From NCBI GenBank assembly GCA_015069325.1, contig SVIV01000002.1, positions 62,001-126,000 on the forward strand: a DNA stretch of 64,000 nucleotides, given 5' to 3'. Below are positions 1 through 64,000 of the stretch, in pieces. How positions within the stretch are numbered: the stretch's first letter is position 1; the number at the start of each line of letters is the position of its first letter. Position numbers and translations under genes: made by a program. A model generated the notes under the pieces. That model saw nothing but the letters and a program-made list of their open reading frames with translations. It was not told the origin of the DNA and did no database searches. The stretch is from Clostridiales bacterium. Its GTDB lineage: Bacteria; Bacillota; Clostridia; Christensenellales; UBA1242.

Positions 1-1
1 T

Positions 2-1498
2 GGCAAAGTTGAATACTTCGGCGATTCTATTGATATTGCATTTAAAGCACTAGCAAAGAAAGCTCATTGCTCAAAAAAAGGTATTGCAATGCTTGGTCAA
101 ATTCCATATGAATCAGAAAACCAATATTCCGCAATTTTCTTTGAACAAGACGGCAAGAAACAATGTTCCATCAAAGGTAGCATTGAAAAGGTTTTAGAAT
201 TTTCAAATTTTATGCAAATAAATGGAGAAAAAACAGCAATAAACAAAGAAAAAATATTAAAACAAAACGAATTACTTGCTAAGCGTGGCTACCGCGTAAT
301 CGCACTGGCAAGCGGAGAAATCAAGAAATCTTCTTTTAACGAAGACAATATTTCAAACCTAACTTTACTTGGTCTTGTGGGCTTTATCGACCCAATACGC
401 CCTGAATCTAAAGATGCAATACAAAATTGCAAAAGCGCAGGCATAAAAGTCATAATGATTACCGGCGATCACCCACTAACTGCATTATCTATTGCAAAAG
501 ATATTGACATCGCACAGAACGACACCCAAATCGCAACAGGACAAGATGTTGAATATTATTTTAATAAATCAGAATCTGAGTTCGATACTTTCATTAAAGG
601 GAAAACCGTATTCTCAAGAGTTACTCCTACTGACAAATTGCACATCGTTGAATCACTGAAAAGACAAGGCGAGTTTGTAGCAGTAACCGGCGACGGAGTA
701 AACGACTCACCTGCCATTAAATCCGCCCATATTGGCATTGCGATGGGCTCTGGCACCGATGTAAGCAAAGAAACCGCCGATATGATTATTCTCGACGACA
801 ATTTCAACTCAATAGTCAGCGGAATAAAAGAAGGAAGAACAGCCTATTCAAATATAAGAAAAACAACTTACTTTTTGCTTTCAGGCTCAATCGCAGAAGT
901 CCTATTTTTCATTCTAGCCTTAGTATTTGGGACAGCAACCCCCCTGCTCGCTATTCAACTTTTATGGTTAAACATAGTCACAAATGGATTGCAAGATATT
1001 GCCCTGTCTTTTGAAAAAGCAGAGCCAAGCATAATGCAAGACAAACCGCGCTCCACAAAAGAATCTTTATTCAGTAAATCTATGGCCTTTGAATCTAGCG
1101 TAATGGGCGGAATCATAGGAATTGTTGTATTTATATGTTGGCTGTTTTTAATCAATACCCAACCAATTGACATATCCCGCTCTCTCGTTATGACGCTTAT
1201 GGTATTCTTACAAAATTGGCACGCATTTAATTGCAGAAGCGAAAAACAATCAATTTTTAAAATTAACATATTCTCAAATTGGTTTTTCGCATTCTCTACA
1301 CTAGGTTCAATTGGACTTCAAATTTTATTTATGGAAGTTGACAGTTTAAGCCACCTGTTAGAACTTACAACTATCCCATATGATACATTACTAATTTTAT
1401 TAGGAGTTTCGCTTTCAATATTTATTCTTGGAGAACTCTTTAAAATATGTTTAAGACGTTTTGATAAAAGACAAACAAAAAAACCACTAGTTTCCTAG
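2..1498 (+). CDS. P-type (Ca2+-type) cation-transporting ATPase, C-terminal part
   Basis: Membrane pump that couples ATP hydrolysis to cation export. The reading frame is open from base 2, well before the listed ATG, so the gene starts upstream of the window; the phosphorylated DKTGT loop is not present here. Visible: the end of the nucleotide-binding domain (KGSIEKVLEFS, corresponding to the KGAPE motif), TGDHPLTA, the hinge TGDGVNDSPAIK, then a hydrophobic C-terminal membrane domain with several helices (including LLWLNIVTNG, typical of type II Ca2+/Na+ pumps). The family (type IIA/IIB) follows from these motifs; the transported ion is inference. The stop codon lies inside the downstream terminator stem. 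Confidence 0.93.
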   Translation, partial: GKVEYFGDSIDIAFKALAKKAHCSKKGIAMLGQIPYESENQYSAIFFEQDGKKQCSIKGSIEKVLEFSNFMQINGEKTAINKEKILKQNELLAKRGYRVIALASGEIKKSSFNEDNISNLTLLGLVGFIDPIRPESKDAIQNCKSAGIKVIMITGDHPLTALSIAKDIDIAQNDTQIATGQDVEYYFNKSESEFDTFIKGKTVFSRVTPTDKLHIVESLKRQGEFVAVTGDGVNDSPAIKSAHIGIAMGSGTDVSKETADMIILDDNFNSIVSGIKEGRTAYSNIRKTTYFLLSGSIAEVLFFILALVFGTATPLLAIQLLWLNIVTNGLQDIALSFEKAEPSIMQDKPRSTKESLFSKSMAFESSVMGGIIGIVVFICWLFLINTQPIDISRSLVMTLMVFLQNWHAFNCRSEKQSIFKINIFSNWFFAFSTLGSIGLQILFMEVDSLSHLLELTTIPYDTLLILLGVSLSIFILGELFKICLRRFDKRQTKKPLVS

Positions 1499-1511
1499 TG
1501 GTTTCTTTTTT
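1482..1511. terminator. Bidirectional rho-independent terminator
   Basis: A 9-bp perfect stem (AACCACTAG / CTAGTGGTT) with a 4-nt loop is flanked by a T-rich tract on the plus side and an A-run on the other side. It therefore serves both the plus-strand ATPase and the convergent small membrane protein. Confidence 0.85.
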
Positions 1512-1512
1512 A

Positions 1513-1737
1513 TTACATATTAAGCAAACGCAAAATTTTGCCATCTTTAATCATAAGCACAAGATCAATTACCCATAGGATAACGCCTAATCCGATGATA
1601 CGAATAATGCCAGCTACAAGTTTGCCTTCTTTGAATCTTGTGAGAGCACCTAAAATCCAAGCAGTCACAGGAATGATTGCAAGAATGATACTAATAAGTT
1701 TTCCAAGTCCAAAGTAATCTTTTCTTGATTTTGCCAT
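1513..1737 (-). CDS. Small two-helix membrane protein of unknown function
   Basis: A 74-residue protein with two hydrophobic segments (about residues 13-32 and 43-62) joined by a short charged loop (RFKEGK), and charged ends. I do not recognise a characterised family; the size and topology loosely recall Pmp3/TM2-type small membrane proteins. The start is secure: AGGAGGAAAGAA precedes the ATG, and a TTGTGT-17-TATAAT promoter lies just upstream. It is monocistronic between its own promoter and the shared terminator, which argues that it is a real gene. Function unknown. Confidence 0.75.
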   Translation of the reverse strand: MAKSRKDYFGLGKLISIILAIIPVTAWILGALTRFKEGKLVAGIIRIIGLGVILWVIDLVLMIKDGKILRLLNM

Positions 1738-1758
1738 ATTTCTTTCCTCCTACAATAA

Positions 1759-1787
1759 ATTATAATATAATTTTTAAAATAACACAA
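1759..1787 (-). promoter_or_regulatory. Sigma-A promoter of the small membrane protein
   Basis: On the minus strand, TTGTGT and a perfect TATAAT are separated by 17 bp, ending about 21 nt before the ATG. Confidence 0.65.
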
Positions 1788-1932
1788 GAAATTTGACATA
1801 TTTTTTTACATTATGTCTCTTTTTTAATATGCTTACCCCTTTTTTAATTTTCTTTTTCGAACTTTATCTATGATGAAATTTACAAGATAAAAGAGACTAG
1901 TATATACCGAAAGAATTCCCGAAAAAACAATA
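1788..1932. other. Intergenic, no gene seen
   Basis: AT-rich spacer between the small membrane gene promoter and the tRNA-Gly 3' end. I see no ORF with a ribosome binding site and no clear hairpin. Confidence 0.5.
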
Positions 1933-2006
1933 TGGAGCAGGCAACGGGAATCGGACCCGCAACCAACGCTTGGGAAGCGTTTATTTTACCACTAAACTAT
2001 GCCTGC
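1933..2006 (-). tRNA. tRNA-Gly (anticodon CCC)
   Basis: The minus strand folds as a 74-nt cloverleaf: acceptor GCAGGCA/TGCCTGC, T discriminator, and an encoded CCA. The anticodon stem AACGC/GCGTT closes the loop TTCCCAA, giving anticodon CCC, which reads GGG. The T-arm contains GGTCCGATTCC. A CCC-specific glycine tRNA usually accompanies a TCC isoacceptor elsewhere in the genome. Confidence 0.95.
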
Positions 2007-2160
2007 AGAATAATTTTATTTACACAATAATAATATCATACTTTATTCTATTTTGCAAATATTTTTAAACTTATTACTCTAAATTTTACTATAAAACTTT
2101 TTTACTGTCTTGTAACACAGAAATTACACCGCACATATAAAGTAAAATGGAGAAAATAAA

Positions 2161-2772
2161 ATGGCTAAATTTTTAAACAAAAAAACTTGTTATATTGGAA
2201 AAAATGTAACTTTGGGCAAAGATGTTGTCATTTATGAAAACAACCATATCGAAGGAAATGTTAATATTGGTGATAATACTATAATTTTGCCCGGCAACAC
2301 AATTGTAAACAGCACTATAGGAACAAACTGTAAAATACATAATAGTGTTATTGAAGAAAGCACAATTGAAAACAATGTTAATATTGGTCCATTTGCAAGA
2401 CTAAGACCCAACAGCATTATAAAATCAAATTGCAAAATTGGAAATTTTGTTGAAATAAAAAACAGCTTGCTTAAAGAAGGAACCAAAATCAGCCATCTAG
2501 CTTATGTTGGCGACTGCGAAATTGGCAAAAATTGCAATATAGGCTGTGGTGTAATTTTCGCAAATTATGATGGCAAAACTAAACACAAAACAACTGTCGG
2601 CGATCACGTTTTTATAGGAAGCAACTGCAATATCATCGCACCAGTCACCATCGAAAACGATTGCTATATTTGCGCAGGCACAACAATTACAAAAGATTGC
2701 AAACAAGCCGACTTTGTTATTGGCAGAGCAAAACAAGAAAGCAAGCCAAATGCGGCTAAAAAATATTGGTGA
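2161..2772 (+). CDS. Stand-alone GlmU-type acetyltransferase (left-handed beta-helix)
   Basis: Probable glucosamine-1-phosphate N-acetyltransferase, which makes GlcNAc-1-P for peptidoglycan precursors. The 203-residue protein is built of hexapeptide repeats and matches only the C-terminal half of GlmU: ARLRP (79-83), EIKN (98-101), SHLAYVGD (111-118) and ANYDGK (134-139) correspond to the known substrate and acetyl-CoA binding motifs. The N-terminal uridylyltransferase domain (about 230 residues in normal GlmU) is absent, and this is no truncation, since GGAG precedes the ATG and nothing coding lies upstream. It sits directly before glmM, whose product is its expected substrate. The uridylyltransferase must be encoded elsewhere, or the protein acetylates another sugar. 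Confidence 0.85.
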
Positions 2773-2777
2773 AACAT

Positions 2778-4076
2778 ATGGGAATTTATTTTGGAACAGA
2801 CGGAATTCGCGGACAATACGGAAAAGACATAAACCCTAAAATTGCATATAATTTAGGAAATTCTATTGCAAAACTGTGCAAAAACCGCAAAAAAATATTA
2901 ATTGGACGAGATACAAGAGCCAGCGGCGATGTTTTATTGCACGGTTTTGTAAGTGGAGTTTTATCTTACGGCATAGATATAATCGACGTTGGAATCACCC
3001 CTACTCCAGTCATCTCATACCTGACAAAAAAGCTTAACTTTGATTATGGCGTTGTGATTAGCGCCAGCCACAACCCAAGCAACCATAACGGGATTAAGAT
3101 ATTCAATCGCGAAGGATGCAAATTAGACGAAATCGAAGAATCTTCAATCGAAAAAAATTTAATTTACCCCACAGAAAAAATATCAAGGTTAGGAAAATAT
3201 TTTTACAAACCAAAACTTATCAAATTATATAAAAATGAAGTCTATTCGCACTTCAATAATTTGTCTGGTTTAAAAGTAGCTGTAGATTGCGCAAACGGAG
3301 CAACAAGTAAACTCGCAAAAGAACTTTTTACTAAATGCAGAGCCACAGTTTTGGCAATCAACACGTCAACAAATGGTAAAAAAATTAACAAAAACTGCGG
3401 GGCACTCTTCCCTGAAAAAATCTCAAATCTCACAACAAAACTCAACTGTGATATAGGCTTCTCTTTTGATGGAGATGGGGATAGAATTATCGCTTGTGAT
3501 GAAAAAGGAAAAATTCTTGATGGAGACGACATTTTATTTCTTTTAAGCGATCAATTTAAAGCCCCAAAAGTCGTCGGAACAATCACATCAAACAAGGGAC
3601 TCGAACTCGCTTTAAAAGAAAAAAATATAGAATTTTTTAGGGCTGACGTTGGCGACAAAAATGTCCGTTTGATGATGCAAAAACAAAGCGCCTTTTTAGG
3701 CGGAGAAACGTGTGGACATATCATCAATTCACAATTCTCTAATTCAGGCGATGGCATATTAACTGCACTCTCAATTGCACAACACCTAAAAACAAATCAA
3801 ACAAAATTATCGCAAATGACAACATTTAAAAAATTTCCGCAAGTTTGCAAAAATGTATCCGTTTCAGATAAACAAAAAATATTATCTTCACCCCCACTGC
3901 AAAAATACCTTTCTGAGAAAGAAAACGTCATTCAAACGAGCGGTCGCATCGTTGTGCGAGCCAGCGGAACAGAGAACAAAATTAGAATTATGTGCGAACA
4001 TCAAAATCCAACCGAAGCACAAAAAATCACCGACGAAATATCGGCGATTTTAGGTAATTTAGATAAAAATGATTAA
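2778..4076 (+). CDS. glmM: Phosphoglucosamine mutase
   Basis: Interconverts glucosamine-6-phosphate and glucosamine-1-phosphate in UDP-GlcNAc synthesis. Domain 1 carries the phosphoserine loop SASHNP (about 95-100), the metal loop is DGDGDR (231-236), the sugar-binding motif is GGETCGH, and the C-terminal phosphate-binding loop is RASGTEN. At 432 residues it is near family length (about 445-450). The ORF track begins at a TTG (2766) inside the preceding gene; the ATG at 2778, which gives the canonical N-terminus MGIYFGTDGIRG, is preferred. It starts 5 nt after the stop of the GlmU-like gene, so the two are probably co-translated. Confidence 0.95.
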   Translation: MGIYFGTDGIRGQYGKDINPKIAYNLGNSIAKLCKNRKKILIGRDTRASGDVLLHGFVSGVLSYGIDIIDVGITPTPVISYLTKKLNFDYGVVISASHNPSNHNGIKIFNREGCKLDEIEESSIEKNLIYPTEKISRLGKYFYKPKLIKLYKNEVYSHFNNLSGLKVAVDCANGATSKLAKELFTKCRATVLAINTSTNGKKINKNCGALFPEKISNLTTKLNCDIGFSFDGDGDRIIACDEKGKILDGDDILFLLSDQFKAPKVVGTITSNKGLELALKEKNIEFFRADVGDKNVRLMMQKQSAFLGGETCGHIINSQFSNSGDGILTALSIAQHLKTNQTKLSQMTTFKKFPQVCKNVSVSDKQKILSSPPLQKYLSEKENVIQTSGRIVVRASGTENKIRIMCEHQNPTEAQKITDEISAILGNLDKND

Positions 4077-4098
4077 AAAATCAATTTTTTCTTAATTT

Positions 4099-5874
4099 TT
4101 ATGTGTTTTTCCACCGTTTTAGTATATTTTTTAAATAGTCGAAGCATTTTTCAAAAGTCGATTCTAGAGTCACATCGCAACCAGATTCTTTCAAAATAGC
4201 CATCGGTGTATCTTTGCCACCAGCAGACAAAAACTTAAAATAATCCTCCACTGCACCTTTCTCATTTGACAAGATTCTGTTTACAAAACTTATCGCACAT
4301 ATCATCCCAGTGGCATATTTGTAAACATAAAACGCGGTGAAAAAATGTGGTATTCTTGCCCATTCATATTTTATTTCATCTATCAGTTTAACATCTTTGC
4401 CAAAATATTTTTCAACTAATTTATAATATTCATTGCAAAGTTTATCCTTTGTAAGCGGCACACCTTTTTCGTGAAGAGAGTGTGCTTTTTCTTCGAATTC
4501 AGCAAACATCGTTTGGCGAAAAATAGTGCTTTTTACATCATCAAAAATTTTGTTGTATATGGCTTTTTTCTCCAACATAGTTTTAGAATTATTAAGTAAA
4601 TAATTTGCAAGCAACATCTCATTCGTTATACTAGCAATCTCCGCCAAGAATATTGTATAACTTGCTTTAGATTTTGGTTGACTTAAACTTGAATAATGAT
4701 AATGCATTGCATGCCCTAGTTCGTGCGCCAATGTAAACACGTCATCAAGTTCCCCTTCAAAATTTGTAAGAACATATGGGTGAGACCGATAAATTGAACT
4801 TGCAAATGCACCAGATCTTTTATCTTTATTTGGATAGATATCAATCCATCTTTCATCTTTCGCTTGTTGCACCAAACAAACATACTCTTCGCCCAATGGA
4901 GCAACTGCTTTTTTGATTATTTCAATAGCTTCATCAAAAGTATATTCTTTGTTTTCAGCATCTTCAATAAACTGAGCTTGCGTATCATAAATATAAAAAT
5001 CATCAAGCTTCATTTCTTTTTGTTTAAATTTAAAATAATCAAACAATAGCGGCAAATTTTTCTCGACCATATCAATCAACGTATGGTAAACTTTTGGCTC
5101 TACTTCTTCATTTTCCAAAGCAGACTCAAGCGCACTACTATATTTTCTGATTTTAGAAAAATAACAATTCGCTTTCACTTCACTTATATAATTTGAAGCA
5201 AGCATATTTATATGCTTACCAAACTGCCCGTTCAAAGCAATCATTGCATTTTTTCGCAACGCTCGATCCTGACTTCGAACATACTTCCCATAAAGAGAAT
5301 GACTCAAGGGATATTTCTCTCCCAAAGAATTTTCTATTTCCCCAAAGCTCAGATCAACGTCAGAAAGTTTTTCCATATTCTCGGAAAAACCACCCAAGAA
5401 ATCCATTCCTGCAAGAAGCTGTTCTTCTTTCTCAGACAAAATGTGTTTCTTTTCCTCTTTAATGTCTTTAAACATTTTATCATAATTTTTAAATTTTTCA
5501 TCAGCAATTATATCGTCTAAAAATTCATCTGAAAGAGAATGAAGTTCGCTAGTAATAAAAGCAGTATCATAAGAAAACTGACTAAACACATTTGAAATAG
5601 TTTCACACATTTCATTTGCCGAATTATCACTTAAAACTTCACAAGACTTTAAACTGCAATACTGATAAATACTTTCAATTTCATTTGAAACCTTTTCGTC
5701 AAAACAAAGATAATCCCAAAGAACATCTTTATCATTAAGCTTACCTTTATACTCTTGAAATTTAGGCAACTGCCCTTTTATTTTTTCAAGCCTTTGATAA
5801 AACATTTCGTCATTTTCACAAAGGGGAGACAAATCCCATTTATATTGCCCTTCAATTTCTGATCTTAATTTCAT
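4099..5874 (-). CDS. pepF: Oligoendopeptidase F (M3B zinc metallopeptidase)
   Basis: Cytoplasmic zinc endopeptidase that trims oligopeptides. The 591 residues match the family length (about 600). The zinc site AHELGHAMHYHYSS gives HExxH, and the third ligand Glu follows about 25 residues later in FLAEIASITNE, as in M3 peptidases. AGGAG precedes the ATG. It is the last gene of a run with the RluA-type synthase (8-nt gap) and the methyltransferase. It converges with glmM across a 22-nt spacer in which I see only a weak A/T hairpin. No signal peptide, consistent with an intracellular enzyme. Confidence 0.93.
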   Translation of the reverse strand: MKLRSEIEGQYKWDLSPLCENDEMFYQRLEKIKGQLPKFQEYKGKLNDKDVLWDYLCFDEKVSNEIESIYQYCSLKSCEVLSDNSANEMCETISNVFSQFSYDTAFITSELHSLSDEFLDDIIADEKFKNYDKMFKDIKEEKKHILSEKEEQLLAGMDFLGGFSENMEKLSDVDLSFGEIENSLGEKYPLSHSLYGKYVRSQDRALRKNAMIALNGQFGKHINMLASNYISEVKANCYFSKIRKYSSALESALENEEVEPKVYHTLIDMVEKNLPLLFDYFKFKQKEMKLDDFYIYDTQAQFIEDAENKEYTFDEAIEIIKKAVAPLGEEYVCLVQQAKDERWIDIYPNKDKRSGAFASSIYRSHPYVLTNFEGELDDVFTLAHELGHAMHYHYSSLSQPKSKASYTIFLAEIASITNEMLLANYLLNNSKTMLEKKAIYNKIFDDVKSTIFRQTMFAEFEEKAHSLHEKGVPLTKDKLCNEYYKLVEKYFGKDVKLIDEIKYEWARIPHFFTAFYVYKYATGMICAISFVNRILSNEKGAVEDYFKFLSAGGKDTPMAILKESGCDVTLESTFEKCFDYLKNILKRWKNT

Positions 5875-5882
5875 TAATTCTC

Positions 5883-6581
5883 CTATCTAAGAAAATACTT
5901 GTCAATATAAAAATTTGACCAAGGCTTTTTATCGCTGTCCGGTGGACACGCAAAAGTCATTTTTTGTTTTGTTGTTGGATGCGTAAATTCTAGACGGCCA
6001 GCCCATAACCCAAGAGTCTTTGATGCTCTTGTTTTTTCTTTTCCGTATTTATTATCCCCATACAACGGACAATTAATTCCTGCAAGTTGAACCCTGATTT
6101 GATGCCCCCTACCAGTAAGTGGCTTTACTTCTAAGAGAGCATCTTCTCCTTCGATTTGAAGCACTTTATAGTCAAGCTCTGCTTTTTTTGAGTTTTTTTC
6201 TGAAATTGGCACTATTTTTACAATATTTTCTTTTTCATCCTTCTTTAAATTATGCACAAGATGGTCTTGCTTCGCCTGTGGAACTTTTGAAGTAACAGCA
6301 TAATAAACTTTATTCATTGTCTTCTCCTTAAATTGCTCACAAAGTCTTCCTGCTGCTTTTGACGTGCGAGCAAAAACCATTACTCCACCTGTTGGACGAT
6401 CAAGCCTATGGACAAGCCCAATGAACGCTTCTCCTTCTTTATTATATTTTTCCTTAACATATTCCTTAACCATTGTAAGCATATCTTTATCGCCAGATTC
6501 ATCTTCTTGAGTTGGCACATTATGCGGTTTTACCACAACTATAATGTGATTATCTTCATATAAAACATTTAATTTTTCCAT
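5883..6581 (-). CDS. RluA-family RNA pseudouridine synthase
   Basis: Converts uridine to pseudouridine in rRNA or tRNA. The catalytic motif HRLDRPTGG places the nucleophilic Asp at about residue 61; RTSKAAGRL and the late GRGHQIRVQLA motif are also family hallmarks. No S4 domain precedes the catalytic domain, so it is the short single-domain form. The track starts at 6605, but AAGGGG sits just ahead of the ATG at 6581 (MEKLNVLYED), which I prefer, giving 232 residues. It overlaps the methyltransferase stop by 13 nt, indicating translational coupling. The target uridine cannot be assigned from sequence. Confidence 0.9.
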   Translation of the reverse strand: MEKLNVLYEDNHIIVVVKPHNVPTQEDESGDKDMLTMVKEYVKEKYNKEGEAFIGLVHRLDRPTGGVMVFARTSKAAGRLCEQFKEKTMNKVYYAVTSKVPQAKQDHLVHNLKKDEKENIVKIVPISEKNSKKAELDYKVLQIEGEDALLEVKPLTGRGHQIRVQLAGINCPLYGDNKYGKEKTRASKTLGLWAGRLEFTHPTTKQKMTFACPPDSDKKPWSNFYIDKYFLR

Positions 6582-7420
6582 AATTTCAATCCCCTTGCCC
6601 CACAAGGAAGCACAATTTTTTCATCAGTAGGAAGCCCTATTTCGTCAGCATCAATACCACCTTCGCCAAACACAAGAGTCAGTATATTTGAAAGAACACT
6701 TGCTTGAAGCCCGGTCGTATAAGATGATATCAACACAAATAACGGATCATCTGAAAGAACTTCTTTTGTAAGCTTCACAAAATCAAACAGGTTGTCTTCA
6801 AGCTTCCACATTTCACCATTTGTCCCCCTACCATAACTAGGTGGATCCATAATGATTGCGTCATAACGATTACCCCTTCTGATTTCTCTTTCTATAAATT
6901 TTTTACAGTCATCGATGATATAACGAATGTTATCTATTCCGTTTGCAAGAGCATTTTCTTTTGCCCTTTCAACCATACCTTTGCTTGCGTCAACGTGAGT
7001 AACTTTTGCCCCTGCTTTTGCACAAACAACGCTCGCACCACCAGTATAAGCAAAAAGGTTTAAAACCTTAATTTCTCTTCCACTATCTTTGATGGCTTTT
7101 GTCATATCATTCCAGTTTACTGCCTGTTCCGGAAAAAGCCCAGTATGCTTAAAGCCCATTGGTTTAATAATAAAATTTATTCCATTCCACGAAATCTTCC
7201 ACTCTTCCGGAACACGTGAAAGAAATTTCCATTGACCACCACCTGAATTTGAACGAATATAATGTCCATCAAGCCCTTTGTAAGCAGACATTTTGATTCC
7301 ACTATGCCAAATAACTTGTGGGTCAGGTCTTAATAAAGTGTATTTACCCCATTTTTCCAACTTTTCCCCATCACCAGTAGCAATTACTCTGTAATCTTCC
7401 CAATCCTTTGCAATTTTCAT
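6569..7420 (-). CDS. Class I SAM-dependent RNA methyltransferase (COG1092-like)
   Basis: A 283-residue Rossmann-fold methyltransferase. VLNLFAYTGGASV is the SAM-binding motif I, HVDASKGMVERAKENA is motif II, and DPPSYGRG is the catalytic motif IV seen in RlmI/RlmK-type rRNA methyltransferases. It lacks the N-terminal PUA domain of RlmI and is shorter than RlmI (about 396). It heads an operon with a pseudouridine synthase, supporting an RNA target; rRNA is inference. AGGAG precedes the ATG. Confidence 0.85.
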   Translation of the reverse strand: MKIAKDWEDYRVIATGDGEKLEKWGKYTLLRPDPQVIWHSGIKMSAYKGLDGHYIRSNSGGGQWKFLSRVPEEWKISWNGINFIIKPMGFKHTGLFPEQAVNWNDMTKAIKDSGREIKVLNLFAYTGGASVVCAKAGAKVTHVDASKGMVERAKENALANGIDNIRYIIDDCKKFIEREIRRGNRYDAIIMDPPSYGRGTNGEMWKLEDNLFDFVKLTKEVLSDDPLFVLISSYTTGLQASVLSNILTLVFGEGGIDADEIGLPTDEKIVLPCGARGLKLWKN

Positions 7421-7510
7421 TCCATTCTCCTATGTAAAATAATATATCATATTTTGAAACAAAATTCAATTATAAATAATAAAAAAATAGATATTTTTAA
7501 AAAACCACTA

Positions 7511-7539
7511 TTGACAAAATTTACCCATTATTATATAAT
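7511..7539 (+). promoter_or_regulatory. Perfect consensus sigma-A promoter of the paralogue operon
   Basis: TTGACA and TATAAT are separated by exactly 17 bp, a full match to the housekeeping consensus. The predicted start is about 33 nt before the first ATG, which is preceded by AAGGAGAAAAATTT. No operator-like repeat is obvious, apart from the AT-rich TTATATAATTGATTATATAA immediately at the -10, which is dyad-like and could bind a repressor. Confidence 0.85.
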
Positions 7540-7578
7540 TGATTATATAATAAATTATTTAAAAAAGGAGAAAAATTT

Positions 7579-8016
7579 ATGGCACTTAATTACAGAAACA
7601 ACGGGAATGGGAATACAATCATTCCAAAGCTTGTTAAAAAGGACAACAAATATTACTATATGGACATTGATGGTTCTATCAGCGACGGATTCGTAAACGC
7701 AACAGTTTATGCTGGCGGATTTAGCTTGGTCAAAACAACTTCAAACAAAACATCTTTTCAATTTAGAGATATGCTTGGCAATCTCTCTTTAAAGAAAACA
7801 CAAGTGGGCAAAGACTTCTATGAATTTTGGAGACAAAATCTTGCATTCGAAGCACTAAAGCCTGAATATTTTGTAAATGATAAATTCTATAACGTTGTAA
7901 AAATGATTATGGTTGAAAGAGCAAAACCTTTAGCTCACTATCAAATTCAACGTTGCGACGAAAAAAGAGAATTAGGAATAAAACTCTTGATAGCTGCAAC
8001 TGAAAATAATAAATAA
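7579..8016 (+). CDS. Tandem paralogue 1 (unknown family, divergent and shortest)
   Basis: Unknown function; 145 residues, no signal peptide or membrane helix. First of five consecutive paralogues. It keeps the shared core in diverged form: an aromatic YYYMDIDG strand, AGGFSLVK (about 46-52), then QFRDMLGN (61-68) where the siblings have RDLLGR, followed by a helical segment ending YFVNDKFYNVVK. It lacks the charged helical extension and the TLDYLE-like tail of the siblings. AAGGAG precedes the ATG. The core resembles half of a WG-type repeat (aromatic-Asp-x-x-G, then GFAxV, then DLLG), but that is inference. The track ORF 7454-7696 in another frame is a shadow. Confidence 0.8.
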   Translation: MALNYRNNGNGNTIIPKLVKKDNKYYYMDIDGSISDGFVNATVYAGGFSLVKTTSNKTSFQFRDMLGNLSLKKTQVGKDFYEFWRQNLAFEALKPEYFVNDKFYNVVKMIMVERAKPLAHYQIQRCDEKRELGIKLLIAATENNK

Positions 8017-8035
8017 CATTTACAAAGGAATAACT

Positions 8036-8593
8036 ATGAAAAAATTAATTAGATATGGAATAGCAAGTCAATTTTTCTTCTTAGACGAAAACGGAAATAA
8101 AAGCGAACTTTTTCAATCTGCAACGGACTATAAATTGGGCTTTGCAATTGTTCACAAATCAAAAAACGATAAATCTCAATATAGGGATTTACTTGGAAGG
8201 CTTAGCGATAAACCTACTTCCAGCGGAATCTGCTTTTACAATTTCTGTTTAGATCAAGTTGTTCTTGAAGATATACCTTTAATTCATTTTTCAGACACTA
8301 TTTTTTGTGAAGGAATCAAAAAACAAATTGTTGAAAAACTAAAGAAAAAAGCCCTCAATGAATATAAATCTGGTTGCACTCTTGATAAAGAAAATTACGC
8401 CAAAATTTTAAACAAACAATTTGCATTTATTGAAAGAATGCACACTGAAGCATTAAAGTGCGAAAAACGTCAATTACTTAAAGCAGAAAAAGAAAAACAA
8501 AAAAATCTCTTACAAGAGCAAGAACAATCTACAAAGGAAAACTTAAGGAAGCAATCCTTAACAGAAACGCTTGACTACTTGGAGAATGTATAA
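8036..8593 (+). CDS. Tandem paralogue 2 (unknown family)
   Basis: Unknown function; 185 residues, soluble. The shared core reads FFFLDENG (13-20), LGFAIVHK (34-41), QYRDLLGRLSD (48-58), SSGICFYNF (62-70) and HFSDTIFCEGIK (84-95). Then comes a long charged, probably coiled-coil region (about 100-170, many K/E/Q) and the tail TETLDYLENV. AAAGGA lies before the ATG. The stop overlaps the next start by one base (TAATG), so it is coupled to paralogue 3. The invariant RDLLGR and HF-D-IFC-GIK blocks, spaced as in the siblings, show common descent by tandem duplication. Confidence 0.85.
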   Translation: MKKLIRYGIASQFFFLDENGNKSELFQSATDYKLGFAIVHKSKNDKSQYRDLLGRLSDKPTSSGICFYNFCLDQVVLEDIPLIHFSDTIFCEGIKKQIVEKLKKKALNEYKSGCTLDKENYAKILNKQFAFIERMHTEALKCEKRQLLKAEKEKQKNLLQEQEQSTKENLRKQSLTETLDYLENV

Positions 8594-9168
8594 TGATTAA
8601 TGCAAATATTTACCACTTCATAAAACCAAAACTTGACGGCATCTCCGCTCGCAACAGTTTTTGGTATGAAGATTATAGACAAAATAAAAGCGAATGTTTT
8701 GTAAAGGCACATCAATATGTTGACGGATTTGCTATCGTAAAAAAATCAGCTGAAGATGACGATCAATACAGGGATTTGCTTGGAAGAATCACAAATGAAA
8801 AATCGGAAAGCGGAAACATCTTCTTCAAATACATATGCAGTCAACTGGAAATCGAAGATATTGCCCCTTTACATTTTGCAGATGACATCTTTTATACAGG
8901 AATCAAGGACGCACTTATATTGAAAGCAAAAATTCAAGCAAGAGTTGAATTTAACGAGGGAAAAGTGTTAAGCAAAAATCAATATCAGCAAGATATTGAA
9001 AACAACTTTGAAGCAATTGAAACAAAAAGAATCGTTGGGCTTGCTATGATTAAAGCAAAGGAAAGGGCCGAAAAAGAGCTTGCAAAAAAACTCAAACAAG
9101 ATGAAAATAAAAAAATAATTAAACAACAGGCTTTTGACGAAACATTAGATTATCTTGAAAGTTTATAA
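8593..9168 (+). CDS. Tandem paralogue 3 (unknown family)
   Basis: Unknown function; 191 residues. Core blocks: FWYEDYRQNKSECF (23-36), DGFAIVKK (44-51), QYRDLLGRITNEKSESG (58-74), HFADDIFYTGIK (94-105), then a Lys/Glu-rich helical stretch and the tail FDETLDYLESL. The N-terminus is about 10 residues longer than in paralogue 2. GGAGAATGTATA before the ATG supplies a ribosome site embedded in the end of the upstream gene. No catalytic signature is evident; the conserved residues are mostly aromatic, Asp, Gly and Arg, as in a binding or structural module. Confidence 0.85.
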   Translation: MINANIYHFIKPKLDGISARNSFWYEDYRQNKSECFVKAHQYVDGFAIVKKSAEDDDQYRDLLGRITNEKSESGNIFFKYICSQLEIEDIAPLHFADDIFYTGIKDALILKAKIQARVEFNEGKVLSKNQYQQDIENNFEAIETKRIVGLAMIKAKERAEKELAKKLKQDENKKIIKQQAFDETLDYLESL

Positions 9169-9179
9169 GGAGAAATAAT

Positions 9180-9716
9180 ATGAATTATTATGAGATTGGT
9201 TTTGTTTGCAATAAGGAAAAACACGAATATTACTTTGTAATGAATGGTCAGGAAAGCGAACGTTTTTATGAAGCCAGCTTTTATCAAGATGGTTTTGCCA
9301 AGGTAAGAAAAACTAAAGATTCAGAATTGCAATACATAGATTTGCTTGGAAGAATAACAAATGAAAAGACTAAAAGTGGAGAACAATTTTTTCAATACAT
9401 ACTTGGAGAAATTCCATACGAATCATTGTTTTTAGATCATTTTTCCGATAACTTGTTTTGTATAGGGGTAAAACAACAAATCTTGCAAAAAGCAAAGACT
9501 CTTGCTAAGGAACGATATAATTCAGGAATTCCTGTTAATAAAAAGGATTTTGAAAAAGCCATAGAAAAAACATTTAAAGAAATTGACCTTAAACACTCAC
9601 TTGCTTTAGAAATAGCTCAATCTAATGCTGAAATAGATGAAATATACAAAAACAAGAATTCTGGTGAAGATGAATATGAAGATACCATGACTTTCCTAGA
9701 TGGATTTGCTTTATAA
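9180..9716 (+). CDS. Tandem paralogue 4 (unknown family)
   Basis: Unknown function; 178 residues. Core blocks: YYFVMNGQESERFY (17-30), DGFAKVRK (37-44), QYIDLLGRITNEKTKSG (51-67; here Arg is replaced by Ile in the RDLLGR block), HFSDNLFCIGVK (87-98), then a helical region rich in K/E and an acidic end with the diverged tail DTMTFLDGFAL. The ATG follows a strong AAGGAG, 11 nt after the previous stop. It aligns end to end with paralogue 3 without gaps larger than a few residues. Confidence 0.85.
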   Translation: MNYYEIGFVCNKEKHEYYFVMNGQESERFYEASFYQDGFAKVRKTKDSELQYIDLLGRITNEKTKSGEQFFQYILGEIPYESLFLDHFSDNLFCIGVKQQILQKAKTLAKERYNSGIPVNKKDFEKAIEKTFKEIDLKHSLALEIAQSNAEIDEIYKNKNSGEDEYEDTMTFLDGFAL

Positions 9717-9725
9717 GGAGAACTG

Positions 9726-10280
9726 ATGAAAAACAGCGAAATGCCGATACTATACAACAACCAAAAAAGCTCTTTCTATATAGACATTGACGGAACAGAA
9801 AGCCAACATTTTTGGTATGCTTGCGGATATTATAAAGGCTTTGCTGATGTATGCCCTACTTTTAAAACAACAAAATGTCGTGATTTGCTTGGCAGGCTGA
9901 CCGATAACGAAACAAGAAGCGGAAAAATATTTTATAAATTTTTCATTGAAGAAATTTCGCTTAAAGATATTGATTTAATATGCTTTGCAGATGAAATATT
10001 TTGTGAAGGTGTAAAAAAAGAACTTATTCGTAGGCAACAAGCAAGAGCAAAGGAATTGTTTCAGAAAGGCCAAAAGGTCAGCAAATCAAAAGTAAAACGG
10101 GAAATAGAGCACGATTTTAGTTATATTGAACACAAACACAAAAAAGCAAGCACCCTATTGACAAGAAAAATTAAAACAAGAAAAACTATCAATAATGAAA
10201 AAAAAGAAACAAAGAAACAACCAGACTACTCACAACAATACAACGAAACAAAAGATTATTTAGACAGTTTAATTAAATAA
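9726..10280 (+). CDS. Tandem paralogue 5 (unknown family)
   Basis: Unknown function; 184 residues. Core blocks: SFYIDIDGTESQHFW (16-30), KGFADVCP (37-44), CRDLLGRLTDNETRSG (51-66), FADEIFCEGVKKEL (87-100). These are followed by a very basic helical region (RRQQARAKELF, later RKIKTRKTINNEKK) and the tail NETKDYLDSLIK. AAGGAG precedes the ATG 9 nt after paralogue 4. The strongly basic C-terminal half differs from the acidic end of paralogue 4, suggesting that the copies have diverged in surface charge. Last gene before the shared terminator. Confidence 0.85.
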   Translation: MKNSEMPILYNNQKSSFYIDIDGTESQHFWYACGYYKGFADVCPTFKTTKCRDLLGRLTDNETRSGKIFYKFFIEEISLKDIDLICFADEIFCEGVKKELIRRQQARAKELFQKGQKVSKSKVKREIEHDFSYIEHKHKKASTLLTRKIKTRKTINNEKKETKKQPDYSQQYNETKDYLDSLIK

Positions 10281-10281
10281 T

Positions 10282-10313
10282 AAAAAAAGATGCTGATTTA
10301 AGCATCTTTTTTA
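10282..10313. terminator. Bidirectional terminator closing the paralogue operon and ileS
   Basis: A 10-bp stem (AAAAGATGCT / AGCATCTTTT) has a 6-nt loop with T-runs in both directions, between the convergent paralogue operon and ileS. Confidence 0.88.
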
Positions 10314-13300
10314 TTATACTTTTTGCATATAAACATTAACAGTCATATTGTTAAATGTCAACGAAGTGTTAAATTCCCCTGCACTTCCTTGTTTAAAGCT
10401 ATCTGCAAGAAGAGTTTTAACAAATTCTCCTTGTCTTTCCATTAAAATTTGCACTGCTTTTTCATCGCCACCGATTTCAAGCGAAATATGATTTACGACT
10501 TCAAGTCCGCTATCTTTTCTTAAGTTTTGCACTTTGCTTACAAATTCATTTACAAGGCCTTTTTCTAAAAGTTCTTCAGTCAAATTTGTATCAAGCACAA
10601 CAGTTAAAGTCCCGTTTGTTTCAGAAGAATATCCTTCCTTATTTTTAAGTGCAATAAGCAAATCTTCTTCCCCTATTTCAACGTTAACTCCCGCCACTTC
10701 AAAAGCAAGTTTTTCGCCTTTTCTAACAGTATTTACAGCTTCAACAGGATTAACTTTTACCAAATACTCTCTGATTCCGCCAAGTTGTTTACCATACTTT
10801 GGCCCAAGAGTTTTAAGTTGTGGTTTTAATTCATATGAAACATACTCATCTGCATCTTTTAATATTTCAACTTGTTCAACATTAAGTTCATCTTCAATTA
10901 ATGCTTTAAGTTCATCGTCAAGTTTCAGTTCATTTGCACAGCAAATCATAACCTTTGAAAGAGGTTGACGATTTTTTACATTGCTTGCACTTCTGCAAGA
11001 ACGCCCTAAGTTTACAATTTCAAGCACTTCATTCATACCTTCATTAAGGGCCTTATCAATCATACTTTCATCAGCCTTTGGATATGATGCAAAGTGAACA
11101 CTTTCAGGCGCATTTGCATCAAGATTGCGAACAAGATTTTGATAGATTTCTTCTGAAATAAATGGAAGGAATGGTGCCAACAATCTTGAAAGACTTGTAA
11201 GAACTTCATACAAAGTTTTATAAGCTGCAATTTTGTCATCACTTTCTTCGCTGCCCCAGAATCTTTCTCTTGAACGACGAATATACCAGTTTGAAAGTTT
11301 ATCCACAAAGTTTGTGATTTCTCTTGATGCTGAAAGCATATCAAGTTTATCCAAACTCTCCGTAACAAATTTTACAAGAGCATTGTATTCTGAAAGAAGC
11401 CATCTATCAAGGAAAGAAAGTTTGCATTTTTTCAAATCATATTTTGTTGGATCGATTTTGTCAATTTCTGCATAAAGCACATAGAATGCATATACGTTCC
11501 AAAGTGTGCCCATAAATTTACGTTGAAGCTCAACCAAATTATCTTCGTTGAATGCAATTCCTTGCCCTGCAACGCAGTTATTATAGAAATACCATCTCAA
11601 TCCGTCAGCACCTTCTTTGTCTAAAACTGACCAAGGATCAATTCCATTTCCAAGAGATTTAGACATTTTAAGACCGTTTTTATCTAATACCAATCCTAAA
11701 AGATTGCAAGATTTATATGGGCTCTTTCCAAATATTGCAGTATTAACCGCCTGAAGAGTATAGAACCAACCTCTTGTTTGATCAATCGCTTCACTAATAT
11801 AATCTGCAGGGAAGGATTTTTCAAATTTTTCCTTATTTTCAAAAGGATAATGATATTGTGCAAAAGGCATAGCACCGCTATCAAACCAGCAGTCCATAAC
11901 TTCAGGAGTTCTTCTCATTGTCTTTCCGCATTTTGGACAAGGGAAAGTAAGCGGATCGAGATGTGGCTTATGCAAATCTTTTGGTCTTGTGCCAGTAAGT
12001 TTTTCAATTTCGTCCCAACTTCCCATAACGTGAATATGTCCACATTCACAAGTCCAGAAAGGAAGTGGTGTTCCCCAATATCTATTTCTTGAAATTCCCC
12101 AATCAATATTATTTGCAAGGAAATTTCCCATTCTACCTGCTTTAATATGATCTGGACACCAATAAACACCATTATTGTTTTCAACCATTTGCTCTTTTAT
12201 TGCAGTTGTTTTAATAAACCAAGCTTCTTTTGCATAGTAAAGCAGTGGGCTCTTACAACGCCAACAATGTGGATAAGAGTGCTCGAAAGGTAAAACTTTA
12301 AACATTTTGCCTTCATTTTCAAGCTTTTCAATTACATATTTATCTGCTTTTTTAACAAACATACCAGCAAAGTCTGTTTTATCACTCATATTGCCAGCTT
12401 CATCAACAAGTTGAACAAAATCTATATCATATTTTCTGCAAACCTTGTTATCATCTTCACCAAACGCAGGCGCGATATGAACAATGCCTGTTCCGTCTTC
12501 TGTTGTTACATAATCATCAACAACAACGAAGTATCCCTTTTTAACTTCATCTTTAACATAATCAAAAAGTGGTGCGTATTTATGATATTCATATTCTTTG
12601 CCTTGTTTTCTTGAAATAATTTCATAAGAGCCTTCTTCAAAAAGCGTTGTAACAAGCTTTTCAAGCATAATATAGTTTACACCATTTGAAACAAGTTTAA
12701 CATATGTTTCTTGTGGATTCATACAAAGTGCCACATTTGATGGAAGTGTCCAAGGTGTAGTTGTCCAAACAATAAAATATGTATTTTCTTCTTCCAAACT
12801 TTTAAACTTAACAAACACAGAATTTTCTTTTAAAATTTTGTAGTTGTCTCCATTTTCAACTTCCATTTTTGAAAGAGTAGTTCCGCATCTTGGGCAGTAA
12901 GGGCTAATTTTATGTCCTTTATAGATAAGTCCTTTTTTATCCATTTCTTTTAAAGACCAGAAAATTGACTCAATATAGTTGTTATCATATGTAATGTATG
13001 GATTATCCATATCAACCCAATAACCAATACGTTTAGTAAACTTTTCCCACATTCCTTTGTATTCCCAAACAGAATTGCGACAAAGTTCAATAAACTTATC
13101 TACACCATATTTTTCGATATCTTGCTTACCATTAAGGCCAAGTTTCTTTTCAATTTCAACTTCTACAGGAAGGCCGTGAGTATCCCAACCCGCTTTACGA
13201 TAAATATAATGCCCTTGCATAGACTTGTATCTTGGAATTATATCTTTCATAACACGAGTTAAAAGGTGGCCAATGTGTGGCTTTCCGTTTGCCGTTGGCG

Positions 13301-13442
13301 GACCATCATACAAAGTATATGTTTTATCGCTTCCTTCGTTTAATTTTAATCCTTTGTTTACGATATCATTCTTTTCCCAGAATTCAAGGATTTTATCTTC
13401 ATTTTTCAAGAAGTCTAATTTCGTATCAACTTTATTATACAT
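10314..13442 (-). CDS. ileS: Isoleucyl-tRNA synthetase (long, IleS2-like form)
   Basis: Charges tRNA-Ile. Class I motifs are both present: PPTANGKPHIGH (HIGH, about 48-59) and LKMSKSLGNG (KMSKS, near residue 600). The editing (CP1) domain contains the WTTTPWTLPSNVAL motif. The tRNA-binding domain has FVDKLSNWYIRRSRERFW. At 1042 residues and without the C-terminal Cys4 zinc finger of the E. coli-type enzyme, it looks like the eukaryote-like IleS2 class, often tied to lower mupirocin sensitivity; that assignment is from length and domain layout only. GGAGAGAGG precedes the ATG, and a T-box leader lies upstream. Confidence 0.96.
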   Translation of the reverse strand: MYNKVDTKLDFLKNEDKILEFWEKNDIVNKGLKLNEGSDKTYTLYDGPPTANGKPHIGHLLTRVMKDIIPRYKSMQGHYIYRKAGWDTHGLPVEVEIEKKLGLNGKQDIEKYGVDKFIELCRNSVWEYKGMWEKFTKRIGYWVDMDNPYITYDNNYIESIFWSLKEMDKKGLIYKGHKISPYCPRCGTTLSKMEVENGDNYKILKENSVFVKFKSLEEENTYFIVWTTTPWTLPSNVALCMNPQETYVKLVSNGVNYIMLEKLVTTLFEEGSYEIISRKQGKEYEYHKYAPLFDYVKDEVKKGYFVVVDDYVTTEDGTGIVHIAPAFGEDDNKVCRKYDIDFVQLVDEAGNMSDKTDFAGMFVKKADKYVIEKLENEGKMFKVLPFEHSYPHCWRCKSPLLYYAKEAWFIKTTAIKEQMVENNNGVYWCPDHIKAGRMGNFLANNIDWGISRNRYWGTPLPFWTCECGHIHVMGSWDEIEKLTGTRPKDLHKPHLDPLTFPCPKCGKTMRRTPEVMDCWFDSGAMPFAQYHYPFENKEKFEKSFPADYISEAIDQTRGWFYTLQAVNTAIFGKSPYKSCNLLGLVLDKNGLKMSKSLGNGIDPWSVLDKEGADGLRWYFYNNCVAGQGIAFNEDNLVELQRKFMGTLWNVYAFYVLYAEIDKIDPTKYDLKKCKLSFLDRWLLSEYNALVKFVTESLDKLDMLSASREITNFVDKLSNWYIRRSRERFWGSEESDDKIAAYKTLYEVLTSLSRLLAPFLPFISEEIYQNLVRNLDANAPESVHFASYPKADESMIDKALNEGMNEVLEIVNLGRSCRSASNVKNRQPLSKVMICCANELKLDDELKALIEDELNVEQVEILKDADEYVSYELKPQLKTLGPKYGKQLGGIREYLVKVNPVEAVNTVRKGEKLAFEVAGVNVEIGEEDLLIALKNKEGYSSETNGTLTVVLDTNLTEELLEKGLVNEFVSKVQNLRKDSGLEVVNHISLEIGGDEKAVQILMERQGEFVKTLLADSFKQGSAGEFNTSLTFNNMTVNVYMQKV

Positions 13443-13472
13443 TTCCTCTCTCCTTTTTTATGCAAAGAAAAC

Positions 13473-13712
13473 AAAAAAGCCATATTAAGATACAAGAACC
13501 TAATACGGCTTTATAAACCACTTGTAGTCTTTCTTCAGCAGTCAAACAACCGCCCCTTCTGTTACGGGAAGTCCCGGCAAAGATTACTATTTTTCATCTT
13601 TGCAACTCCGAAAGTGATAATCTTTTAACTTCGCTGTTATCTCACACCACCCGATAACTCTCTGAAAGTCCCATCAAAAGACCTTGTCTTTCATCTTCGC
13701 ATTTTTAAAACT
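13473..13712 (-). promoter_or_regulatory. T-box riboswitch leader of ileS (Ile specifier AUC)
   Basis: The roughly 240-nt leader has T-box hallmarks in order on the minus strand: the AGAGAGTTAT and GGTGTGAGATAAC stem I pieces, a putative specifier AUC followed by A and CUUUCGGAG, a stem III-like CCGGGACUUCCCGUUA-type hairpin (CCGGGACTTCCCGTAAC), then AAGTGGTTTATAAAGCC carrying UGGU to pair with an uncharged ACCA end. The terminator AAGCCGTATTA / TAATATGGCTT with a T6 run closes it. Uncharged tRNA-Ile should stabilise the antiterminator and allow ileS transcription. The T-box core departs from the usual AGGGUGGNACCGCG, so exact pairing needs covariance modelling. Confidence 0.85.
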
Positions 13713-13718
13713 AATTAT

Positions 13719-13747
13719 ATTTTAAAGTATTTTTTTTATTTTGTCAA
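13719..13747 (-). promoter_or_regulatory. Sigma-A promoter for the ileS T-box leader
   Basis: TTGACA and TAAAAT with a 17-bp spacer on the minus strand, just upstream of the T-box start. Confidence 0.7.
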
Positions 13748-13762
13748 GTATTTTCTAAATTA

Positions 13763-14500
13763 TTAAAATTGCTCTATGATTTTCTGAGCATCAACAACAT
13801 CTGCACCTGTCATAATCCCTAGTGGTTTTTCATTAACTTTACCATTTTTTGTGAAAAGGATTGCCAAAAGTTTACGATTATTATTAAATTCAGTAAGAGC
13901 ATCTTCGACTGTGCAAGCTGCTTCCCTAACAGTATAATATTGACTGTTTTTAATAGAAGTAAGCATATCTTCTATTTGAACATTATCCAAAAATGATGCT
14001 TCTTTCCCACCTGCAACTAAAAAGTCCCCAAAACAATCAAGTATTTTTTGCCCATTCGCTATCCCTATAAGGGTATCTCCTTTATAAACAGGAATGTTGC
14101 TGTAATTTGAACTTGCCATAATTTTAATCACTTCTCGCATACTTTTTTCAGCAGTTGTCAACAAAACATCTCTTCTCCCAACACATTCAATGGCTTTTGG
14201 TGGTGTTGTGAGAAGCCTTTCAATATGTTCGATATGCTCAACAACTTCTAAATGTGGCTCTGCAATAACATAATCTTCATTACTGCTATGCACAATTGCA
14301 TTTCTAAGCCTGCCATAATCAACCAAATCATCTTCATACTTTCTCACAATATAGTTGATAGCCGCACTTTTTCTTATCAAATCAGAAAACCCCATCGCCC
14401 TATTTAAGTTGTATCGTGCTTTTAATGCATAATCAATATTATTAAACGCTTCTATAAATCTTGCTGCATTACTTTTTTCTTCAATCGTTTTCTTTGCCAA
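13763..14500 (-). CDS. HEPN-like / tandem CBS domain protein
   Basis: A 245-residue cytoplasmic protein. The N-terminal ~85 residues are helical and end in LRNAIVHS, which fits the R-x4-H motif of HEPN-type domains. The C-terminal part is a pair of CBS motifs (VIKIMASSNYSNIPVYKGDTLIGIANGQKIL and a second around ALTEFNNNRKLLAILF), which normally bind adenine nucleotides. The start is a TTG preceded by AAGGGGG. Transcribed on its own, toward ileS. Whether the R-x4-H motif is a nuclease site or only structural is unknown. CBS assignment good; HEPN assignment moderate. Confidence 0.78.
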   Translation of the reverse strand: MAKKTIEEKSNAARFIEAFNNIDYALKARYNLNRAMGFSDLIRKSAAINYIVRKYEDDLVDYGRLRNAIVHSSNEDYVIAEPHLEVVEHIEHIERLLTTPPKAIECVGRRDVLLTTAEKSMREVIKIMASSNYSNIPVYKGDTLIGIANGQKILDCFGDFLVAGGKEASFLDNVQIEDMLTSIKNSQYYTVREAACTVEDALTEFNNNRKLLAILFTKNGKVNEKPLGIMTGADVVDAQKIIEQF

Positions 14501-14588
14501 AACAGCCCCCTTACCACATTAATTTAAGTTAGTATAACATAAAAATACAAATAGTTACAAACTATTGCAAATATTTTATTAAAAATTA

Positions 14589-14617
14589 TTGCAAAAAGTG
14601 CAAAACTGTGTTAAAAT
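14589..14617 (+). promoter_or_regulatory. Promoter of the SRP RNA
   Basis: TTGCAA-17-TAAAAT; the predicted start coincides with the first base of the SRP RNA closing stem, 7 nt downstream. Confidence 0.65.
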
Positions 14618-14623
14618 AATGAT

Positions 14624-14895
14624 GTCGAGCTAGACGGAGAGTTAGCGGTGCTCTGTTACCCACAATCCGCTACAGTGGGGTTGAATGCTTGATGCGGTTT
14701 GATATTGTCAAATATGTGCAAATATTTTAGGTGTTGAAATCAAGGTCTTATGCAATCAAAATCCTTGAACTATGTCAGGTCCTGACGGAAGCATCATTAA
14801 GGGGACACTTTGATGTGCCATAAGGTGGCTTTGGTGGAGCTTAATTTATTTGAGGCAGTTGGTAATTTCTTATCAAGTCAAGATGCTCGGCTTTT
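14624..14895 (+). ncRNA. ffs: Signal recognition particle RNA, large Bacillus-type
   Basis: RNA scaffold of the signal recognition particle. The apical domain is unmistakable: GTCAGGTCCTGACGGAAGCA with the GGAA tetraloop and the following AGCATCATTAAGGGG region form the Ffh-binding helix 8. The ends pair (GUCGAGC with GCUCGGC), and about 270 nt is the size of the long form with an Alu domain, as in Bacillus and Clostridia. Promoter and terminator flank it. The ends are set from the closing stem and may be off by a few bases. Confidence 0.95.
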
Positions 14896-14904
14896 GAAAA
14901 TTTT

Positions 14905-14930
14905 AGGATAGCGTTTGCTATCCTTTTTTA
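14905..14930 (+). terminator. Terminator of the SRP RNA
   Basis: 8-bp stem AGGATAGC / GCTATCCT with a 4-nt loop and a T6 tail. Confidence 0.85.
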
Positions 14931-14932
14931 AT

Positions 14933-14955
14933 AAAAAAACGCAGAAATCTGCGTT
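14933..14955 (-). terminator. Terminator of the small coiled-coil membrane protein
   Basis: Stem ACGCAGA / TCTGCGT with an AA loop; the minus-strand product ends in a T-run. Confidence 0.7.
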
Positions 14956-15168
14956 TTATGAATTTTTTACTTTTTCCTGTTTTTCTTGCATTTTAACTTC
15001 TGCTTTTTTTATAGCATTACTTGCCTGCTTTTCAATCTCTTCAACTTTGCCAATAACCGCTTCTTCGCCCTTATCAACAAGTTTCTTTGCACCTTGGCAA
15101 TATTTATATAGCATTGCACCTGTAATAAGCCCCATACCAAAACCAAGCATCATCATTGTTTCTTTCAT
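14956..15168 (-). CDS. Small membrane-anchored helical protein (YtxH-like layout)
   Basis: A 70-residue protein with one N-terminal hydrophobic segment rich in Gly and Met (MMMLGFGMGLITGAMLY), then a charged Lys/Glu helix with heptad character. The layout resembles YtxH-type stress proteins, but sequence identity is not clear enough to name it. AGGGGGG precedes the ATG. It has its own terminator and lies downstream of nifU, separated by another terminator. Confidence 0.65.
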   Translation of the reverse strand: MKETMMMLGFGMGLITGAMLYKYCQGAKKLVDKGEEAVIGKVEEIEKQASNAIKKAEVKMQEKQEKVKNS

Positions 15169-15223
15169 ATTCCCCCCCTATCAATAGTTTGGCTTTAATA
15201 TGTTGTTTTATACATTAATAAAC

Positions 15224-15252
15224 AAAAAAATGCAACAATTGTTGCATTATTT
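15224..15252 (-). terminator. Terminator of the nifS-nifU-like operon
   Basis: Perfect palindrome TGCAACAATTGTTGCA with a T7 run in the minus direction. Confidence 0.85.
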
Positions 15253-15630
15253 TTTCTTGTTTTCTTTTGCTTTTTTCTCGTAATAATCTTCAACTGCAAG
15301 TTTCACAGCATCTTGAGCAATTTGTAAAGATAAATGTTTTCTTTCAGGAATTTCTTCCATTTCTGCTAAAATATCGTTGGAAGATAAAGCCAATGCATCT
15401 GCAAGAGTTTTTCCTTCAATGAGTTCGCAAGCAATATCACAAGCAACAATTGTGCAAACACTACCGCACGCTTTAAATCTAGCAGTTGTAATTTCCCCGC
15501 TTTCATCAACACTTATATAAATCTTTACAACTTCACCACCCAACTCTATCCTTCCCGTCGCATCTCCACCACGTATTCCACCAGCATAGTTTGGGTTTGA
15601 AAATCTTTCCATAATTCTTTTGCTATACAT
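15247..15630 (-). CDS. IscU/NifU-like scaffold with displaced cysteines
   Basis: A 127-residue protein of the IscU/NifU N-terminal fold, normally the scaffold for Fe-S cluster assembly. The opening MYSKRIMERFSNPNYAGGI is typical, as is the C-terminal helix. The three canonical ligands are missing: the ACGD-type motif reads ELGGEV (around 29-34), the second Cys position is Ser57 within KACGSVC, and the HC motif reads KHLSL (98-102). Instead four cysteines cluster at 55, 59, 64 and 68. It starts 2 nt after the cysteine desulfurase stop, so it is paired with a sulfur donor. It may be a variant scaffold or a sulfur acceptor; function unproven. Confidence 0.82.
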   Translation of the reverse strand: MYSKRIMERFSNPNYAGGIRGGDATGRIELGGEVVKIYISVDESGEITTARFKACGSVCTIVACDIACELIEGKTLADALALSSNDILAEMEEIPERKHLSLQIAQDAVKLAVEDYYEKKAKENKKK

Positions 15631-15632
15631 AA

Positions 15633-16808
15633 CTATCTCCTCCCCGCTTTAGTAAGTGCTGAAAACGACCTTAGTTTTTCAACAGATTTTACTATTGCTT
15701 CAACAACATAGTCTATATCTGATTTAGAAATATTTTTACCAAATGAGAATCTGATTGCACTATTTAAAAATTCACTTTCAACATTCATCGCTTTTAAAAC
15801 ATAAGATTCTTCAACAACATTTGAAGTGCAAGCTGAACCTGTGCTAACAGCAACACCTTCCATATCTAGAAGCATAAGAAGCGATTCTTTATCTACCATT
15901 TCAAAAGAAATGTTAGCAATCCCATTGATTTTTTGGAATGGGTGGCCATTTATTTGAATATATGGCACTTTTTCTTTTAAATTTTTAAGGAAATATTCCC
16001 TTTCTGCCCTAATCTTTTGTTGATTGATTGACATATCTCGAACTGCAATTTCAGCAGCTTTTCCAAAACCAGCAATTGCAGGAACATTTAAAGTGCCTCC
16101 ACGCTTACCCCTTTCTTGACTTCCGCCAACAACAAGATTTTGAATTTTTATGCCGTTTTTAACATACAAACAACCAACGCCTTTAGGACCATAAATCTTA
16201 TGTCCTGAAATTGTCATAGCATCAATTTCCATATCTTTCACATCAAGCTTGATTGCTCCCATTGCTTGAACTGCATCGGTATGGAAAATGATACCATAGT
16301 CGTGGGCAAGTTTAGCAATAGTTTTGATGTTTTGAATTGTGCCCACTTCGTTGTTTACAGCCATTATTGAAATAACTGTGGTGTCCTTTCTGATTGCGTG
16401 AATAATTTCTGCAATATTTACAAGTCCTGTTTTATCAACAGGCACATATGTCACTTCATATCCTTCATTTTCAAGTTCCTTACAAGCATCCAACACTGCG
16501 TGATGTTCAATTACACTGGTAATTATATGTTTACCCTTATCTTTATTTGCGTATGCAAGGCCTTTAATTGCCCAGTTGTCAGCTTCGGTTCCGCCAGATG
16601 TAAAGTAGATTTCGTTTGCCTTTTCGGCATTTATTGCGTGAGCTATTCTATCTCTTGCCCTATCAACAATCGCAAGTGCATCTCTACCATAACTATGCAC
16701 AGAATTGCTGTTTCCATAAATTGCATTAAAGCAAGGAAGCATTTCTGCCATAACTTCACTTGAAACATAAGTTGTTGCAGCCGAATCAAGATATACTTTT
16801 CTTCCCAT
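15633..16808 (-). CDS. Cysteine desulfurase (NifS/IscS family)
   Basis: PLP enzyme that releases sulfur from cysteine as an enzyme persulfide for Fe-S clusters and tRNA thiolation. Visible: TSGGTEADNWAIKG near residue 70, the PLP lysine in ISGHKIYGPKG (about 201-211) and the mobile catalytic Cys loop STGSACTS (around 325), which is the group I (NifS/IscS) type. 391 residues, normal length. AAGGAG precedes the ATG. First gene of an operon with the NifU-like protein. Confidence 0.94.
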   Translation of the reverse strand: MGRKVYLDSAATTYVSSEVMAEMLPCFNAIYGNSNSVHSYGRDALAIVDRARDRIAHAINAEKANEIYFTSGGTEADNWAIKGLAYANKDKGKHIITSVIEHHAVLDACKELENEGYEVTYVPVDKTGLVNIAEIIHAIRKDTTVISIMAVNNEVGTIQNIKTIAKLAHDYGIIFHTDAVQAMGAIKLDVKDMEIDAMTISGHKIYGPKGVGCLYVKNGIKIQNLVVGGSQERGKRGGTLNVPAIAGFGKAAEIAVRDMSINQQKIRAEREYFLKNLKEKVPYIQINGHPFQKINGIANISFEMVDKESLLMLLDMEGVAVSTGSACTSNVVEESYVLKAMNVESEFLNSAIRFSFGKNISKSDIDYVVEAIVKSVEKLRSFSALTKAGRR

Positions 16809-16870
16809 AATATCTCCTTTTTAGTGTAAATATTTTATCAAAAAAATCAAATAATGTCAATATACAGACA

Positions 16871-16934
16871 AAATAAAAAAGCCAAATTAAACAAAATTCA
16901 TTATATATACAATAAATTTTGCAAAATTTGACTT
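16871..16934 (-). terminator. Long imperfect terminator of the DUF285 surface protein gene
   Basis: A long AT-rich stem (AAGTCAAATTTTGCAAAATT paired with AATTTTGTTTAATTTGGCTT, two mismatches) ends in a T6 run on the minus strand. Confidence 0.65.
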
Positions 16935-16953
16935 ATTTTTAATAAATTATAGT

Positions 16954-18318
16954 TTAAATGCGAACAACTGTCACTTCAGCGCCAACATAATCAGCATCTG
17001 ACATATCAAGTGTCCAATTCTCTCCTACGAGAATTTTGAAATTATATTCACCGCTAAAGTAACTATTATCAAACATACCCTGATAATTCGTTACATTTCT
17101 TGTGTCGAAAGTAGATAAATCAAATACAATAAAATCTCCTTCTTCCCAACTATAAGTATAACAACCATTAAACATCCACGACATATTTGTAACATTTGAA
17201 GTGTCTAAAATTGTAAAGTCAGTGAGAGTGTAATTATCACAAAAGATACATGACATATCTGTCCAAGAAGAAGTATCCCAGCAGTATAGGTTGCGCAAGG
17301 CAGACAAGCCATCAAACATAGAGCCTGGATTAGTCACAAAAGATACATCAGCATTAAATAGTGTAGCCTCTATATAATAAACCATAGGCGTGTAACAATT
17401 AAACAAATTATCGCAATTTGCAGGAAGTGCAATTGTTTTATTTGAAAGAATATAAACCATTTCTCCATCATTATACGCCCAAATACTTCCGTCGCCTGCT
17501 TCTGAAAGATCTACGCCTGTTGTAAAGGTAGGATATTTTTGTGCATAATCAAACGTTGCAGAAACATAACCCCACTCATATTCCACCAAGCCTTCATCAA
17601 CAAAATATGAATGGAATTTAGTCCTATCTAAAGTTGAAATGCTTTGAGCTTCATCTTGGTAATAAAGGTCAAAACCAATATCCCCTGCAATTGTTGCACT
17701 TGCATTTTTATTTAATACTTCAACTTCAATTTTAACAATTTTATAGCCTTGTGCTGAAGCATTTTCATATTGTTTGTTTGTAAACAAATCATCACTTAAT
17801 GTTGATGCTGAAGTTGCTTCACTAAATGAAGTTGTATTATAATACTTCATTCTAAACTTCATATTTTGCTTTTGAGTTATTGTTGGAAGTGGCGCTACCA
17901 TTACATAACCTTCGTCCAAAATGTTATGAATTGTGAAATAGAAAACTGCTTTTGGTGTTTGTGGAGATAATTTAAAATTACCGATATACACTTCTGAGCC
18001 ATCTTCATTGCCATCTCCTGCATTGAAAGTCACATAGCCTTTTTCATCTGTTACTGTTTCACCTTCTTCATTTGTTGTAACAGCCACAGCTCCATCTTCC
18101 TTGCCGTCGCTATCACTGTCTTGATTTGGAACATAATACTCTGTCCTGACCTTTGCTGCTACGTTGTCTCCTACTGAGTAACTTACATTAAATCCTGCTT
18201 TATAGTTTTGTGTGCTTGCTGCCCATACACCAATCACAGCACCAACAACCATTAAAAAGCCAAGACATAATGAAAGCACAGTAGTTTTAAATTTTTTGTT
18301 TGAAATTTGCTTTTCCAT
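16954..18318 (-). CDS. Secreted/surface protein with DUF285 (BspA-like) repeats
   Basis: A 454-residue exported protein. The N-terminus has a basic patch and a hydrophobic core, VLSLCLGFLMVVGAVIGVWAAS, likely a signal peptide. The middle is beta-rich and may be SipW/TasA-like. The C-terminal third has three copies of a [WLF]DTxxxT[DN]MxxMF-type repeat (e.g. LDTSNVTNMSWMF, FDTRNVTNYQGMF), the DUF285 signature of BspA-like surface proteins. No LPXTG or C-terminal anchor is seen. AGGAG precedes the ATG; it is monocistronic with its own promoter and terminator. Likely role in adhesion or surface display (inference). Confidence 0.8.
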   Translation of the reverse strand: MEKQISNKKFKTTVLSLCLGFLMVVGAVIGVWAASTQNYKAGFNVSYSVGDNVAAKVRTEYYVPNQDSDSDGKEDGAVAVTTNEEGETVTDEKGYVTFNAGDGNEDGSEVYIGNFKLSPQTPKAVFYFTIHNILDEGYVMVAPLPTITQKQNMKFRMKYYNTTSFSEATSASTLSDDLFTNKQYENASAQGYKIVKIEVEVLNKNASATIAGDIGFDLYYQDEAQSISTLDRTKFHSYFVDEGLVEYEWGYVSATFDYAQKYPTFTTGVDLSEAGDGSIWAYNDGEMVYILSNKTIALPANCDNLFNCYTPMVYYIEATLFNADVSFVTNPGSMFDGLSALRNLYCWDTSSWTDMSCIFCDNYTLTDFTILDTSNVTNMSWMFNGCYTYSWEEGDFIVFDLSTFDTRNVTNYQGMFDNSYFSGEYNFKILVGENWTLDMSDADYVGAEVTVVRI

Positions 18319-18411
18319 TTCTTCTCCTATTTTAACTATTTTTTATTAAAAAATTATATTATTGAAAAATGCTTGATTCAACACTTTTTTCTCTAATTAT
18401 TTTTCAAAATC

Positions 18412-18441
18412 AGTTTAGCACCCACCCCATTTTTTTGTCAA
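18412..18441 (-). promoter_or_regulatory. Promoter of the DUF285 protein gene, flanked by an inverted repeat
   Basis: TTGACA, an 18-bp spacer and an extended TGCTAAACT on the minus strand. The spacer carries AAAAAATGGGG, repeated in inverted orientation (CCCCATTTTTT at 18425-18435 and AAAAAATGGGG at 18463-18473 on the plus strand). An 11-bp inverted repeat straddling the -35 could be an operator. Confidence 0.6.
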
Positions 18442-18499
18442 GCGATTTAAACCATTATCTTCAAAAAATGGGGAAATGTGTAATTTAAGCAGGATTTAA

Positions 18500-18530
18500 A
18501 TAAAAAATATACCGCAACTGCGGTATATTT
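18500..18530 (-). terminator. Terminator after trxA
   Basis: 11-bp stem AAATATACCGC / GCGGTATATTT with a 4-nt loop and a T-rich tail on the minus strand; it overlaps the trxA stop region. Confidence 0.85.
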
Positions 18531-18838
18531 TATAAATAAGATTTAATTGTATTTATGCAATCTTCACTATCCCAAATGCCAACGTGTTTTTCTTGCATAT
18601 CTCCATCTTTAAACACAAGAAGCGTCGGAATTGACATAATAGCAAATTTCTTTGCAAGAGACGGACATTCGTCAACATCAACTTTAATAATGTTAATATC
18701 TTGTCCGATTGCTTCATCAATATCTTCTAAAATATTTGCCATAATCCTGCAAGGCCCACACCAAGTTGCATAAAAGTCAACTAAAGCAACTCCTTCTTTG
18801 ATAATTTCATTAAACTCTTTTTCATTTACAATTTTCAT
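18530..18838 (-). CDS. trxA: Thioredoxin
   Basis: Small cytoplasmic dithiol-disulfide oxidoreductase. The active site is WCGPC at residues 26-30, followed by the conserved cis-Pro segment MSIPTLLVFKDG. 102 residues, standard length. ATG overlaps the tcdA stop by 4 nt (ATGA), and GGAGAG lies upstream, so it is translationally coupled as the last gene of the comM-to-trxA run. Confidence 0.95.
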   Translation of the reverse strand: MKIVNEKEFNEIIKEGVALVDFYATWCGPCRIMANILEDIDEAIGQDINIIKVDVDECPSLAKKFAIMSIPTLLVFKDGDMQEKHVGIWDSEDCINTIKSYL

Positions 18839-19512
18839 ATTTTACTCTCCAATATTTGATTAACAATCCACGCAGAAATTGTGCAACCACACATTGCTGG
18901 ATAATAGCTGATGCTTCCTACAGGATTTGAAATTGATTGTGGTTTTGAAAAAGAAGTAACAACTGTCAAATCTTTTACTCCCGCTGCTTTCAATGCTTTT
19001 CGCATTACTTTTGCAAGTCCGTCATTATATGTTTTATAAATATCAACAACTTCAAAAACAGGAATATCACATCTATTACCTGCCCCCATAGCAGAAACTA
19101 TATTTATATTGTGCGTTTTGCAATAAATTATTAGTGCTTTTTTATCTTCAACAATATCAATTGCATCAACAACCAAATCAGTATCTTTGACAAGCGAAGA
19201 TATGTTTTCTTTAGATAATTTGTCAAAAACGGCTTCAATTTTGATGTTTTTATTGATTTTTTGCATCATTTCTTGCAAAACCTCAACCTTTCTCTTTCCA
19301 ATCGTGTCTTCAAACGCAATAATCTGTCTATTCACATTTGATGAAGATACAACATCAAAATCAATTATTGTAAAGTTTTCAACCCCTGCACGAGCAAGCA
19401 TTATTGCAGTATAACCGCCTACTCCGCCACAACCAACAATAGTAATATGTTTGGACGCAATTTTTTCTAGACCTTCGCTTCCTATCAAAAGCTCAGTTCT
19501 GCTTTTATCCAT
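18835..19512 (-). CDS. tcdA: tRNA threonylcarbamoyladenosine dehydratase (TcdA/CsdL-like)
   Basis: ThiF/E1-like enzyme that cyclises t6A37 to ct6A in ANN-decoding tRNAs. The N-terminus has VGCGGVGGYTA (nucleotide-binding Gly-rich loop), then FDVVSSSNVNRQ, the R-finger motif typical of TcdA. The C-terminal NPVGSISYYPAMCG segment matches the family end. 225 residues versus about 250-270 in characterised members. GTAGGTGAAGT precedes the ATG, 7 nt after hslU. It complements MtaB, encoded at about 30 kb, which acts on the same nucleotide. Confidence 0.9.
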   Translation of the reverse strand: MDKSRTELLIGSEGLEKIASKHITIVGCGGVGGYTAIMLARAGVENFTIIDFDVVSSSNVNRQIIAFEDTIGKRKVEVLQEMMQKINKNIKIEAVFDKLSKENISSLVKDTDLVVDAIDIVEDKKALIIYCKTHNINIVSAMGAGNRCDIPVFEVVDIYKTYNDGLAKVMRKALKAAGVKDLTVVTSFSKPQSISNPVGSISYYPAMCGCTISAWIVNQILESKI

Positions 19513-19519
19513 ACTTCAC

Positions 19520-20815
19520 CTACAATACAAATTTTTTAAGGTCAAACTTTTTGTTTGTCTCTTTGAATGTATTTTGAACATAATTGCGATCAATTACAAC
19601 TTCCATCAATGGATGTTCTCCTGAAGCATTAAATGAAATATCTTCAAGAAGAAGCTCTATAATTGTATGAAGTCTTCTCGCTCCAATATTTTCACTTGTT
19701 TCATTTTCTTTTTCTGCCATATCGGAAATTTCATCAAGCGCATCGTCAGTAAATTTCAAATCAATATTATCAACTTTCAAAATACTTGTATATTGGAAAA
19801 TAATTGAATTTTTGGTTTCAGCCAAAATCTTCTTGAAATCATTTTTTGTAAGATTGTCAAGTTCTACCCTAATTGGGAAACGACCTTGAAGTTCTGGAAT
19901 CATATCTTCAATATTTGCAAGATGGAACGCACCAGACGCAATAAACAAAATAAAGTCAGTTTTTACATTACCATACTTCGTTGCAACTGTGCTTCCTTCA
20001 ACAATAGGAAGAACATCTCTTTGCACCCCCTCTCTTGAAACATCTTGATTGTTTGAGCCACCTGCCTTGCCTATAATTTTATCAATTTCATCAATAAAAA
20101 TTATTCCTTCTTCTTCAGTTCTTCTAATCGCTTCTGCATAAACATTGTCTTTATCAATAACTCTTTCGCTTTCTTCTGCAATCAAAACTTCTCTAGCACG
20201 AGCAACTGAAAGCTTTCTTTTCTTGCGCTTTTGTGGCATCATACCATCAAACATAGATCCTAAGTTAATTTCAGGACCTCCAATCGCAAGCATAGGTTTT
20301 TGTTGTTCTAAAACATTAATTTCAATGACTTCATCTTCAATCTTGCCACTTCTAAGTTCTTCTGTTACAAGAGTCCTATCTACAGCAATATCTTTCGCTC
20401 TACGGCTATCACAAATAGCATCAATAAGTCGAATTTCAACTTGTGGCGCAACTTTAGCTTCAACTTCGTGAGCCTTTTCATCTTTTACCATTCTCACAGC
20501 TGTTTCAACTAAATCCCTAATCATACTTTCAACATCTCTGCCAACATAACCAACTTCCGTGTATTTTGTAGCTTCAATTTTTATAAATGGGGCCTTTACA
20601 AGACGAGCAAGTCTTCTTGCAATTTCTGTTTTACCAACACCTGTTGGCCCTTTCATTATAATATTTTTAGGTGTAATTTCATCTCTTATTTCTTTTGGAA
20701 GACGACTTCTTCTATATCTATTTCTAAGTGCAACAGCAACTGCCCTTTTCGCTTTTGGCTGCCCAATAATATATTTATCTAATTCTTCTACTATTTGTCT
20801 TGGTGATAAATTCAT
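19520..20815 (-). CDS. hslU: ATP-dependent protease ATPase subunit HslU
   Basis: AAA+ unfoldase that feeds the HslV peptidase. Walker A GPTGVGKTE (about 56-64), Walker B IIFIDEIDKI, and the pore motif equivalent TEVGYVGRDVE are all visible. The C-terminus KKFDLKKFVL resembles the HslU tail that docks into HslV. 431 residues, close to the norm. AGGAGG precedes the ATG; 1 nt separates it from hslV, giving a classic hslVU pair. Confidence 0.96.
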   Translation of the reverse strand: MNLSPRQIVEELDKYIIGQPKAKRAVAVALRNRYRRSRLPKEIRDEITPKNIIMKGPTGVGKTEIARRLARLVKAPFIKIEATKYTEVGYVGRDVESMIRDLVETAVRMVKDEKAHEVEAKVAPQVEIRLIDAICDSRRAKDIAVDRTLVTEELRSGKIEDEVIEINVLEQQKPMLAIGGPEINLGSMFDGMMPQKRKKRKLSVARAREVLIAEESERVIDKDNVYAEAIRRTEEEGIIFIDEIDKIIGKAGGSNNQDVSREGVQRDVLPIVEGSTVATKYGNVKTDFILFIASGAFHLANIEDMIPELQGRFPIRVELDNLTKNDFKKILAETKNSIIFQYTSILKVDNIDLKFTDDALDEISDMAEKENETSENIGARRLHTIIELLLEDISFNASGEHPLMEVVIDRNYVQNTFKETNKKFDLKKFVL

Positions 20816-20816
20816 T

Positions 20817-21353
20817 TCACACCTCCTCTACTGTAATATTTTCATTTGTAAATACGCAAATTTGCCCTGCAATTTCAAGGGCTTTTTGAGCAATTTCTTT
20901 TGCAGATAATTCTGTATTTTGTTTTAAAGCTCTCGCTGCGGCAAGCGCATAATTCCCACCAGAGCCAATTGCAACAATACCTTCATCAGGCTCAATTACA
21001 TCTCCATTCCCACTTATGACAAGAAGAAGATTTTTATCTGCAACAATCATCATTGCATCTAATTGTCTTGCTTTATCATTTCTCCAAATTCCCGCAAGTT
21101 CAACCGCACTTCTCATAAGATTTCCTGAAAATTTGTTTAACATATTTTCAAACTTTTCACAAAGCGAAAATGCATCTGCTGTCGCTCCAGCAAATCCAAT
21201 CACAACATTTCCGTTGTAAATTCTTCTCACCTTATGAGCAGTTGACTTAAATATGATTGATTGCCCCATAGTAACTTGTCCATCGCCTGCAAGAGCAATT
21301 TTACCATCTTTTTTTACCCCGCAAATCGTAGTTGACCTAAACATACTTTCCAT
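20817..21353 (-). CDS. hslV: ATP-dependent protease peptidase subunit HslV
   Basis: Threonine protease core of HslVU. The sequence [22 protein letters not shown] gives the catalytic Thr after a short N-terminal propeptide (MESMFR or MFR plus Ser), as in other Clostridia. The track begins at 21401, but AAGGAGG sits 9 nt before the ATG at 21353, so that start is used (178 residues); it overlaps the end of the TrmFO-like gene by 17 nt. Removal of the leader would expose the nucleophile (inference). Confidence 0.94.
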
Positions 21354-22569
21354 TTTTGTATTCCTCCTTAAATTGTTCCAACGCATACAGTGATTTATCA
21401 AAACTCACCTTGACAAATTCTTCCAAATTCTCATCTGCATCTATTTTGATAATTTCATCATAACCAATAATTGGTCTGGTTTTTGTTGACGATTCTCCTG
21501 TAAGATTCTGTATAAATTTACCAAAAGCACAACCTATTGGCACTTTTATCATTTTTTTATTTTCTATTCTTTTTAAAATATTCATTGCTGTCCACATTCC
21601 ACTGGCAATTCCGTTTATACTTCCATCAAGCCCTAAAATTCCGCCCGCAAAGAAAACATTCTCCTCTTGCCTGCTTTGACAAAATGGAGTTGTCGTGTAA
21701 ACAGGATTAATAAATTTACCTTTACAAACGCCCGCCACCTTAACAAATTTGAAGTGTTGCAGTGCTTTTAACGTGCTGAAAATTTTATATTGCCTAATTT
21801 GCGGAAGATCTGAAGATAAATGTTGCACTTCAAAACCATATTCAACCCTTTTTAGCACAAGTGTTGCATAAGGTTTCAAGCCGTCCATTATCTGCGGTTT
21901 CATCGCATATGAACGAAGATTGTCTTTATTATGAAGTGCTAAATCTTCAATAGTGTTTTGTTGAATCTTAAAATTTTCGCTAGACTTCCTCTCGTCAACA
22001 GCCTGTTTTACCACTTCTTTAACAAAAACACCATATTCTTCTTCTGAAATTGCCAACAAATAGGTATTATCTTCTTTATGATACAAATACGCTTCATCTA
22101 TGTCTTCAATAATAGGATAGATAGGCAATGCCTGAACACACTTTAATGTGCCATACTTTTCAATCAAATGATTGTAAAGGGCATCTTCTGTATATGGCCC
22201 AGATGCAATCAGAGTAAGTTCCATTGGATTGACAGTTTTTACACTTGCCTCAAAGACTTCAATATTTTCATTATCATTAATCATCTTAAGTCCATAACTT
22301 ACAAGAAGTTGATCTAAGCATTTTGCTCCACTTTTTTCAAATTCATCTATCTTTTTCGCAAGTGGGCTTCCAAGCAAACTCAACTCTTTCGTCAGAAGCT
22401 TTGTATACATTTCTTCTGAAATTGTCAATCTTTTCTTTATCTTGTCTTCCCTATACATCTTACCATTATCAAATATATGCACCTTGATATCGTGCCCCGC
22501 CAAAAACAACGCTGCTTCAATGCCAGCAACCCCCGCACCTATTATATTAACAACATTTCGATTAAGCAT
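21337..22569 (-). CDS. TrmFO-like flavoprotein, catalytic cysteines not conserved
   Basis: Related to the folate- and FAD-dependent tRNA m5U54 methyltransferase TrmFO. The FAD loop [30 protein letters not shown], the IDEAYLYH segment and the C-terminal [19 protein letters not shown] are recognisable. The N-terminal region that normally holds CSNSLR has no Cys, and the second catalytic site (family FEGCMP) reads FKIQQN. So both catalytic cysteines seem lost. The gene keeps its usual place between topA and hslV. The start at 22569 is chosen for AAGGAG; 410 residues. It may be a diverged RNA methyltransferase or have another flavin role. Confidence 0.82.
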
Positions 22570-24628
22570 TATTCTCCTTATAATCACAGTCTGCATTACC
22601 GCATTTTGTAAGTTTGCCTTTAACTACAATTGGACTTTGACATTTTGGACATTTTGCCCCTGTAGTAATATCCCAGCTCATAAACTTGCACTCTGGATAA
22701 CGATCACAAGAGTAGAATGTTTTTCCTTTCTTACTCTTACGTTCCACCATATCTGCACCACATTCAGGGCATTTTCCTGAAACTTTTTTTGTTTCATTTA
22801 AAGGCCTTGTATTTTTGCATTTGGGGAAATTTGAACAAGCCAAAAACTCTCCAAATCTACCATTTCTTATAAGCATCTTGCTTCCACATTTTTCACATAT
22901 GATATCTGTTTCTTTTGGTGGCTCTTTTAGAGACACACTACTTCCGTCTGCACGAATAAGCAGCTTTTCAAATCCTGTCCAGAAAGATGCAACGACTTCC
23001 TTCCAATCTTCATCTTTACTTGCAATATCATCTAGCCTTGTTTCCATATGAGCAGTAAACTTAACATTTATCACTCCTGCAAAAAATTGATCTAAATAGG
23101 TAGTTATCTTTCTTCCCAGTTCAGTTGGGATAAGATATTTCCCTTCTTTTTCTGTATATTTACGAGTTGACAAAATGGTAATTGTTGCCGAATATGTGGC
23201 TGGTCTGCCTATGCCCTTTTCTTCCATAGCCTTGACAAGTGTTGCTTCAGTATATCTAGTAGGCGGCTTAGTAAATTTTTGCTCTGGCACAATCTTATTG
23301 CAAGCAAGAGTTTCGCCTTCTTCAATAACAGGAAGCCTGCCCGCAAGCCCTTCTTTGCCTTCGTCTTCAACAAATTCCTTATATACTTTTGTATATCCAG
23401 GAAATTCCATTGTCTTTCCACTTACTTTAAAACCATAATCTTCACAATCGAAGTTAACAGTAACGCTTGCATACTCAGCATCACTCATTTGGCTCGCAAG
23501 GAAGCGTTCATAAATAAGTTTATAAAGTTTGTAGTTGTCTGTTGAAAGTGTTTCTTTGACCATTTCTGGCGTTATATCCATTGTGATCGGTCTAATCGCT
23601 TCGTGCGCATCTTGAGCCGAATCTTTAGTATGATAAATGTTTGGCTTTGATGGAACAAACTCTTTGCCATACTTATTGTTAATAAACGCCAAACAAGCAT
23701 TTTGAGCATCGGTTGACACACGAACAGAGTCAGTTCTGATATATGTAATAAGAGCAATTTTTCCTTCCCCTTTGACTTCAACACCTTCATACAATTGCTG
23801 TGCCGATGCTGATGTTTTTGCAAGGCTCATACCAAGCTTATTTAACGCATCTTGTTGCATTGTGCTTGTTGTAAATGGGGCTGGGGCGTGAGATTTCGTC
23901 TTCGCCTTTTTGACTTCTTTAACCGAAAAATCTTTGCCATTTATTACACTTAGCATTTGGTCAACTTCTTCTTTATTTTTAGGAACAAACTTTTTCTTTT
24001 TGAAAGTTGCAAGATTTGCTTTGATTTCGCTTGCACCCTTCTTCAAAAATGCTTGAACAGTCCAATATTCTTCTGGCTTAAAGTTTTCAATTTCGACTTC
24101 TCTGTCAACAACAAGTTTAAGCGCAACCGATTGAACCCTTCCCGCACTTAACTTTGGTGCTATTTTCTTGCAAATGATAGGTGAAAGTTTATAACCTACA
24201 AGCCTATCAAGCACCCGTCTGGCCTGCTGAGCATCTACCAGTTTAAGATCTATTTTTCTTGGCTCGGTCAAGGCTTTTGAAACCGCCTTTTTTGAAATTT
24301 CGTTAAACTGTATTCTGCAAGCCTTATCTCCATCATAGCCTAAAATATGTGCCACGTGCCAAGAAATCGCTTCCCCTTCTCTATCTGGGTCGGTTGCGAT
24401 ATAAACGTAGTCTGCTTTTTCTGCTTTTCTTTTTAATTCACTAATAAGATCTTTTTTATCAGACAAGATTTCATATTTTGGTTCAAAATTATTTTTTATG
24501 TCAATAGCGAGGCTTTTTTGTGGAAGGTCTCTAATATGACCTTTTGTCGCAAATACTTCATAGCCTTCGCCTAAATATTTTTTTAATGCTTCTCGTTTTG
24601 CTGGCGACTCAATAATAACAAGTTTCAA
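22562..24628 (-). CDS. topA: DNA topoisomerase I
   Basis: Relaxes negative supercoils. The N-terminal Toprim domain opens MKLVIIESPAKREALKKYLG and contains DPDREGEAI; the active-site tyrosine is in ITYIRTDSVRVS. Three C-terminal Cys4 zinc ribbons are visible (CEKCGSK..CSNFPKC, CPECGAD..CDRYPEC, CPKCQSP..CGNADC). 688 residues, standard. The start is a TTG at 24628 with GGAGG five bases upstream. It overlaps the TrmFO-like gene by 8 nt. Confidence 0.97.
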   Translation of the reverse strand: MKLVIIESPAKREALKKYLGEGYEVFATKGHIRDLPQKSLAIDIKNNFEPKYEILSDKKDLISELKRKAEKADYVYIATDPDREGEAISWHVAHILGYDGDKACRIQFNEISKKAVSKALTEPRKIDLKLVDAQQARRVLDRLVGYKLSPIICKKIAPKLSAGRVQSVALKLVVDREVEIENFKPEEYWTVQAFLKKGASEIKANLATFKKKKFVPKNKEEVDQMLSVINGKDFSVKEVKKAKTKSHAPAPFTTSTMQQDALNKLGMSLAKTSASAQQLYEGVEVKGEGKIALITYIRTDSVRVSTDAQNACLAFINNKYGKEFVPSKPNIYHTKDSAQDAHEAIRPITMDITPEMVKETLSTDNYKLYKLIYERFLASQMSDAEYASVTVNFDCEDYGFKVSGKTMEFPGYTKVYKEFVEDEGKEGLAGRLPVIEEGETLACNKIVPEQKFTKPPTRYTEATLVKAMEEKGIGRPATYSATITILSTRKYTEKEGKYLIPTELGRKITTYLDQFFAGVINVKFTAHMETRLDDIASKDEDWKEVVASFWTGFEKLLIRADGSSVSLKEPPKETDIICEKCGSKMLIRNGRFGEFLACSNFPKCKNTRPLNETKKVSGKCPECGADMVERKSKKGKTFYSCDRYPECKFMSWDITTGAKCPKCQSPIVVKGKLTKCGNADCDYKENNA

Positions 24629-24639
24629 TCAATCCTCCA

Positions 24640-25707
24640 TTATTTTAAGGCAATAGTTCCGCCTGGTAGTCTAGATATTATCCCACGAATTTCAAGCATT
24701 GTCAAACAAGTATTGAAATTATTTATATCTAAACCCGAATTTTTTGTAAGAAAATCAATTTTCTTCATTCCATCTTTTAAAAGATTCACAATTTTTTCTT
24801 CATCTGGTTGCAACTCAATTTGCACAACCTGTTTATCTAAATTAATTTCATAATCATCAAGAATATCTTTCCCGCAAGTTACGCATTTGCCTTGCCCTGT
24901 TTTTATAACTTCATTTGTCAGTTCACTGCTAGATGAGTCTATATTTCCAGGCACAGCATAAACATCATTGCCATATTCTAGGGCAAAATCCTTTGTATGA
25001 ATTGTTCCGCTTTTTATACTTGCTTCAGTAATAAGTGTTGCCTGACTTATACCGGCAATAATACGGTTTCTTAATGGAAACAAATATTTACTTGAAAGTT
25101 TTTTAGGACGTTGCTCGGATATAAGCAACCCCTTTCTTGCAATTTCATCTGCAAGCGATTGATGCTCGGTCGGATAAATATGGTCAAACCCGCCACCCAG
25201 CACTGCAATAGTTTTTCCGCCACATTCAAGTGCACAGCGATGAGCAATGCTATCAATTCCATATGCTAGACCGCTTACAATAACCACTCCTGCGCCGGCA
25301 ACATCTCTCACAAGTTTTTCCGTTGCCATTTTCCCATAACTTGAAGGCTTTCTTGTTCCTACAACAGAAAGACATTCTTTATTCAATAGCGAGACATCAC
25401 CCTTGCAATATAAAATTAATGGTGCGTCCTTTTGTTCTCTTAGGCGATTAGGATATTCATCGCTATATATAGTCAAAACAGATATATCCCTATCTGCAAG
25501 ATTTTTAAGATAGGTTTGGACTAAAGCTTCATCTGCACTGGCAATCATACTTTCATATGTTTCTTTTTTCAAAATATTTTCTGCAAATTTGGTTTTTGAA
25601 AAACATTTGATTGTCTGCTCTTTCATAGTATCCATTATTTCTGACATCTTCTTTGACGACAAATCAAATTGAGACAGAAACACGATAAGCAAGTCTCTTT
25701 TGTCCAT
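24640..25707 (-). CDS. dprA: DNA processing protein DprA (Smf)
   Basis: Binds incoming single-stranded DNA and loads RecA during natural transformation. The Rossmann core is clear: VVGTRKPSSYG, IVSGLAYGIDSIAHRCAL, TIAVLGGGFDHIYP and NRIIAGIS. A C-terminal winged-helix-like tail (about 300-355) follows. AAGGAGAAGG marks the ATG at 25707, giving 355 residues. It lies 11 nt downstream of the comM-like gene and 11 nt upstream of topA. Confidence 0.95.
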   Translation of the reverse strand: MDKRDLLIVFLSQFDLSSKKMSEIMDTMKEQTIKCFSKTKFAENILKKETYESMIASADEALVQTYLKNLADRDISVLTIYSDEYPNRLREQKDAPLILYCKGDVSLLNKECLSVVGTRKPSSYGKMATEKLVRDVAGAGVVIVSGLAYGIDSIAHRCALECGGKTIAVLGGGFDHIYPTEHQSLADEIARKGLLISEQRPKKLSSKYLFPLRNRIIAGISQATLITEASIKSGTIHTKDFALEYGNDVYAVPGNIDSSSSELTNEVIKTGQGKCVTCGKDILDDYEINLDKQVVQIELQPDEEKIVNLLKDGMKKIDFLTKNSGLDINNFNTCLTMLEIRGIISRLPGGTIALK

Positions 25708-25718
25708 TCCTTCTCCTT

Positions 25719-27251
25719 TTAATTCCAAAATTTTCTATCAAGCGTGCGATACGAAATCGCTTCTGCAATGTGGTTGGCTGCTATATTTTCGCAACCTTCA
25801 AGATCAGCAATCGTCCTTGCTACTTTCAATATACGATCGTGTGCACGTGCACTAAGTTTAAGCCTTTCAAACGCACTTCTAAGTAGCAATTCGCTATTTA
25901 CATCAAGTTTGCAATACTTCTTAACTTGCCCTGCATTCATCCCCGCATTTGAAAAGTTTTTATCGTTTTTATATCTTTCAAGTTGAATTCTTCTTGCCCT
26001 GTCAACACGCTTTTTAATTTCTATCGACGATTCTTCTTGCGAATCACTTTTAAGCTGATCATACGTTACATTTTCAACTTCAATATGAATATCAATTCGA
26101 TCCATAATAGGTCCAGAAAGTTTTGATAAATATTTTTGTATTTGACCTGCCGAACAACGACATTCTCTTTCCTTGGAGCCATAATGCCCACAAGGACAAG
26201 GATTCATTGACGCAATAAGAGTGAAGTTTGCAGGATATGTAATAGTTTGTTTGTTTCTTGCTACAGTAATTACGCCATCTTCTAAAGGTTGTCTCAACAC
26301 TTCAATTGATTGACGTGAATATTCTGGAAATTCGTCAAGAAACAACACCCCGTGATCTGCAAGTGAAATTTCTCCAGGTTTTGCATTGTTTCCGCCACCC
26401 GTAAGTGCAATCGTAGTTGCTGTATGGTGTGGACTTCTAAAAGGCCTTGTATAAACAATCCCTTTACTTGCATCTAGTTCACCAGAAATAGAGTGTATCT
26501 TTGTTACTTCCAACGCTTCATCAAAAGTAAGGTCTGGAAGTATGCTTGGGAAACACTTTGCAAGCATACTCTTTCCGCTTCCTGGTGGCCCAATCATAAT
26601 AAGATTATGTCCCCCCGCAGCAGCAAGTTCTAATGCTCTTTTAGCCATCTTTTGTCCTTTAACATTTGAAAAGTCCATTCCTGCCCTATTTTCATTAAGC
26701 ATAGTTTCAAAATCACGAACTTCAACCGGCTTAACAACTTCTTCTTGCTTCAAAAATCGAACGGTTTGATTTAATGATTCAACCCCATAAACAGTGATTC
26801 CATCAATAAAACTAGCTTCTTGCAAATTATCTTTAGGAATAATAAATTTTTTATATCCAAGCGCCCTTGCTGAAATAAGCAAAGGCAAAATACCTTTTAC
26901 TTTTTTTACACTTCCATCAAATGAAAGCTCGCCCACATATACATAGTCTTTTTCGTTTTTAATTTCAAGTTCTTCATCACAAGAAAGGATTGCAACCGCC
27001 ATAGCAAGATCATAAAACGCACCTTCCTTTTTCACATCTGCAGGAGCAAGATTGATTGTAATTCTTTTAATAGGATATTTTAATGCCGAGTTTCGAATAG
27101 CATTTTTCACCCTTTCTTTTGCTTCTTTGATAGCAGTATCTGCAAGCCCTACAACGTCAAACGCAGGCAAGCCATTGCTTACATCTGTTTCAACATCAAT
27201 AGGGAAACCGTCAATCCCACGAAGTCCAAAACTTACTACTTTTGATAACAT
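25719..27251 (-). CDS. comM: YifB/ComM-family Mg-chelatase-like AAA+ ATPase
   Basis: AAA+ helicase-like protein; ComM homologues promote branch migration in transformation. The N-terminal ChlI-like domain reads GLPAFDVVGLADTAIKEA, followed by Walker A GPPGSGKSMLAKC (about 217-229), the HHTATTIALTGGG insertion, Walker B GVLFLDEFPE and a C-terminal Mg-chelatase domain (LSARAHDRILKVARTIADL). 510 residues, normal. AGGAGAG precedes the ATG. First gene of the run to dprA and topA; the two competence-type genes together suggest DNA uptake or recombination capacity. Confidence 0.94.
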   Translation of the reverse strand: MLSKVVSFGLRGIDGFPIDVETDVSNGLPAFDVVGLADTAIKEAKERVKNAIRNSALKYPIKRITINLAPADVKKEGAFYDLAMAVAILSCDEELEIKNEKDYVYVGELSFDGSVKKVKGILPLLISARALGYKKFIIPKDNLQEASFIDGITVYGVESLNQTVRFLKQEEVVKPVEVRDFETMLNENRAGMDFSNVKGQKMAKRALELAAAGGHNLIMIGPPGSGKSMLAKCFPSILPDLTFDEALEVTKIHSISGELDASKGIVYTRPFRSPHHTATTIALTGGGNNAKPGEISLADHGVLFLDEFPEYSRQSIEVLRQPLEDGVITVARNKQTITYPANFTLIASMNPCPCGHYGSKERECRCSAGQIQKYLSKLSGPIMDRIDIHIEVENVTYDQLKSDSQEESSIEIKKRVDRARRIQLERYKNDKNFSNAGMNAGQVKKYCKLDVNSELLLRSAFERLKLSARAHDRILKVARTIADLEGCENIAANHIAEAISYRTLDRKFWN

Positions 27252-27341
27252 ATTCTCTCCTAATAATTAATTATACAACAGCTTTAATCATTTTGCAAAC
27301 AATATTTTCTCTTTGATTACTCAAAATTTTTATTATCTCAT

Positions 27342-27373
27342 AAAAAACAAAAAAACTTGGATACACTCCAAGC
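27342..27373 (-). terminator. Terminator after rplS
   Basis: Stem CTTGG / CCAAG extended by A/T pairs, 7-nt loop and a T7 run on the minus strand. Confidence 0.7.
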
Positions 27374-27385
27374 TTTTTTATTTTA

Positions 27386-27736
27386 TTAGTTGTTATCTGC
27401 AGATTTAATTTTTGCAGCTTTTCCAGTAAGAGATCTTACATAATAAAGTTTTGCTCTTCTTGGTTTTCCCTTTCTTACAACTTCAACACTTGCAACAAGT
27501 GGAGAATGCATAGGAAAAGTTCTTTCAACGCCAACACCGTTTGAAATTTTTCTTACAGTGAAAGTTTCTCTAATTCCGCCATTTTTGCGAGCAATAACTA
27601 CGCCTTCATAAGCTTGAATTCTTTCTTTATCTCCTTCTTTAATTTTAACGCCAACTTTTACAGTATCACCAATATTAAATTCAGGGAGATTTTCTTTCAT
27701 ATTTTCTTTCTCGATTTGGTCAATGATATTTGCCAT
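27386..27736 (-). CDS. rplS: Ribosomal protein bL19
   Basis: Large-subunit protein at the subunit interface. The sequence [25 protein letters not shown] and the end [20 protein letters not shown] are diagnostic. The track starts at 27772; the ATG at 27736 after AAAGGAG gives the canonical start MANIIDQIE and 116 residues. It sits about 55 nt after rpsU, with a small hairpin (TGTGC/GCACA) in between. The usual neighbours rpsP, rimM and trmD are not here. Confidence 0.96.
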
Positions 27737-27790
27737 TTTATTTCTCCTTTTATTAATTTTATTTATGTGCAACTACGCACAAGGTGGGTT

Positions 27791-27973
27791 TTAGCCTCTT
27801 TTTCTTGCTCTCTTACGAGCAGCTTCGCTTTTCTTCTTTTTAGCAACACTTGGCTTGTCATAAGCTTCTTTTCTTCTGATATCGCCAATGATTCCGTCTT
27901 TTTGGCATTTTCTCTTAAATCTTTTAAGAGCGCTTTCAAGAGTTTCGTTTTCGCCTACTTTAACAGTTGTCAA
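27791..27973 (-). CDS. rpsU: Ribosomal protein bS21
   Basis: Small basic 30S protein that helps initiation. [30 protein letters not shown] and the [16 protein letters not shown] tail are typical of Firmicute S21; 60 residues. The start is TTG, preceded by GGTGG, not ATG. It has a perfect consensus promoter just upstream and leads the rpsU-rplS transcript. Confidence 0.95.
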
Positions 27974-28011
27974 TCTTTTTCACCACCTTCTATTTTTAAA
28001 GTTTCCTAATT

Positions 28012-28040
28012 ATTATATATATTTACCAACATCTTGTCAA
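28012..28040 (-). promoter_or_regulatory. Consensus sigma-A promoter of rpsU-rplS
   Basis: TTGACA-17-TATAAT on the minus strand, a perfect match; the leader to the TTG start is about 30 nt. Confidence 0.8.
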
Positions 28041-28078
28041 GTATTTTTTCTTTTTAAAAACAAGTTTTTTATATTTTT

Positions 28079-29263
28079 TTAAATTCTTCCATTGTGAGCA
28101 TAGTAATTGTTGAATAAATCGTATAAATTATACCCCTGATAATCTGCAGATAGATAAATATGTAAGTCTGTATAAGTTTCTTTGCCTTTTATTAAATTGC
28201 TTAAATGCACACCCTGTAAAAACATTTCATCGCCAACATTGTAAACCTTTCCTGCGCACGATTCAATAAGAGTGCCATTATCATCATAAAGCCCTATCGA
28301 ATACTTTTCATTTGCAACGCTTACTTTTATTTTTTCGCCACCATCTATTAAAAATGCATCAAAATCAATTTGAAAATTATTTTGTTTATGGTTATTCTCC
28401 GCAAGCGCCACTTGTTTTGATTGAAGTTCGCTTTCACCTTGCAATTCTTTTGTCAAGTGCTTGTTATGTTGGATGTAATACTGATAATATTTAATAGAAT
28501 AGTCATCTACTTTTTTAGAAAGCAATTCAATATAATCTTGCCTTTCATTTTCGCTTAACAAATTAAAATCTTCAGCATAAAAACATACTAAAAGTTTGTA
28601 ATCATTTGGAGTAATCATCTTCAAATTATAATTCGTGTAAGTATTCATATATGTATCAAAGTAATAAATATCTTTTGCGTCATAAATATCATCAAGCCCA
28701 AAGATATGCAATAATTCGTGCACAGTTGTATAATAAAATCTTCCGCCATCTGCACACAAATATTCATTATCATAAGAAACAATGCAATTTTGATTGAACA
28801 TTCCTTTTGAACCGAAACCAAACATAGAACCACTTCTTTTTACACAACCATTTGCAATTTCAAGAGAAGTGCTGTTAAACGTAATGGTAGATTTCCCTAT
28901 AAATTGCGCTTCATCAACACTTTCTACAATTTGATAGCGATAATTTGAATTGATATCACCAACCATTGAAAAAATATAATCTAACGCTTCAATAATGATA
29001 CTTGTTTGCTCTGCCGAAAAAATATTATCTTCAATATCAACATAAACCGGCTCCTGCCCATTATGTTGCAAACGAGCATAATTTTTTTGCCTATATCCCG
29101 CGTCTGCAGAAAGCATAGTTTGAAGTTGCAAAGTTTGAGCTTTTGAAGAGTTGTCTGCGTGCACTATTTCTGATCCAACAATGAAAAATACGCCAACCGC
29201 CAATAAACTTGCGATTGCCGACAAAAGCGCACAAAAACAATACTTTAAAATATCCTTTTTCAT
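28079..29263 (-). CDS. Exported metzincin-like zinc protease (putative)
   Basis: A 394-residue protein with an N-terminal hydrophobic segment (CFCALLSAIASLLAVGVFFIVG) that acts as signal peptide or anchor. The motif VHELLHIFGLDD fits HExxHxxGxxD, the zinc site of metzincin-clan peptidases, and DTYMNTYTN about 25 residues later could supply the Met-turn. The rest of the protein is unlike any family I can name. It has no strong Shine-Dalgarno; the promoter (TTGACT-17-TAAAAT) ends 9 nt before the ATG, so the mRNA leader is at most a few bases. The substrate is unknown. Confidence 0.7.
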   Translation of the reverse strand: MKKDILKYCFCALLSAIASLLAVGVFFIVGSEIVHADNSSKAQTLQLQTMLSADAGYRQKNYARLQHNGQEPVYVDIEDNIFSAEQTSIIIEALDYIFSMVGDINSNYRYQIVESVDEAQFIGKSTITFNSTSLEIANGCVKRSGSMFGFGSKGMFNQNCIVSYDNEYLCADGGRFYYTTVHELLHIFGLDDIYDAKDIYYFDTYMNTYTNYNLKMITPNDYKLLVCFYAEDFNLLSENERQDYIELLSKKVDDYSIKYYQYYIQHNKHLTKELQGESELQSKQVALAENNHKQNNFQIDFDAFLIDGGEKIKVSVANEKYSIGLYDDNGTLIESCAGKVYNVGDEMFLQGVHLSNLIKGKETYTDLHIYLSADYQGYNLYDLFNNYYAHNGRI

Positions 29264-29272
29264 TCCACTTTC

Positions 29273-29301
29273 ATTTTACCACAAAAAAGGAGATTAGTCA
29301 A
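29273..29301 (-). promoter_or_regulatory. Promoter of the metzincin-like gene, inside the mtaB terminator
   Basis: TTGACT-17-TAAAAT on the minus strand. The -35 lies in the loop and descending arm of the mtaB terminator hairpin, and only 9 nt separate the -10 from the ATG. Confidence 0.6.
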
Positions 29302-29311
29302 TCCCCTTTTT
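29283..29311 (-). terminator. Terminator after mtaB
   Basis: Imperfect stem AAAAAGGAGATT / AATCCCCTTTTT with a T-run on the minus strand. Confidence 0.7.
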
Positions 29312-30590
29312 ACTTTAATTTACCAAGTGCGCCATCTTTAAACAATTTCTTTAATCGCACTTCTACAATTTCATTTGTTAAATCTTTTTGAGTTGAATTT
29401 TCATCAATATATACTCGTATGTAGTTTTCACTATAACCTACAAAATAGCCATCAATTTTTTCTTCTATCAACACATTTGCAAATTTGCTTTTCTTGATAA
29501 ATTTTCTTTTTAATTTTTCGCCAATTTTATCCAGGCGAGCCACCCTTTTCGATTTAACATCGCCCGACATATCTTTATATAATTTCGAAGCAACTGTGCC
29601 TTCTCTTTTTGAATATGGGAAAATATGCAACTGAGAAAATTTAACCTTTTGAACAAACTTACAAGTATCTAAAAATTCTTCATCGCTTTCTTCTGGGAAG
29701 CCCACTATAACATCTGTTGTAATCCCAGCAAAAGGGAAATATTTTCTGATTAAATTTACAGAAAGTCCAAACTGATTCGTCGTGTAGTGCCTATTCATTC
29801 TTTTCAAAACACTATCACAACCGCTTTGTAATGACAGGTGAAAATGCGGGCAAAAGTTTGTAAGTTTTGCAAGGCCTTTGATAAAATCTTCACTCACAAG
29901 AGTATCTTCAACTGACCCTAACCTAATCCTTTTCCCAAGCTTATCAAGCTGCTCCATAAGAGTCAATAATGCAGGCTCCCCATCTATTTTATAATCGGTA
30001 ACATTAATCCCAGTCAAGACAATTTCTTGAACGTCATCTCCTAAACTCATTGCTTCATTTAATATTGAAAATATCCCCCTAGAGCGGCTTCTTCCACGAA
30101 GATATGGAATAATACAATAAGAGCAAAAATTGTTGCAACCGTCTTGAATTTTAATATATGCCCTAATCCTTGAAGGTTTAGCGATCATATTATCTTCATA
30201 TTCATTTGGCAAAATTGATATATTTTTGATGTTTTTTTGCGATTTTTCAATGCTTTTTGTGTAATTATCTATATATTTTGCTATTTCAATCTTTCCCGCA
30301 ACGCCACCTACATATTCAACATCCTTGTCTAAAAACTGCTGCGCATTGTTTTGCGAAGCACATCCGCAAACAAATATCTTTGCAACGGGATTTAATTTTC
30401 TACACCTTGCGACCATCTGCCTTGACTTCTTCTCCGCTTCTCCCGTAACAGCACAAGTATTAATTACAAAAACGTCCGCCTTTTCCATCAAGTCGGTCGC
30501 ATCGTATCCTTTTAAAATTAAATTTTGAATAAGTGCATCGCTTTCATATTTGTTTACTTTACACCCAAGTGTTACTACTGAAATTTTCAT
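29310..30590 (-). CDS. mtaB: tRNA t6A37 methylthiotransferase MtaB
   Basis: Radical-SAM enzyme that converts t6A37 to ms2t6A37 in tRNA. The N-terminal MTTase domain has three Cys (LGCKVNKYE, NTCAVTGEAE, GCASQN); the radical SAM site is DGCNNFCSYCIIPYLRGRSRSR, and a C-terminal TRAM-like region follows. 426 residues, normal. VNKYES near the N-terminus is typical of MtaB as opposed to MiaB. No Shine-Dalgarno is present: TTGATT-17-TAATAT ends 6 nt before the ATG, so the transcript is predicted to be leaderless. Confidence 0.93.
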   Translation of the reverse strand: MKISVVTLGCKVNKYESDALIQNLILKGYDATDLMEKADVFVINTCAVTGEAEKKSRQMVARCRKLNPVAKIFVCGCASQNNAQQFLDKDVEYVGGVAGKIEIAKYIDNYTKSIEKSQKNIKNISILPNEYEDNMIAKPSRIRAYIKIQDGCNNFCSYCIIPYLRGRSRSRGIFSILNEAMSLGDDVQEIVLTGINVTDYKIDGEPALLTLMEQLDKLGKRIRLGSVEDTLVSEDFIKGLAKLTNFCPHFHLSLQSGCDSVLKRMNRHYTTNQFGLSVNLIRKYFPFAGITTDVIVGFPEESDEEFLDTCKFVQKVKFSQLHIFPYSKREGTVASKLYKDMSGDVKSKRVARLDKIGEKLKRKFIKKSKFANVLIEEKIDGYFVGYSENYIRVYIDENSTQKDLTNEIVEVRLKKLFKDGALGKLK

Positions 30591-30596
30591 ATAAAA

Positions 30597-30625
30597 ATAT
30601 TATCAAATTCGACAAAAAAAATCAA
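30597..30625 (-). promoter_or_regulatory. Leaderless promoter of mtaB
   Basis: TTGATT-17-TAATAT on the minus strand, with 6 nt to the ATG and no purine-rich ribosome site. Confidence 0.55.
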
Positions 30626-30770
30626 GCCATATTGCAAAAAATTTTCACATTACACACCCTACTTAAAAAACACAAAATAAAGACCTGTTTTTTTAATAAT
30701 ATATGTTATTTTTATTTTTTTTTGAAATTTTTAAGGCTAAATTCTTCAATTATTTAAGTAGCAAAAAACA

Positions 30771-30799
30771 TTGCAAAAAAATAAACATTATGCTATAAT
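30771..30799 (+). promoter_or_regulatory. Promoter of the YhiN-like flavoprotein gene
   Basis: TTGCAA-17-TATAAT, 18 nt before the ATG, with AAGGAG in between. Confidence 0.7.
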
Positions 30800-30817
30800 C
30801 CCCATAAGGAGAAAGCA

Positions 30818-31987
30818 ATGGAAAAATTCAATATTGTAATTTTAGGTGCAGGAGCAAGTGGTTGTATGTGCGCAATGAATATCGCAAAAGACAAAAAAGT
30901 TTTGCTTATCGACAAAGCAAACTTACCTGCAAAAAAATTAATGGCAACAGGAAATGGAAGGTGCAATTTAACAAACTTAAATTTAAATACTCCTTTCGCT
31001 TATAATCAAAACTTAGCTTCATATTTTGATAAATTTAATGAAGTTGAAACGGTTGCATTTTTTCAAAGAATAGGTCTAGTTTGCACTAATGACGAAGAAG
31101 GTCGAGTATATCCATTTTCTTTTGCAGCCAAAAGCGTAATTGACGTCATTCACAATACACTAAACCAAAATAAAAATCTCACACTCAAAATGAATTGCGA
31201 ATTTTTCAATCTTTCAAAAGACGGAAATCTATTTAAAATTTCTACAAACCAAGGCGACTTTATTAGCGAACAAATTGTCGTTTGTCTTGGTGGCAACAAG
31301 GGCGAAGAGATATTAAAAAAATTTAATATTGATTATAAAAAATTCACGCCCAGTCTATGTAGTTTAAAAACTGAAAAAACAAAATTACTTGAAAACACAA
31401 AAATCTCAAACGTGCAAGTAACCGCAATTGATAAACAAGGAAACAAACATACCGAGCAAGGAGAAATACTTTTTAAAGATAGCGGAATCAGTGGAATTTG
31501 CATTTTCAACCTTTCGGCACTATTTGCAAGAGAAGAATCCTTTGACGGAAAAATCATTATTGATCTTATGCCAAATTATTCAGAAAAACAGCTCAAAAAG
31601 TTGCTTTTTTATAGAAAGATTTTAAACGTAAAAGTCAATAAAGTTTTTGAAGGACTTTTCACAAATCCAATTGCATATCACATTCTTAACACTTTAAAGT
31701 TAGACGAAAACAAATTTTGCTCTCAATTAACCGACGATGAAATAAATAATATTGCAAACTCAATAAAATCACTTACCTTTACCGTAAAAGGTTATTATGA
31801 CAACAATCAAATTTTTGCTGGTGGCGCAAGCCTTTCTGCACTTGATAAAAATTTACAATCAAAGCAGATTAAAGGATTATACTTCTGCGGAGAAATCTGC
31901 GACGTTGACGGTATATGCGGTGGATACAACCTGCAATGGGCTTGGACAAGCGGGAAAATTGTCGCAGACCATATTAATTTAAATTAA
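30818..31987 (+). CDS. YhiN/HI0933-family FAD-dependent oxidoreductase
   Basis: Flavoprotein of unknown physiological substrate. VILGAGASGCMCAM is the FAD Rossmann loop, followed by the family hallmark KKLMATGNGRCNLTN (about 43-57). The C-terminal FCGEICDVDGICGGYNLQWAWTSG is the second diagnostic block. 389 residues, normal for the family. AAGGAG precedes the ATG. Single gene with its own promoter and a terminator shared with the convergent lipoprotein gene. Confidence 0.9.
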   Translation: MEKFNIVILGAGASGCMCAMNIAKDKKVLLIDKANLPAKKLMATGNGRCNLTNLNLNTPFAYNQNLASYFDKFNEVETVAFFQRIGLVCTNDEEGRVYPFSFAAKSVIDVIHNTLNQNKNLTLKMNCEFFNLSKDGNLFKISTNQGDFISEQIVVCLGGNKGEEILKKFNIDYKKFTPSLCSLKTEKTKLLENTKISNVQVTAIDKQGNKHTEQGEILFKDSGISGICIFNLSALFAREESFDGKIIIDLMPNYSEKQLKKLLFYRKILNVKVNKVFEGLFTNPIAYHILNTLKLDENKFCSQLTDDEINNIANSIKSLTFTVKGYYDNNQIFAGGASLSALDKNLQSKQIKGLYFCGEICDVDGICGGYNLQWAWTSGKIVADHINLN

Positions 31988-32085
31988 CAACAACAGACTC
32001 ATTGTTGTTGAAACTTTGATTATTTTCTTCCAACTGGTTGCTATATGTTTTATGAAGTCTGGCAAAAATTGACATATTTTAGACG

Positions 32086-32117
32086 ACAAAAAAAAGCATC
32101 ATTTAAGATGCTTTTTT
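32086..32117. terminator. Bidirectional terminator
   Basis: Stem AAAAAAGCATC / GATGCTTTTTT around ATTTAA, with T-runs on both strands, between the convergent YhiN-like and GLUG lipoprotein genes. Confidence 0.85.
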
Positions 32118-32118
32118 C

Positions 32119-33348
32119 TTATTCAGCAACAATATTTGTATTTCCATTCACATCATATCCATCTGCATATGGAGCAAACACTTTTGCAGCGTAAGCCTTC
32201 ATAATATCATCTTCAGCAACTTCTTCTCCTAAAGCAAATACTTTTCCTGTATTTGTATTTCCTGCAAAATCATATTTATGAACATCAGTATCAAACACCA
32301 CATTTACTTGACCTGCAATTGCCGCATATGCAGGTTGATTTGCTTTAACGTCACCAGCAAGATTTTCACAAATAGTTAAATCTCCATTATTTACATTGTT
32401 TGTAATAACCGCCAAACTATTAACACTCTTTGTCCAACCATAAAGAGTAATACCAGAAGCCATTGAAACAAAACGTGTTTCTTTACCAGTATCAATCTTT
32501 GCGCCAATAGATGTAATATCTCCATTATTTACGCATTGATTAATCTTGACATTTAAACCATCTGTAGATGACATAAAACCTAAAATTCCGCTTACTTTAT
32601 AAAGTCCAGTTACATCAGCATTATTTTCTGAATTCTCAATAACAATTGGCTTACTTACAGAACTCTTATATGCACGACCAACTAATCCTCCAATAGCATC
32701 ATAACCACCATTGATAGTTCCATTTACAACACAGTTATCAATTGTCAATGCACCGCTTGAGAAACCTACAATTCCACCAACACCATCGCCTTTAAGATAG
32801 TCTTGATTGCAATTATAATTTACCGTAACTTCAAGATTTTTAATTGTTGCATCAACAACCATTCCAAAAAGACCATAGTGATAAGTATAAGTGAAAATTT
32901 CAACAGCATTATCACCTTCGCCAACTACTACTGCAGGCAAGTCAGATTCTTCTGACTGATGCGCTGCGTTTGGCACATAGCCTACATTTGACAAATTAAT
33001 AATTTTTTTACCATTCCCATCAAATATACCCGAGAATACTTTTGCATTAGCCAAGTCGCTTCTATGTCCAAGTCCGATAGGCGTCCAAGTCAAATTTGCC
33101 ATATCTAAATCGCAAGCAAGTCTAATTGTTGTATTTTCAAACTTATTACCTTGATTTACTGCCACAGCAAATCCTGCCAATTCCTCAGCAGAATTAATAT
33201 TAATTACCCCACCTTCTTCAACAGATAATGAAGCAACCGTTCCGTCCCACGTATCCATTTTAGGACCTTTGTCAATACACGCAGCAAGTGATAATGCGCA
33301 AGGAATTACTAATGCAACTCCAAGAGCAGTAGCGATTTTCTTTTTCAT
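32119..33348 (-). CDS. Surface lipoprotein with GLUG-type repeats
   Basis: A 409-residue exported lipoprotein. The signal peptide ends in a lipobox (CALSLAAC, Cys at about residue 24), so the mature protein should be tethered to the membrane. The body is beta-helix-like: FDGNGKKIINL, GGIVGFSSGALTIDNCVVNGTI and GGLVGRAYKSS are GLUG-type repeats seen in cell-surface and IgA-protease-like proteins. No catalytic domain is visible. AAGGGGG precedes the ATG. Adhesion or polysaccharide binding is plausible but unproven. Confidence 0.82.
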   Translation of the reverse strand: MKKKIATALGVALVIPCALSLAACIDKGPKMDTWDGTVASLSVEEGGVININSAEELAGFAVAVNQGNKFENTTIRLACDLDMANLTWTPIGLGHRSDLANAKVFSGIFDGNGKKIINLSNVGYVPNAAHQSEESDLPAVVVGEGDNAVEIFTYTYHYGLFGMVVDATIKNLEVTVNYNCNQDYLKGDGVGGIVGFSSGALTIDNCVVNGTINGGYDAIGGLVGRAYKSSVSKPIVIENSENNADVTGLYKVSGILGFMSSTDGLNVKINQCVNNGDITSIGAKIDTGKETRFVSMASGITLYGWTKSVNSLAVITNNVNNGDLTICENLAGDVKANQPAYAAIAGQVNVVFDTDVHKYDFAGNTNTGKVFALGEEVAEDDIMKAYAAKVFAPYADGYDVNGNTNIVAE

Positions 33349-33380
33349 AATTACCCCCTTAATATTATAATATCAATTTT

Positions 33381-33409
33381 AGTTTACCCATTTTTAAAAA
33401 TTTTGTCAA
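33381..33409 (-). promoter_or_regulatory. Promoter of the GLUG lipoprotein gene
   Basis: TTGACA-17-TAAACT on the minus strand; its -10 hexamer is identical to that of the DUF285 surface protein promoter. Confidence 0.6.
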
Positions 33410-33447
33410 ACAAAATAACACATTATCAAAAAATTATAATTCACCAT

Positions 33448-33479
33448 AAAAAAAGACGAGATAATCTCGCCTTTTTTTA
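33448..33479 (-). terminator. Terminator after the phosphoketolase
   Basis: Stem GGCGAGA / TCTCGTC (one G-U pair) with a T7 tail on the minus strand. Confidence 0.8.
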
Positions 33480-33489
33480 CTTGCATTTT

Positions 33490-35829
33490 TTATTCCCATT
33501 TCCAATCTGCAACTTCTGGCATATCTACACCATAACGCGCAATATATTTTTTATGTTTATCTAAAAGCTTATTAATTTCTACAACTAATTTTGCTTCCTG
33601 CTTTTCAAGCCCCAACTGCTTAATTACATCTAAAAGAAGATGATACCTATCAATCTCATTTCTTACCCTCATATCAAAAGCAGTTGTTATACAACCTTCT
33701 TCCTGATAACCGTGAACAGAAAATTTTCGATTTTTTCTTGCAGAAATAAGTTCGTTAATAAGGCTATCGTATCCATGATAGTTGAAAATAACAGGTCGAT
33801 CTTTAGTAAACAATTTATCAAATTCTTTATCCGTCAACCCGTGTGGGTGCTCACTATCACTCGGAAGACGCATAAGGTCAACAACGTTGACGAATTTATA
33901 TTTTACCTTTGGCAAATACTTTTTAACAAGCCTTGCACAAGCCATTGTTTCAAGCGTTGGCGTATCTCCCGCACAAGCAAGCACAATATCTGGCTTTTCG
34001 CTTCCACAATTTGAAGCCCAAACCCATTCCCCTGCACCTTTTGCGCAATGAGCAATCGCTTCGTCCATACTAAGCCATTGCCAACTTGGATGTTTTGAAG
34101 CAACAATTGCATTGATATAGTTTTCCGTTGCTTGAATATGATCATAACAAGAAATCAAACAGTTTGCATCTGGTGGAAGATAAATTCTTACAATGTCCGC
34201 CTTTTTGTTTACAAGATGATCCAAAAATCCAGGTTCTTGATGAGAATAACCGTTATGGTCTTGTTGCCAAACATTTGAAGTAAGAATCAAGTTTAACGAT
34301 GAAATTGGCTTGCGCCAAGGAATCGACCTGATTTCTTTAATCCATTTTGCGTGTTGAGAAACCATACTATCAACAACTCTCGCAAATGCTTCATAAGTGG
34401 CAAACATTCCGTGTCTTCCCGTAAGAAGATATCCTTCAAGCCAACCTTCGCAGGCGTGTTCTGAAAGAAAACTATCCATAATTCGCCCATCTTTTGCAAG
34501 ATCTTCATCGGTAGGAAGAATTTTTCCACAGAATGTGCGTTTTTCAACTTCAAAAGCGTGATAAAGCCTGTTAGACTTTGCTTCATCGGGTGCAAAAATG
34601 CGATAATTTTGCTTGTCTTTATTTAAAACAAAAACATCTCTGATATATCGACTAAGTTCCAACATATCCTGCTTTTTAACTTTTCCGTGCCCCTGTATAT
34701 CAACCGCATATTCTTTTAAATCAGGAAGCGACAGCGGAATAATCTCTTGATTAGTGTGCGGATTTGCACTTATTCTCTTATCACCCTTTGGTAAAATTGA
34801 TTTAATATCTTCTTTTAAGGTATAATCATCGTTAAACAGTTCTTCTGGACGATAACTCTTCATCCATTTTTCAAGAATTTCAATATGATGATCTTTAGAC
34901 ATATCAACAGGCACTTGATGAGCCCTAAAAGAACCTTCTATTTGTTTCCCATCTACTACCTGAGGCACAGTCCAGCCTTTTGGCGTTTTTAAAATAATCA
35001 TTGGCCAGTTTATGCTGTCAAAAGAAAAACCATTTCTTGCTTTTTGTTGAATTTCCTTGATTTTTTCGATGCATTGATCAACCGCTATTGCCATTGACTT
35101 GTGCATCATTTTAGGCCTATCGCCTTCGACAAAAATCGCGTCCCAACCCATTCCAGAGAAATAATTACGAAGTTGCATATTTGTCATTCTTCCCATAACG
35201 GTAGGATTGGCAATTTTATAACCATTTAAATGAAGGATTGGCAATACAGCGCCATCTCTAGCAGGATTCAAAAATTTGTTTGATTGCCAAGACGTTGCAA
35301 GTGGCCCAGTTTCTGCTTCCCCATCACCGACAATAACAGTCGCAATCAAATCTTTATTATCAAATACTGAACCAAAACCATGAAGCAAACTATACCCCAG
35401 TTCACCACCTTCGTTAATTGAACCCGGAACTTGCGGAGCAACGTGAGAAGATACACCATAAGGGAATGAGAATTGTTTGCAAAATCTTGTCATTCCAGCT
35501 TCATCAAAAGAACAGTCTGGATAATATTCACTATAAGTCCCTTCTAAATATGAATTTGCAAGAAAAAAGTTTCCGCCGTGCCCCGGTCCTGAAACCAAAA
35601 GCATATTCAAATCATATTTTTGAATCGCCCTATTCATATGTGCATAAATAAAGTTTTGTCCTGGCACAGTCCCCCAATGCCCCACAACCTTTTTCTTAAT
35701 ATCTGCTTTTTTAATAGGCTCTTTAAGAAGTGGATTTCGAAGCATATATAATTGAGCAACAGATAAATAATTTGCCGCCCTAAAATATCTGTCCATTTTT
35801 TCAAAATAACTTTTGCTATTATAATTCAT
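33490..35829 (-). CDS. xfp: Xylulose-5-P/fructose-6-P phosphoketolase
   Basis: ThDP enzyme that splits xylulose-5-phosphate (and often fructose-6-phosphate) with phosphate to acetyl phosphate plus an aldose phosphate, giving ATP through acetate kinase. GHWGTVPGQNFIYAH, GPGHGGNFF, the ThDP/Mg site GDGEAETGPLATSWQSNKF and the C-terminal SEHPHGL are family blocks. 779 residues, near the usual 790-820. AAGGGAG precedes the ATG. It starts 1 nt after the tdk stop, so the two are co-transcribed. It points to a bifid-shunt-like heterolactic/acetate fermentation. Confidence 0.96.
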   Translation of the reverse strand: MNYNSKSYFEKMDRYFRAANYLSVAQLYMLRNPLLKEPIKKADIKKKVVGHWGTVPGQNFIYAHMNRAIQKYDLNMLLVSGPGHGGNFFLANSYLEGTYSEYYPDCSFDEAGMTRFCKQFSFPYGVSSHVAPQVPGSINEGGELGYSLLHGFGSVFDNKDLIATVIVGDGEAETGPLATSWQSNKFLNPARDGAVLPILHLNGYKIANPTVMGRMTNMQLRNYFSGMGWDAIFVEGDRPKMMHKSMAIAVDQCIEKIKEIQQKARNGFSFDSINWPMIILKTPKGWTVPQVVDGKQIEGSFRAHQVPVDMSKDHHIEILEKWMKSYRPEELFNDDYTLKEDIKSILPKGDKRISANPHTNQEIIPLSLPDLKEYAVDIQGHGKVKKQDMLELSRYIRDVFVLNKDKQNYRIFAPDEAKSNRLYHAFEVEKRTFCGKILPTDEDLAKDGRIMDSFLSEHACEGWLEGYLLTGRHGMFATYEAFARVVDSMVSQHAKWIKEIRSIPWRKPISSLNLILTSNVWQQDHNGYSHQEPGFLDHLVNKKADIVRIYLPPDANCLISCYDHIQATENYINAIVASKHPSWQWLSMDEAIAHCAKGAGEWVWASNCGSEKPDIVLACAGDTPTLETMACARLVKKYLPKVKYKFVNVVDLMRLPSDSEHPHGLTDKEFDKLFTKDRPVIFNYHGYDSLINELISARKNRKFSVHGYQEEGCITTAFDMRVRNEIDRYHLLLDVIKQLGLEKQEAKLVVEINKLLDKHKKYIARYGVDMPEVADWKWE

Positions 35830-35830
35830 A

Positions 35831-36436
35831 TTAACTCCCTTTATTTTGCTTATTTAGTTTTGTTTTATAACAGTGATAACACATTCCTTCATATCTATCA
35901 TCACCACCAATCACAATTTCTTCACCTTCACAAACAATTTTCCCATCATTTAGCCTTGCATTTATTGTTGCCTTTCGCCCGCAACGGCAAACAGATTTGA
36001 TTTCATTTATTGAATCTGCAAGTTCTATCAGTCTTTTACTTCCTTCAAAAAGTTCTGTTTTATAATTAGTAAGCAAGCCGAAACACAATACAGGCAAAAA
36101 TAATGAAAGCTCTTTCAATTCTTCTACCTGAGATTTTGTAAGAAATTGACATTCATCTACGATTATCACATTTTTTTGAATCTTGTTTACATTTACAATC
36201 ATATGTTTTTGACAGATATCAAAAAAGTTATCTTCTTTAGTAAATTCAAGACATTCACTTTTTAGCCCAATTCTGCTTGAAACATAACTTTTTCCATTTT
36301 CTTGGCAACGATTATCGCAAATTGGCTTAAATAAAAAAACATTAAACCCTTTTTGCTGATAGTTAAATTTAATCATAAGCGCTTGGGCTGTTTTTGAACT
36401 TCCCATAGCACCATATCTAAAATATAGTTTATTCAT
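35831..36436 (-). CDS. tdk: Thymidine kinase
   Basis: Type II thymidine kinase that salvages thymidine to dTMP. The P-loop reads GAMGSSKTAQAL (about 10-21), the Walker B-like element is VDECQFLT, and a Cys4 zinc ribbon closes the protein (CRCGRK..CYHCYK). 201 residues, normal. AAGGGGATA precedes the ATG. Operon with the phosphoketolase; ThyX, about 3 kb upstream, provides the de novo route to the same product. Confidence 0.94.
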   Translation of the reverse strand: MNKLYFRYGAMGSSKTAQALMIKFNYQQKGFNVFLFKPICDNRCQENGKSYVSSRIGLKSECLEFTKEDNFFDICQKHMIVNVNKIQKNVIIVDECQFLTKSQVEELKELSLFLPVLCFGLLTNYKTELFEGSKRLIELADSINEIKSVCRCGRKATINARLNDGKIVCEGEEIVIGGDDRYEGMCYHCYKTKLNKQNKGS

Positions 36437-36513
36437 TTTATCCCCTTATAGCCATTTTAAACTTTACATTTTTTTTTGTCAAATAATCCGCACAAATAAT
36501 TTAAATTTTATCC

Positions 36514-36544
36514 ACAAAAAAACTCTAATGTTTTTCATTAGAGT
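36514..36544 (-). terminator. Terminator after rnr
   Basis: 9-bp stem ACTCTAATG / CATTAGAGT with a T7 run on the minus strand, between rnr and tdk. Confidence 0.85.
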
Positions 36545-36545
36545 C

Positions 36546-39020
36546 TTATTTGAAATTTGAATCTTCATAGTCATAATCTTTTTTGTGATTTTGTTTATCC
36601 TTTCGTCGTTTATCTCTCTTTTTCTTTTCTTTTTGACGAATGATATTGCCAATATAATTCTTTTTATTTGTTGTTTCTCGCATTTCAGCCTGACTTACCA
36701 TTTTCACATCAGTCTTTCCAATAACTCTCATCGCTTTTCTATCTGCTTTTTCAATGATAAAGTCAATTGGCTTGCAAAGTGCAAGGATAATATTTCCATT
36801 GCCATCATATACAGCACATCTTTGAGGAGAAAGTTCGCAATCAGACGAATTTCTACCAATAACTTGCGATAATGGAATTTCTGCACTTATCCCTTTTGAA
36901 TCTTCTTTAACAATAACAATAATGTCATCTTCAAAGCCTTCTTCTGGAGATGTTGCACGAAGTTTAGTAATTCTTCCGTGCATTTTTTCGCCAATATGTT
37001 GTTCGCAATATATTACGCTGTTGATATCTTCAAAATCTTTTTCTGCTTGATCAACCGCAAGCTGTCTAGAATTTGCAATGTCAACAATCTTTTGAATTTT
37101 ATTTAAAGAAATCTTACTTGTTCCGTGAATATCTGCAAGAATATTGTATTGAGTAATATAGTCAGGCACTCTTCTGATAGGAGAAGTAGTGTGAGAATAA
37201 TGTGGAGATTGAAGTGCGTAATGCGAAATTCGCTCTCCTTCCCATTCAACATACTCATCATCTGGATCATTACTGTAAAGATGATCGCTATAAACAGCCC
37301 TTGACTGCATTTTAATTAGGAAGTTGTTTACAACTTCTTCGTTTGCTCCATCTTTTACAATTTCAAGCAAATCTCTTGTCCCCTCTGCAGAAAGATCACC
37401 ATCAAATTCAATCCCTAAAATGTCAAAAAATTCATTGGCTCTTTCAATTTTATGTGGATTTGGTTCGTCGTGAACACGATAAATATTGTCTAAATTATTA
37501 TCCTTTGCATATTTAGCTGTAACTTCATTTGCGCTTATCATAAATGCTTCAATCACTTCGTGATAATACAGGTGTGAAAGTGGAACAATATCTACAATAT
37601 TTTGCAAATCTTCATCAAACTTAATCTCTCTTTCCTTGCTTGCAAAAAATCTAATCATTTTTCTTGATTCAAAACCTTGTTTAATAACTTTTCCTGCACA
37701 ACAATTCATCACTACTTGTTCTTCTTCAGAAAGTGTTTGCCCACTTCTAATTTTTTCTGTCAATTCATCCAGAGTAACATCTTTGTTTTCATCAACAATA
37801 TTTTGAGCATCTTGATAAGCATATTTTTTCTTGCTTTGAATCACTGCATCATAAATTCTACTGCGTTTAATACTTCCCGTGGTCTTATCTACAGTAAATT
37901 TGACAACAAAAGCCAGTCTATCTTCATTTGGATTTAATGAACAAATTCCTGTTGAAAGTTGAGTAGGTAAAATATTGTATGCCTTATTTGGAGCATAAAT
38001 TGTAAAACCACCTTCAATATACTTCTTCCCTATTTCACTGTTTAAATCAAAGTATTTAGTAACATTTGCAACCGCAATATAACAAACTATATCGCCATTT
38101 TCATTTACAGTTGAATAAATTGCATCGTCCATATCTTTGCAAGTTGCAGGATCAACTGTAGTAAAATTGATATGTCTTAAATCTACAATATTTCCCCTAT
38201 GACTTCTTTTTGCTTCGGCTTCTGAAATAAGATTAAAGTCTGCAATGTTTACTTTATTTGGAATTTTTGCAATCTCTTTTTCAAGTGATTCACCTTCCCA
38301 ACTCATAATTGCACCATAACTTTCTGCAATAGCGTCAAATTCGTGAATAGGATTTCCCGCATCGCCCTTGATTTCAACAATTTTTCCGCCAAGAAGCGGT
38401 GCATTTACATCAACAAGCTCCATCACGCAAAGTTTATCTTGAAAGGCTGCTTGTTCATCCGAACTGTTGAGAATAGGAATTTGTCTTGTAGCAAAACTTT
38501 TCTTATTTGGTATAAAAACCAATTCGTCGTGACTTAGTTTCAACACTCTTCCAAGTGCAAGATTTGGATTAGTGAGCTCCAACTTTGTTGCATTGCGTTC
38601 TTTGTATGATGAAAAAGTTTCTCCGTAATTTTTCCCCAACACAATTGCTTCATCACTTCCACTTATACTCTCAATAACAACGTGAAGCGGATCTCCATTG
38701 CTATAACTTGAAGCTACACTTTTACTAATCCTATACTTTTTATTAGTTTCCGGCATAACAACATAAAATTCATTGTTTCCCATTTCTTTTAAATACCCAA
38801 GTTTAACAATTTCTGGATTAATTGAAACCATTTCCTTATCTTTAATAATGCCGCCATTTGCAACAAGCCTGTCGAATGCCTGATAAAATCTATTTTTTGT
38901 GCTTATTTTCTTTCTGAAAATAAGTTGATTTCTCATAGTGTTTTTATGAATCTGATTATGAAAAAATGCACATCTGTAAATCGCCCCAATATTTTTAATC
39001 ATTTCAAAATCATTTGCCAT
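36546..39020 (-). CDS. rnr: Ribonuclease R (RNB-family 3'-5' exoribonuclease)
   Basis: Processive 3'-5' exonuclease that degrades structured RNA. Order: a winged-helix-like N-terminus, cold-shock domains, the RNB catalytic core (VDPATCKDMDDAIYST with the metal-binding Asp residues), a C-terminal S1 domain (MHGRITKLRATSPEEGFEDDII) and a very basic tail (KKKRDKRRKDKQNHKK). 824 residues, slightly long, as in other Clostridia. AGGAG precedes the ATG. Its usual partners smpB and secG are not adjacent. Confidence 0.93.
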   Translation of the reverse strand: MANDFEMIKNIGAIYRCAFFHNQIHKNTMRNQLIFRKKISTKNRFYQAFDRLVANGGIIKDKEMVSINPEIVKLGYLKEMGNNEFYVVMPETNKKYRISKSVASSYSNGDPLHVVIESISGSDEAIVLGKNYGETFSSYKERNATKLELTNPNLALGRVLKLSHDELVFIPNKKSFATRQIPILNSSDEQAAFQDKLCVMELVDVNAPLLGGKIVEIKGDAGNPIHEFDAIAESYGAIMSWEGESLEKEIAKIPNKVNIADFNLISEAEAKRSHRGNIVDLRHINFTTVDPATCKDMDDAIYSTVNENGDIVCYIAVANVTKYFDLNSEIGKKYIEGGFTIYAPNKAYNILPTQLSTGICSLNPNEDRLAFVVKFTVDKTTGSIKRSRIYDAVIQSKKKYAYQDAQNIVDENKDVTLDELTEKIRSGQTLSEEEQVVMNCCAGKVIKQGFESRKMIRFFASKEREIKFDEDLQNIVDIVPLSHLYYHEVIEAFMISANEVTAKYAKDNNLDNIYRVHDEPNPHKIERANEFFDILGIEFDGDLSAEGTRDLLEIVKDGANEEVVNNFLIKMQSRAVYSDHLYSNDPDDEYVEWEGERISHYALQSPHYSHTTSPIRRVPDYITQYNILADIHGTSKISLNKIQKIVDIANSRQLAVDQAEKDFEDINSVIYCEQHIGEKMHGRITKLRATSPEEGFEDDIIVIVKEDSKGISAEIPLSQVIGRNSSDCELSPQRCAVYDGNGNIILALCKPIDFIIEKADRKAMRVIGKTDVKMVSQAEMRETTNKKNYIGNIIRQKEKKKRDKRRKDKQNHKKDYDYEDSNFK

Positions 39021-39135
39021 AAAAATCTCCTAATCTTTGTTAATTTCAATATATCATACTTCTCGTATAATTTCAATAGTAAAATAAAAAATAATTATAA
39101 ATTTTATACATTTAATACTTGCTCAAATTTGTAAA

Positions 39136-39166
39136 AATAAAAAAAATCCCAGCTGGGATTTTTTTA
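39136..39166 (-). terminator. Terminator after thyX
   Basis: Perfect palindrome AATCCCAGCTGGGATT with a T8 run on the minus strand. Confidence 0.88.
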
Positions 39167-40705
39167 AACTAAACTATTTAAAGTAATGCCTTCTGCAAAT
39201 TGACAACCACCTTTACAGTCATAACCTGCAGTGCATCTTGCAGTCTTTGCCATCTTTGCAAACTTTTCTTGCATACGTTCAACTTCTCTTCGTTTTGCAA
39301 GCAAGATTTGCACTTGTTCGCCACTTGCTGTTGTCATTGCCATTTGACCGAGCTTATCGCTTTCTTGTTTAAGAGCATCTGCAAATTCCTTGCATTTCCC
39401 TTGTGTCAAATCGCGAATTTCTTTTTGAGCAAGTGCACAGACTCTTTCATAGGCTTTAAGAAGATAATTTGACGTTTTTCCTGTTTCAACAACAGGCAAT
39501 AGTCTTCCTTGTGGAAAATGACTTGCAACAGATGTAATATCTGCTAAATATTGTGGAACAAGGTCTGTCCCTTTCAAAATTGGTGGAATAAAGAAGTCTG
39601 GTTTTTGAATTTCAAATTCTTTTTCGCTGATATGGTGATGATTTGTTCGATGGCGATGACTTTGCGCAAGTCCAGCCCCTGAAATTTGATATTTAATTGC
39701 AAACACATCACTATTGATTGTTTGTTCAATTAAAGGCTCTCCAAACATTGATAATTTTCTACCCTTTCCATCTTCAAGGGTTTCTGAATATAAATCATTT
39801 TCTTTAAACCACTTCACAAACTCTTTCATATATGGAATAAGTGGTCGATAAAATTCGTTTGGATTTTTTGAATAAATCACATCTTCAAACCAATGGCAAA
39901 TATAATTAAATTGTCTAAAACTTGTTGTATAAACCATATTTGATGGAGTAAATATTGAAATCATATATCTTGCATTTTCTTGTGCAAGTTTTCCTGCTTT
40001 TACGCCCTTCTCATCAAAGAAAGGTTTGCAGTTGCCATATTTTTTGTTGATTGCATCTTCAAAAATTTCTTTCCACTTATAAAACAGCTCTTTTTCCTGC
40101 GATTCAATATTGTCCATTTCAGTATATCTTGCACTTTTTTCACTTGTGTTGTATTCTTGTTCGTTATTTAAAACCATTGCAAGAGCTTTTGGAATGCCTG
40201 TAATTTCAAGCGTCAAATGAGAATGTCCAAAAGTTGAGTGATGCCCATTGTTTTCAACGATTTTTGCAATAGTCCTAATATCACTTACTCTCTTTTCTTC
40301 AAGCTGCTTGAAAGTATCTTTCATATAGCAGGTGCTTCCCATAAGCCCCGCTACAATACGATTGAAGTGAAGATCATAATTGTAATGATATGCACCTTTT
40401 CCGCCAAGAGTTGAAATTAATAACAAGCAATCATCTAAAAGCATATTACTTTTATCAATAATATTTTGCTTTTCAAACTTTAAAGCTTCTTTTTCGTCGC
40501 CACTTGCTTGCTTAATTTTTGCAGAAATTTCTTTTTCTTCTTGTGCAAGCGAATAATATTTTGCACATTTGTCTTTTAAAACATTGATATAATTTTTGTT
40601 GTAAACTCCCTTGTTTTCCAACTCTTTCATTGACTGCATAATAAGTTGTATATCTGGATTAAGATTACAATCAAGTTCACTGTGCATTTTAATTTGAATA
40701 TTCAT
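39164..40705 (-). CDS. thyX: Double-domain ThyX-type flavin-dependent thymidylate synthase
   Basis: Makes dTMP from dUMP with FAD and methylene-THF. At 513 residues it is about twice the normal ThyX (220-260) and looks duplicated. The first half has GHHSTFGHSHLTLEI and TSEKSARYTE (the S-x-RY end of the ThyX motif), but the RHR part reads NEQ. The second half has HRHRTNHHHISE (the RHR part) and LPVVETGKTSNYL..AQKEIR, yet lacks S-x-RY. A Cys-rich tail (ARCTAGYDCKGGC) follows. The two halves seem to share one composite active site. GGGGGGA precedes the ATG. Function is inferred from motifs. Confidence 0.85.
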   Translation of the reverse strand: MNIQIKMHSELDCNLNPDIQLIMQSMKELENKGVYNKNYINVLKDKCAKYYSLAQEEKEISAKIKQASGDEKEALKFEKQNIIDKSNMLLDDCLLLISTLGGKGAYHYNYDLHFNRIVAGLMGSTCYMKDTFKQLEEKRVSDIRTIAKIVENNGHHSTFGHSHLTLEITGIPKALAMVLNNEQEYNTSEKSARYTEMDNIESQEKELFYKWKEIFEDAINKKYGNCKPFFDEKGVKAGKLAQENARYMISIFTPSNMVYTTSFRQFNYICHWFEDVIYSKNPNEFYRPLIPYMKEFVKWFKENDLYSETLEDGKGRKLSMFGEPLIEQTINSDVFAIKYQISGAGLAQSHRHRTNHHHISEKEFEIQKPDFFIPPILKGTDLVPQYLADITSVASHFPQGRLLPVVETGKTSNYLLKAYERVCALAQKEIRDLTQGKCKEFADALKQESDKLGQMAMTTASGEQVQILLAKRREVERMQEKFAKMAKTARCTAGYDCKGGCQFAEGITLNSLV

Positions 40706-40765
40706 AAATCCCCCCTATTGTTGCAAATATTATACCACACATCAAAACACAATTCAATAGTAAAA

Positions 40766-40792
40766 TAAAAAAATCCCTTAAAAAAGAGATTT
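40766..40792 (-). terminator. Terminator downstream of the broken HTH gene
   Basis: Stem AAATCTCTT / AAGGGATTT (one mismatch) with a T7-rich tail on the minus strand. Confidence 0.6.
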
Positions 40793-40932
40793 TAATCTTC
40801 TAGACCGACTAGATAATCAATTGTAACTTTAAAAAATTTTGCAAGCATAATTAGACAATCCATACTTAGTGTCCTATCACCAGTTTCCCATTTTGCAATT
40901 CCCGCTTGACTAATACCTGTTTTCTTTGCTAA
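40792..40932 (-). pseudogene. Truncated XRE/HTH regulator remnant
   Basis: The minus-strand frame reads LAKKTGISQAGIAKWETGDR, then LSMDCLIMLAKFFKVTIDYLVGLED and a stop: the second half of a lambda-repressor-like HTH domain with a normal C-terminal end and a good downstream terminator. An in-frame TGA lies immediately upstream, there is no start codon before the Met in LSMDC, and the preceding bases are the terminator of the next gene. The first helix (about 15-20 residues) is missing, so this is a 5'-truncated gene. It is too short for the ORF track. Confidence 0.75.
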
Positions 40933-40957
40933 TCATGTTAAACTTTATGAAATGTTC

Positions 40958-40990
40958 ATAAAAAAAGACGAGAAATAGTCTCGTCTTTTT
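40958..40990 (-). terminator. Terminator of the alpha-oxoamine synthase gene
   Basis: Stem AAAGACGAGA / TCTCGTCTTT with a T7 run on the minus strand. Confidence 0.85.
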
Positions 40991-42196
40991 TTAGCTTTCA
41001 AATGTCATTGTATCTAAAATATCTAAAACTTCTTTAATCTTATCAGCCGCTTCATCGCACATTTCTTTTGTATGATTTGCTGTATAACTTGTTCTAAGAA
41101 GTGCTTGACCTACAGGAGTTGCAGGAGAAATTACAGGATTTACATAAACCCCACGTTCTAAAAGCATCTTGCAAGCCAAGAAAGTCTTTTCATTTTGATA
41201 TGTGTAGATTGGAATGATTGGAGTTTCGCTTTCAATAATTTTGATTCCCCTATCTTTAAGGCATTTTCTCATATAATCACTAATATCGTGAAGATTTTGG
41301 ACTCTTTCTGGGTGGTTTTTCAAAATATTGAGTGATGCTCTTGCACAAGCAACAGAAACAGGAGTTATACTTGCAGAGAAAATGAATGGACGAGAAGCGT
41401 GTTGAACATATTCAACAACTTCTTTCTTGCCTGCCATATAACCACCAAGTGAAGCAAGTGATTTTGAGAATGTCCCCATATAAATATCAACTTCATCTTC
41501 AAGACCAAAGTAAGATGCAGTTCCCCTGCCGCCTTCTCCGATTACGCCAAGACCATGTGCATCGTCAACCATAATTCTTGCACCATATTTTTTAGCAAGT
41601 GCAACAATTTCAGGAAGTTTAGCAATGTCTCCACCCATTGAGAAGACACCATCAGTAATGATTAAAATTCCGCACCCTTCAGGAACAGATGCAAGTTTTC
41701 TTTCTAAATCTTCCATATCGCTATGATTGTAACGAAGCATTTTACCATAACTTAATTTGCATCCATCATAAATACTTGCGTGATTTTCTTTGTCACAAAT
41801 CATATAATCATTTCTTCCAACAATTGCAGAAATGATACCAAGGTTGCTTTGGAACCCTGTGCTGAAAGTGATAACCTTTTCTTTGTGTAAAAATTCGGCA
41901 AGTTCTTCTTCAAGTTGAACGTGAATATCCAAAGTTCCGTTTAAGAATCTTGACCCTGAGCAACCACTTCCATACTTTTTGATTGCTTCTTCACCAGCTT
42001 TTACAACTTCAGGGTGATTTGTAAGTGCAAGATAGTTGTTTGAACCAAGCATAATAGTCCTTCTACCTTCCATATTAACAACTGTATCTTGACCTGAATA
42101 CAATTTGTGGAAATATGGATAAATTCCCTTTTCTCTTGCCACTTGATAAATATGTGTTTGATTGTAAACCTTATCAAATAAATCTGCTCTTTGCAT
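40991..42196 (-). CDS. Alpha-oxoamine synthase, serine palmitoyltransferase-like
   Basis: PLP enzyme of the family that condenses an amino acid with an acyl-CoA (KBL, BioF, HemA, SPT). The PLP lysine is in GTFSKSLASLGG, the N-terminal block GSGCSGSRFLNGTLD and DDAHGLGVIGEGGRG are present, and NPVISPATP near the C-terminus with YPYF near the N-terminus fits bacterial serine palmitoyltransferases better than BioF. 401 residues. No biotin or threonine-degradation genes are adjacent, so sphingolipid-type synthesis is a possible but unproven role. AAGGAG precedes the ATG. Glycine acetyltransferase is the main alternative. Confidence 0.8.
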   Translation of the reverse strand: MQRADLFDKVYNQTHIYQVAREKGIYPYFHKLYSGQDTVVNMEGRRTIMLGSNNYLALTNHPEVVKAGEEAIKKYGSGCSGSRFLNGTLDIHVQLEEELAEFLHKEKVITFSTGFQSNLGIISAIVGRNDYMICDKENHASIYDGCKLSYGKMLRYNHSDMEDLERKLASVPEGCGILIITDGVFSMGGDIAKLPEIVALAKKYGARIMVDDAHGLGVIGEGGRGTASYFGLEDEVDIYMGTFSKSLASLGGYMAGKKEVVEYVQHASRPFIFSASITPVSVACARASLNILKNHPERVQNLHDISDYMRKCLKDRGIKIIESETPIIPIYTYQNEKTFLACKMLLERGVYVNPVISPATPVGQALLRTSYTANHTKEMCDEAADKIKEVLDILDTMTFES

Positions 42197-42477
42197 TATT
42201 TTCTCCTTCTTTTTAACTAATTATTTATATTAATAGCATATTTTTTCACATTCTCCAAACGATTTTAACAAATTTTTAACTTTTTTCTTTATAATCGCTA
42301 TTCTCCTTTATTTTAAAGAGAAATAGCATATTTTTTATTGTTAAATTTAAAAATAGTTGTTTTATCAAAAAATCGCTACATTCCTTAAATTTAAACGCTT
42401 ATAGGTTTCATCACTTCAAATTCTTACATTTATAAAAAATTTAAAATAATTTTTCCTTCACCAAACTTAAAATTTGT
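42197..42477. other. Long AT-rich intergenic region with repeats
   Basis: About 280 nt without a supported gene. It contains a direct repeat AATAGCATATTTTTT near 42231 and 42326, and an imperfect palindrome GCTATTCTCCTTTATTTTAAAGAGAAATAGC near 42298-42328. On the minus strand a TTGGAG-17-TATTAA promoter candidate for the oxoamine synthase overlaps one repeat copy, so the repeats could be regulator sites. Confidence 0.45.
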
Positions 42478-42505
42478 TTGTCTTTTATATAAAATGTGTT
42501 ATACT
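42478..42505 (+). promoter_or_regulatory. Promoter of the MBL-fold hydrolase gene
   Basis: TTGTCT-16-TATACT about 25 nt before the ATG; AAAGGAT serves as ribosome site. Confidence 0.6.
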
Positions 42506-42530
42506 ACTTTTATACAAAGGATAAAATTAT

Positions 42531-43235
42531 ATGAAAATCAAAGTATTAGGCTGTTCAAACTCTTGGACGTCAAGATGGACTTCTTGCTATCAAGTCAATG
42601 AAAATATATTAATGGATTGCGGTTGTGATGCATACAAAGCATATTTGCAAACAGGTAAATCTCTTACCGACATTAAACTTTTCTTAATCACCCACTTCCA
42701 CGCTGATCATATTTACGGGCTTAATGTATTTTTAACATTTGTTCACAGAAATAGAACAAACAAAACTTACAAGCCAACAATCGTAGGACCAAAAGGCATT
42801 CAAAAAATGTGTGAACGCGTTTTTTACACATCAAACCTTATTAAATTTGATTTTTCTGATTATGTGAATTTTGTTGAAGTTAAAGATGGTGATAGTTTTG
42901 AGTTTGATGGCATAAAAATATCTGCTCACAAACTCAACCACGGAGACGTTGTTGATTTTGGATATATTCTTAACGAAAACGAAAAATCTATTGGCTATAC
43001 AGGCGATACAACACTAGTCCCTGCTTTATTTAAATTTATTGAAAAGTGCGATACTTGCATAATGAACATAAGCAGAACAAAAACAAATGCAAAGCATTTG
43101 GGTGTAGATGCATTTGAAATGTTAAAAACAAAATACCCAAACAAAAAACTACTTGCTACCCATTGCGATGAAGAAGTTTATATGTTGCCTGAAATTAAAC
43201 CTTCACGAGTAGAAGAAGGAATGATTATTGAATAA
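42531..43235 (+). CDS. MBL-fold metallo-hydrolase (RNase Z-like)
   Basis: A 234-residue metallo-beta-lactamase-fold hydrolase. The metal motif THFHADHIYGL (HxHxDH, about 54-64) is intact, followed by a later His (KLNHGDVVDFGY) and GYTGDTTLVPAL, which matches the Asp-containing motif of the ElaC/RNase Z group. It lacks the long exosite arm of true RNase Z and is shorter (about 300 expected), so tRNA processing is not established; a phosphodiesterase role is possible. Single gene with its own promoter. Confidence 0.85.
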   Translation: MKIKVLGCSNSWTSRWTSCYQVNENILMDCGCDAYKAYLQTGKSLTDIKLFLITHFHADHIYGLNVFLTFVHRNRTNKTYKPTIVGPKGIQKMCERVFYTSNLIKFDFSDYVNFVEVKDGDSFEFDGIKISAHKLNHGDVVDFGYILNENEKSIGYTGDTTLVPALFKFIEKCDTCIMNISRTKTNAKHLGVDAFEMLKTKYPNKKLLATHCDEEVYMLPEIKPSRVEEGMIIE

Positions 43236-43245
43236 ATCAACAGCT

Positions 43246-43280
43246 AAATAAAAAAGCCACACAAAGTGGCTATTTTTTAT
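43246..43280. terminator. Bidirectional terminator
   Basis: Stem AGCCAC / GTGGCT with flanking A- and T-runs, between the convergent MBL hydrolase and zinc-ribbon genes. Confidence 0.8.
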
Positions 43281-43633
43281 GGTTTTAAGTTTTCTTCACA
43301 TTCTTCACAGATTGCTTTATCTTCTGGAATTTCTTTTCCGCAGTTTGAACATTTATGCATATTTACTGTGCCTTTTGCAAAATTTTCTTCTGCAATGCTT
43401 CCTTGGGTAGCTTTCACAGCACTCCCCGTCCAAGTAAAAATAATCCCTATAATTGTAAATGCAATTCCGCTAATTAATAGCAAAATTCCACCAATAAGAA
43501 GTCCTACATTTACCGTTTCTTTACAAGCGATTACCATCATTGCAATACCACCTGCCAAAGCGATAAGCGAAAGAACTAAAAGCCCAATTCCCAGTCCTTT
43601 GAGTTGACCCTTTCTTTTTTCGATTATATTCAT
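43277..43633 (-). CDS. Two-helix membrane protein with C-terminal zinc ribbon
   Basis: A 118-residue protein with two hydrophobic helices (about 14-36 and 44-68) and a C-terminal Cys4 ribbon CSNCGKEIPEDKAICEEC. No enzymatic motif. It lies 12 nt downstream of the YdjG-like gene and in one run with the SPFH protein, all three carrying zinc ribbons, which suggests a shared membrane complex. In B. subtilis the comparable ydjFGHI operon also encodes a third component (YdjH), but I cannot align this protein to it. AAGGAG precedes the ATG. Confidence 0.7.
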   Translation of the reverse strand: MNIIEKRKGQLKGLGIGLLVLSLIALAGGIAMMVIACKETVNVGLLIGGILLLISGIAFTIIGIIFTWTGSAVKATQGSIAEENFAKGTVNMHKCSNCGKEIPEDKAICEECEENLKP

Positions 43634-43645
43634 AATATTCTCCTT

Positions 43646-44713
43646 TTAAATAAATAATGTCAATAAAATGATTGCCATAATTGCGAGTATTGGCAATAGC
43701 ACAATCAACGAAATTTTCCAACCAGATTTTGGCAACTTCCCGCCAAATGCCCCAGTTTGACCATTTATGACATTAGAATACGACTTATCTTTATATTTAA
43801 AACTTGTCCTATATATTGGCAAGAAACAATAGTAAAAATCACGATTAATATATGCAATATTAACATTTAAGCTGCTTACACCATCATTATATCGCAATAA
43901 ATCATTGGTAAGTTCTCTTTCTATTTCACCTTTAATTATGTAATGAGCACTATCAAACGCTTCATTTACACTACTTGAATAGCTTTCAACATCATATCCA
44001 AACACATAATCGTTTGAATAATCAACGGCCTTTGTAAAATCATATGGTCGAACTAACAAAATCTCTTCCTGCGTAAATTTTGTGCTTGTTTCAATAATTA
44101 CATCTTGATGAGATGAAAAATACTGTCCTGAAGACGTAGAATAACTTCTATAAGACCTAGTTTTCCCATCTTTATCTGTAGTAGTTTTGATATCATACAC
44201 TCGCGCATTATATTCAGTCGAACATTTCGCACCAAATACAAATGACGGATAATAAAAAGCATTTATATCTTCAATTTTAAAACTTTTCTTTAAGGACTTT
44301 GGCACAAGCCAATTCTTTTTTATTTTTGCCTTAAAAATTTCTCCTGCAAGCCCCTTGCTTATAGAAAAAGGAATAATTGCATCTGGCTTTAGGCCCCACT
44401 GTTCAATTGATTTCAAAAGCATTGACGTGTTGCAATATGGGCAATGCGCTGAAATATCATAACCTTCCACGCTAATCAATGCCCCACAGTTTAAACAATT
44501 TAATTCCTTTTTCAATAAAAGCAAATTTTCATTGTTGTGATTAAGTAACACATCGTCATTCAGTTGATGTTTTTGGTAAGTTGTGGTTTTAGTTATTTCT
44601 TTTTTGCTTTTGCAAGACGGACAGGTCAAACACTGTCCGTCTGCATCAAAGTGCATATCATCGCCGCAACTAGAACATTTTGAAAACAACAACTCAAGTT
44701 TCTTTTTTGACAT
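43646..44713 (-). CDS. YdjG-like double zinc-ribbon membrane protein
   Basis: A 355-residue protein with two N-terminal ribbons (CSSCGDDMHF..CLTCPSC and CLNCGALISV..CPYC), a central domain rich in Tyr/Ser (SSYRSYS-like stretches around 195-205) and one C-terminal helix (ISLIVLLPILAIMAIILLTLF). This matches the layout of TFIIB-type zinc-ribbon proteins such as YdjG, found with SPFH proteins of the YdjI type. Its ATG abuts the stop of the SPFH gene. The established B. subtilis analogue works with PspA in membrane stress; the role here is inferred from context. Confidence 0.72.
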   Translation of the reverse strand: MSKKKLELLFSKCSSCGDDMHFDADGQCLTCPSCKSKKEITKTTTYQKHQLNDDVLLNHNNENLLLLKKELNCLNCGALISVEGYDISAHCPYCNTSMLLKSIEQWGLKPDAIIPFSISKGLAGEIFKAKIKKNWLVPKSLKKSFKIEDINAFYYPSFVFGAKCSTEYNARVYDIKTTTDKDGKTRSYRSYSTSSGQYFSSHQDVIIETSTKFTQEEILLVRPYDFTKAVDYSNDYVFGYDVESYSSSVNEAFDSAHYIIKGEIERELTNDLLRYNDGVSSLNVNIAYINRDFYYCFLPIYRTSFKYKDKSYSNVINGQTGAFGGKLPKSGWKISLIVLLPILAIMAIILLTLFI

Positions 44714-45765
44714 TATTCACCTAATTTGTTTCCGCATTCACTGCAGAACTTTGCTGTGCTCTTCACTTCTGCTCCACATTCTGGACAAAAACTTTTTGCA
44801 GGGATTTTTACTCCGCATTCTGGGCAGAATTTTGCATTTGCCGGAATGTTTGTTTTACATTTCGCACAAACTTTTTCTTCTTTTTTCTTTTTAGGCTTTT
44901 CTTCGCTTCCTTTGAGCCCTTCCGCAAAAACTTGTCCAAGCGAACTTCCGGCACCAAGTCCCACACCTAATCCAGCAAGCCCGCTTCCATTTGGATTTTT
45001 TGCAGCTTCATCCATAGCATCTGCCGCTTTAAGGCGAAGATTTGTGTCAAGGCGATCTTCCATTATTCCAAGTCTAGTCCTTTCATCAAGAGCCTTTTCA
45101 ATTTCTTCTGGAAGTGAAATATTTTCAACTACAACACCTGAAAGTTTCATACCTAATTTCAGAAACTCAACATTTGTTTGCTTTTTAATTTCGTCTGCAA
45201 GTTCTTTATAATTAGCCGCTAAATCTAATGCTGAAATTTTACCTTCGCCCAAGGCATCAGTAATCCCCTGAATGATTAATGGACGATTGTGAGATTCAAT
45301 ATCTTCAACCTTATAAAGCTGATTTGTGCCAAAAACTTCTTCCATAAATGTGCGCACGTCAACAATTTTAAATGAATATGTTCCAAATCCCCTTAATCTT
45401 ACATTCCCAAAATCTGCATCTCTCATCATAATTGGATTTTGAGTGCCCCATTTAAGTCCTGTAAACTGTTTTGTATTAATAAAATATACTTCCGCCTTAA
45501 TTGGAGAGTTAAACCCCGTAGGAAGCGACAAAAGTTTTGTAAGGAATGGAATATTCTCTGTCGCAAGCTTATAAGTGCCAGGTGCAAAAATATCACATAT
45601 TTGTCCTTTATGCACAAAAACTGCTGTTTGCGAAGGTCTTACGACAAGAGTAGAACTATTCATAATTTCTTCTCTTTTCTGCATCGGAAAGCGGTAAACG
45701 ATAGTATCTTTACTATCATCTTGCCATTCAATAACTTCTAATAATTGTTTTTTAAAAAATCCCAT
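44713..45765 (-). CDS. SPFH domain protein with C-terminal zinc ribbons (YdjI-like)
   Basis: A 350-residue membrane-associated protein. The central SPFH domain is recognisable from LVVRPSQTAVFVHKGQICDIFAPGTYKL to the helical region ending ALDERTRLGIMEDRLD. A Gly-rich linker (GLAGLGVGLGAGSS) leads to two zinc ribbons (CAKCKTNIPANAKFCPECG, CPECGAEVKSTAKFCSECG). This is the YdjI subfamily. The track start at 45771 is a TTG; the ATG at 45765 after AAGGAGATTGAAT is chosen. It heads a three-gene operon; a PspA-like partner is not in the window. Confidence 0.85.
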   Translation of the reverse strand: MGFFKKQLLEVIEWQDDSKDTIVYRFPMQKREEIMNSSTLVVRPSQTAVFVHKGQICDIFAPGTYKLATENIPFLTKLLSLPTGFNSPIKAEVYFINTKQFTGLKWGTQNPIMMRDADFGNVRLRGFGTYSFKIVDVRTFMEEVFGTNQLYKVEDIESHNRPLIIQGITDALGEGKISALDLAANYKELADEIKKQTNVEFLKLGMKLSGVVVENISLPEEIEKALDERTRLGIMEDRLDTNLRLKAADAMDEAAKNPNGSGLAGLGVGLGAGSSLGQVFAEGLKGSEEKPKKKKEEKVCAKCKTNIPANAKFCPECGVKIPAKSFCPECGAEVKSTAKFCSECGNKLGE

Positions 45766-45835
45766 ATTCAATCTCCTTTTTACCTACCTTTATTTTAGTA
45801 TATTTACTACAAATTTTGCAAATATTTTACAATAA

Positions 45836-45866
45836 AAATAAAAAAAGGCGATAAAATCACCTTAAA
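45836..45866 (-). terminator. Terminator after rubrerythrin
   Basis: Stem AAGGTGAT / ATCGCCTT (one G-U pair) with a T7 tail on the minus strand. Confidence 0.7.
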
Positions 45867-46458
45867 ATTTCAATTCTTCTGGCAAATGCACGTCTGCATA
45901 TCCCTGTTTTGCTTCACAAAGCGGACAAGTTTCCCACGCTTCTTTGCCAAAACTTACATATCCGCACGACGGACATACCCAAGCGACCTGCTTAGCCTTT
46001 TTATAAAGTTTTTCATCTTTCATTTGTTTATAAAGTTCTTCAAATACCCTTGCGTGAACTTGCTCCACCTGCCCAATCATTTGAAATAAATTTGCAATCT
46101 CAACAAAACCTTCTTCCCTTGCAATCTTTTCAAATTCAATGTAAACATTTGCTTCATCAAGTTCGTCTTGCATTAAATATTTTAAATTGTCAAGCATATT
46201 CCACTTTTCTTTAAATGGAAGACCTAATGCTATATCAATATTTTCAATTTGCTCCTTGTCTGCTTGCTGAAGTTTTGTGTAAAGCATTCTTGCGTGATTA
46301 AATTCTTGATAAGCAATTTTATCAATAAGCGTAGCTATCGCTTCATAACCATTCATTCTGAATCCATATTCGCAAAATTCATATCGAGTCCTAGCACTAC
46401 ACTCAGCAACAAAAGCCCTTGCAAGATTTAAATAAGTTTGACTATCTTTTAATTTCAT
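45862..46458 (-). CDS. Rubrerythrin
   Basis: Non-haem diiron peroxidase for oxidative-stress defence in anaerobes. The ferritin-like four-helix domain has ExxH motifs (KIAYQEFNHARM and IGQVEQVHARVF) and further Glu ligands; the C-terminal rubredoxin-type Fe(Cys)4 site is CPSCGYVSFGKEAWETCPLC. The track start at 46506 is replaced by the ATG at 46458, which has GGAGGA 4 nt upstream, giving 198 residues. Divergent from the YgjV-like gene across about 115 nt. Confidence 0.92.
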   Translation of the reverse strand: MKLKDSQTYLNLARAFVAECSARTRYEFCEYGFRMNGYEAIATLIDKIAYQEFNHARMLYTKLQQADKEQIENIDIALGLPFKEKWNMLDNLKYLMQDELDEANVYIEFEKIAREEGFVEIANLFQMIGQVEQVHARVFEELYKQMKDEKLYKKAKQVAWVCPSCGYVSFGKEAWETCPLCEAKQGYADVHLPEELKF

Positions 46459-46539
46459 ACATTCCTCCATACACTTTTTATATCCAAAAGACAAACATTT
46501 ATTCATTTTTTACTTTTTTAATAAAAAAATGCGTTTTTA

Positions 46540-46568
46540 TTGGACTTTTTTTGTCGTTTTGTTATAAT
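46540..46568 (+). promoter_or_regulatory. Leaderless promoter of the YgjV-like gene
   Basis: TTGGAC-17-TATAAT, with the ATG starting 7 nt after the last base of the -10, exactly where transcription should begin. No Shine-Dalgarno lies in between. Confidence 0.7.
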
Positions 46569-46574
46569 TATCGT

Positions 46575-47132
46575 ATGTGGACAATAGAATACATTCTTTC
46601 TCAAATTTGCATTGTTATTGCTGTAGGCATATTCATATCTACTACCTTTCTTCGAAATAGGAAGTTAGTAATTTTTTTAAATTGCATTGTAAACAGCATT
46701 TACATTATTCATTATATTCTTTTAAGCAAATACATAGGCGTGGTAATAAATTCAATAGCAATCGCAAGAAGCATTTGGTTTTATTTTGACTCAAAACTAC
46801 CACACAAAAATTACCTTTCACTTATTTTTTGTTCACTGTCAATGACTCTAGCTGGAGTTTTAACGTATTCTAATCCACTTGACATATTCGCAATCATCGG
46901 TTCCGTAATTAGCACTTTTGGACTTTGGCAATCCAATATGCAAGTATATCGGATTTGCCTAATTATCAACAACTTATGCTATATGATATTTAATTTATCA
47001 ATAAAATCTTACCTATCTGTCACATTTGAATGTGTAATCATTATCACCTCAATTATCAATCTTATTAAATTTTATAAAGAAACTAAAAAGAAAAAAGATT
47101 TGATTCCACCATTACAACAAAACCAACTATAA
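46575..47132 (+). CDS. YgjV-family inner membrane protein
   Basis: A polytopic membrane protein, about six hydrophobic helices in 185 residues, with a charged C-terminal tail (KFYKETKKKKD). Helix motifs such as GLWQSNMQVYRICLIINNLCYMIFN resemble the YgjV (Imp-YgjV) family, whose function is unknown. The track extends the ORF upstream to 46419, but that would overlap the promoter; MWTIEYILSQ at 46575 is preferred because a perfect TATAAT ends 6 nt before it and no ribosome site exists. It would then be translated from a leaderless mRNA. Confidence 0.78.
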   Translation: MWTIEYILSQICIVIAVGIFISTTFLRNRKLVIFLNCIVNSIYIIHYILLSKYIGVVINSIAIARSIWFYFDSKLPHKNYLSLIFCSLSMTLAGVLTYSNPLDIFAIIGSVISTFGLWQSNMQVYRICLIINNLCYMIFNLSIKSYLSVTFECVIIITSIINLIKFYKETKKKKDLIPPLQQNQL

Positions 47133-47165
47133 AAAAATAAAAGGAACGCTCCTTTTATTTTTTTA
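47131..47165. terminator. Bidirectional terminator
   Basis: 11-bp stem AAATAAAAGGA / TCCTTTTATTT with loop ACGC, between the convergent YgjV-like and RSH genes. Confidence 0.85.
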
Positions 47166-48602
47166 ATTTTTCATTTGCTTTTCAAACTCTTTAATTAAGC
47201 ACTTTTTCGCCAAATCAGAACTAACATATGCAAACCATTTTAAATTTGCATTGTTTTTTATTTCATTGTTTTCATCTCGCGCAACGACAATATCAACCTG
47301 ATCTCCGTCAAAAAGCCTTGTGTATGGCGGAGATTTTGTTTTTGAACCATTGATAATTGCATACTGAAAACCTAAACCTATATCTCTATGAAGTTTAAAC
47401 GCAAAATCTAAAACCGTGTTATCTTTATGAATAAACTTAATCTCGCCAGAACGAGTTTTTACGTGAATAAAATCTTGCCCTAAACTTCCTACATCTTCTT
47501 CGTCAAGCATATAGCTATTTTGACCATCTAATGTCCCATTTCTTAAAGAAATGTTTTCGCTTTTATTCAAAACATAAACATTATATTTGTTTTTAAACCT
47601 GTCTTCTATTTGAATATAAGGTTTTTTAGTAAATGAACCAACATTTGCATCAATAAGTTTCACCTGTCCTGACAATTTGTGTTCTATCAAAGAAAACACT
47701 TCCGCCAAAACATCTTGAAACTCGCCTTTTTCATAAACAAGATGAATATTGTATGTCGCAACCTTAAGCATTTGTCCTTGGGAAATTTTTCTAATGTTTA
47801 TATTTTTAAACATTTTGTTTAAATCTTCATAAACTTTATATTCGCGAACTGGAATGATATGCAAAGATGTAATACTAGAATTCAAACAAACTTCTTGCAA
47901 CTTTCCTTCAATCTTTTTTATAATTTGAACATTTGATGAATGATAATTATTATACTGCCAAAGATATTCACTTATCTCCTGATTATGCACAAGCTTAAAG
48001 CATTCATTTTTTATCGTTCTATAAAAATATTCACTGTTGAGCGCTTTCGCTATAGGAATAATCCACTTTTCTGTTTCTTTCACCTTTTCAAGTTGTTTCG
48101 CAAATGGGAAAGACGCAATCGTGCGAAGATTGTGCAGCCTATCCGCAAATTTAATACAAAATCCTAAAGGGTTTTGCTTTCCTAAAGCAATAAGCTTTTT
48201 AAAAGACTGCTCTTCAATTGACGCCTTTTGAAAATTTTGGTCTTCATAAATATCGTCGGTGTTAAAAACATATTCTTCTTTGTCTATGGCAGAAACACAA
48301 TCAACCATACTAGCAACATTTTTGCCAAAATGTTGTTCTATTTCTTTTGTTGTATAATTGCAATCTTCAACAACATCGTGCAAAAGTGCCCCGCAAACAA
48401 CATCTTCATCAAAATCCAAATTAGATAGTATTATAGCAACTTCTAAAGGGTGCGTGATATACAACTGACCATCCAGACGCCTTTGATCGCGATGCAATAA
48501 TCTTGCAAGTTCAAATGCCCTTTCAATCTTATGAGTAGAATAACCATTTTGCACAAACCTTGACTTTATCACTTCAAATCTTTCGTCAATTTTATCCAAC
48601 AT
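47163..48602 (-). CDS. RelA/SpoT-type hydrolase with degenerate synthetase region
   Basis: A 479-residue RSH-like protein. The (p)ppGpp hydrolase HD domain looks intact: DGQLYITHPLEVA, ALLHDVVEDC (HDxxED) and IKFADRLHNLRT. The middle region (about 225-370) is where a synthetase domain would be, but the nucleotide-binding signatures (for example YxSxH) are absent. A TGS domain follows (IKFIHKDNTVLDFAFKLHRDIG), with no ACT domain; normal SpoT/Rel is about 730. So it is probably a hydrolase-only enzyme, or it acts on another nucleotide. Its start overlaps the XRE gene by 11 nt. Confidence 0.8.
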   Translation of the reverse strand: MLDKIDERFEVIKSRFVQNGYSTHKIERAFELARLLHRDQRRLDGQLYITHPLEVAIILSNLDFDEDVVCGALLHDVVEDCNYTTKEIEQHFGKNVASMVDCVSAIDKEEYVFNTDDIYEDQNFQKASIEEQSFKKLIALGKQNPLGFCIKFADRLHNLRTIASFPFAKQLEKVKETEKWIIPIAKALNSEYFYRTIKNECFKLVHNQEISEYLWQYNNYHSSNVQIIKKIEGKLQEVCLNSSITSLHIIPVREYKVYEDLNKMFKNINIRKISQGQMLKVATYNIHLVYEKGEFQDVLAEVFSLIEHKLSGQVKLIDANVGSFTKKPYIQIEDRFKNKYNVYVLNKSENISLRNGTLDGQNSYMLDEEDVGSLGQDFIHVKTRSGEIKFIHKDNTVLDFAFKLHRDIGLGFQYAIINGSKTKSPPYTRLFDGDQVDIVVARDENNEIKNNANLKWFAYVSSDLAKKCLIKEFEKQMKN

Positions 48603-49554
48603 CTATACCTTCCTTAATAAGTTTATAAATGACATCATCTTCTCTGTTTGAAACTTTAGCAAACCTAAACGCATTTGCTTCTAAAATTTCATTGAAATGA
48701 TATTCCAACTTGTTTTGAACCAAAGCGATTTTTTGATTATCTGAAAGCGCACTAGAAATTTCGTTTTTATCCACAAACAAACGCTTAAACAAATCAATTA
48801 AATCTTTAATAGCATAATCAAGATTTACGCTATAATCATTAAATTTTAGGCATTGGTAAATTCCACCATCTGGCATATCAATAAGCTTACGAGAAATTAT
48901 CACAAACTCAACACAAGGATTATGTTCTCTTCCCCTTGCAACTGTATTTAACGTTCCACCTCCACCAATATACGCAACTTTACTTGGCGGATTATTAAAT
49001 ATCATAAAACATCTATCGCCAATCTCTTTGTTATATAAATCAATAAAAAGGTTTTGTTCGGCAACTGTAAGTGCACCTTTATATGGCAGTTCTTGTTGAT
49101 TATAAAATTCAACAATTTCTTCATCACTCATTTTGTTTAAGTTGCCAAGCATCTTCACAGCTTCAATTTTTTCCTTTACAAACGCACCATAAACAACAGT
49201 TCTTTCCCCGTTTGACATTTCGCTTAACACACTCATCACACCATATTTAAGCGTGCTGTTGAAATTACTATGAACTTCACCTTTATATGCATTATTGTTG
49301 TAATAATACACAATGTAGTTTCCTACAAAACGATCATACGACACTTCTTCTGACGGATTTATATCCGAAAACAAAAAATCATCAATACAAATGCCAAATG
49401 AATTTTTTAAAGCTACTAAAAACTGAATAGACGGTTCACTCATTTTAGACAAATAGTTGTTGATACTAGATTGCGAAAATCCGGTTTTATCAGCAATATA
49501 CTTTTGCGTATATTTCTCAGCCAAAATTTTTAAATTCTTTTGAAAATTACTCAT
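48592..49554 (-). CDS. XRE-family HTH regulator with unknown C-terminal domain
   Basis: A 320-residue protein. The N-terminal lambda-repressor-like HTH reads YTQKYIADKTGFSQSSINNYLSKMSEPSIQFLVALKNSFGICIDDFLF (about 17-64), so it binds DNA. The rest has no recognised domain; it includes YIGGGGTLNTVARGREHNP, which has a nucleotide-binding flavour. AAGGAG precedes the ATG at 49554 (the track's 49560 is a GTG). It overlaps the RSH gene and is divergent from the HipA-like kinase, so it may regulate both. Sensing of a ligand by the C-terminal part is inference. Confidence 0.78.
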   Translation of the reverse strand: MSNFQKNLKILAEKYTQKYIADKTGFSQSSINNYLSKMSEPSIQFLVALKNSFGICIDDFLFSDINPSEEVSYDRFVGNYIVYYYNNNAYKGEVHSNFNSTLKYGVMSVLSEMSNGERTVVYGAFVKEKIEAVKMLGNLNKMSDEEIVEFYNQQELPYKGALTVAEQNLFIDLYNKEIGDRCFMIFNNPPSKVAYIGGGGTLNTVARGREHNPCVEFVIISRKLIDMPDGGIYQCLKFNDYSVNLDYAIKDLIDLFKRLFVDKNEISSALSDNQKIALVQNKLEYHFNEILEANAFRFAKVSNREDDVIYKLIKEGIDVG

Positions 49555-49685
49555 AACCACTCCTTACAATATCTTATCATTTTTTGTCTAAATTTGTCAA
49601 TGCTTTTATCATTATAATAATATTATTTTTCTTTTTAATAAATATAGTTTATTATTTTTATAATCATCATTTCATTAAAGTGTAG

Positions 49686-49714
49686 TTTACAAAATGATTT
49701 TTTTATGCTATAAT
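49686..49714 (+). promoter_or_regulatory. Promoter of the HipA-like gene
   Basis: TTTACA-17-TATAAT, about 20 nt before the ATG, in the intergenic region shared with the divergent XRE regulator. Confidence 0.7.
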
Positions 49715-49734
49715 ACTATTAATTAGGAGAAACT

Positions 49735-51081
49735 ATGGCAGAATTAAAAGAATTAGACATACAACTTGCCGACGAAGGCTGGAATATTTATGGCGGAAAA
49801 AGCTTCAATATTTGGGGACTTGTAGATTTCCCACCAGAACTTTTGAAATATATCCTTGATTATAAAGGAAAAACATTTGTCAGTTTTGACCCAAACACCG
49901 GAAAAAAGATTAAGAAAACCGGACAGAGAGCACCTGTATGGACCGCTTTTGACAAATACCTATACAACGATTACAACCCAAAATCAAAAGATAACTCCTT
50001 GCCAAAAATTTCCGCAACCTTTAAATCTTGTTTTGACCATAAATATAGTGCAATTGTTGAAAATATGGGTATGCATATCGCAATTGCATTGGATATGCCA
50101 ACATCTTACAACTACATTGTCGCTTTCAATCCTGAAAAACACAAAAAAATCGTGCAAAACTATCCAACCCCCGACCTAAAAGACAAATTACAACCAATCG
50201 GTATAGTTTCAATCGATTTTTTACAGGCAAGACAAACGGATAAAGTAACAACAGATAAATCAGCATACTTTCACGGAAAAGAAGAAAACCCTGACTCAAC
50301 ATTCTTTTTCGATGGCGACCAGCTTATTACATTTGAAGATGCGTTAAAAAAACACCATATAGTCCTTGACAAACTCGCAGGAGAAGAAAACTATATTGAA
50401 CACTGGATTGACGTCGTTGATAAAATCGCGAGAGAAGAATTTAAAAATATTCCCAAAGAAAAACTCAGCAAAATAACAGAAGATATACACAGCAGAATTG
50501 CAAGATCATTTTTGCTTAAAGACTGCATTCTCGGAGACTGCGATTTCACGTCATACAACGGCGGCATTGTTGTAAATTCCCACAAAATACGCTATGCGGC
50601 AAACCACGACTATGGAGACATTTGCAACGGGCTCGTAAAAAACAAATTCACATTTGACCTTTATTGCGGAATGTCATTAGACACGTTCCAAAAACTACCA
50701 CAAGCGATTCAAGATAAAATTTTAGCAGCACAGAAAAGATTTTCAGCAAAAACAGTTGAACAACTAGCCGAAGACTGGGCAAGTTCTTCCAGTGAACACA
50801 ATTTCTACTATGTCTTAAAAAACTTCCCTAATGCCTGCAAAGAATTTTTCAACAACACAGCAAACCTTATCCAAAAGAAGCAGATAGAGAAAATTGTCGC
50901 AAAATACACAAAAATAACAGTCAATGGGAATGCACTCCTAACAAAAGAAGAGGCCGATATGTTTATCACATATTTAAACGCAAGAGCTTCACATTACTGC
51001 GAACTATACGTAAATCATTTAAACGGAATTCACAGCAAAGTGCCCGAAAATACCGAACTTGATAGTTACGCAATGGAATAA
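49735..51081 (+). CDS. HipA-like kinase-fold protein (putative)
   Basis: A 448-residue soluble protein with partial HipA/CtkA-type kinase features. LGDCDFTSYN aligns with the HipA catalytic loop GNxDxHxxN in the Asp and final Asn positions, and NHDYGDICNG about 20 residues later fits the metal-binding Asp. Upstream, IVENMGMHIAIALDMP and VSIDFLQARQ resemble the helical segment and the FDR strand of HipA. The catalytic-loop His is replaced by Thr. No hipB lies in cis downstream; instead an XRE regulator is divergent. AGGAG precedes the ATG. Substrate unknown. Confidence 0.55.
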   Translation: MAELKELDIQLADEGWNIYGGKSFNIWGLVDFPPELLKYILDYKGKTFVSFDPNTGKKIKKTGQRAPVWTAFDKYLYNDYNPKSKDNSLPKISATFKSCFDHKYSAIVENMGMHIAIALDMPTSYNYIVAFNPEKHKKIVQNYPTPDLKDKLQPIGIVSIDFLQARQTDKVTTDKSAYFHGKEENPDSTFFFDGDQLITFEDALKKHHIVLDKLAGEENYIEHWIDVVDKIAREEFKNIPKEKLSKITEDIHSRIARSFLLKDCILGDCDFTSYNGGIVVNSHKIRYAANHDYGDICNGLVKNKFTFDLYCGMSLDTFQKLPQAIQDKILAAQKRFSAKTVEQLAEDWASSSSEHNFYYVLKNFPNACKEFFNNTANLIQKKQIEKIVAKYTKITVNGNALLTKEEADMFITYLNARASHYCELYVNHLNGIHSKVPENTELDSYAME

Positions 51082-51120
51082 CAACAAAAACAAATCAAGT
51101 AACAAATTAAGGAGTTGATT

Positions 51121-51765
51121 ATGGAAGAAATAAATAATTTAATTTACTCATTAAAAATTAATTTTATAAACCGCTCAGGGGGAGACACTTCAATCTCTGT
51201 TGAATTCCATGATAATGGTTTAAAAATAAAAAGTATTAAGTTGGGCAATGTTTGTATTACAGAAGAAACAAAAAATGGAAGAGTCCTTAGCGGAAAAATA
51301 GATAATCAAGAAGGATGTTGTGGATATAGATTTGATTATCAAAATGGTGAAAATTTAATAAACATCAATCCTAAAATTCCTATAGAAACAGCTATTTCTT
51401 TGATAAATACAAGCAAGAGGCAATCAGATTATTTAACAGCAGAATTGGTTCTTAGTTCTATTGCAAGAAACGATTATAGAGTTGTAATACTTGATGAAGG
51501 AACTCTAGATATAATCAAAACAGTTTTTGCAAAAAATGAAATTGGAAATCAATGTTGTTTGCAAGAAACTCTTAATTTAATAAAATCAAATAACGATGAA
51601 TGTTTTGTTGAGCAAGATAAGAAAAGGGTTTATACAGTAGATGACAAATTGGTTGAAGAATCTCAAGCACGTATGTTATCAGATATTATTAGCAAAAACC
51701 CTCAAAGTTATAAGGAATTAATCGAAATTAAAAACCAAATTCAAAAAAACAAAGAGATGGAGTAG
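51121..51765 (+). CDS. Orphan protein of unknown function
   Basis: A 214-residue soluble protein I do not recognise. The first ~90 residues look beta-rich (LIYSLKINFINRSGGDTSISVEF), the rest is mostly helical, ending in a charged NQIQKNKEME. No membrane segment, Cys pair (QCC, GCC) of clear role, or catalytic motif. The track starts at a TTG (51115); the ATG at 51121 follows AAGGAGTTGATT. It lies 39 nt after the HipA-like gene and 11 nt before the deaminase, so the three may form one transcript. Confidence 0.65.
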   Translation: MEEINNLIYSLKINFINRSGGDTSISVEFHDNGLKIKSIKLGNVCITEETKNGRVLSGKIDNQEGCCGYRFDYQNGENLININPKIPIETAISLINTSKRQSDYLTAELVLSSIARNDYRVVILDEGTLDIIKTVFAKNEIGNQCCLQETLNLIKSNNDECFVEQDKKRVYTVDDKLVEESQARMLSDIISKNPQSYKELIEIKNQIQKNKEME

Positions 51766-51776
51766 AAAAAAGCATT

Positions 51777-52232
51777 ATGAATAAATATATGCAAATTGCA
51801 ATAAAAGAAGCTCAAAAAGGAATTTCTCTTGGACATGGTGGACCGTTTGGTGCAGTAATTGTAAAGGATGGTAAAGTAATAAGCAAAGGACATAATCAAG
51901 TTGTTGTAAATAATGACCCCACCTGCCATGGCGAAGTAGATGCTATAAGAAAAGCTTGTAAAAAACTAAAGACCTTTGACCTTAGTGGTTGTGAAATATA
52001 TACAACAGGCTACCCATGCCCTATGTGCTTTTGCGCTATACTATGGTCTAACATAAACAAAGTGTATTATGGTTGCAACACTACCGATACTGAAATAATA
52101 GGCTTTAGAGATAAAGAATTTGAAGAAGGCATACTTCAAAAGAAGACAGATATTTGTGAGGAAATAGATAGAAAAGAGTGCCTATCTTTATATCAAGACT
52201 ATAAAAAAATTCAAGACAAAACAATTTATTAA
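51777..52232 (+). CDS. Guanine deaminase-like CMP/dCMP-type deaminase
   Basis: A 151-residue zinc deaminase. The zinc site reads TCHGEVDAIRKAC (HxE) and GYPCPMCFCAI (PCxxC). GHGGPFGAVIVKDG at the N-terminus and IGFRDKEF at the C-terminus are typical of GuaD guanine deaminases, which swap the C-terminal segment between subunits. HGE replaces the more common HAE. The ribosome site is weak (GGAG 14 nt upstream), so coupling to the previous gene is likely. Substrate guanine is inferred; other purine or pterin substrates are possible. Confidence 0.85.
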   Translation: MNKYMQIAIKEAQKGISLGHGGPFGAVIVKDGKVISKGHNQVVVNNDPTCHGEVDAIRKACKKLKTFDLSGCEIYTTGYPCPMCFCAILWSNINKVYYGCNTTDTEIIGFRDKEFEEGILQKKTDICEEIDRKECLSLYQDYKKIQDKTIY

Positions 52233-52251
52233 AAAATGCTTTATAAATGCA

Positions 52252-52297
52252 AAAATAGACTAAAAAAAACAAAAAAATCTATTAGCCTATTTTTTAT
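52252..52297 (+). terminator. Weak terminator after the deaminase gene
   Basis: AATAGACTA pairs with TAGCCTATT (one mismatch) across an A-rich loop, then TTTTTTATT. Confidence 0.5.
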
Positions 52298-52302
52298 TAA
52301 CA

Positions 52303-52331
52303 AAAAAAAAGAAAGACTTATCATCTTTCTA
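52303..52331 (-). terminator. Terminator of tRNA-Thr
   Basis: Stem AGAAAGA / TCTTTCT with a 7-nt loop and a long T-run on the minus strand, just after the tRNA 3' end. Confidence 0.8.
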
Positions 52332-52335
52332 ATAA

Positions 52336-52411
52336 TGGAGCTGTTACCGGGATTCGAACCCGGGACCTCCACCTTACCAAGGTGGTGCTCTACCTACTGA
52401 GCCATAACAGC
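52336..52411 (-). tRNA. tRNA-Thr (anticodon GGT)
   Basis: The minus strand gives a 76-nt cloverleaf: acceptor GCTGTTA/TAACAGC, encoded CCA, anticodon stem CCACC/GGTGG around TTGGTAA (anticodon GGT), and T-loop GGTTCGAATCC. It reads ACC/ACU. Confidence 0.96.
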
Positions 52412-52636
52412 AAGTTCTATTTTTTTTGTTTTTGATGCTTTTTTAAATGCAATTCGAGTGCTCAACAAGTCTTACCAATGTAGAAGTCATATTAGCGGAA
52501 GGGGCAAATGCCCCTATTTTTTCTTATGCTCCATATATTTTGACGATTTGTCTTTTATTCAAAATATCATTAATGTATCAATGGTAAAAAAATAAGCATA
52601 GAACTTATATACATATTATCATATTTTTTAGGAATG
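52412..52636. other. Intergenic with an orphan plus-strand terminator
   Basis: Between tRNA-Thr and murC. GGGGC/GCCCC with loop AAAT (52501-52514), followed by TATTTTTTC, is a plus-strand terminator with no plus-strand gene in front. A 47-codon frame from 52448 has no ribosome site. A short RNA is possible. Confidence 0.45.
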
Positions 52637-53983
52637 TCAAATAGTTTTTTCAATATTTTTCAAACTCATTGCAAGCTCGTGAATATCTCCCGCACCAAGA
52701 ATTACAAAAAGATAATTTTCGCTAGAAGCCCTTATTTCCTTTTCGCAAGCTTCAAAAGAGTCAAAAAACATACTTTTTACTCCCCTTTTTGATAAATCTA
52801 AACTCAATTGCCTGGAATTTATTCCTTCTATTTCTTTTTCCCTTGCAGGATAAATCGGAAGAAGCCACACTTCTTTCGCATCAAAAAAACACTCTAAAAA
52901 TTCATGATAAAAATCTTTAGTGCGTGAAAATAAATGTGGCTGAAAAATGGCAATAATATTTTTATTAATCTTTTTACAAACAGCAAGCGTGTTTTGAATT
53001 TCTGTTGGATGATGCGCATAATCGTGAATAACGAACGGATAATTGCTTATTAACTCCATTCGACGTTGCACCCCCGCATAATTCAACAAGCCCCCTTTTA
53101 TATCTTTTAAATCTATATCAAGTAGCAGGGAGACCACAACAACAGCCAACGAATTTTCCACGTTATGCAAACCAAAAGCAGATAGCTTAATCTCATCTAC
53201 AAACTGATTATCAATATAAAGATCATAACTATATCGTCCTGGCATATACTCTTTGCAATCTCTCGCATCAACAAAACCGCCATTACCAAACGTAACAACG
53301 CTCAAATCAAGACCATCAACAATATCAACATTTTTACGATTTAAAATGCAAAATCCATATTTTTTAGTGTTTTTTGCGAATTTTTTAAAGGATTTTACCA
53401 AATTATTCATATTTTTAAAATAATCCATATGATCGCTTTCGACATTCAAAACCACCGATATGTCACTTTTTAATAACAAAAAACTATCTTTATATTCACA
53501 TGCTTCAGTTAAGAAATATTCACCTTGACCTATATGCAAATTTGAATTTATTTGATTTAAAATACCACCAATATGAACTGTCGGATCCAACCCCGCTTGA
53601 AGCATAACAGAAGCAAGCATTCCCGTTGTTGATGTTTTTCCGTGAGTGCCCGCGATTGAAATACATTTTTTATCCGCTATGATTTCAGACAACGCTTGCG
53701 CTCGTGAGATGATTGTTTTATTTAGCGACTTTAGCAAAACAACATCGCTATTATTCTCGCTTATTGCAGAACTAACAATACATAAATCACACGCATTAAC
53801 AAATTCAGGAGACTCCCCCCGAACAACAAAAATACCTTGCGCGATCAAATTATCTGTAATAGAAGATAACTGGCTATCGCTTCCAAAAACATTCAGCCCT
53901 TTATGTTTCAAGAGCAAGGCAATTGCAGACATGCTGATTCCGCCAACACCAATAAGATAAACCGACTTAACATTTTTAAACAT
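52637..53983 (-). CDS. murC: UDP-N-acetylmuramate--L-alanine ligase
   Basis: Adds L-Ala to UDP-MurNAc, the first peptide step of peptidoglycan synthesis. The N-terminal Rossmann domain reads GVGGISMSAIA, the ATP P-loop is GTHGKTSTTGM (about 113-123), and ESDHMDYF and DYAHHPTE are Mur ligase blocks. 448 residues, standard. Divergent from murB with 64 nt between the ATGs. No Shine-Dalgarno: ATGACA-18-TATAAA ends 5 nt before the ATG, so it is probably leaderless. Confidence 0.96.
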   Translation of the reverse strand: MFKNVKSVYLIGVGGISMSAIALLLKHKGLNVFGSDSQLSSITDNLIAQGIFVVRGESPEFVNACDLCIVSSAISENNSDVVLLKSLNKTIISRAQALSEIIADKKCISIAGTHGKTSTTGMLASVMLQAGLDPTVHIGGILNQINSNLHIGQGEYFLTEACEYKDSFLLLKSDISVVLNVESDHMDYFKNMNNLVKSFKKFAKNTKKYGFCILNRKNVDIVDGLDLSVVTFGNGGFVDARDCKEYMPGRYSYDLYIDNQFVDEIKLSAFGLHNVENSLAVVVVSLLLDIDLKDIKGGLLNYAGVQRRMELISNYPFVIHDYAHHPTEIQNTLAVCKKINKNIIAIFQPHLFSRTKDFYHEFLECFFDAKEVWLLPIYPAREKEIEGINSRQLSLDLSKRGVKSMFFDSFEACEKEIRASSENYLFVILGAGDIHELAMSLKNIEKTI

Positions 53984-53988
53984 ATTTT

Positions 53989-54018
53989 TTTATATGCTAT
54001 TGCAAGTTAAAGTGTCAT
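53989..54018 (-). promoter_or_regulatory. Leaderless promoter of murC
   Basis: ATGACA-18-TATAAA on the minus strand with 5 nt to the ATG. Its -35 region overlaps the predicted murB -35 on the other strand, so the two promoters would compete for the same DNA. Confidence 0.55.
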
Positions 54019-54041
54019 TTTTTTTTCGCAAATCATAAAAT
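54012..54041 (+). promoter_or_regulatory. Leaderless promoter of murB
   Basis: GTGTCA-18-TAAAAT with 6 nt to the ATG and no ribosome site. The -35 is weak and shared face to face with murC. Confidence 0.5.
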
Positions 54042-54047
54042 TTTAAT

Positions 54048-54908
54048 ATGACAAATCAAAGCATAGAAATACAATCAAACGTGTCCATTAAAGAGATAAC
54101 AACCTACAAAAATCAAGGTTCTCTCAAACACATTGCGTATCCCAAAACAATAAAACAATGTAAAGCTTTAATTGAAAATTTAGAATTTTATAACATTCCT
54201 TATTTTGTTATCGGCAACGGTAGTAACCTACTGATATCACCCGAAACACGTAAATTTTGCATTAATTTGACAAAAATGAAGTATTTTTTTAAAATAAACT
54301 CAAATTTTTTGTCGTTTTCTTGCAATTATCTGCTTTCCAATATTTACACCATTTGCAAAAAAAATGGATTTTCAGGATTTGAACATCTCGCAACAATACC
54401 CGCATCTCTTGGCGGAGCAATAAAAAACAATGCATCTTTTTTAGGAAATGAAATCTTTGATAATCTCGAAAAAATAAAAATATTAAAGAATGGCAGGGTT
54501 TTAAATTTACAAAAAAATACCATAAATTATTCTTATCATAAAACAGATTTATCTGACTGCATTATTCTTTCCGCAACTTTTAAATTACAGGAAAAGTGCC
54601 CAGCAGAAATTCTTCAAACGTATAAAAACGCACTTTCTTTCCGCATTGAACATCAACCTAAGGGATTTTCTTGCGGTAGCGTTTTTCGCAACCCTGATGG
54701 TTTCTCGGCAGGTCTTTTAATAGACAAATGTAATTTAAAAGGAAAAGTAAAAGGCGGAGCAATGATATCGCCTAAGCACGCAAACTATATTGTGAATTTT
54801 AACAATGCAACTTTCGAAGATATACAATATTTAATCGACTTTGCAAAAGAAGAAGTATATCGAAAATTTAAAATCATATTGCAAGAAGAAGTGGAAATAA
54901 TACAATAA
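54048..54908 (+). CDS. murB: UDP-N-acetylenolpyruvoylglucosamine reductase
   Basis: FAD enzyme that reduces UDP-GlcNAc-enolpyruvate to UDP-MurNAc, the substrate of the divergent MurC. YFVIGNGSNLLIS and HLATIPASLGGAIKNNASFLGNEI are the FAD-binding blocks; FSCGSVFRNPDGFSAGLLID carries the proton-donor Ser, and EEVEII contains the final Glu. 286 residues: the type II form, as in other Firmicutes. No Shine-Dalgarno precedes the ATG, and a -10 hexamer ends 6 nt upstream. Confidence 0.94.
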   Translation: MTNQSIEIQSNVSIKEITTYKNQGSLKHIAYPKTIKQCKALIENLEFYNIPYFVIGNGSNLLISPETRKFCINLTKMKYFFKINSNFLSFSCNYLLSNIYTICKKNGFSGFEHLATIPASLGGAIKNNASFLGNEIFDNLEKIKILKNGRVLNLQKNTINYSYHKTDLSDCIILSATFKLQEKCPAEILQTYKNALSFRIEHQPKGFSCGSVFRNPDGFSAGLLIDKCNLKGKVKGGAMISPKHANYIVNFNNATFEDIQYLIDFAKEEVYRKFKIILQEEVEIIQ

Positions 54909-54940
54909 AAAAAAGATAACCCTAGTTATCTTTTTTATTT
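54909..54940. terminator. Bidirectional terminator
   Basis: Stem AAAAAAGATAAC / GTTATCTTTTTT with loop CCTA, flanked by T-runs in both directions between murB and the convergent hypothetical gene. Confidence 0.85.
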
Positions 54941-55180
54941 TTACAATTCGTTTTCTTCACAAAGCTCAACCGCGTCCCAAAATAGATTTTTTAATTTATT
55001 GTATTTTCCTTCCGCATTAAAAGCCATACATTCGCCACAAGACTCATACATCTCTACTGACGCTTTTACTTGCCAAACTTCTTTTTTTAATGCATTAAAA
55101 TCCTTATCTTTTCTATCACTATGCATAGCAATAAAAATTTCACAATTCTCAATAAAATCCTTCAACTGTCGTATTTTCAT
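54941..55180 (-). CDS. Small helical protein of unknown function
   Basis: A 79-residue, mostly helical acidic protein (MKIRQLKDFIENCEIF to the end WDAVELCEENEL). Four Cys (residues 14, 48, 51 and 70) do not form a clear metal motif. No family recognised. The start at 55180 follows AGGAGAAAAGTA; the track start (55201) lies above it. It is 23 nt downstream of era and probably in its operon. Confidence 0.6.
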   Translation of the reverse strand: MKIRQLKDFIENCEIFIAMHSDRKDKDFNALKKEVWQVKASVEMYESCGECMAFNAEGKYNKLKNLFWDAVELCEENEL

Positions 55181-55203
55181 TACTTTTCTCCTAAGTCTCA
55201 TTA

Positions 55204-56037
55204 TTAATAACCCAAGTTTTTTACTTTTTGCGGTTTATTGCGCCAATCTTTTTCAACCTTTACAAACAATTTGAGCATAACCTTTTTACCTAAAAGTTCA
55301 TTTGCGAATTTTCTTGTTTTAATCCCAATCTGCTTTAATGTTTCGCCGCCTTTACCGATGATCATACCCTTATGGCGATCTTGCTCACAAACAATATCTG
55401 CATCGATATAAACAATATCTTCTTCTTCATAAAAACGAATAATTTCAACAGCTATTCCGTGTGGGACTTCTTGATTTAAAAGTTCCAGTGCACTTTCTCT
55501 TATTTCTTCAGCAACCAAGAATTTCACACTTTTATCCGTATAATAATCTGGCGGATAAATATACATTGGCCCTTCATATTCCGGCAAGAATTCTAAAATT
55601 TTTTCAATCAAACAATCTATATTTTCCCCTGTTTTTGAAGAAAGAGAAATATCACAATCCAAATCTCGACTTTTCAAGTCTGTCTTTGTTTTGACAACAA
55701 GTTTATCTCCTTCAATATGGTTGATATATTCCTGTTCTTCTTGATTCACATCTTTAGTTCCATCAACAAGATAAAGTGTTAAATCCACCCCAGCCAGAGC
55801 GCTTCGGACATTTTTCATCATTGATTTATCCAGCAAGTTTTTACTACGATGAACTCCTGGAGTATCAACAAATATTATTTGATAGTCATCAGTAGTCAAA
55901 ATTCCCAAAATGTTATCTCTTGTCGTTTGTGGTTTTGACGAAACAATTGCCACCTTCTCTCCTATTAATGCATTTAAAAGACTACTTTTCCCTGCGTTTG
56001 GCTTGCCTATCAACGCAACATATCCCGCCTTAAACAT
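55204..56037 (-). CDS. era: GTPase Era
   Basis: Ribosome-assembly GTPase that binds the 16S rRNA 3' end through its KH domain. G1 is GKPNAGKSS, G3 is DTPGVH, and the KH loop is IIGKGGETLKQIG. The G4 position, NKxD in most Era proteins, reads TKTD here (VVKTKTDLK). The ATG at 56037, preceded by AAGGGAG, gives 277 residues instead of the track's 291. It overlaps ybeY by 8 nt, the usual partnership. Confidence 0.94.
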   Translation of the reverse strand: MFKAGYVALIGKPNAGKSSLLNALIGEKVAIVSSKPQTTRDNILGILTTDDYQIIFVDTPGVHRSKNLLDKSMMKNVRSALAGVDLTLYLVDGTKDVNQEEQEYINHIEGDKLVVKTKTDLKSRDLDCDISLSSKTGENIDCLIEKILEFLPEYEGPMYIYPPDYYTDKSVKFLVAEEIRESALELLNQEVPHGIAVEIIRFYEEEDIVYIDADIVCEQDRHKGMIIGKGGETLKQIGIKTRKFANELLGKKVMLKLFVKVEKDWRNKPQKVKNLGY

Positions 56038-56512
56038 TTTTCTCCCTTTTAATACCAAGAGAAGACAACACTTCATCACTCTTTTCCATCATAACCACTT
56101 CATCTTCCTTTTCAATATGGTCATATCCTAAAAGATGCAAAAGTCCATGCAAAGCCAAAAACGAAATCTCTCGCTTTAAACTATGACAATATTCTTTCGC
56201 CTGTCTTTTTGCAACCTTCTTACAAATAACAATATCGCCCAAATAAAGCGCACCGTTTGGCAATGTCTCTTCAACAAAGTCTGAAACTTTTTGACTATAA
56301 TTTATGTTAAGCATAGGAAAAGACAATACGTCCGTTTCTTTATCAACTTGCCTATACTCTTTATTGTAAGATCGAATTGTTGCGGAATCTACAAATGAGA
56401 TTGTTGCTTCTAAGCCATCAACATTATTCCCCGTAATTTCTAAAGCCTTGTTATAAACGTCTTTAATCACCTTTTTATATCTATGTCCTACACCTTCAAA
56501 ATTAATTGTCAT
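56030..56512 (-). CDS. ybeY: Endoribonuclease YbeY
   Basis: Metal-dependent RNase for 16S rRNA maturation and ribosome quality control. The diagnostic HGLLHLLGYDH (three His) is present at about 118-128, and TDVLSFPM matches the family strand. 160 residues, standard. It abuts yqfD upstream and overlaps era downstream; in many Firmicutes phoH, pgpH and dgkA lie in this interval, but they are absent here. Confidence 0.95.
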   Translation of the reverse strand: MTINFEGVGHRYKKVIKDVYNKALEITGNNVDGLEATISFVDSATIRSYNKEYRQVDKETDVLSFPMLNINYSQKVSDFVEETLPNGALYLGDIVICKKVAKRQAKEYCHSLKREISFLALHGLLHLLGYDHIEKEDEVVMMEKSDEVLSSLGIKREKNV

Positions 56513-57634
56513 TTATCCTCCTATGTTTCTACTTAAAGTGATTATATAATTCACTTGATGCCAACCACTTCCTTCTCGTAAGGTATAACTCTCTGCCTTT
56601 ATTATCTCATTTTCTTGCAAAAAAATCAAGGCTTTTTGACGTGCATTTTGGATAATTTTTTCTTTAACATTATCAAAATCTTCTTTTATCTCTACAAATT
56701 CCGTTTCATATACATATATCTTTTTCAAATATAATGGCAAAATCAGATTTTTAGAAAGAAACTTTTTCTCAGTTTCAATCTCAAACTCTAAAAAATTATG
56801 TTCCTTATTATTTGAATAAACAAGTAAATCGTTTAAATAAACTTCATTAAATACTTTAACCTTACCCGTTCTCTTTTCTTCCATTCGCCAGTCATAATGT
56901 GTTTCTTCTCCAATAACCCATACATCTGCATAAATTTCCGCTTTGGGATTTGTCTCTCTTTTTTCTCCTTGCGAATCGTAAATGTATGGATAAACCAAAA
57001 CATCACCTTTTTGAACAATATCGCCTTCATTAACAGCTAGCGTTCCTTGAATAAGATTAATTTTATATATTTTGCCGTCATACAAACTCACAATCGGTTG
57101 AAAATTGCTTCCCATTTCACTTGGAATCTCAACTTCATTGACGCTTACCACAATGCTTTGCCCAACAATTGATATACTTATCGAAGAAACTTCATCAAAT
57201 TGTTCTCTTACCATCTTTTCAAGTTTAAATGTATCTATTCCGCCCTTTAGTCTTGTAGGCAGACAACTTTCCACAAAAGCAGCAATCTCGCCATTTAGGT
57301 CGCTTTTTTCGCCTAAAACGTCTATTTTAAGCACAAAATTAAACTGAAAAACATACAATATCGAACAAAACAACACGGCAAACAAAATTCCATAACTTTT
57401 TACAAGCTTCAACAAAAAGCCCACAAGACCAAAATGGGAATAAGAAAGGACTTCTATTTTTTGTTTTTCTAAGATGTTTTTTGTGAGCTTTCTATCACTA
57501 TATAAGACTTCAAAATGCGAAATTTGATTTTCCTGACGCTTAAAATTAAAAATTTTAACTTTTTGAGAAAGATTATTTAAAACTTTTTCCTGGTTTAATC
57601 CTTTAATTGTTATTTTTGTGCGATTTTTAAACAT
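56513..57634 (-). CDS. yqfD: Sporulation protein YqfD-like
   Basis: Single-pass membrane protein of the YqfD family, needed for sporulation in Bacillus. One hydrophobic segment near residue 83 (YGILFAVLFCSILYVFQFNFVL) is followed by a large extracytoplasmic region with VNEGDIVQKGDVLVYPYIYD, the family block. 373 residues versus about 398. It overlaps yqfC by 8 nt. Its presence suggests descent from spore formers; it does not prove that this organism sporulates. Confidence 0.9.
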   Translation of the reverse strand: MFKNRTKITIKGLNQEKVLNNLSQKVKIFNFKRQENQISHFEVLYSDRKLTKNILEKQKIEVLSYSHFGLVGFLLKLVKSYGILFAVLFCSILYVFQFNFVLKIDVLGEKSDLNGEIAAFVESCLPTRLKGGIDTFKLEKMVREQFDEVSSISISIVGQSIVVSVNEVEIPSEMGSNFQPIVSLYDGKIYKINLIQGTLAVNEGDIVQKGDVLVYPYIYDSQGEKRETNPKAEIYADVWVIGEETHYDWRMEEKRTGKVKVFNEVYLNDLLVYSNNKEHNFLEFEIETEKKFLSKNLILPLYLKKIYVYETEFVEIKEDFDNVKEKIIQNARQKALIFLQENEIIKAESYTLREGSGWHQVNYIITLSRNIGG

Positions 57635-57893
57635 TTTGCCTTTCTACTTTGTTGATTTTACCTTTAATATACAAAACATTTTCATTGATCTCTGCCAAAA
57701 CAAGCCCACTTCCTTCGACTAAAATATGATAATATTTTGTTTTAAAAATGATTTGTTTTTCTGAAAGAGAAATAATCCCTTTATGTCCTTCAGCATAAAA
57801 AAGTTTTCCTGAAATATTAACAAAGTTATAATCAGACAAAAACTCTTTTTTAAACCCCATTTTATTTTTTATCTCATCAAAAAAATTAAACAC
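57627..57893 (-). CDS. yqfC: YabP/YqfC-family protein
   Basis: Small beta-rich sporulation-associated protein, about 88 residues, recognised by GKLFYAEGHKGIISLSEKQIIFK, the spacing and the position before yqfD. The track starts at a TTG (57908) that overlaps GGAG; the GTG at 57893, nine bases after GGAG, is a better start. Both lie in a hairpin (see the separate entry), and the ATG at residue 17 is a third option. The biochemical role is unknown. Confidence 0.78.
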   Translation of the reverse strand: MFNFFDEIKNKMGFKKEFLSDYNFVNISGKLFYAEGHKGIISLSEKQIIFKTKYYHILVEGSGLVLAEINENVLYIKGKINKVERQNV

Positions 57894-57927
57894 GCAATCT
57901 TTCTCCAATTTAAGATATGCGTGTTTA
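57891..57927 (-). promoter_or_regulatory. Hairpin covering the yqfC ribosome site
   Basis: On the minus strand CACGCATATCTT pairs with AAGATTGCGTG (one bulge). The loop holds GGAG, the 3' arm holds the GTG start, and TTTAATTTTTTT follows. It may be a terminator or attenuator after the preceding gene, or may hide the ribosome site. Confidence 0.5.
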
Positions 57928-57941
57928 TATTTTAATTTAAC

Positions 57942-58472
57942 CTAATCATCATATTTATGAAAAACATTTCCAAGTATTAATGCTTTCATTCTTGGCGAAA
58001 GCTTTTTTATTTCTTCTAAAAGTTCATCATCAATCACCTTTTTAGTGTAAGAATGCTCTCTTAAAAAATCTTCAAATTCTTCATCTCTAGACTTTTTTTT
58101 CTTTTTTGGATTTTGCTGATTTTCAAGTTCTTTTAAAAACTGTTCAATTTCATCTTTGTTTTGATTTGGCCCTACTTCAACATCCATTTTATCCGCACCA
58201 GAAGTAACGACAGGATTGCTAAACAAATCTTTAAATTCTTCTTCTACATCTTCAGTAAGAGATATATTTTCAAAGGCTTTCGCTTCCTTACGTTTATCTT
58301 CATCTGCTTTTTCTTTTTTATCTATTGATGCCTTTTCATCTGTAAACTTTTTAATGTTTTCGTCCAGCTTCAATCTTTTCTTTTTGTTTTTTTTGCGAGT
58401 TACAACAATACAAATTGCAATTATGCCTACCAACACAATGACCACACCAGCAATAATCAACCACTTAATCAT
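57942..58472 (-). CDS. Membrane-anchored charged protein of unknown function
   Basis: A 176-residue protein with an N-terminal helix (LIIAGVVIVLVGIIAICIVV) followed by a low-complexity, Lys/Glu/Asp-rich cytoplasmic region and a C-terminal helical end (LLEEIKKLSPRMKALILGNVF). No family recognised. It overlaps floA by 4 nt (ATGA), so it is translated with it. The equivalent slot in B. subtilis holds yqfB, to which I see no clear similarity. A possible FloA partner (inference). Confidence 0.65.
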   Translation of the reverse strand: MIKWLIIAGVVIVLVGIIAICIVVTRKKNKKKRLKLDENIKKFTDEKASIDKKEKADEDKRKEAKAFENISLTEDVEEEFKDLFSNPVVTSGADKMDVEVGPNQNKDEIEQFLKELENQQNPKKKKKSRDEEFEDFLREHSYTKKVIDDELLEEIKKLSPRMKALILGNVFHKYDD

Positions 58473-59509
58473 TCAAATAAATCTCCTTCATCATCGCCAA
58501 AAGGGTTTTCTTCTTTTTTATCACTTTGAATAATCGAACGTCTTAATGCTGTATCTGCTTGAAGATTCATTAATTTATAATAATCCATAACAGAGAAACG
58601 CCCTTCCTTAATTGCCTGACTAAGCGCTTTTGGCACTTCCGCTTCAGCTTCAAGCATTGCTGATTTTTTCGCTTCTGTTTTTGTGCGCATTTGAAGTTCT
58701 TTTATTTCTTCTGCATTCTTTTTCTTTTCAGCTTCAATCTGCACATATACTTTTTCTTTTTCCGCCGATTGTATCTCTCGTTCAAGGCTAAGATTTCTGC
58801 CTACTTCAACCTTGGAAATTGAAATATCTTCAATGCTATACATTGATTTTTGCCCCACTACTTTCATATTAAAGTTGACAAGAAGTGATTTGCTTGGGTC
58901 AGTCAAAATATCTTTGTAACATTTTGTATGAGATATATTTTCTAAAATCCAAGCATTGATTACGCTTTTAAGGTCTTCTTCCCCAAGTCCATCAATATAT
59001 TTTTCAAGATTAAGTTTGATTGATGCCCTTGCTGATACAATCATCTCCCTTTCATCTTGCGTGAATGCTCGAATCCCATCAACAGTAATCACTTTTGAAT
59101 TTATCGCATTTTGCACAGATTCAACAACATTATGATTTGCAAGATCCATTGCACAAGCCAAAGAAAAGGTCATTGATAATCCAGCATCACTGGCAAGTTT
59201 TATTGCTGTCAAAACTTCTTGAATATTTCCACCGCTTTGAACAAAACTCTCAATTTCGTTTAAAGAAATATTATATTTAGATTTTTTTACTAAAACAAAA
59301 GCATTGACAACTTCAGAAACATTAATTTTTCTGTTTTTTATACTTAAAAGCTTAAATGTAGGAATATACGCCCCACCAAAAAGTGCTGTCCACCAAGATT
59401 TCATAGGGACAAATGCAAGGTATATAATCAAAGCAATCAAGATTGCCCCAAAAATTGATACTGCAGCAATTTCACCCGCCCCAAAACTTAACAACATATT
59501 AATTGACAT
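58469..59509 (-). CDS. floA: Flotillin-like protein FloA
   Basis: Membrane scaffold of functional microdomains. One N-terminal hairpin-like hydrophobic segment (about 9-31) is followed by the FloA block GGAYIPTFKLLSIKNRKINVSEVVNAFVLVKK, the SPFH core, and a coiled-coil rich in Glu/Ala/Lys with EAEAEVPKALSQAIKEG. 346 residues versus about 331. GGAGGC precedes the ATG. Start of the floA-yqfC-yqfD-ybeY-era run, as in B. subtilis. Confidence 0.93.
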   Translation of the reverse strand: MSINMLLSFGAGEIAAVSIFGAILIALIIYLAFVPMKSWWTALFGGAYIPTFKLLSIKNRKINVSEVVNAFVLVKKSKYNISLNEIESFVQSGGNIQEVLTAIKLASDAGLSMTFSLACAMDLANHNVVESVQNAINSKVITVDGIRAFTQDEREMIVSARASIKLNLEKYIDGLGEEDLKSVINAWILENISHTKCYKDILTDPSKSLLVNFNMKVVGQKSMYSIEDISISKVEVGRNLSLEREIQSAEKEKVYVQIEAEKKKNAEEIKELQMRTKTEAKKSAMLEAEAEVPKALSQAIKEGRFSVMDYYKLMNLQADTALRRSIIQSDKKEENPFGDDEGDLFE

Positions 59510-59577
59510 AACTGCCTCCGATGGCTTAATTATATCATATAAAATAATAGTTGTAAATAGGCAAATTGATATTTTGT

Positions 59578-60414
59578 TTAATTTTTACCTGCCAAAAATC
59601 TTGTGTAATAAAAAATATATTGTTGCGCGTAACCAGAAAGCGCGCCAAATTTATTTACTAAATCATTGCGCATAAATTCACGATTTTCAGTCTTTGAAAA
59701 ATGTTGGTTATACATCTGTGCAATCCAAGTATCAACAGGAAAAGATTCTCCCCTATGGTATGCAAAAAGCAAAATACAATCTGCAACTTTAGGGCCAACA
59801 CCAGCAAGAGAAATAAGTTTATTTCTAAGACTTATCGTGTCAAGTTTATCCCACTCTTTTAAAATCGCAGGGCTAATCTGCTGAAGCACTTTAACAAGAT
59901 ATTTTGCCCTATACCCCGCACCGCATTTCACAAAAAATTCTTCCTTTTGATCTTTTAGTTTTTCATAACTCGGAAATGAATACACATTGTCAGAAAGTTT
60001 TTCGCCAAGCGATTTCCTTATATTATTTAAAATCACTTTTATTCTTTTAATATTGTTGTTTGCAGAAATGATAAAGGAGATAAGCGTTTCAAACAAATCT
60101 TGATTTAAAATTCTAATTCCATAACCATACTCAAGCGGTTTTTTCATTATACTAAAATCGCTTAATTTTTCTTTAATTTGCGTATAATTTACATCTAAAT
60201 CGAAATAATTCACAAAATAATCCACATTTTTTGTTTTTATCAAATAAAAATCTTTATTTTCTTCAATTTCGGCATAATGATTTTGGGGATAACTTATATA
60301 CTTTTCTCCTACATTTTCAAAACAAAAAACCTGCCCACATTCGAAGATATGAGCAATATTAAACTGGCTTTTATCATAAACTTTAATGCCTTCTATTGTT
60401 ATTTCGTATTTCAT
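59578..60414 (-). CDS. ogg: 8-oxoguanine-type DNA glycosylase (HhH-GPD, OGG-like)
   Basis: Base-excision repair glycosylase. The helix-hairpin-helix reads SLAGVGPKVADCILLFAYHRG, with the catalytic Lys in GPKVAD, and PVDTWIAQMY provides the catalytic Asp. This K...D pair and the N-terminal beta region match the OGG1/AlkA-like clade. 278 residues, somewhat shorter than eukaryotic OGG1 (about 345). No ribosome site: TTGCTT-17-TACAAT ends 6 nt before the ATG. Substrate 8-oxoguanine is inferred. Confidence 0.87.
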   Translation of the reverse strand: MKYEITIEGIKVYDKSQFNIAHIFECGQVFCFENVGEKYISYPQNHYAEIEENKDFYLIKTKNVDYFVNYFDLDVNYTQIKEKLSDFSIMKKPLEYGYGIRILNQDLFETLISFIISANNNIKRIKVILNNIRKSLGEKLSDNVYSFPSYEKLKDQKEEFFVKCGAGYRAKYLVKVLQQISPAILKEWDKLDTISLRNKLISLAGVGPKVADCILLFAYHRGESFPVDTWIAQMYNQHFSKTENREFMRNDLVNKFGALSGYAQQYIFYYTRFLAGKN

Positions 60415-60420
60415 AATTTG

Positions 60421-60449
60421 ATTGTAACATACAATAACTTAAAAAGCAA
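60421..60449 (-). promoter_or_regulatory. Leaderless promoter of the OGG-like gene
   Basis: TTGCTT-17-TACAAT on the minus strand; 6 nt to the ATG and no Shine-Dalgarno. Confidence 0.55.
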
Positions 60450-60510
60450 ACCCCTTGTTATTATTAACAAAAAAAATAATACTTGATTTGAAATATCCCC
60501 CTACTTTTTC

Positions 60511-60545
60511 ACAAAAAAAGATGGCTTAATTGCCATCTTTTATTA
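60511..60545 (-). terminator. Terminator after rpmA
   Basis: Stem AAAGATGGC / GCCATCTTT with loop AATTAA and a T7 tail on the minus strand. Confidence 0.85.
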
Positions 60546-60546
60546 A

Positions 60547-60819
60547 TTATTCTTCAACTGAAACAATCTTTTTGCCGTTGTGTGTGCCAAATTTAACTTT
60601 TCCAGCACAAGTAGCGAAAAGTGTGTAATCTTTACCCATACCAACGTTTTTGCCTGCGTAAATTTCAGTGCCTCTTTGTCTTACAATAATAGAGCCAGCT
60701 GTAACGTTTTCTCCGCCATAAGCTTTAACTCCAAGACGTTTAGCTTGTGAATCACGGCCGTTTTTGGTACTTCCACCACCTTTCTTATGTGCAAAAAGTT
60801 GAGCATTAAATTTAAACAT
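60547..60819 (-). CDS. rpmA: Ribosomal protein bL27 with cleavable N-terminus
   Basis: Large-subunit protein whose N-terminus reaches the peptidyl-transferase centre. MFKFNAQLF precedes [15 protein letters not shown]; the FxxQLF|A boundary is the Prp cleavage site known in Firmicutes, so the first nine residues must be removed. 90 residues. It overlaps prp by 8 nt, and AGGTAAAA precedes its ATG. Confidence 0.97.
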
Positions 60820-61138
60820 TTTTTACCTCCAATTTTGCGTATTTTTCTTCATTTAAAATTATAGATTTAAATGAGTTTAAACAGGTTTCAAACAGGAATT
60901 TTATTTTTTCATTTCTCGCATCATTTAATGATACTTCAATTTTTAGATAACCGTCTTCGATTTTATGAGTGTTTTGCACTTTTTCCACTTGGTCAACACC
61001 AACAACTGCAAGTTGAGCAACTGTTGACAGTTGACAGCAAAGCAAATCGATTCCGTCCTTTCTATTTTTTCCTGCGTGTCCGCTAACTTCAAAACCTATA
61101 ATAACATCATTTTTTCTAAAAAAAGTAATATTTGTCAT
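60812..61138 (-). CDS. prp: Ribosomal-processing cysteine protease Prp
   Basis: Cleaves the N-terminal extension of L27 before ribosome assembly. The catalytic His is in [12 protein letters not shown] (around residue 21) and the Cys in DLLCCQLST (34-35), as in YsxB/Prp. 108 residues, standard. It lies between rplU and rpmA, the invariant position. The spacing between His and Cys matches the family. Confidence 0.94.
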
Positions 61139-61147
61139 TTCAAAACC

Positions 61148-61456
61148 TTACTTTGTAATAGATAAAATTCTAAGTTGTGTGAAAGGTTGTCTGTGTCCTT
61201 GTTTCTTTCTTTCATTTTTCTTTGGCTTATATTTGAAAACAACGATTTTATCGCCTTTTCCGTGAGCAACTACTTCTGCTTCACATTTTGCCCCAGAAAC
61301 AAAAGGATTTCCAGCAACAACATTTCCGTTATCACTTACAAGCAAAACATTAAGTGAAACTTTATCGCCTTCAGCATTGTTTAATTTTTCAACACTGATT
61401 ACATCATTTTCACTAACTTTGTATTGCTTTCCACCACATTCTACTATAGCAAACAT
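61148..61456 (-). CDS. rplU: Ribosomal protein bL21
   Basis: Large-subunit protein that binds 23S r[23 protein letters not shown] and [21 protein letters not shown] are diagnostic. 102 residues, standard. AGGAGG precedes the ATG. First gene of rplU-prp-rpmA. Confidence 0.97.
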
Positions 61457-61543
61457 TTCTTTTACCTCCTCTAACCAAACTCGCTGTTCATTTCAGGTGT
61501 TAGGTTTTTCACTAATCTTTTAAACCCTATACAAGCGGATACG
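61457..61543 (-). promoter_or_regulatory. rplU leader RNA, possible autoregulatory element
   Basis: About 87-nt leader with a hairpin TAGGGTTT / AAACCTA. The position fits the L21 leader known in Firmicutes, but I cannot confirm the consensus fold by eye. Confidence 0.45.
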
Positions 61544-61549
61544 TGTGTT

Positions 61550-61578
61550 ATTATAGCATAGTCAACCCATTTTGTCAA
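61550..61578 (-). promoter_or_regulatory. Perfect sigma-A promoter of rplU-prp-rpmA
   Basis: TTGACA-17-TATAAT with an extended TGC before the -10, on the minus strand. Confidence 0.85.
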
Positions 61579-61585
61579 GAGAAAC

Positions 61586-61618
61586 AATAAAAAAGACTTG
61601 AAATTCAAGTCTTTTTTA
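61586..61618 (-). terminator. Terminator of the large surface protein gene
   Basis: Stem AAAAAAGACTTGA / TCAAGTCTTTTTT with loop AAT and a T6 tail on the minus strand. Confidence 0.88.
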
Positions 61619-61668
61619 TAATTCCTTTAAGTTTCTAATTTCTAAAAGGTGATGCAAACTAAGTTTGC

Positions 61669-64000
61669 TTATTTTCTTCTAGCTTCTTTTCGGTATGCTT
61701 TTTCTTTCTTGTCAAGTTTCTTCTTATTGACAACAAAGTAAACAACAACACCAGCAAGGAATGCTACTGAAAGTCCAATTGCAATTCCACCGAATACATC
61801 GCCTGCATCTACAGAGCTAGCTTCGTCAGCGCCAACTTCAAACTTTGTAGTTTTTGTAGTTGTATTGCCTGCTGCATCTGTAACAGTGAATGAAAGTGTA
61901 TAAACACCTTTTTGTTTAAGTTCGTGAGAATAATCGTAATATCCTTCTTCTGTTGCTTCATTGTCAAGAGTTTTGTAAGCTTCATCTTCATATTTAATCT
62001 TAACAACTAAGCTTGAAAGGAGTGCATCTACCTTTGTAACTTTATCAGTTACTGAAAGGATTGATTCATCTACAGTTGTATTTGAGAATGCAATATGAAG
62101 TGGATCGCCAACTTTATAGTTTGTTTTAACTATATCACTTCCAATTTCAAGTTCAGGCGCAATTGTATCTCCGGCACTTAACGATACTGAATAAGTATCA
62201 CCTTCACCAACCATTGCGCTTACATTATAAGAAATTGTATATTTACCATCTTTAACAAATTTAAGATATATTTTGTTTCCAACGATTTCGAAATAATCTT
62301 TAAGATCAATATCTTCGGTATTTTGCCATTCGCTTAATTTGATTGTCGCAAGAGTTGTTGAATTTCTTGTAATAGTAACTGTCGTATTTTCAGCATCAAT
62401 TGAAGATGTTCCAATAGCAGTTGTCGAAGGTTTAACAATTTCAATCTTATTGAGATGTGTTTCTGCCTTATCTGCTTCATAAACAGCAAATTCAGTTTTC
62501 TCATTGTAATGAAGATTCATTTCATTGTCATTGATTGAAAGTGAAGCACCTGAAACTTTGATTGTAACTACTGATTCGCTTTCAACTTCAAATCCCTTAA
62601 CATTGCTATTTACAAATGCAGGAACTGTATCTTTTCCTTCAACAGCAAGAGCATAATCATTTTCTGCATCTAAATAGATGAGATAAGATTCGCTACCGTC
62701 ATTGTAATAAAGTTTGCCTTCTTCCACAACAAGTTTTTCGCCTGTAGCTGTAAGAGCTGACGTTGCATATCTGATTAAGTATGCAGTATATTGAAGTTTA
62801 TAAGTTCCTTCAGTGCCTGCTGTGAAGTAAAGGTTGTCTAAAATTTTATAGTCGTTATCTGTTGCGCTGATAGCTTCAACATTATACCAAGTTGCTGTAT
62901 TTGTTTCATCATCAGCACCAAGGCCAATGTAATCAAATCCTTCTTCTTTATTCATAGAAATTGAAGGTGGAGTAAGATATACCATTTGACCAGGAGTTAC
63001 TGTTTCTTCTCTTGAAGAAATGTTGTCAATAGTAGGTTTTAATTCTGCACTTGCACTTGCATTAACCTTGTATGTGAAATAAGAAGTTACACTATGGTTT
63101 GCAGCATCAACTACTGTGATTGCAACTTGATATTCCCCGCCTACAGAAGCACGGAAATATCCACCATTAACAATGTAAGAACCGCGATAAGAATCTAATT
63201 TCGTATTCATTCCATAGCTTGTAACAGGTGTTCTTGAAACTTCTTTCTTATCTGCATCTCTAGCAATTTTGTAAACAGCAATTTTTGCAGTAACATAATT
63301 TGCTTTAGCATCTGTAAATGTAAGTGATGGCAATTGAATTTCATCTGGCGCAGAATATGATGCTGATGGTGCATTCTTAATAGTTTTAAGAACTGGCATA
63401 TCAATATCAGTTGCGTCTGCAATTGCCACGAGTTTGTTAAAGAATCCTACATTTCCATTATCATCGATTGCATAAGCAAAAATTTCAACGAATGCAGCTT
63501 CTGCTGGTTTTGAAGCAAGGTCAACTGTGTATTCTGAAGCACTTTCATCAACAAACCAACCTTCCGAAGTTACTCTTTGAAGAGCTTTGTTATACCATTT
63601 ACCTTCAGCCTTGCCGATTTTGCTTCCTGCATAATAATCAATTGTGCTTGTAGTAACAGATGAAACAATAGCTGTTTTAGCATCATCTTTAAGATATCTA
63701 TAAGCAGTAACTGCCTTGATTCTTGAATCTTGGTTGTCAGTTGCAGATGCTACATTGAATTTGAACGTATCTGTTGCAAGATAAGATGCTTGAAGATCGC
63801 TTGAGAAAGTAAGAGTTGGCACCTCTGGATCTGAGTAATCAGCAATAAGTTCAATGTCTTTCTTTGCTGAAGATTCAGTATTGATTCCATCATTTGCAAA
63901 ATAGTAGAAGTTGTAAGATTGATTTTTGAATGTGCCCATTCTTCCTTCTGCAGGAGCAATATAAGCGTATCCTTGAGCCATCATTTGTTCGATAGCATCT
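61669..64000 (-). CDS. Large surface protein, C-terminal part (Ig-like repeats, C-terminal anchor)
   Basis: The frame stays open to the window edge, so the true start is outside. The visible ~777 residues are beta-rich and Thr/Ser/Asp-rich with several Ig-like modules (e.g. VDAANHSVTSYFTYKV and VTDAAGNTTTKTTKFEV, both HYR/Big-like ends). One C-terminal hydrophobic helix (VFGGIAIGLSVAFLAGVVVYFVV) precedes a strongly basic tail (NKKKLDKKEKAYRKEARRK), giving a stop-transfer anchor with an extracellular body; no LPXTG is present. Probably adhesion or cell-envelope interaction (inference). Confidence 0.85.
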   Translation of the reverse strand, partial: DAIEQMMAQGYAYIAPAEGRMGTFKNQSYNFYYFANDGINTESSAKKDIELIADYSDPEVPTLTFSSDLQASYLATDTFKFNVASATDNQDSRIKAVTAYRYLKDDAKTAIVSSVTTSTIDYYAGSKIGKAEGKWYNKALQRVTSEGWFVDESASEYTVDLASKPAEAAFVEIFAYAIDDNGNVGFFNKLVAIADATDIDMPVLKTIKNAPSASYSAPDEIQLPSLTFTDAKANYVTAKIAVYKIARDADKKEVSRTPVTSYGMNTKLDSYRGSYIVNGGYFRASVGGEYQVAITVVDAANHSVTSYFTYKVNASASAELKPTIDNISSREETVTPGQMVYLTPPSISMNKEEGFDYIGLGADDETNTATWYNVEAISATDNDYKILDNLYFTAGTEGTYKLQYTAYLIRYATSALTATGEKLVVEEGKLYYNDGSESYLIYLDAENDYALAVEGKDTVPAFVNSNVKGFEVESESVVTIKVSGASLSINDNEMNLHYNEKTEFAVYEADKAETHLNKIEIVKPSTTAIGTSSIDAENTTVTITRNSTTLATIKLSEWQNTEDIDLKDYFEIVGNKIYLKFVKDGKYTISYNVSAMVGEGDTYSVSLSAGDTIAPELEIGSDIVKTNYKVGDPLHIAFSNTTVDESILSVTDKVTKVDALLSSLVVKIKYEDEAYKTLDNEATEEGYYDYSHELKQKGVYTLSFTVTDAAGNTTTKTTKFEVGADEASSVDAGDVFGGIAIGLSVAFLAGVVVYFVVNKKKLDKKEKAYRKEARRK

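Follow-up and report, generated by a model that had tools for sequence, protein, structure and literature searches.

A double-module flavin-dependent thymidylate synthase (ThyX) gene was identified in the window, the 64,000-nucleotide stretch of contig SVIV01000002.1 analysed here. Both halves of the 513-residue protein are ThyX-type modules, and all catalytic and substrate residues are present in one polypeptide, at 15 invariant positions, 8 of them in module 1 and the other 7 in module 2. The protein is likely an active FAD-dependent thymidylate synthase, which would have arisen when the classical homotetrameric ThyX underwent duplication and fusion in the distant past, and would work as a dimer with composite sites, the reciprocal sites being dead. 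Activity, dimeric assembly and the presence of two sites per dimer are what we infer from the sequence.

Modular organization of the protein

The gene consists of a single open frame on the reverse strand, and the encoded protein can be divided into the regions listed below.

39164..40705 (-): gene for the double-module ThyX, 513 aa and a stop codon; single open frame, Thy1 match
40679..40705 (-): first beta strand (MNIQIKMH), residues 1-9; found by alignment, also present in the short homologues, strand 2-8 in the model
40391..40678 (-): helical insertion after strand 1, residues 10-105; alignment, profile and conservation
39872..40384 (-): module 1, residues 108-278, SxRY without RHR; hhalign E 1.7e-19, Pfam Thy1
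39749..39871 (-): linker joining the modules, residues 279-319; gap between the two profile matches, helix 287-302 in the model
39167..39748 (-): module 2, residues 320-513, RHR without SxRY; hhalign E 2.5e-8 backed by shuffled controls, Foldseek search with this module by itself
39188..39238 (-): cysteine-rich C-terminal tail, residues 490-506 (RCTAGYDCKGGCQFAEG); C497 and C501 invariant

The protein is conserved, at a length of about 370–480 residues, in many species of the same genus, and the shortest relatives in the alignment comprise 372–426 residues. The insertion at residues ~10–105 is variable and fast-evolving, shows the lowest conservation among the regions compared and, in alignments with same-genus homologues, is far shorter or missing. 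When compared by hhalign with the classical ThyX profile, the insertion gave no match. The first ~105 residues were therefore rejected as part of a duplicated half. The protein had been described in the first-pass annotation as a double-length ThyX; the two modules are indeed there, but the length is not simply twice that of ThyX, as residues ~10–105 are an insertion. At the opposite end, the cysteine tail is similar to the C-terminal cysteine tail found in classical clostridial ThyX proteins.

Homology of the two modules to ThyX

Pfam Thy1 matches the protein only once, at residues 122–267 within module 1 (2.4e-17), and module 2 alone is below Pfam's reach. The score against the NCBIfam ThyX equivalog TIGR02170 is 42.1 bits, short of the cut-off of 87.9 bits. 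Both modules were detected by hhalign when a profile of 22 classical ThyX sequences was used: module 1 matched with an E-value of 1.7e-19 and module 2 with an E-value of 2.5e-8, and with the whole protein the order of the matches is collinear. The corresponding scores (127.5 and 59.6) are well above the maxima obtained with 30 column-shuffled classical profiles (22.1 and 27.6, respectively). A direct hhalign comparison of module 1 with module 2 yielded no match, which is expected because the two modules have kept complementary parts; homology is therefore shown via classical ThyX.

The ligand-free AlphaFold2 monomer, modelled from a 27-sequence alignment, has a pLDDT of 91.8, and only residues 192–194 fall below 50, which in the model would match the mobile active-site loop. 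All PDB matches of the full model obtained by Foldseek at E <=0.001 are ThyX-type structures, ThyX being the best and the UMP/dUMP methylase PolB being included. Normalised by target, the TM-score to ThyX is moderate in both cases, at about 0.53 with the full model and 0.42 with module 2. When module 2 is modelled alone (pLDDT 90), T. maritima ThyX ranks first over 137 columns, with a modest TM-score of ~0.42. A sequence search of solved structures returned weak ThyX matches only. Both the presence of the whole motif in one half and an unrelated second half were looked for, and neither was seen; the latter was rejected by the hhalign comparison with shuffled controls and by the Foldseek search of module 2.

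Catalytic residues are divided between the modules

Residue numbers of T. maritima ThyX were taken from published papers and transferred by alignment, and conservation was counted over 27 aligned diverse homologues. The relevant positions are the following.

40223..40243 (-): HHSTFGH, residues 155-161, corresponding to T. maritima H53, T55 and H59; H155, S157 and H161 27/27
40157..40168 (-): NNEQ, residues 180-183, at the RHR place in module 1; N181 26/27, E182 24/27, R78-H79 reads N-E
40124..40135 (-): S191-A-R193-Y194, SxRY end of the ThyX motif; S191, R193 and Y194 27/27
39968..39970 (-): R246, corresponding to T. maritima R147 and M. tuberculosis R172, phosphate contact; 27/27, from the M. 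tuberculosis contact list with equivalence by alignment
39647..39655 (-): R351-H352-R353, RHR end of the ThyX motif; 27/27, Q348 preceding R351 by three residues, giving QxxRHR
39416..39448 (-): ERVCALAQKEI, residues 420-430, with R421 as the R174-type arginine; R421, Q427 and E429 27/27

The first half (...MVLNNEQEYNTSEKSARYTEM...) reads NNE at the position of RHR and keeps SxRY, in the form SEKSARY. The second half (...GLAQSHRHRTNHHHISEKEFEI... and ...YERVCALAQKEIRDL...) keeps QxxRHR and the ERxCxxAQxEI/AQxEIR region and has lost SxRY. Equivalents of H53, T55 (as Ser), H59, E86, S88, R90, Y91 and R147 are found in module 1, and equivalents of Q75, R78, H79, R80, R174, Q180 and E182 in module 2, all of them invariant (27/27). 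Lys173 of module 1, also invariant (27/27), occupies the position of R87 in M. tuberculosis ThyX. Equivalents of Q75, RHR and R174 are missing from module 1 in essentially all sequences. The half-motifs had been proposed as complementary from the window alone, SxRY without RHR in the first half and RHR with AQxEIR but without SxRY in the second. Both descriptions proved correct, the split being invariant in all 27 homologues, and the losses reach well beyond the two motifs originally named. The same division holds in all 43 double ThyX proteins inspected: none has a contiguous RHRx7SxRY motif in one domain, SxRY occurs in the first half only and RHR in the second only, with no RHR at the corresponding position in the first half. 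The lone variation in SxRY is a Y-to-F change (STRF) in the Microcoleus phage protein.

Distribution and phylogeny of double ThyX proteins

Double ThyX proteins with this split are present in 24 of the 81 genomes sampled from the same genus, and two additional matches are fragments. ThyA is found in 21 of the 81, and only one genome carries both; the two enzymes are thus nearly exclusive within the genus. Neither was found in 37 genomes, in only some of which classical ThyX was looked for, and thymidine dependence may be common among these reduced genomes. In G024, G341, G032 and other genomes of the genus, the ThyA matches lie in frames of ~400 residues and cover only the first ~230 of the 266 profile positions, so that these genomes may encode a ThyA that is fused or otherwise unusual.

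Outside the genus, related double proteins were found in seven IMG/VR contigs and, within Clostridia, in two further families. More distant ones are found in a viral contig type (L061 and L099), in Thermomicrobium roseum and in the phages LMM01, Microcoleus My-WqHQDG, Vibrio BONAISHI and Tunturi_5. Searches with the window protein found no closer relatives among plasmids and one weak match among phages.

A phylogeny of the two halves, proposed earlier as a check, was obtained as a maximum-likelihood tree of the modules and classical ThyX. All first modules form one group (96/87) and all second modules another (98/97), each on one side of a branch, and each clade holds the same three subtypes, mirroring the other. 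The two clades suggest that a single ancient fusion took place, although, at its moderate strength, the tree is supportive rather than conclusive because of the long branches and the difficult alignment of very divergent modules. Module 2 of T. roseum (LNHVSFTF...QNQRHR) is similar to classical ThyX (IEHVSFTF...QLVRHR), a resemblance that fits descent by duplication. Purifying selection acts on both modules, as shown by dN values far below dS; in the least saturated pair, L009 and L011, dN and dS are 0.002 and 0.030 for one module and 0.012 and 0.075 for the other.

Thymidylate metabolism of the host

The host is a gut bacterium with a genome of ~0.99 Mb, available as a 96% complete draft. Searches of this genome for ThyA (PF00303) and folA (DHFR_1) found neither, and SHMT is present. 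The combination of thyX and SHMT with no thyA and no folA is the usual profile of ThyX-dependent bacteria. The double protein is the only putative thymidylate synthase found in the genome, and the absence of ThyA is not absolute, as the draft is 96% complete. The curated TIGR02170 cut-off hence misses what is apparently the sole thymidylate synthase in the reduced genome of a gut bacterium, and bacteria in which a double ThyX is missed could look like thymidine auxotrophs.

A thymidine kinase gene (35831-36436, reverse strand; Pfam TK, 6e-32) is separated from thyX by a single gene, which is RNase R-like (36546-39020). Salvage therefore also exists, and genes for the salvage and the de novo synthesis of thymidylate lie close together.

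Proposed composite sites in a two-chain enzyme

Classical ThyX is a homotetramer with four identical active sites, each built from three subunits. In the classical enzyme, R174 activates dUMP, and S88, R90 and Y91 help in methylene transfer (PMC8316439); H53 is stacked against flavin or folate, and R78 is directed towards N1 of the flavin (PMC11940539). Single sites combine R197 of subunit A with R109/Y110 of subunit C in H. pylori (PMC4632503); in PBCV-1, monomer A contributes R182 and monomer B contributes S88/Q89 (PMC3498832). On our own reading, H. pylori R197 and PBCV-1 R182 are the counterparts of R174. No text placing RHR on a particular subunit was found in the open-access literature. 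As the published sites draw the R174-type arginine and SxRY from different subunits, the split observed here follows a known between-subunit division. It had been proposed that the split halves would make a composite site, and this is supported both by the complementary losses and by the published pairing of the two elements across subunits.

Following the ancient duplication and fusion of a classical homotetrameric ThyX, a pair of fused chains would assemble into a pseudo-tetramer with four pseudo-sites. At two working sites, module 1 would provide the mobile loop with SxRY, the histidine of GHxS and, with K173 and R246, the phosphate-binding side, and module 2 would provide Q348, RHR and the dUMP-activating R421; the halves of a working site may come from the same chain or from opposite chains. 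At the remaining two, the modules would meet in the reverse orientation, so that neither residue set would be present and the sites would be dead. Since each module would be free to lose the residues facing dead sites, complementary loss needs no special explanation. It seems reasonably probable that the double proteins of Clostridia, Thermomicrobiota and large phages make up a separate ancient lineage, in which complementary loss after a single fusion turned a symmetric four-site homotetramer into a two-chain enzyme that is asymmetric, two of its sites being composite and working and the other two dead.

Other explanations have to be weighed against these composite sites. One module might be catalytic and the other a decayed scaffold that aids assembly, a view with which the Pfam match to module 1 alone and the greater divergence of module 2 would agree. 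However, the residues missing from module 1 (RHR and the equivalents of Q75 and R174) are invariant in module 2 (27/27) and would not be kept by a decayed scaffold, and this module has a dN much lower than its dS, making a scaffold role very improbable. The ThyX fold and the composite site might instead serve another flavin-dependent C5 reaction, as in a UMP/dUMP methylase like PolB or in the synthesis of a modified phage pyrimidine, rather than the production of cellular dTMP. PolB is among the structural matches and several double proteins are encoded by phages, but such a function is very improbable for an enzyme that alternates with ThyA in the genus, fits the folate context of ThyX and is found in a genome where no other thymidylate synthase was detected.

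We consider it very improbable that the protein makes no dTMP and that the cell relies on thymidine salvage, given that all catalytic positions are strictly conserved and that purifying selection is strong across distant lineages. The thymidine kinase gene nearby and the 37 of 81 genomes of the genus with neither double ThyX nor ThyA would be in keeping with such reliance, as would the atypical ThyX of C. glutamicum, which, according to the titles of PDB entries 3fnn and 3ge9, is not required for thymidylate synthesis.

With composite sites, the double protein would be a clean example from nature of subfunctionalisation within a single polypeptide, where each half retains just the residues facing working sites and a usually symmetric enzyme has been made asymmetric by fusion. 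The two sides of the site could be mutated separately, unlike in the homotetramer, which would offer a direct way to probe each side of the three-subunit ThyX site.

Comparison with known ThyX proteins

The double protein shares ThyX-type modules with the classical ThyX/FDTS family (Pfam Thy1, PF02511; T. maritima TM0449 and the M. tuberculosis, H. pylori and PBCV-1 enzymes). GHxS, QxxRHR, SxRY, R147, R174, AQxEI and the cysteine tail are each found once per polypeptide, as in classical proteins, and the folate context is alike. In contrast to the latter, the double protein has two diverged modules per chain, a divided residue set and no contiguous RHRx7SxRY motif, and two working sites, rather than four identical ones, are predicted per four modules.

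Domain duplication in ThyX is already known: Valas and Bourne (2009, PMC3224940) noted a Chloroflexi ThyX with a domain duplication, called uncharacterised, and the passage reporting the duplication describes no split motif. The complementary split is apparently undescribed, as no report of it was found in the open-access literature, a search that does not prove absence. TRD_RS10450 of T. roseum is likely an example of the duplicated Chloroflexi ThyX. This protein of 557 residues has two Thy1 matches and shows the same split, with FHHHPFYNSEQVSQRY in the first half and DAQNQRHR in the second, but is more divergent in sequence. Structurally, the closest match over the full length (450 columns, E 1e-11) is the putative thymidylate synthase of Microcystis phage LMM01 (491 aa, BAF36111.1), which features STRY in the first half and NRHR in the second. 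In contrast, it is only 12% identical, is encoded by a phage and belongs to a separate subtype in the tree.

Chlamydial ThyX is likewise unusually long. The enzyme was reportedly studied biochemically by Griffin et al. in 2005 (cited in PMC8316439). It could be of the same split type, in which case the activity of the double type would already have been shown. Chlamydia, like the host genome, is thyX+, thyA- and folA- (PMC3932018).

Genes surrounding thyX

Upstream of thyX, the window contains, within 40991-43235, a gene for an aminotransferase-fold enzyme (401 aa) and, beyond it, a metallo-beta-lactamase-fold gene. Genes of these two folds also adjoin thyX in the related contigs L002 and L003, in which ABC-transporter genes are located downstream of thyX in place of the RNase R-like gene. 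Elsewhere in the window, at 7579-10280 on the forward strand, five consecutive small ORFs (145–191 aa) are apparent tandem paralogues featuring a YRDLLGR/CRDLLGR-type motif.
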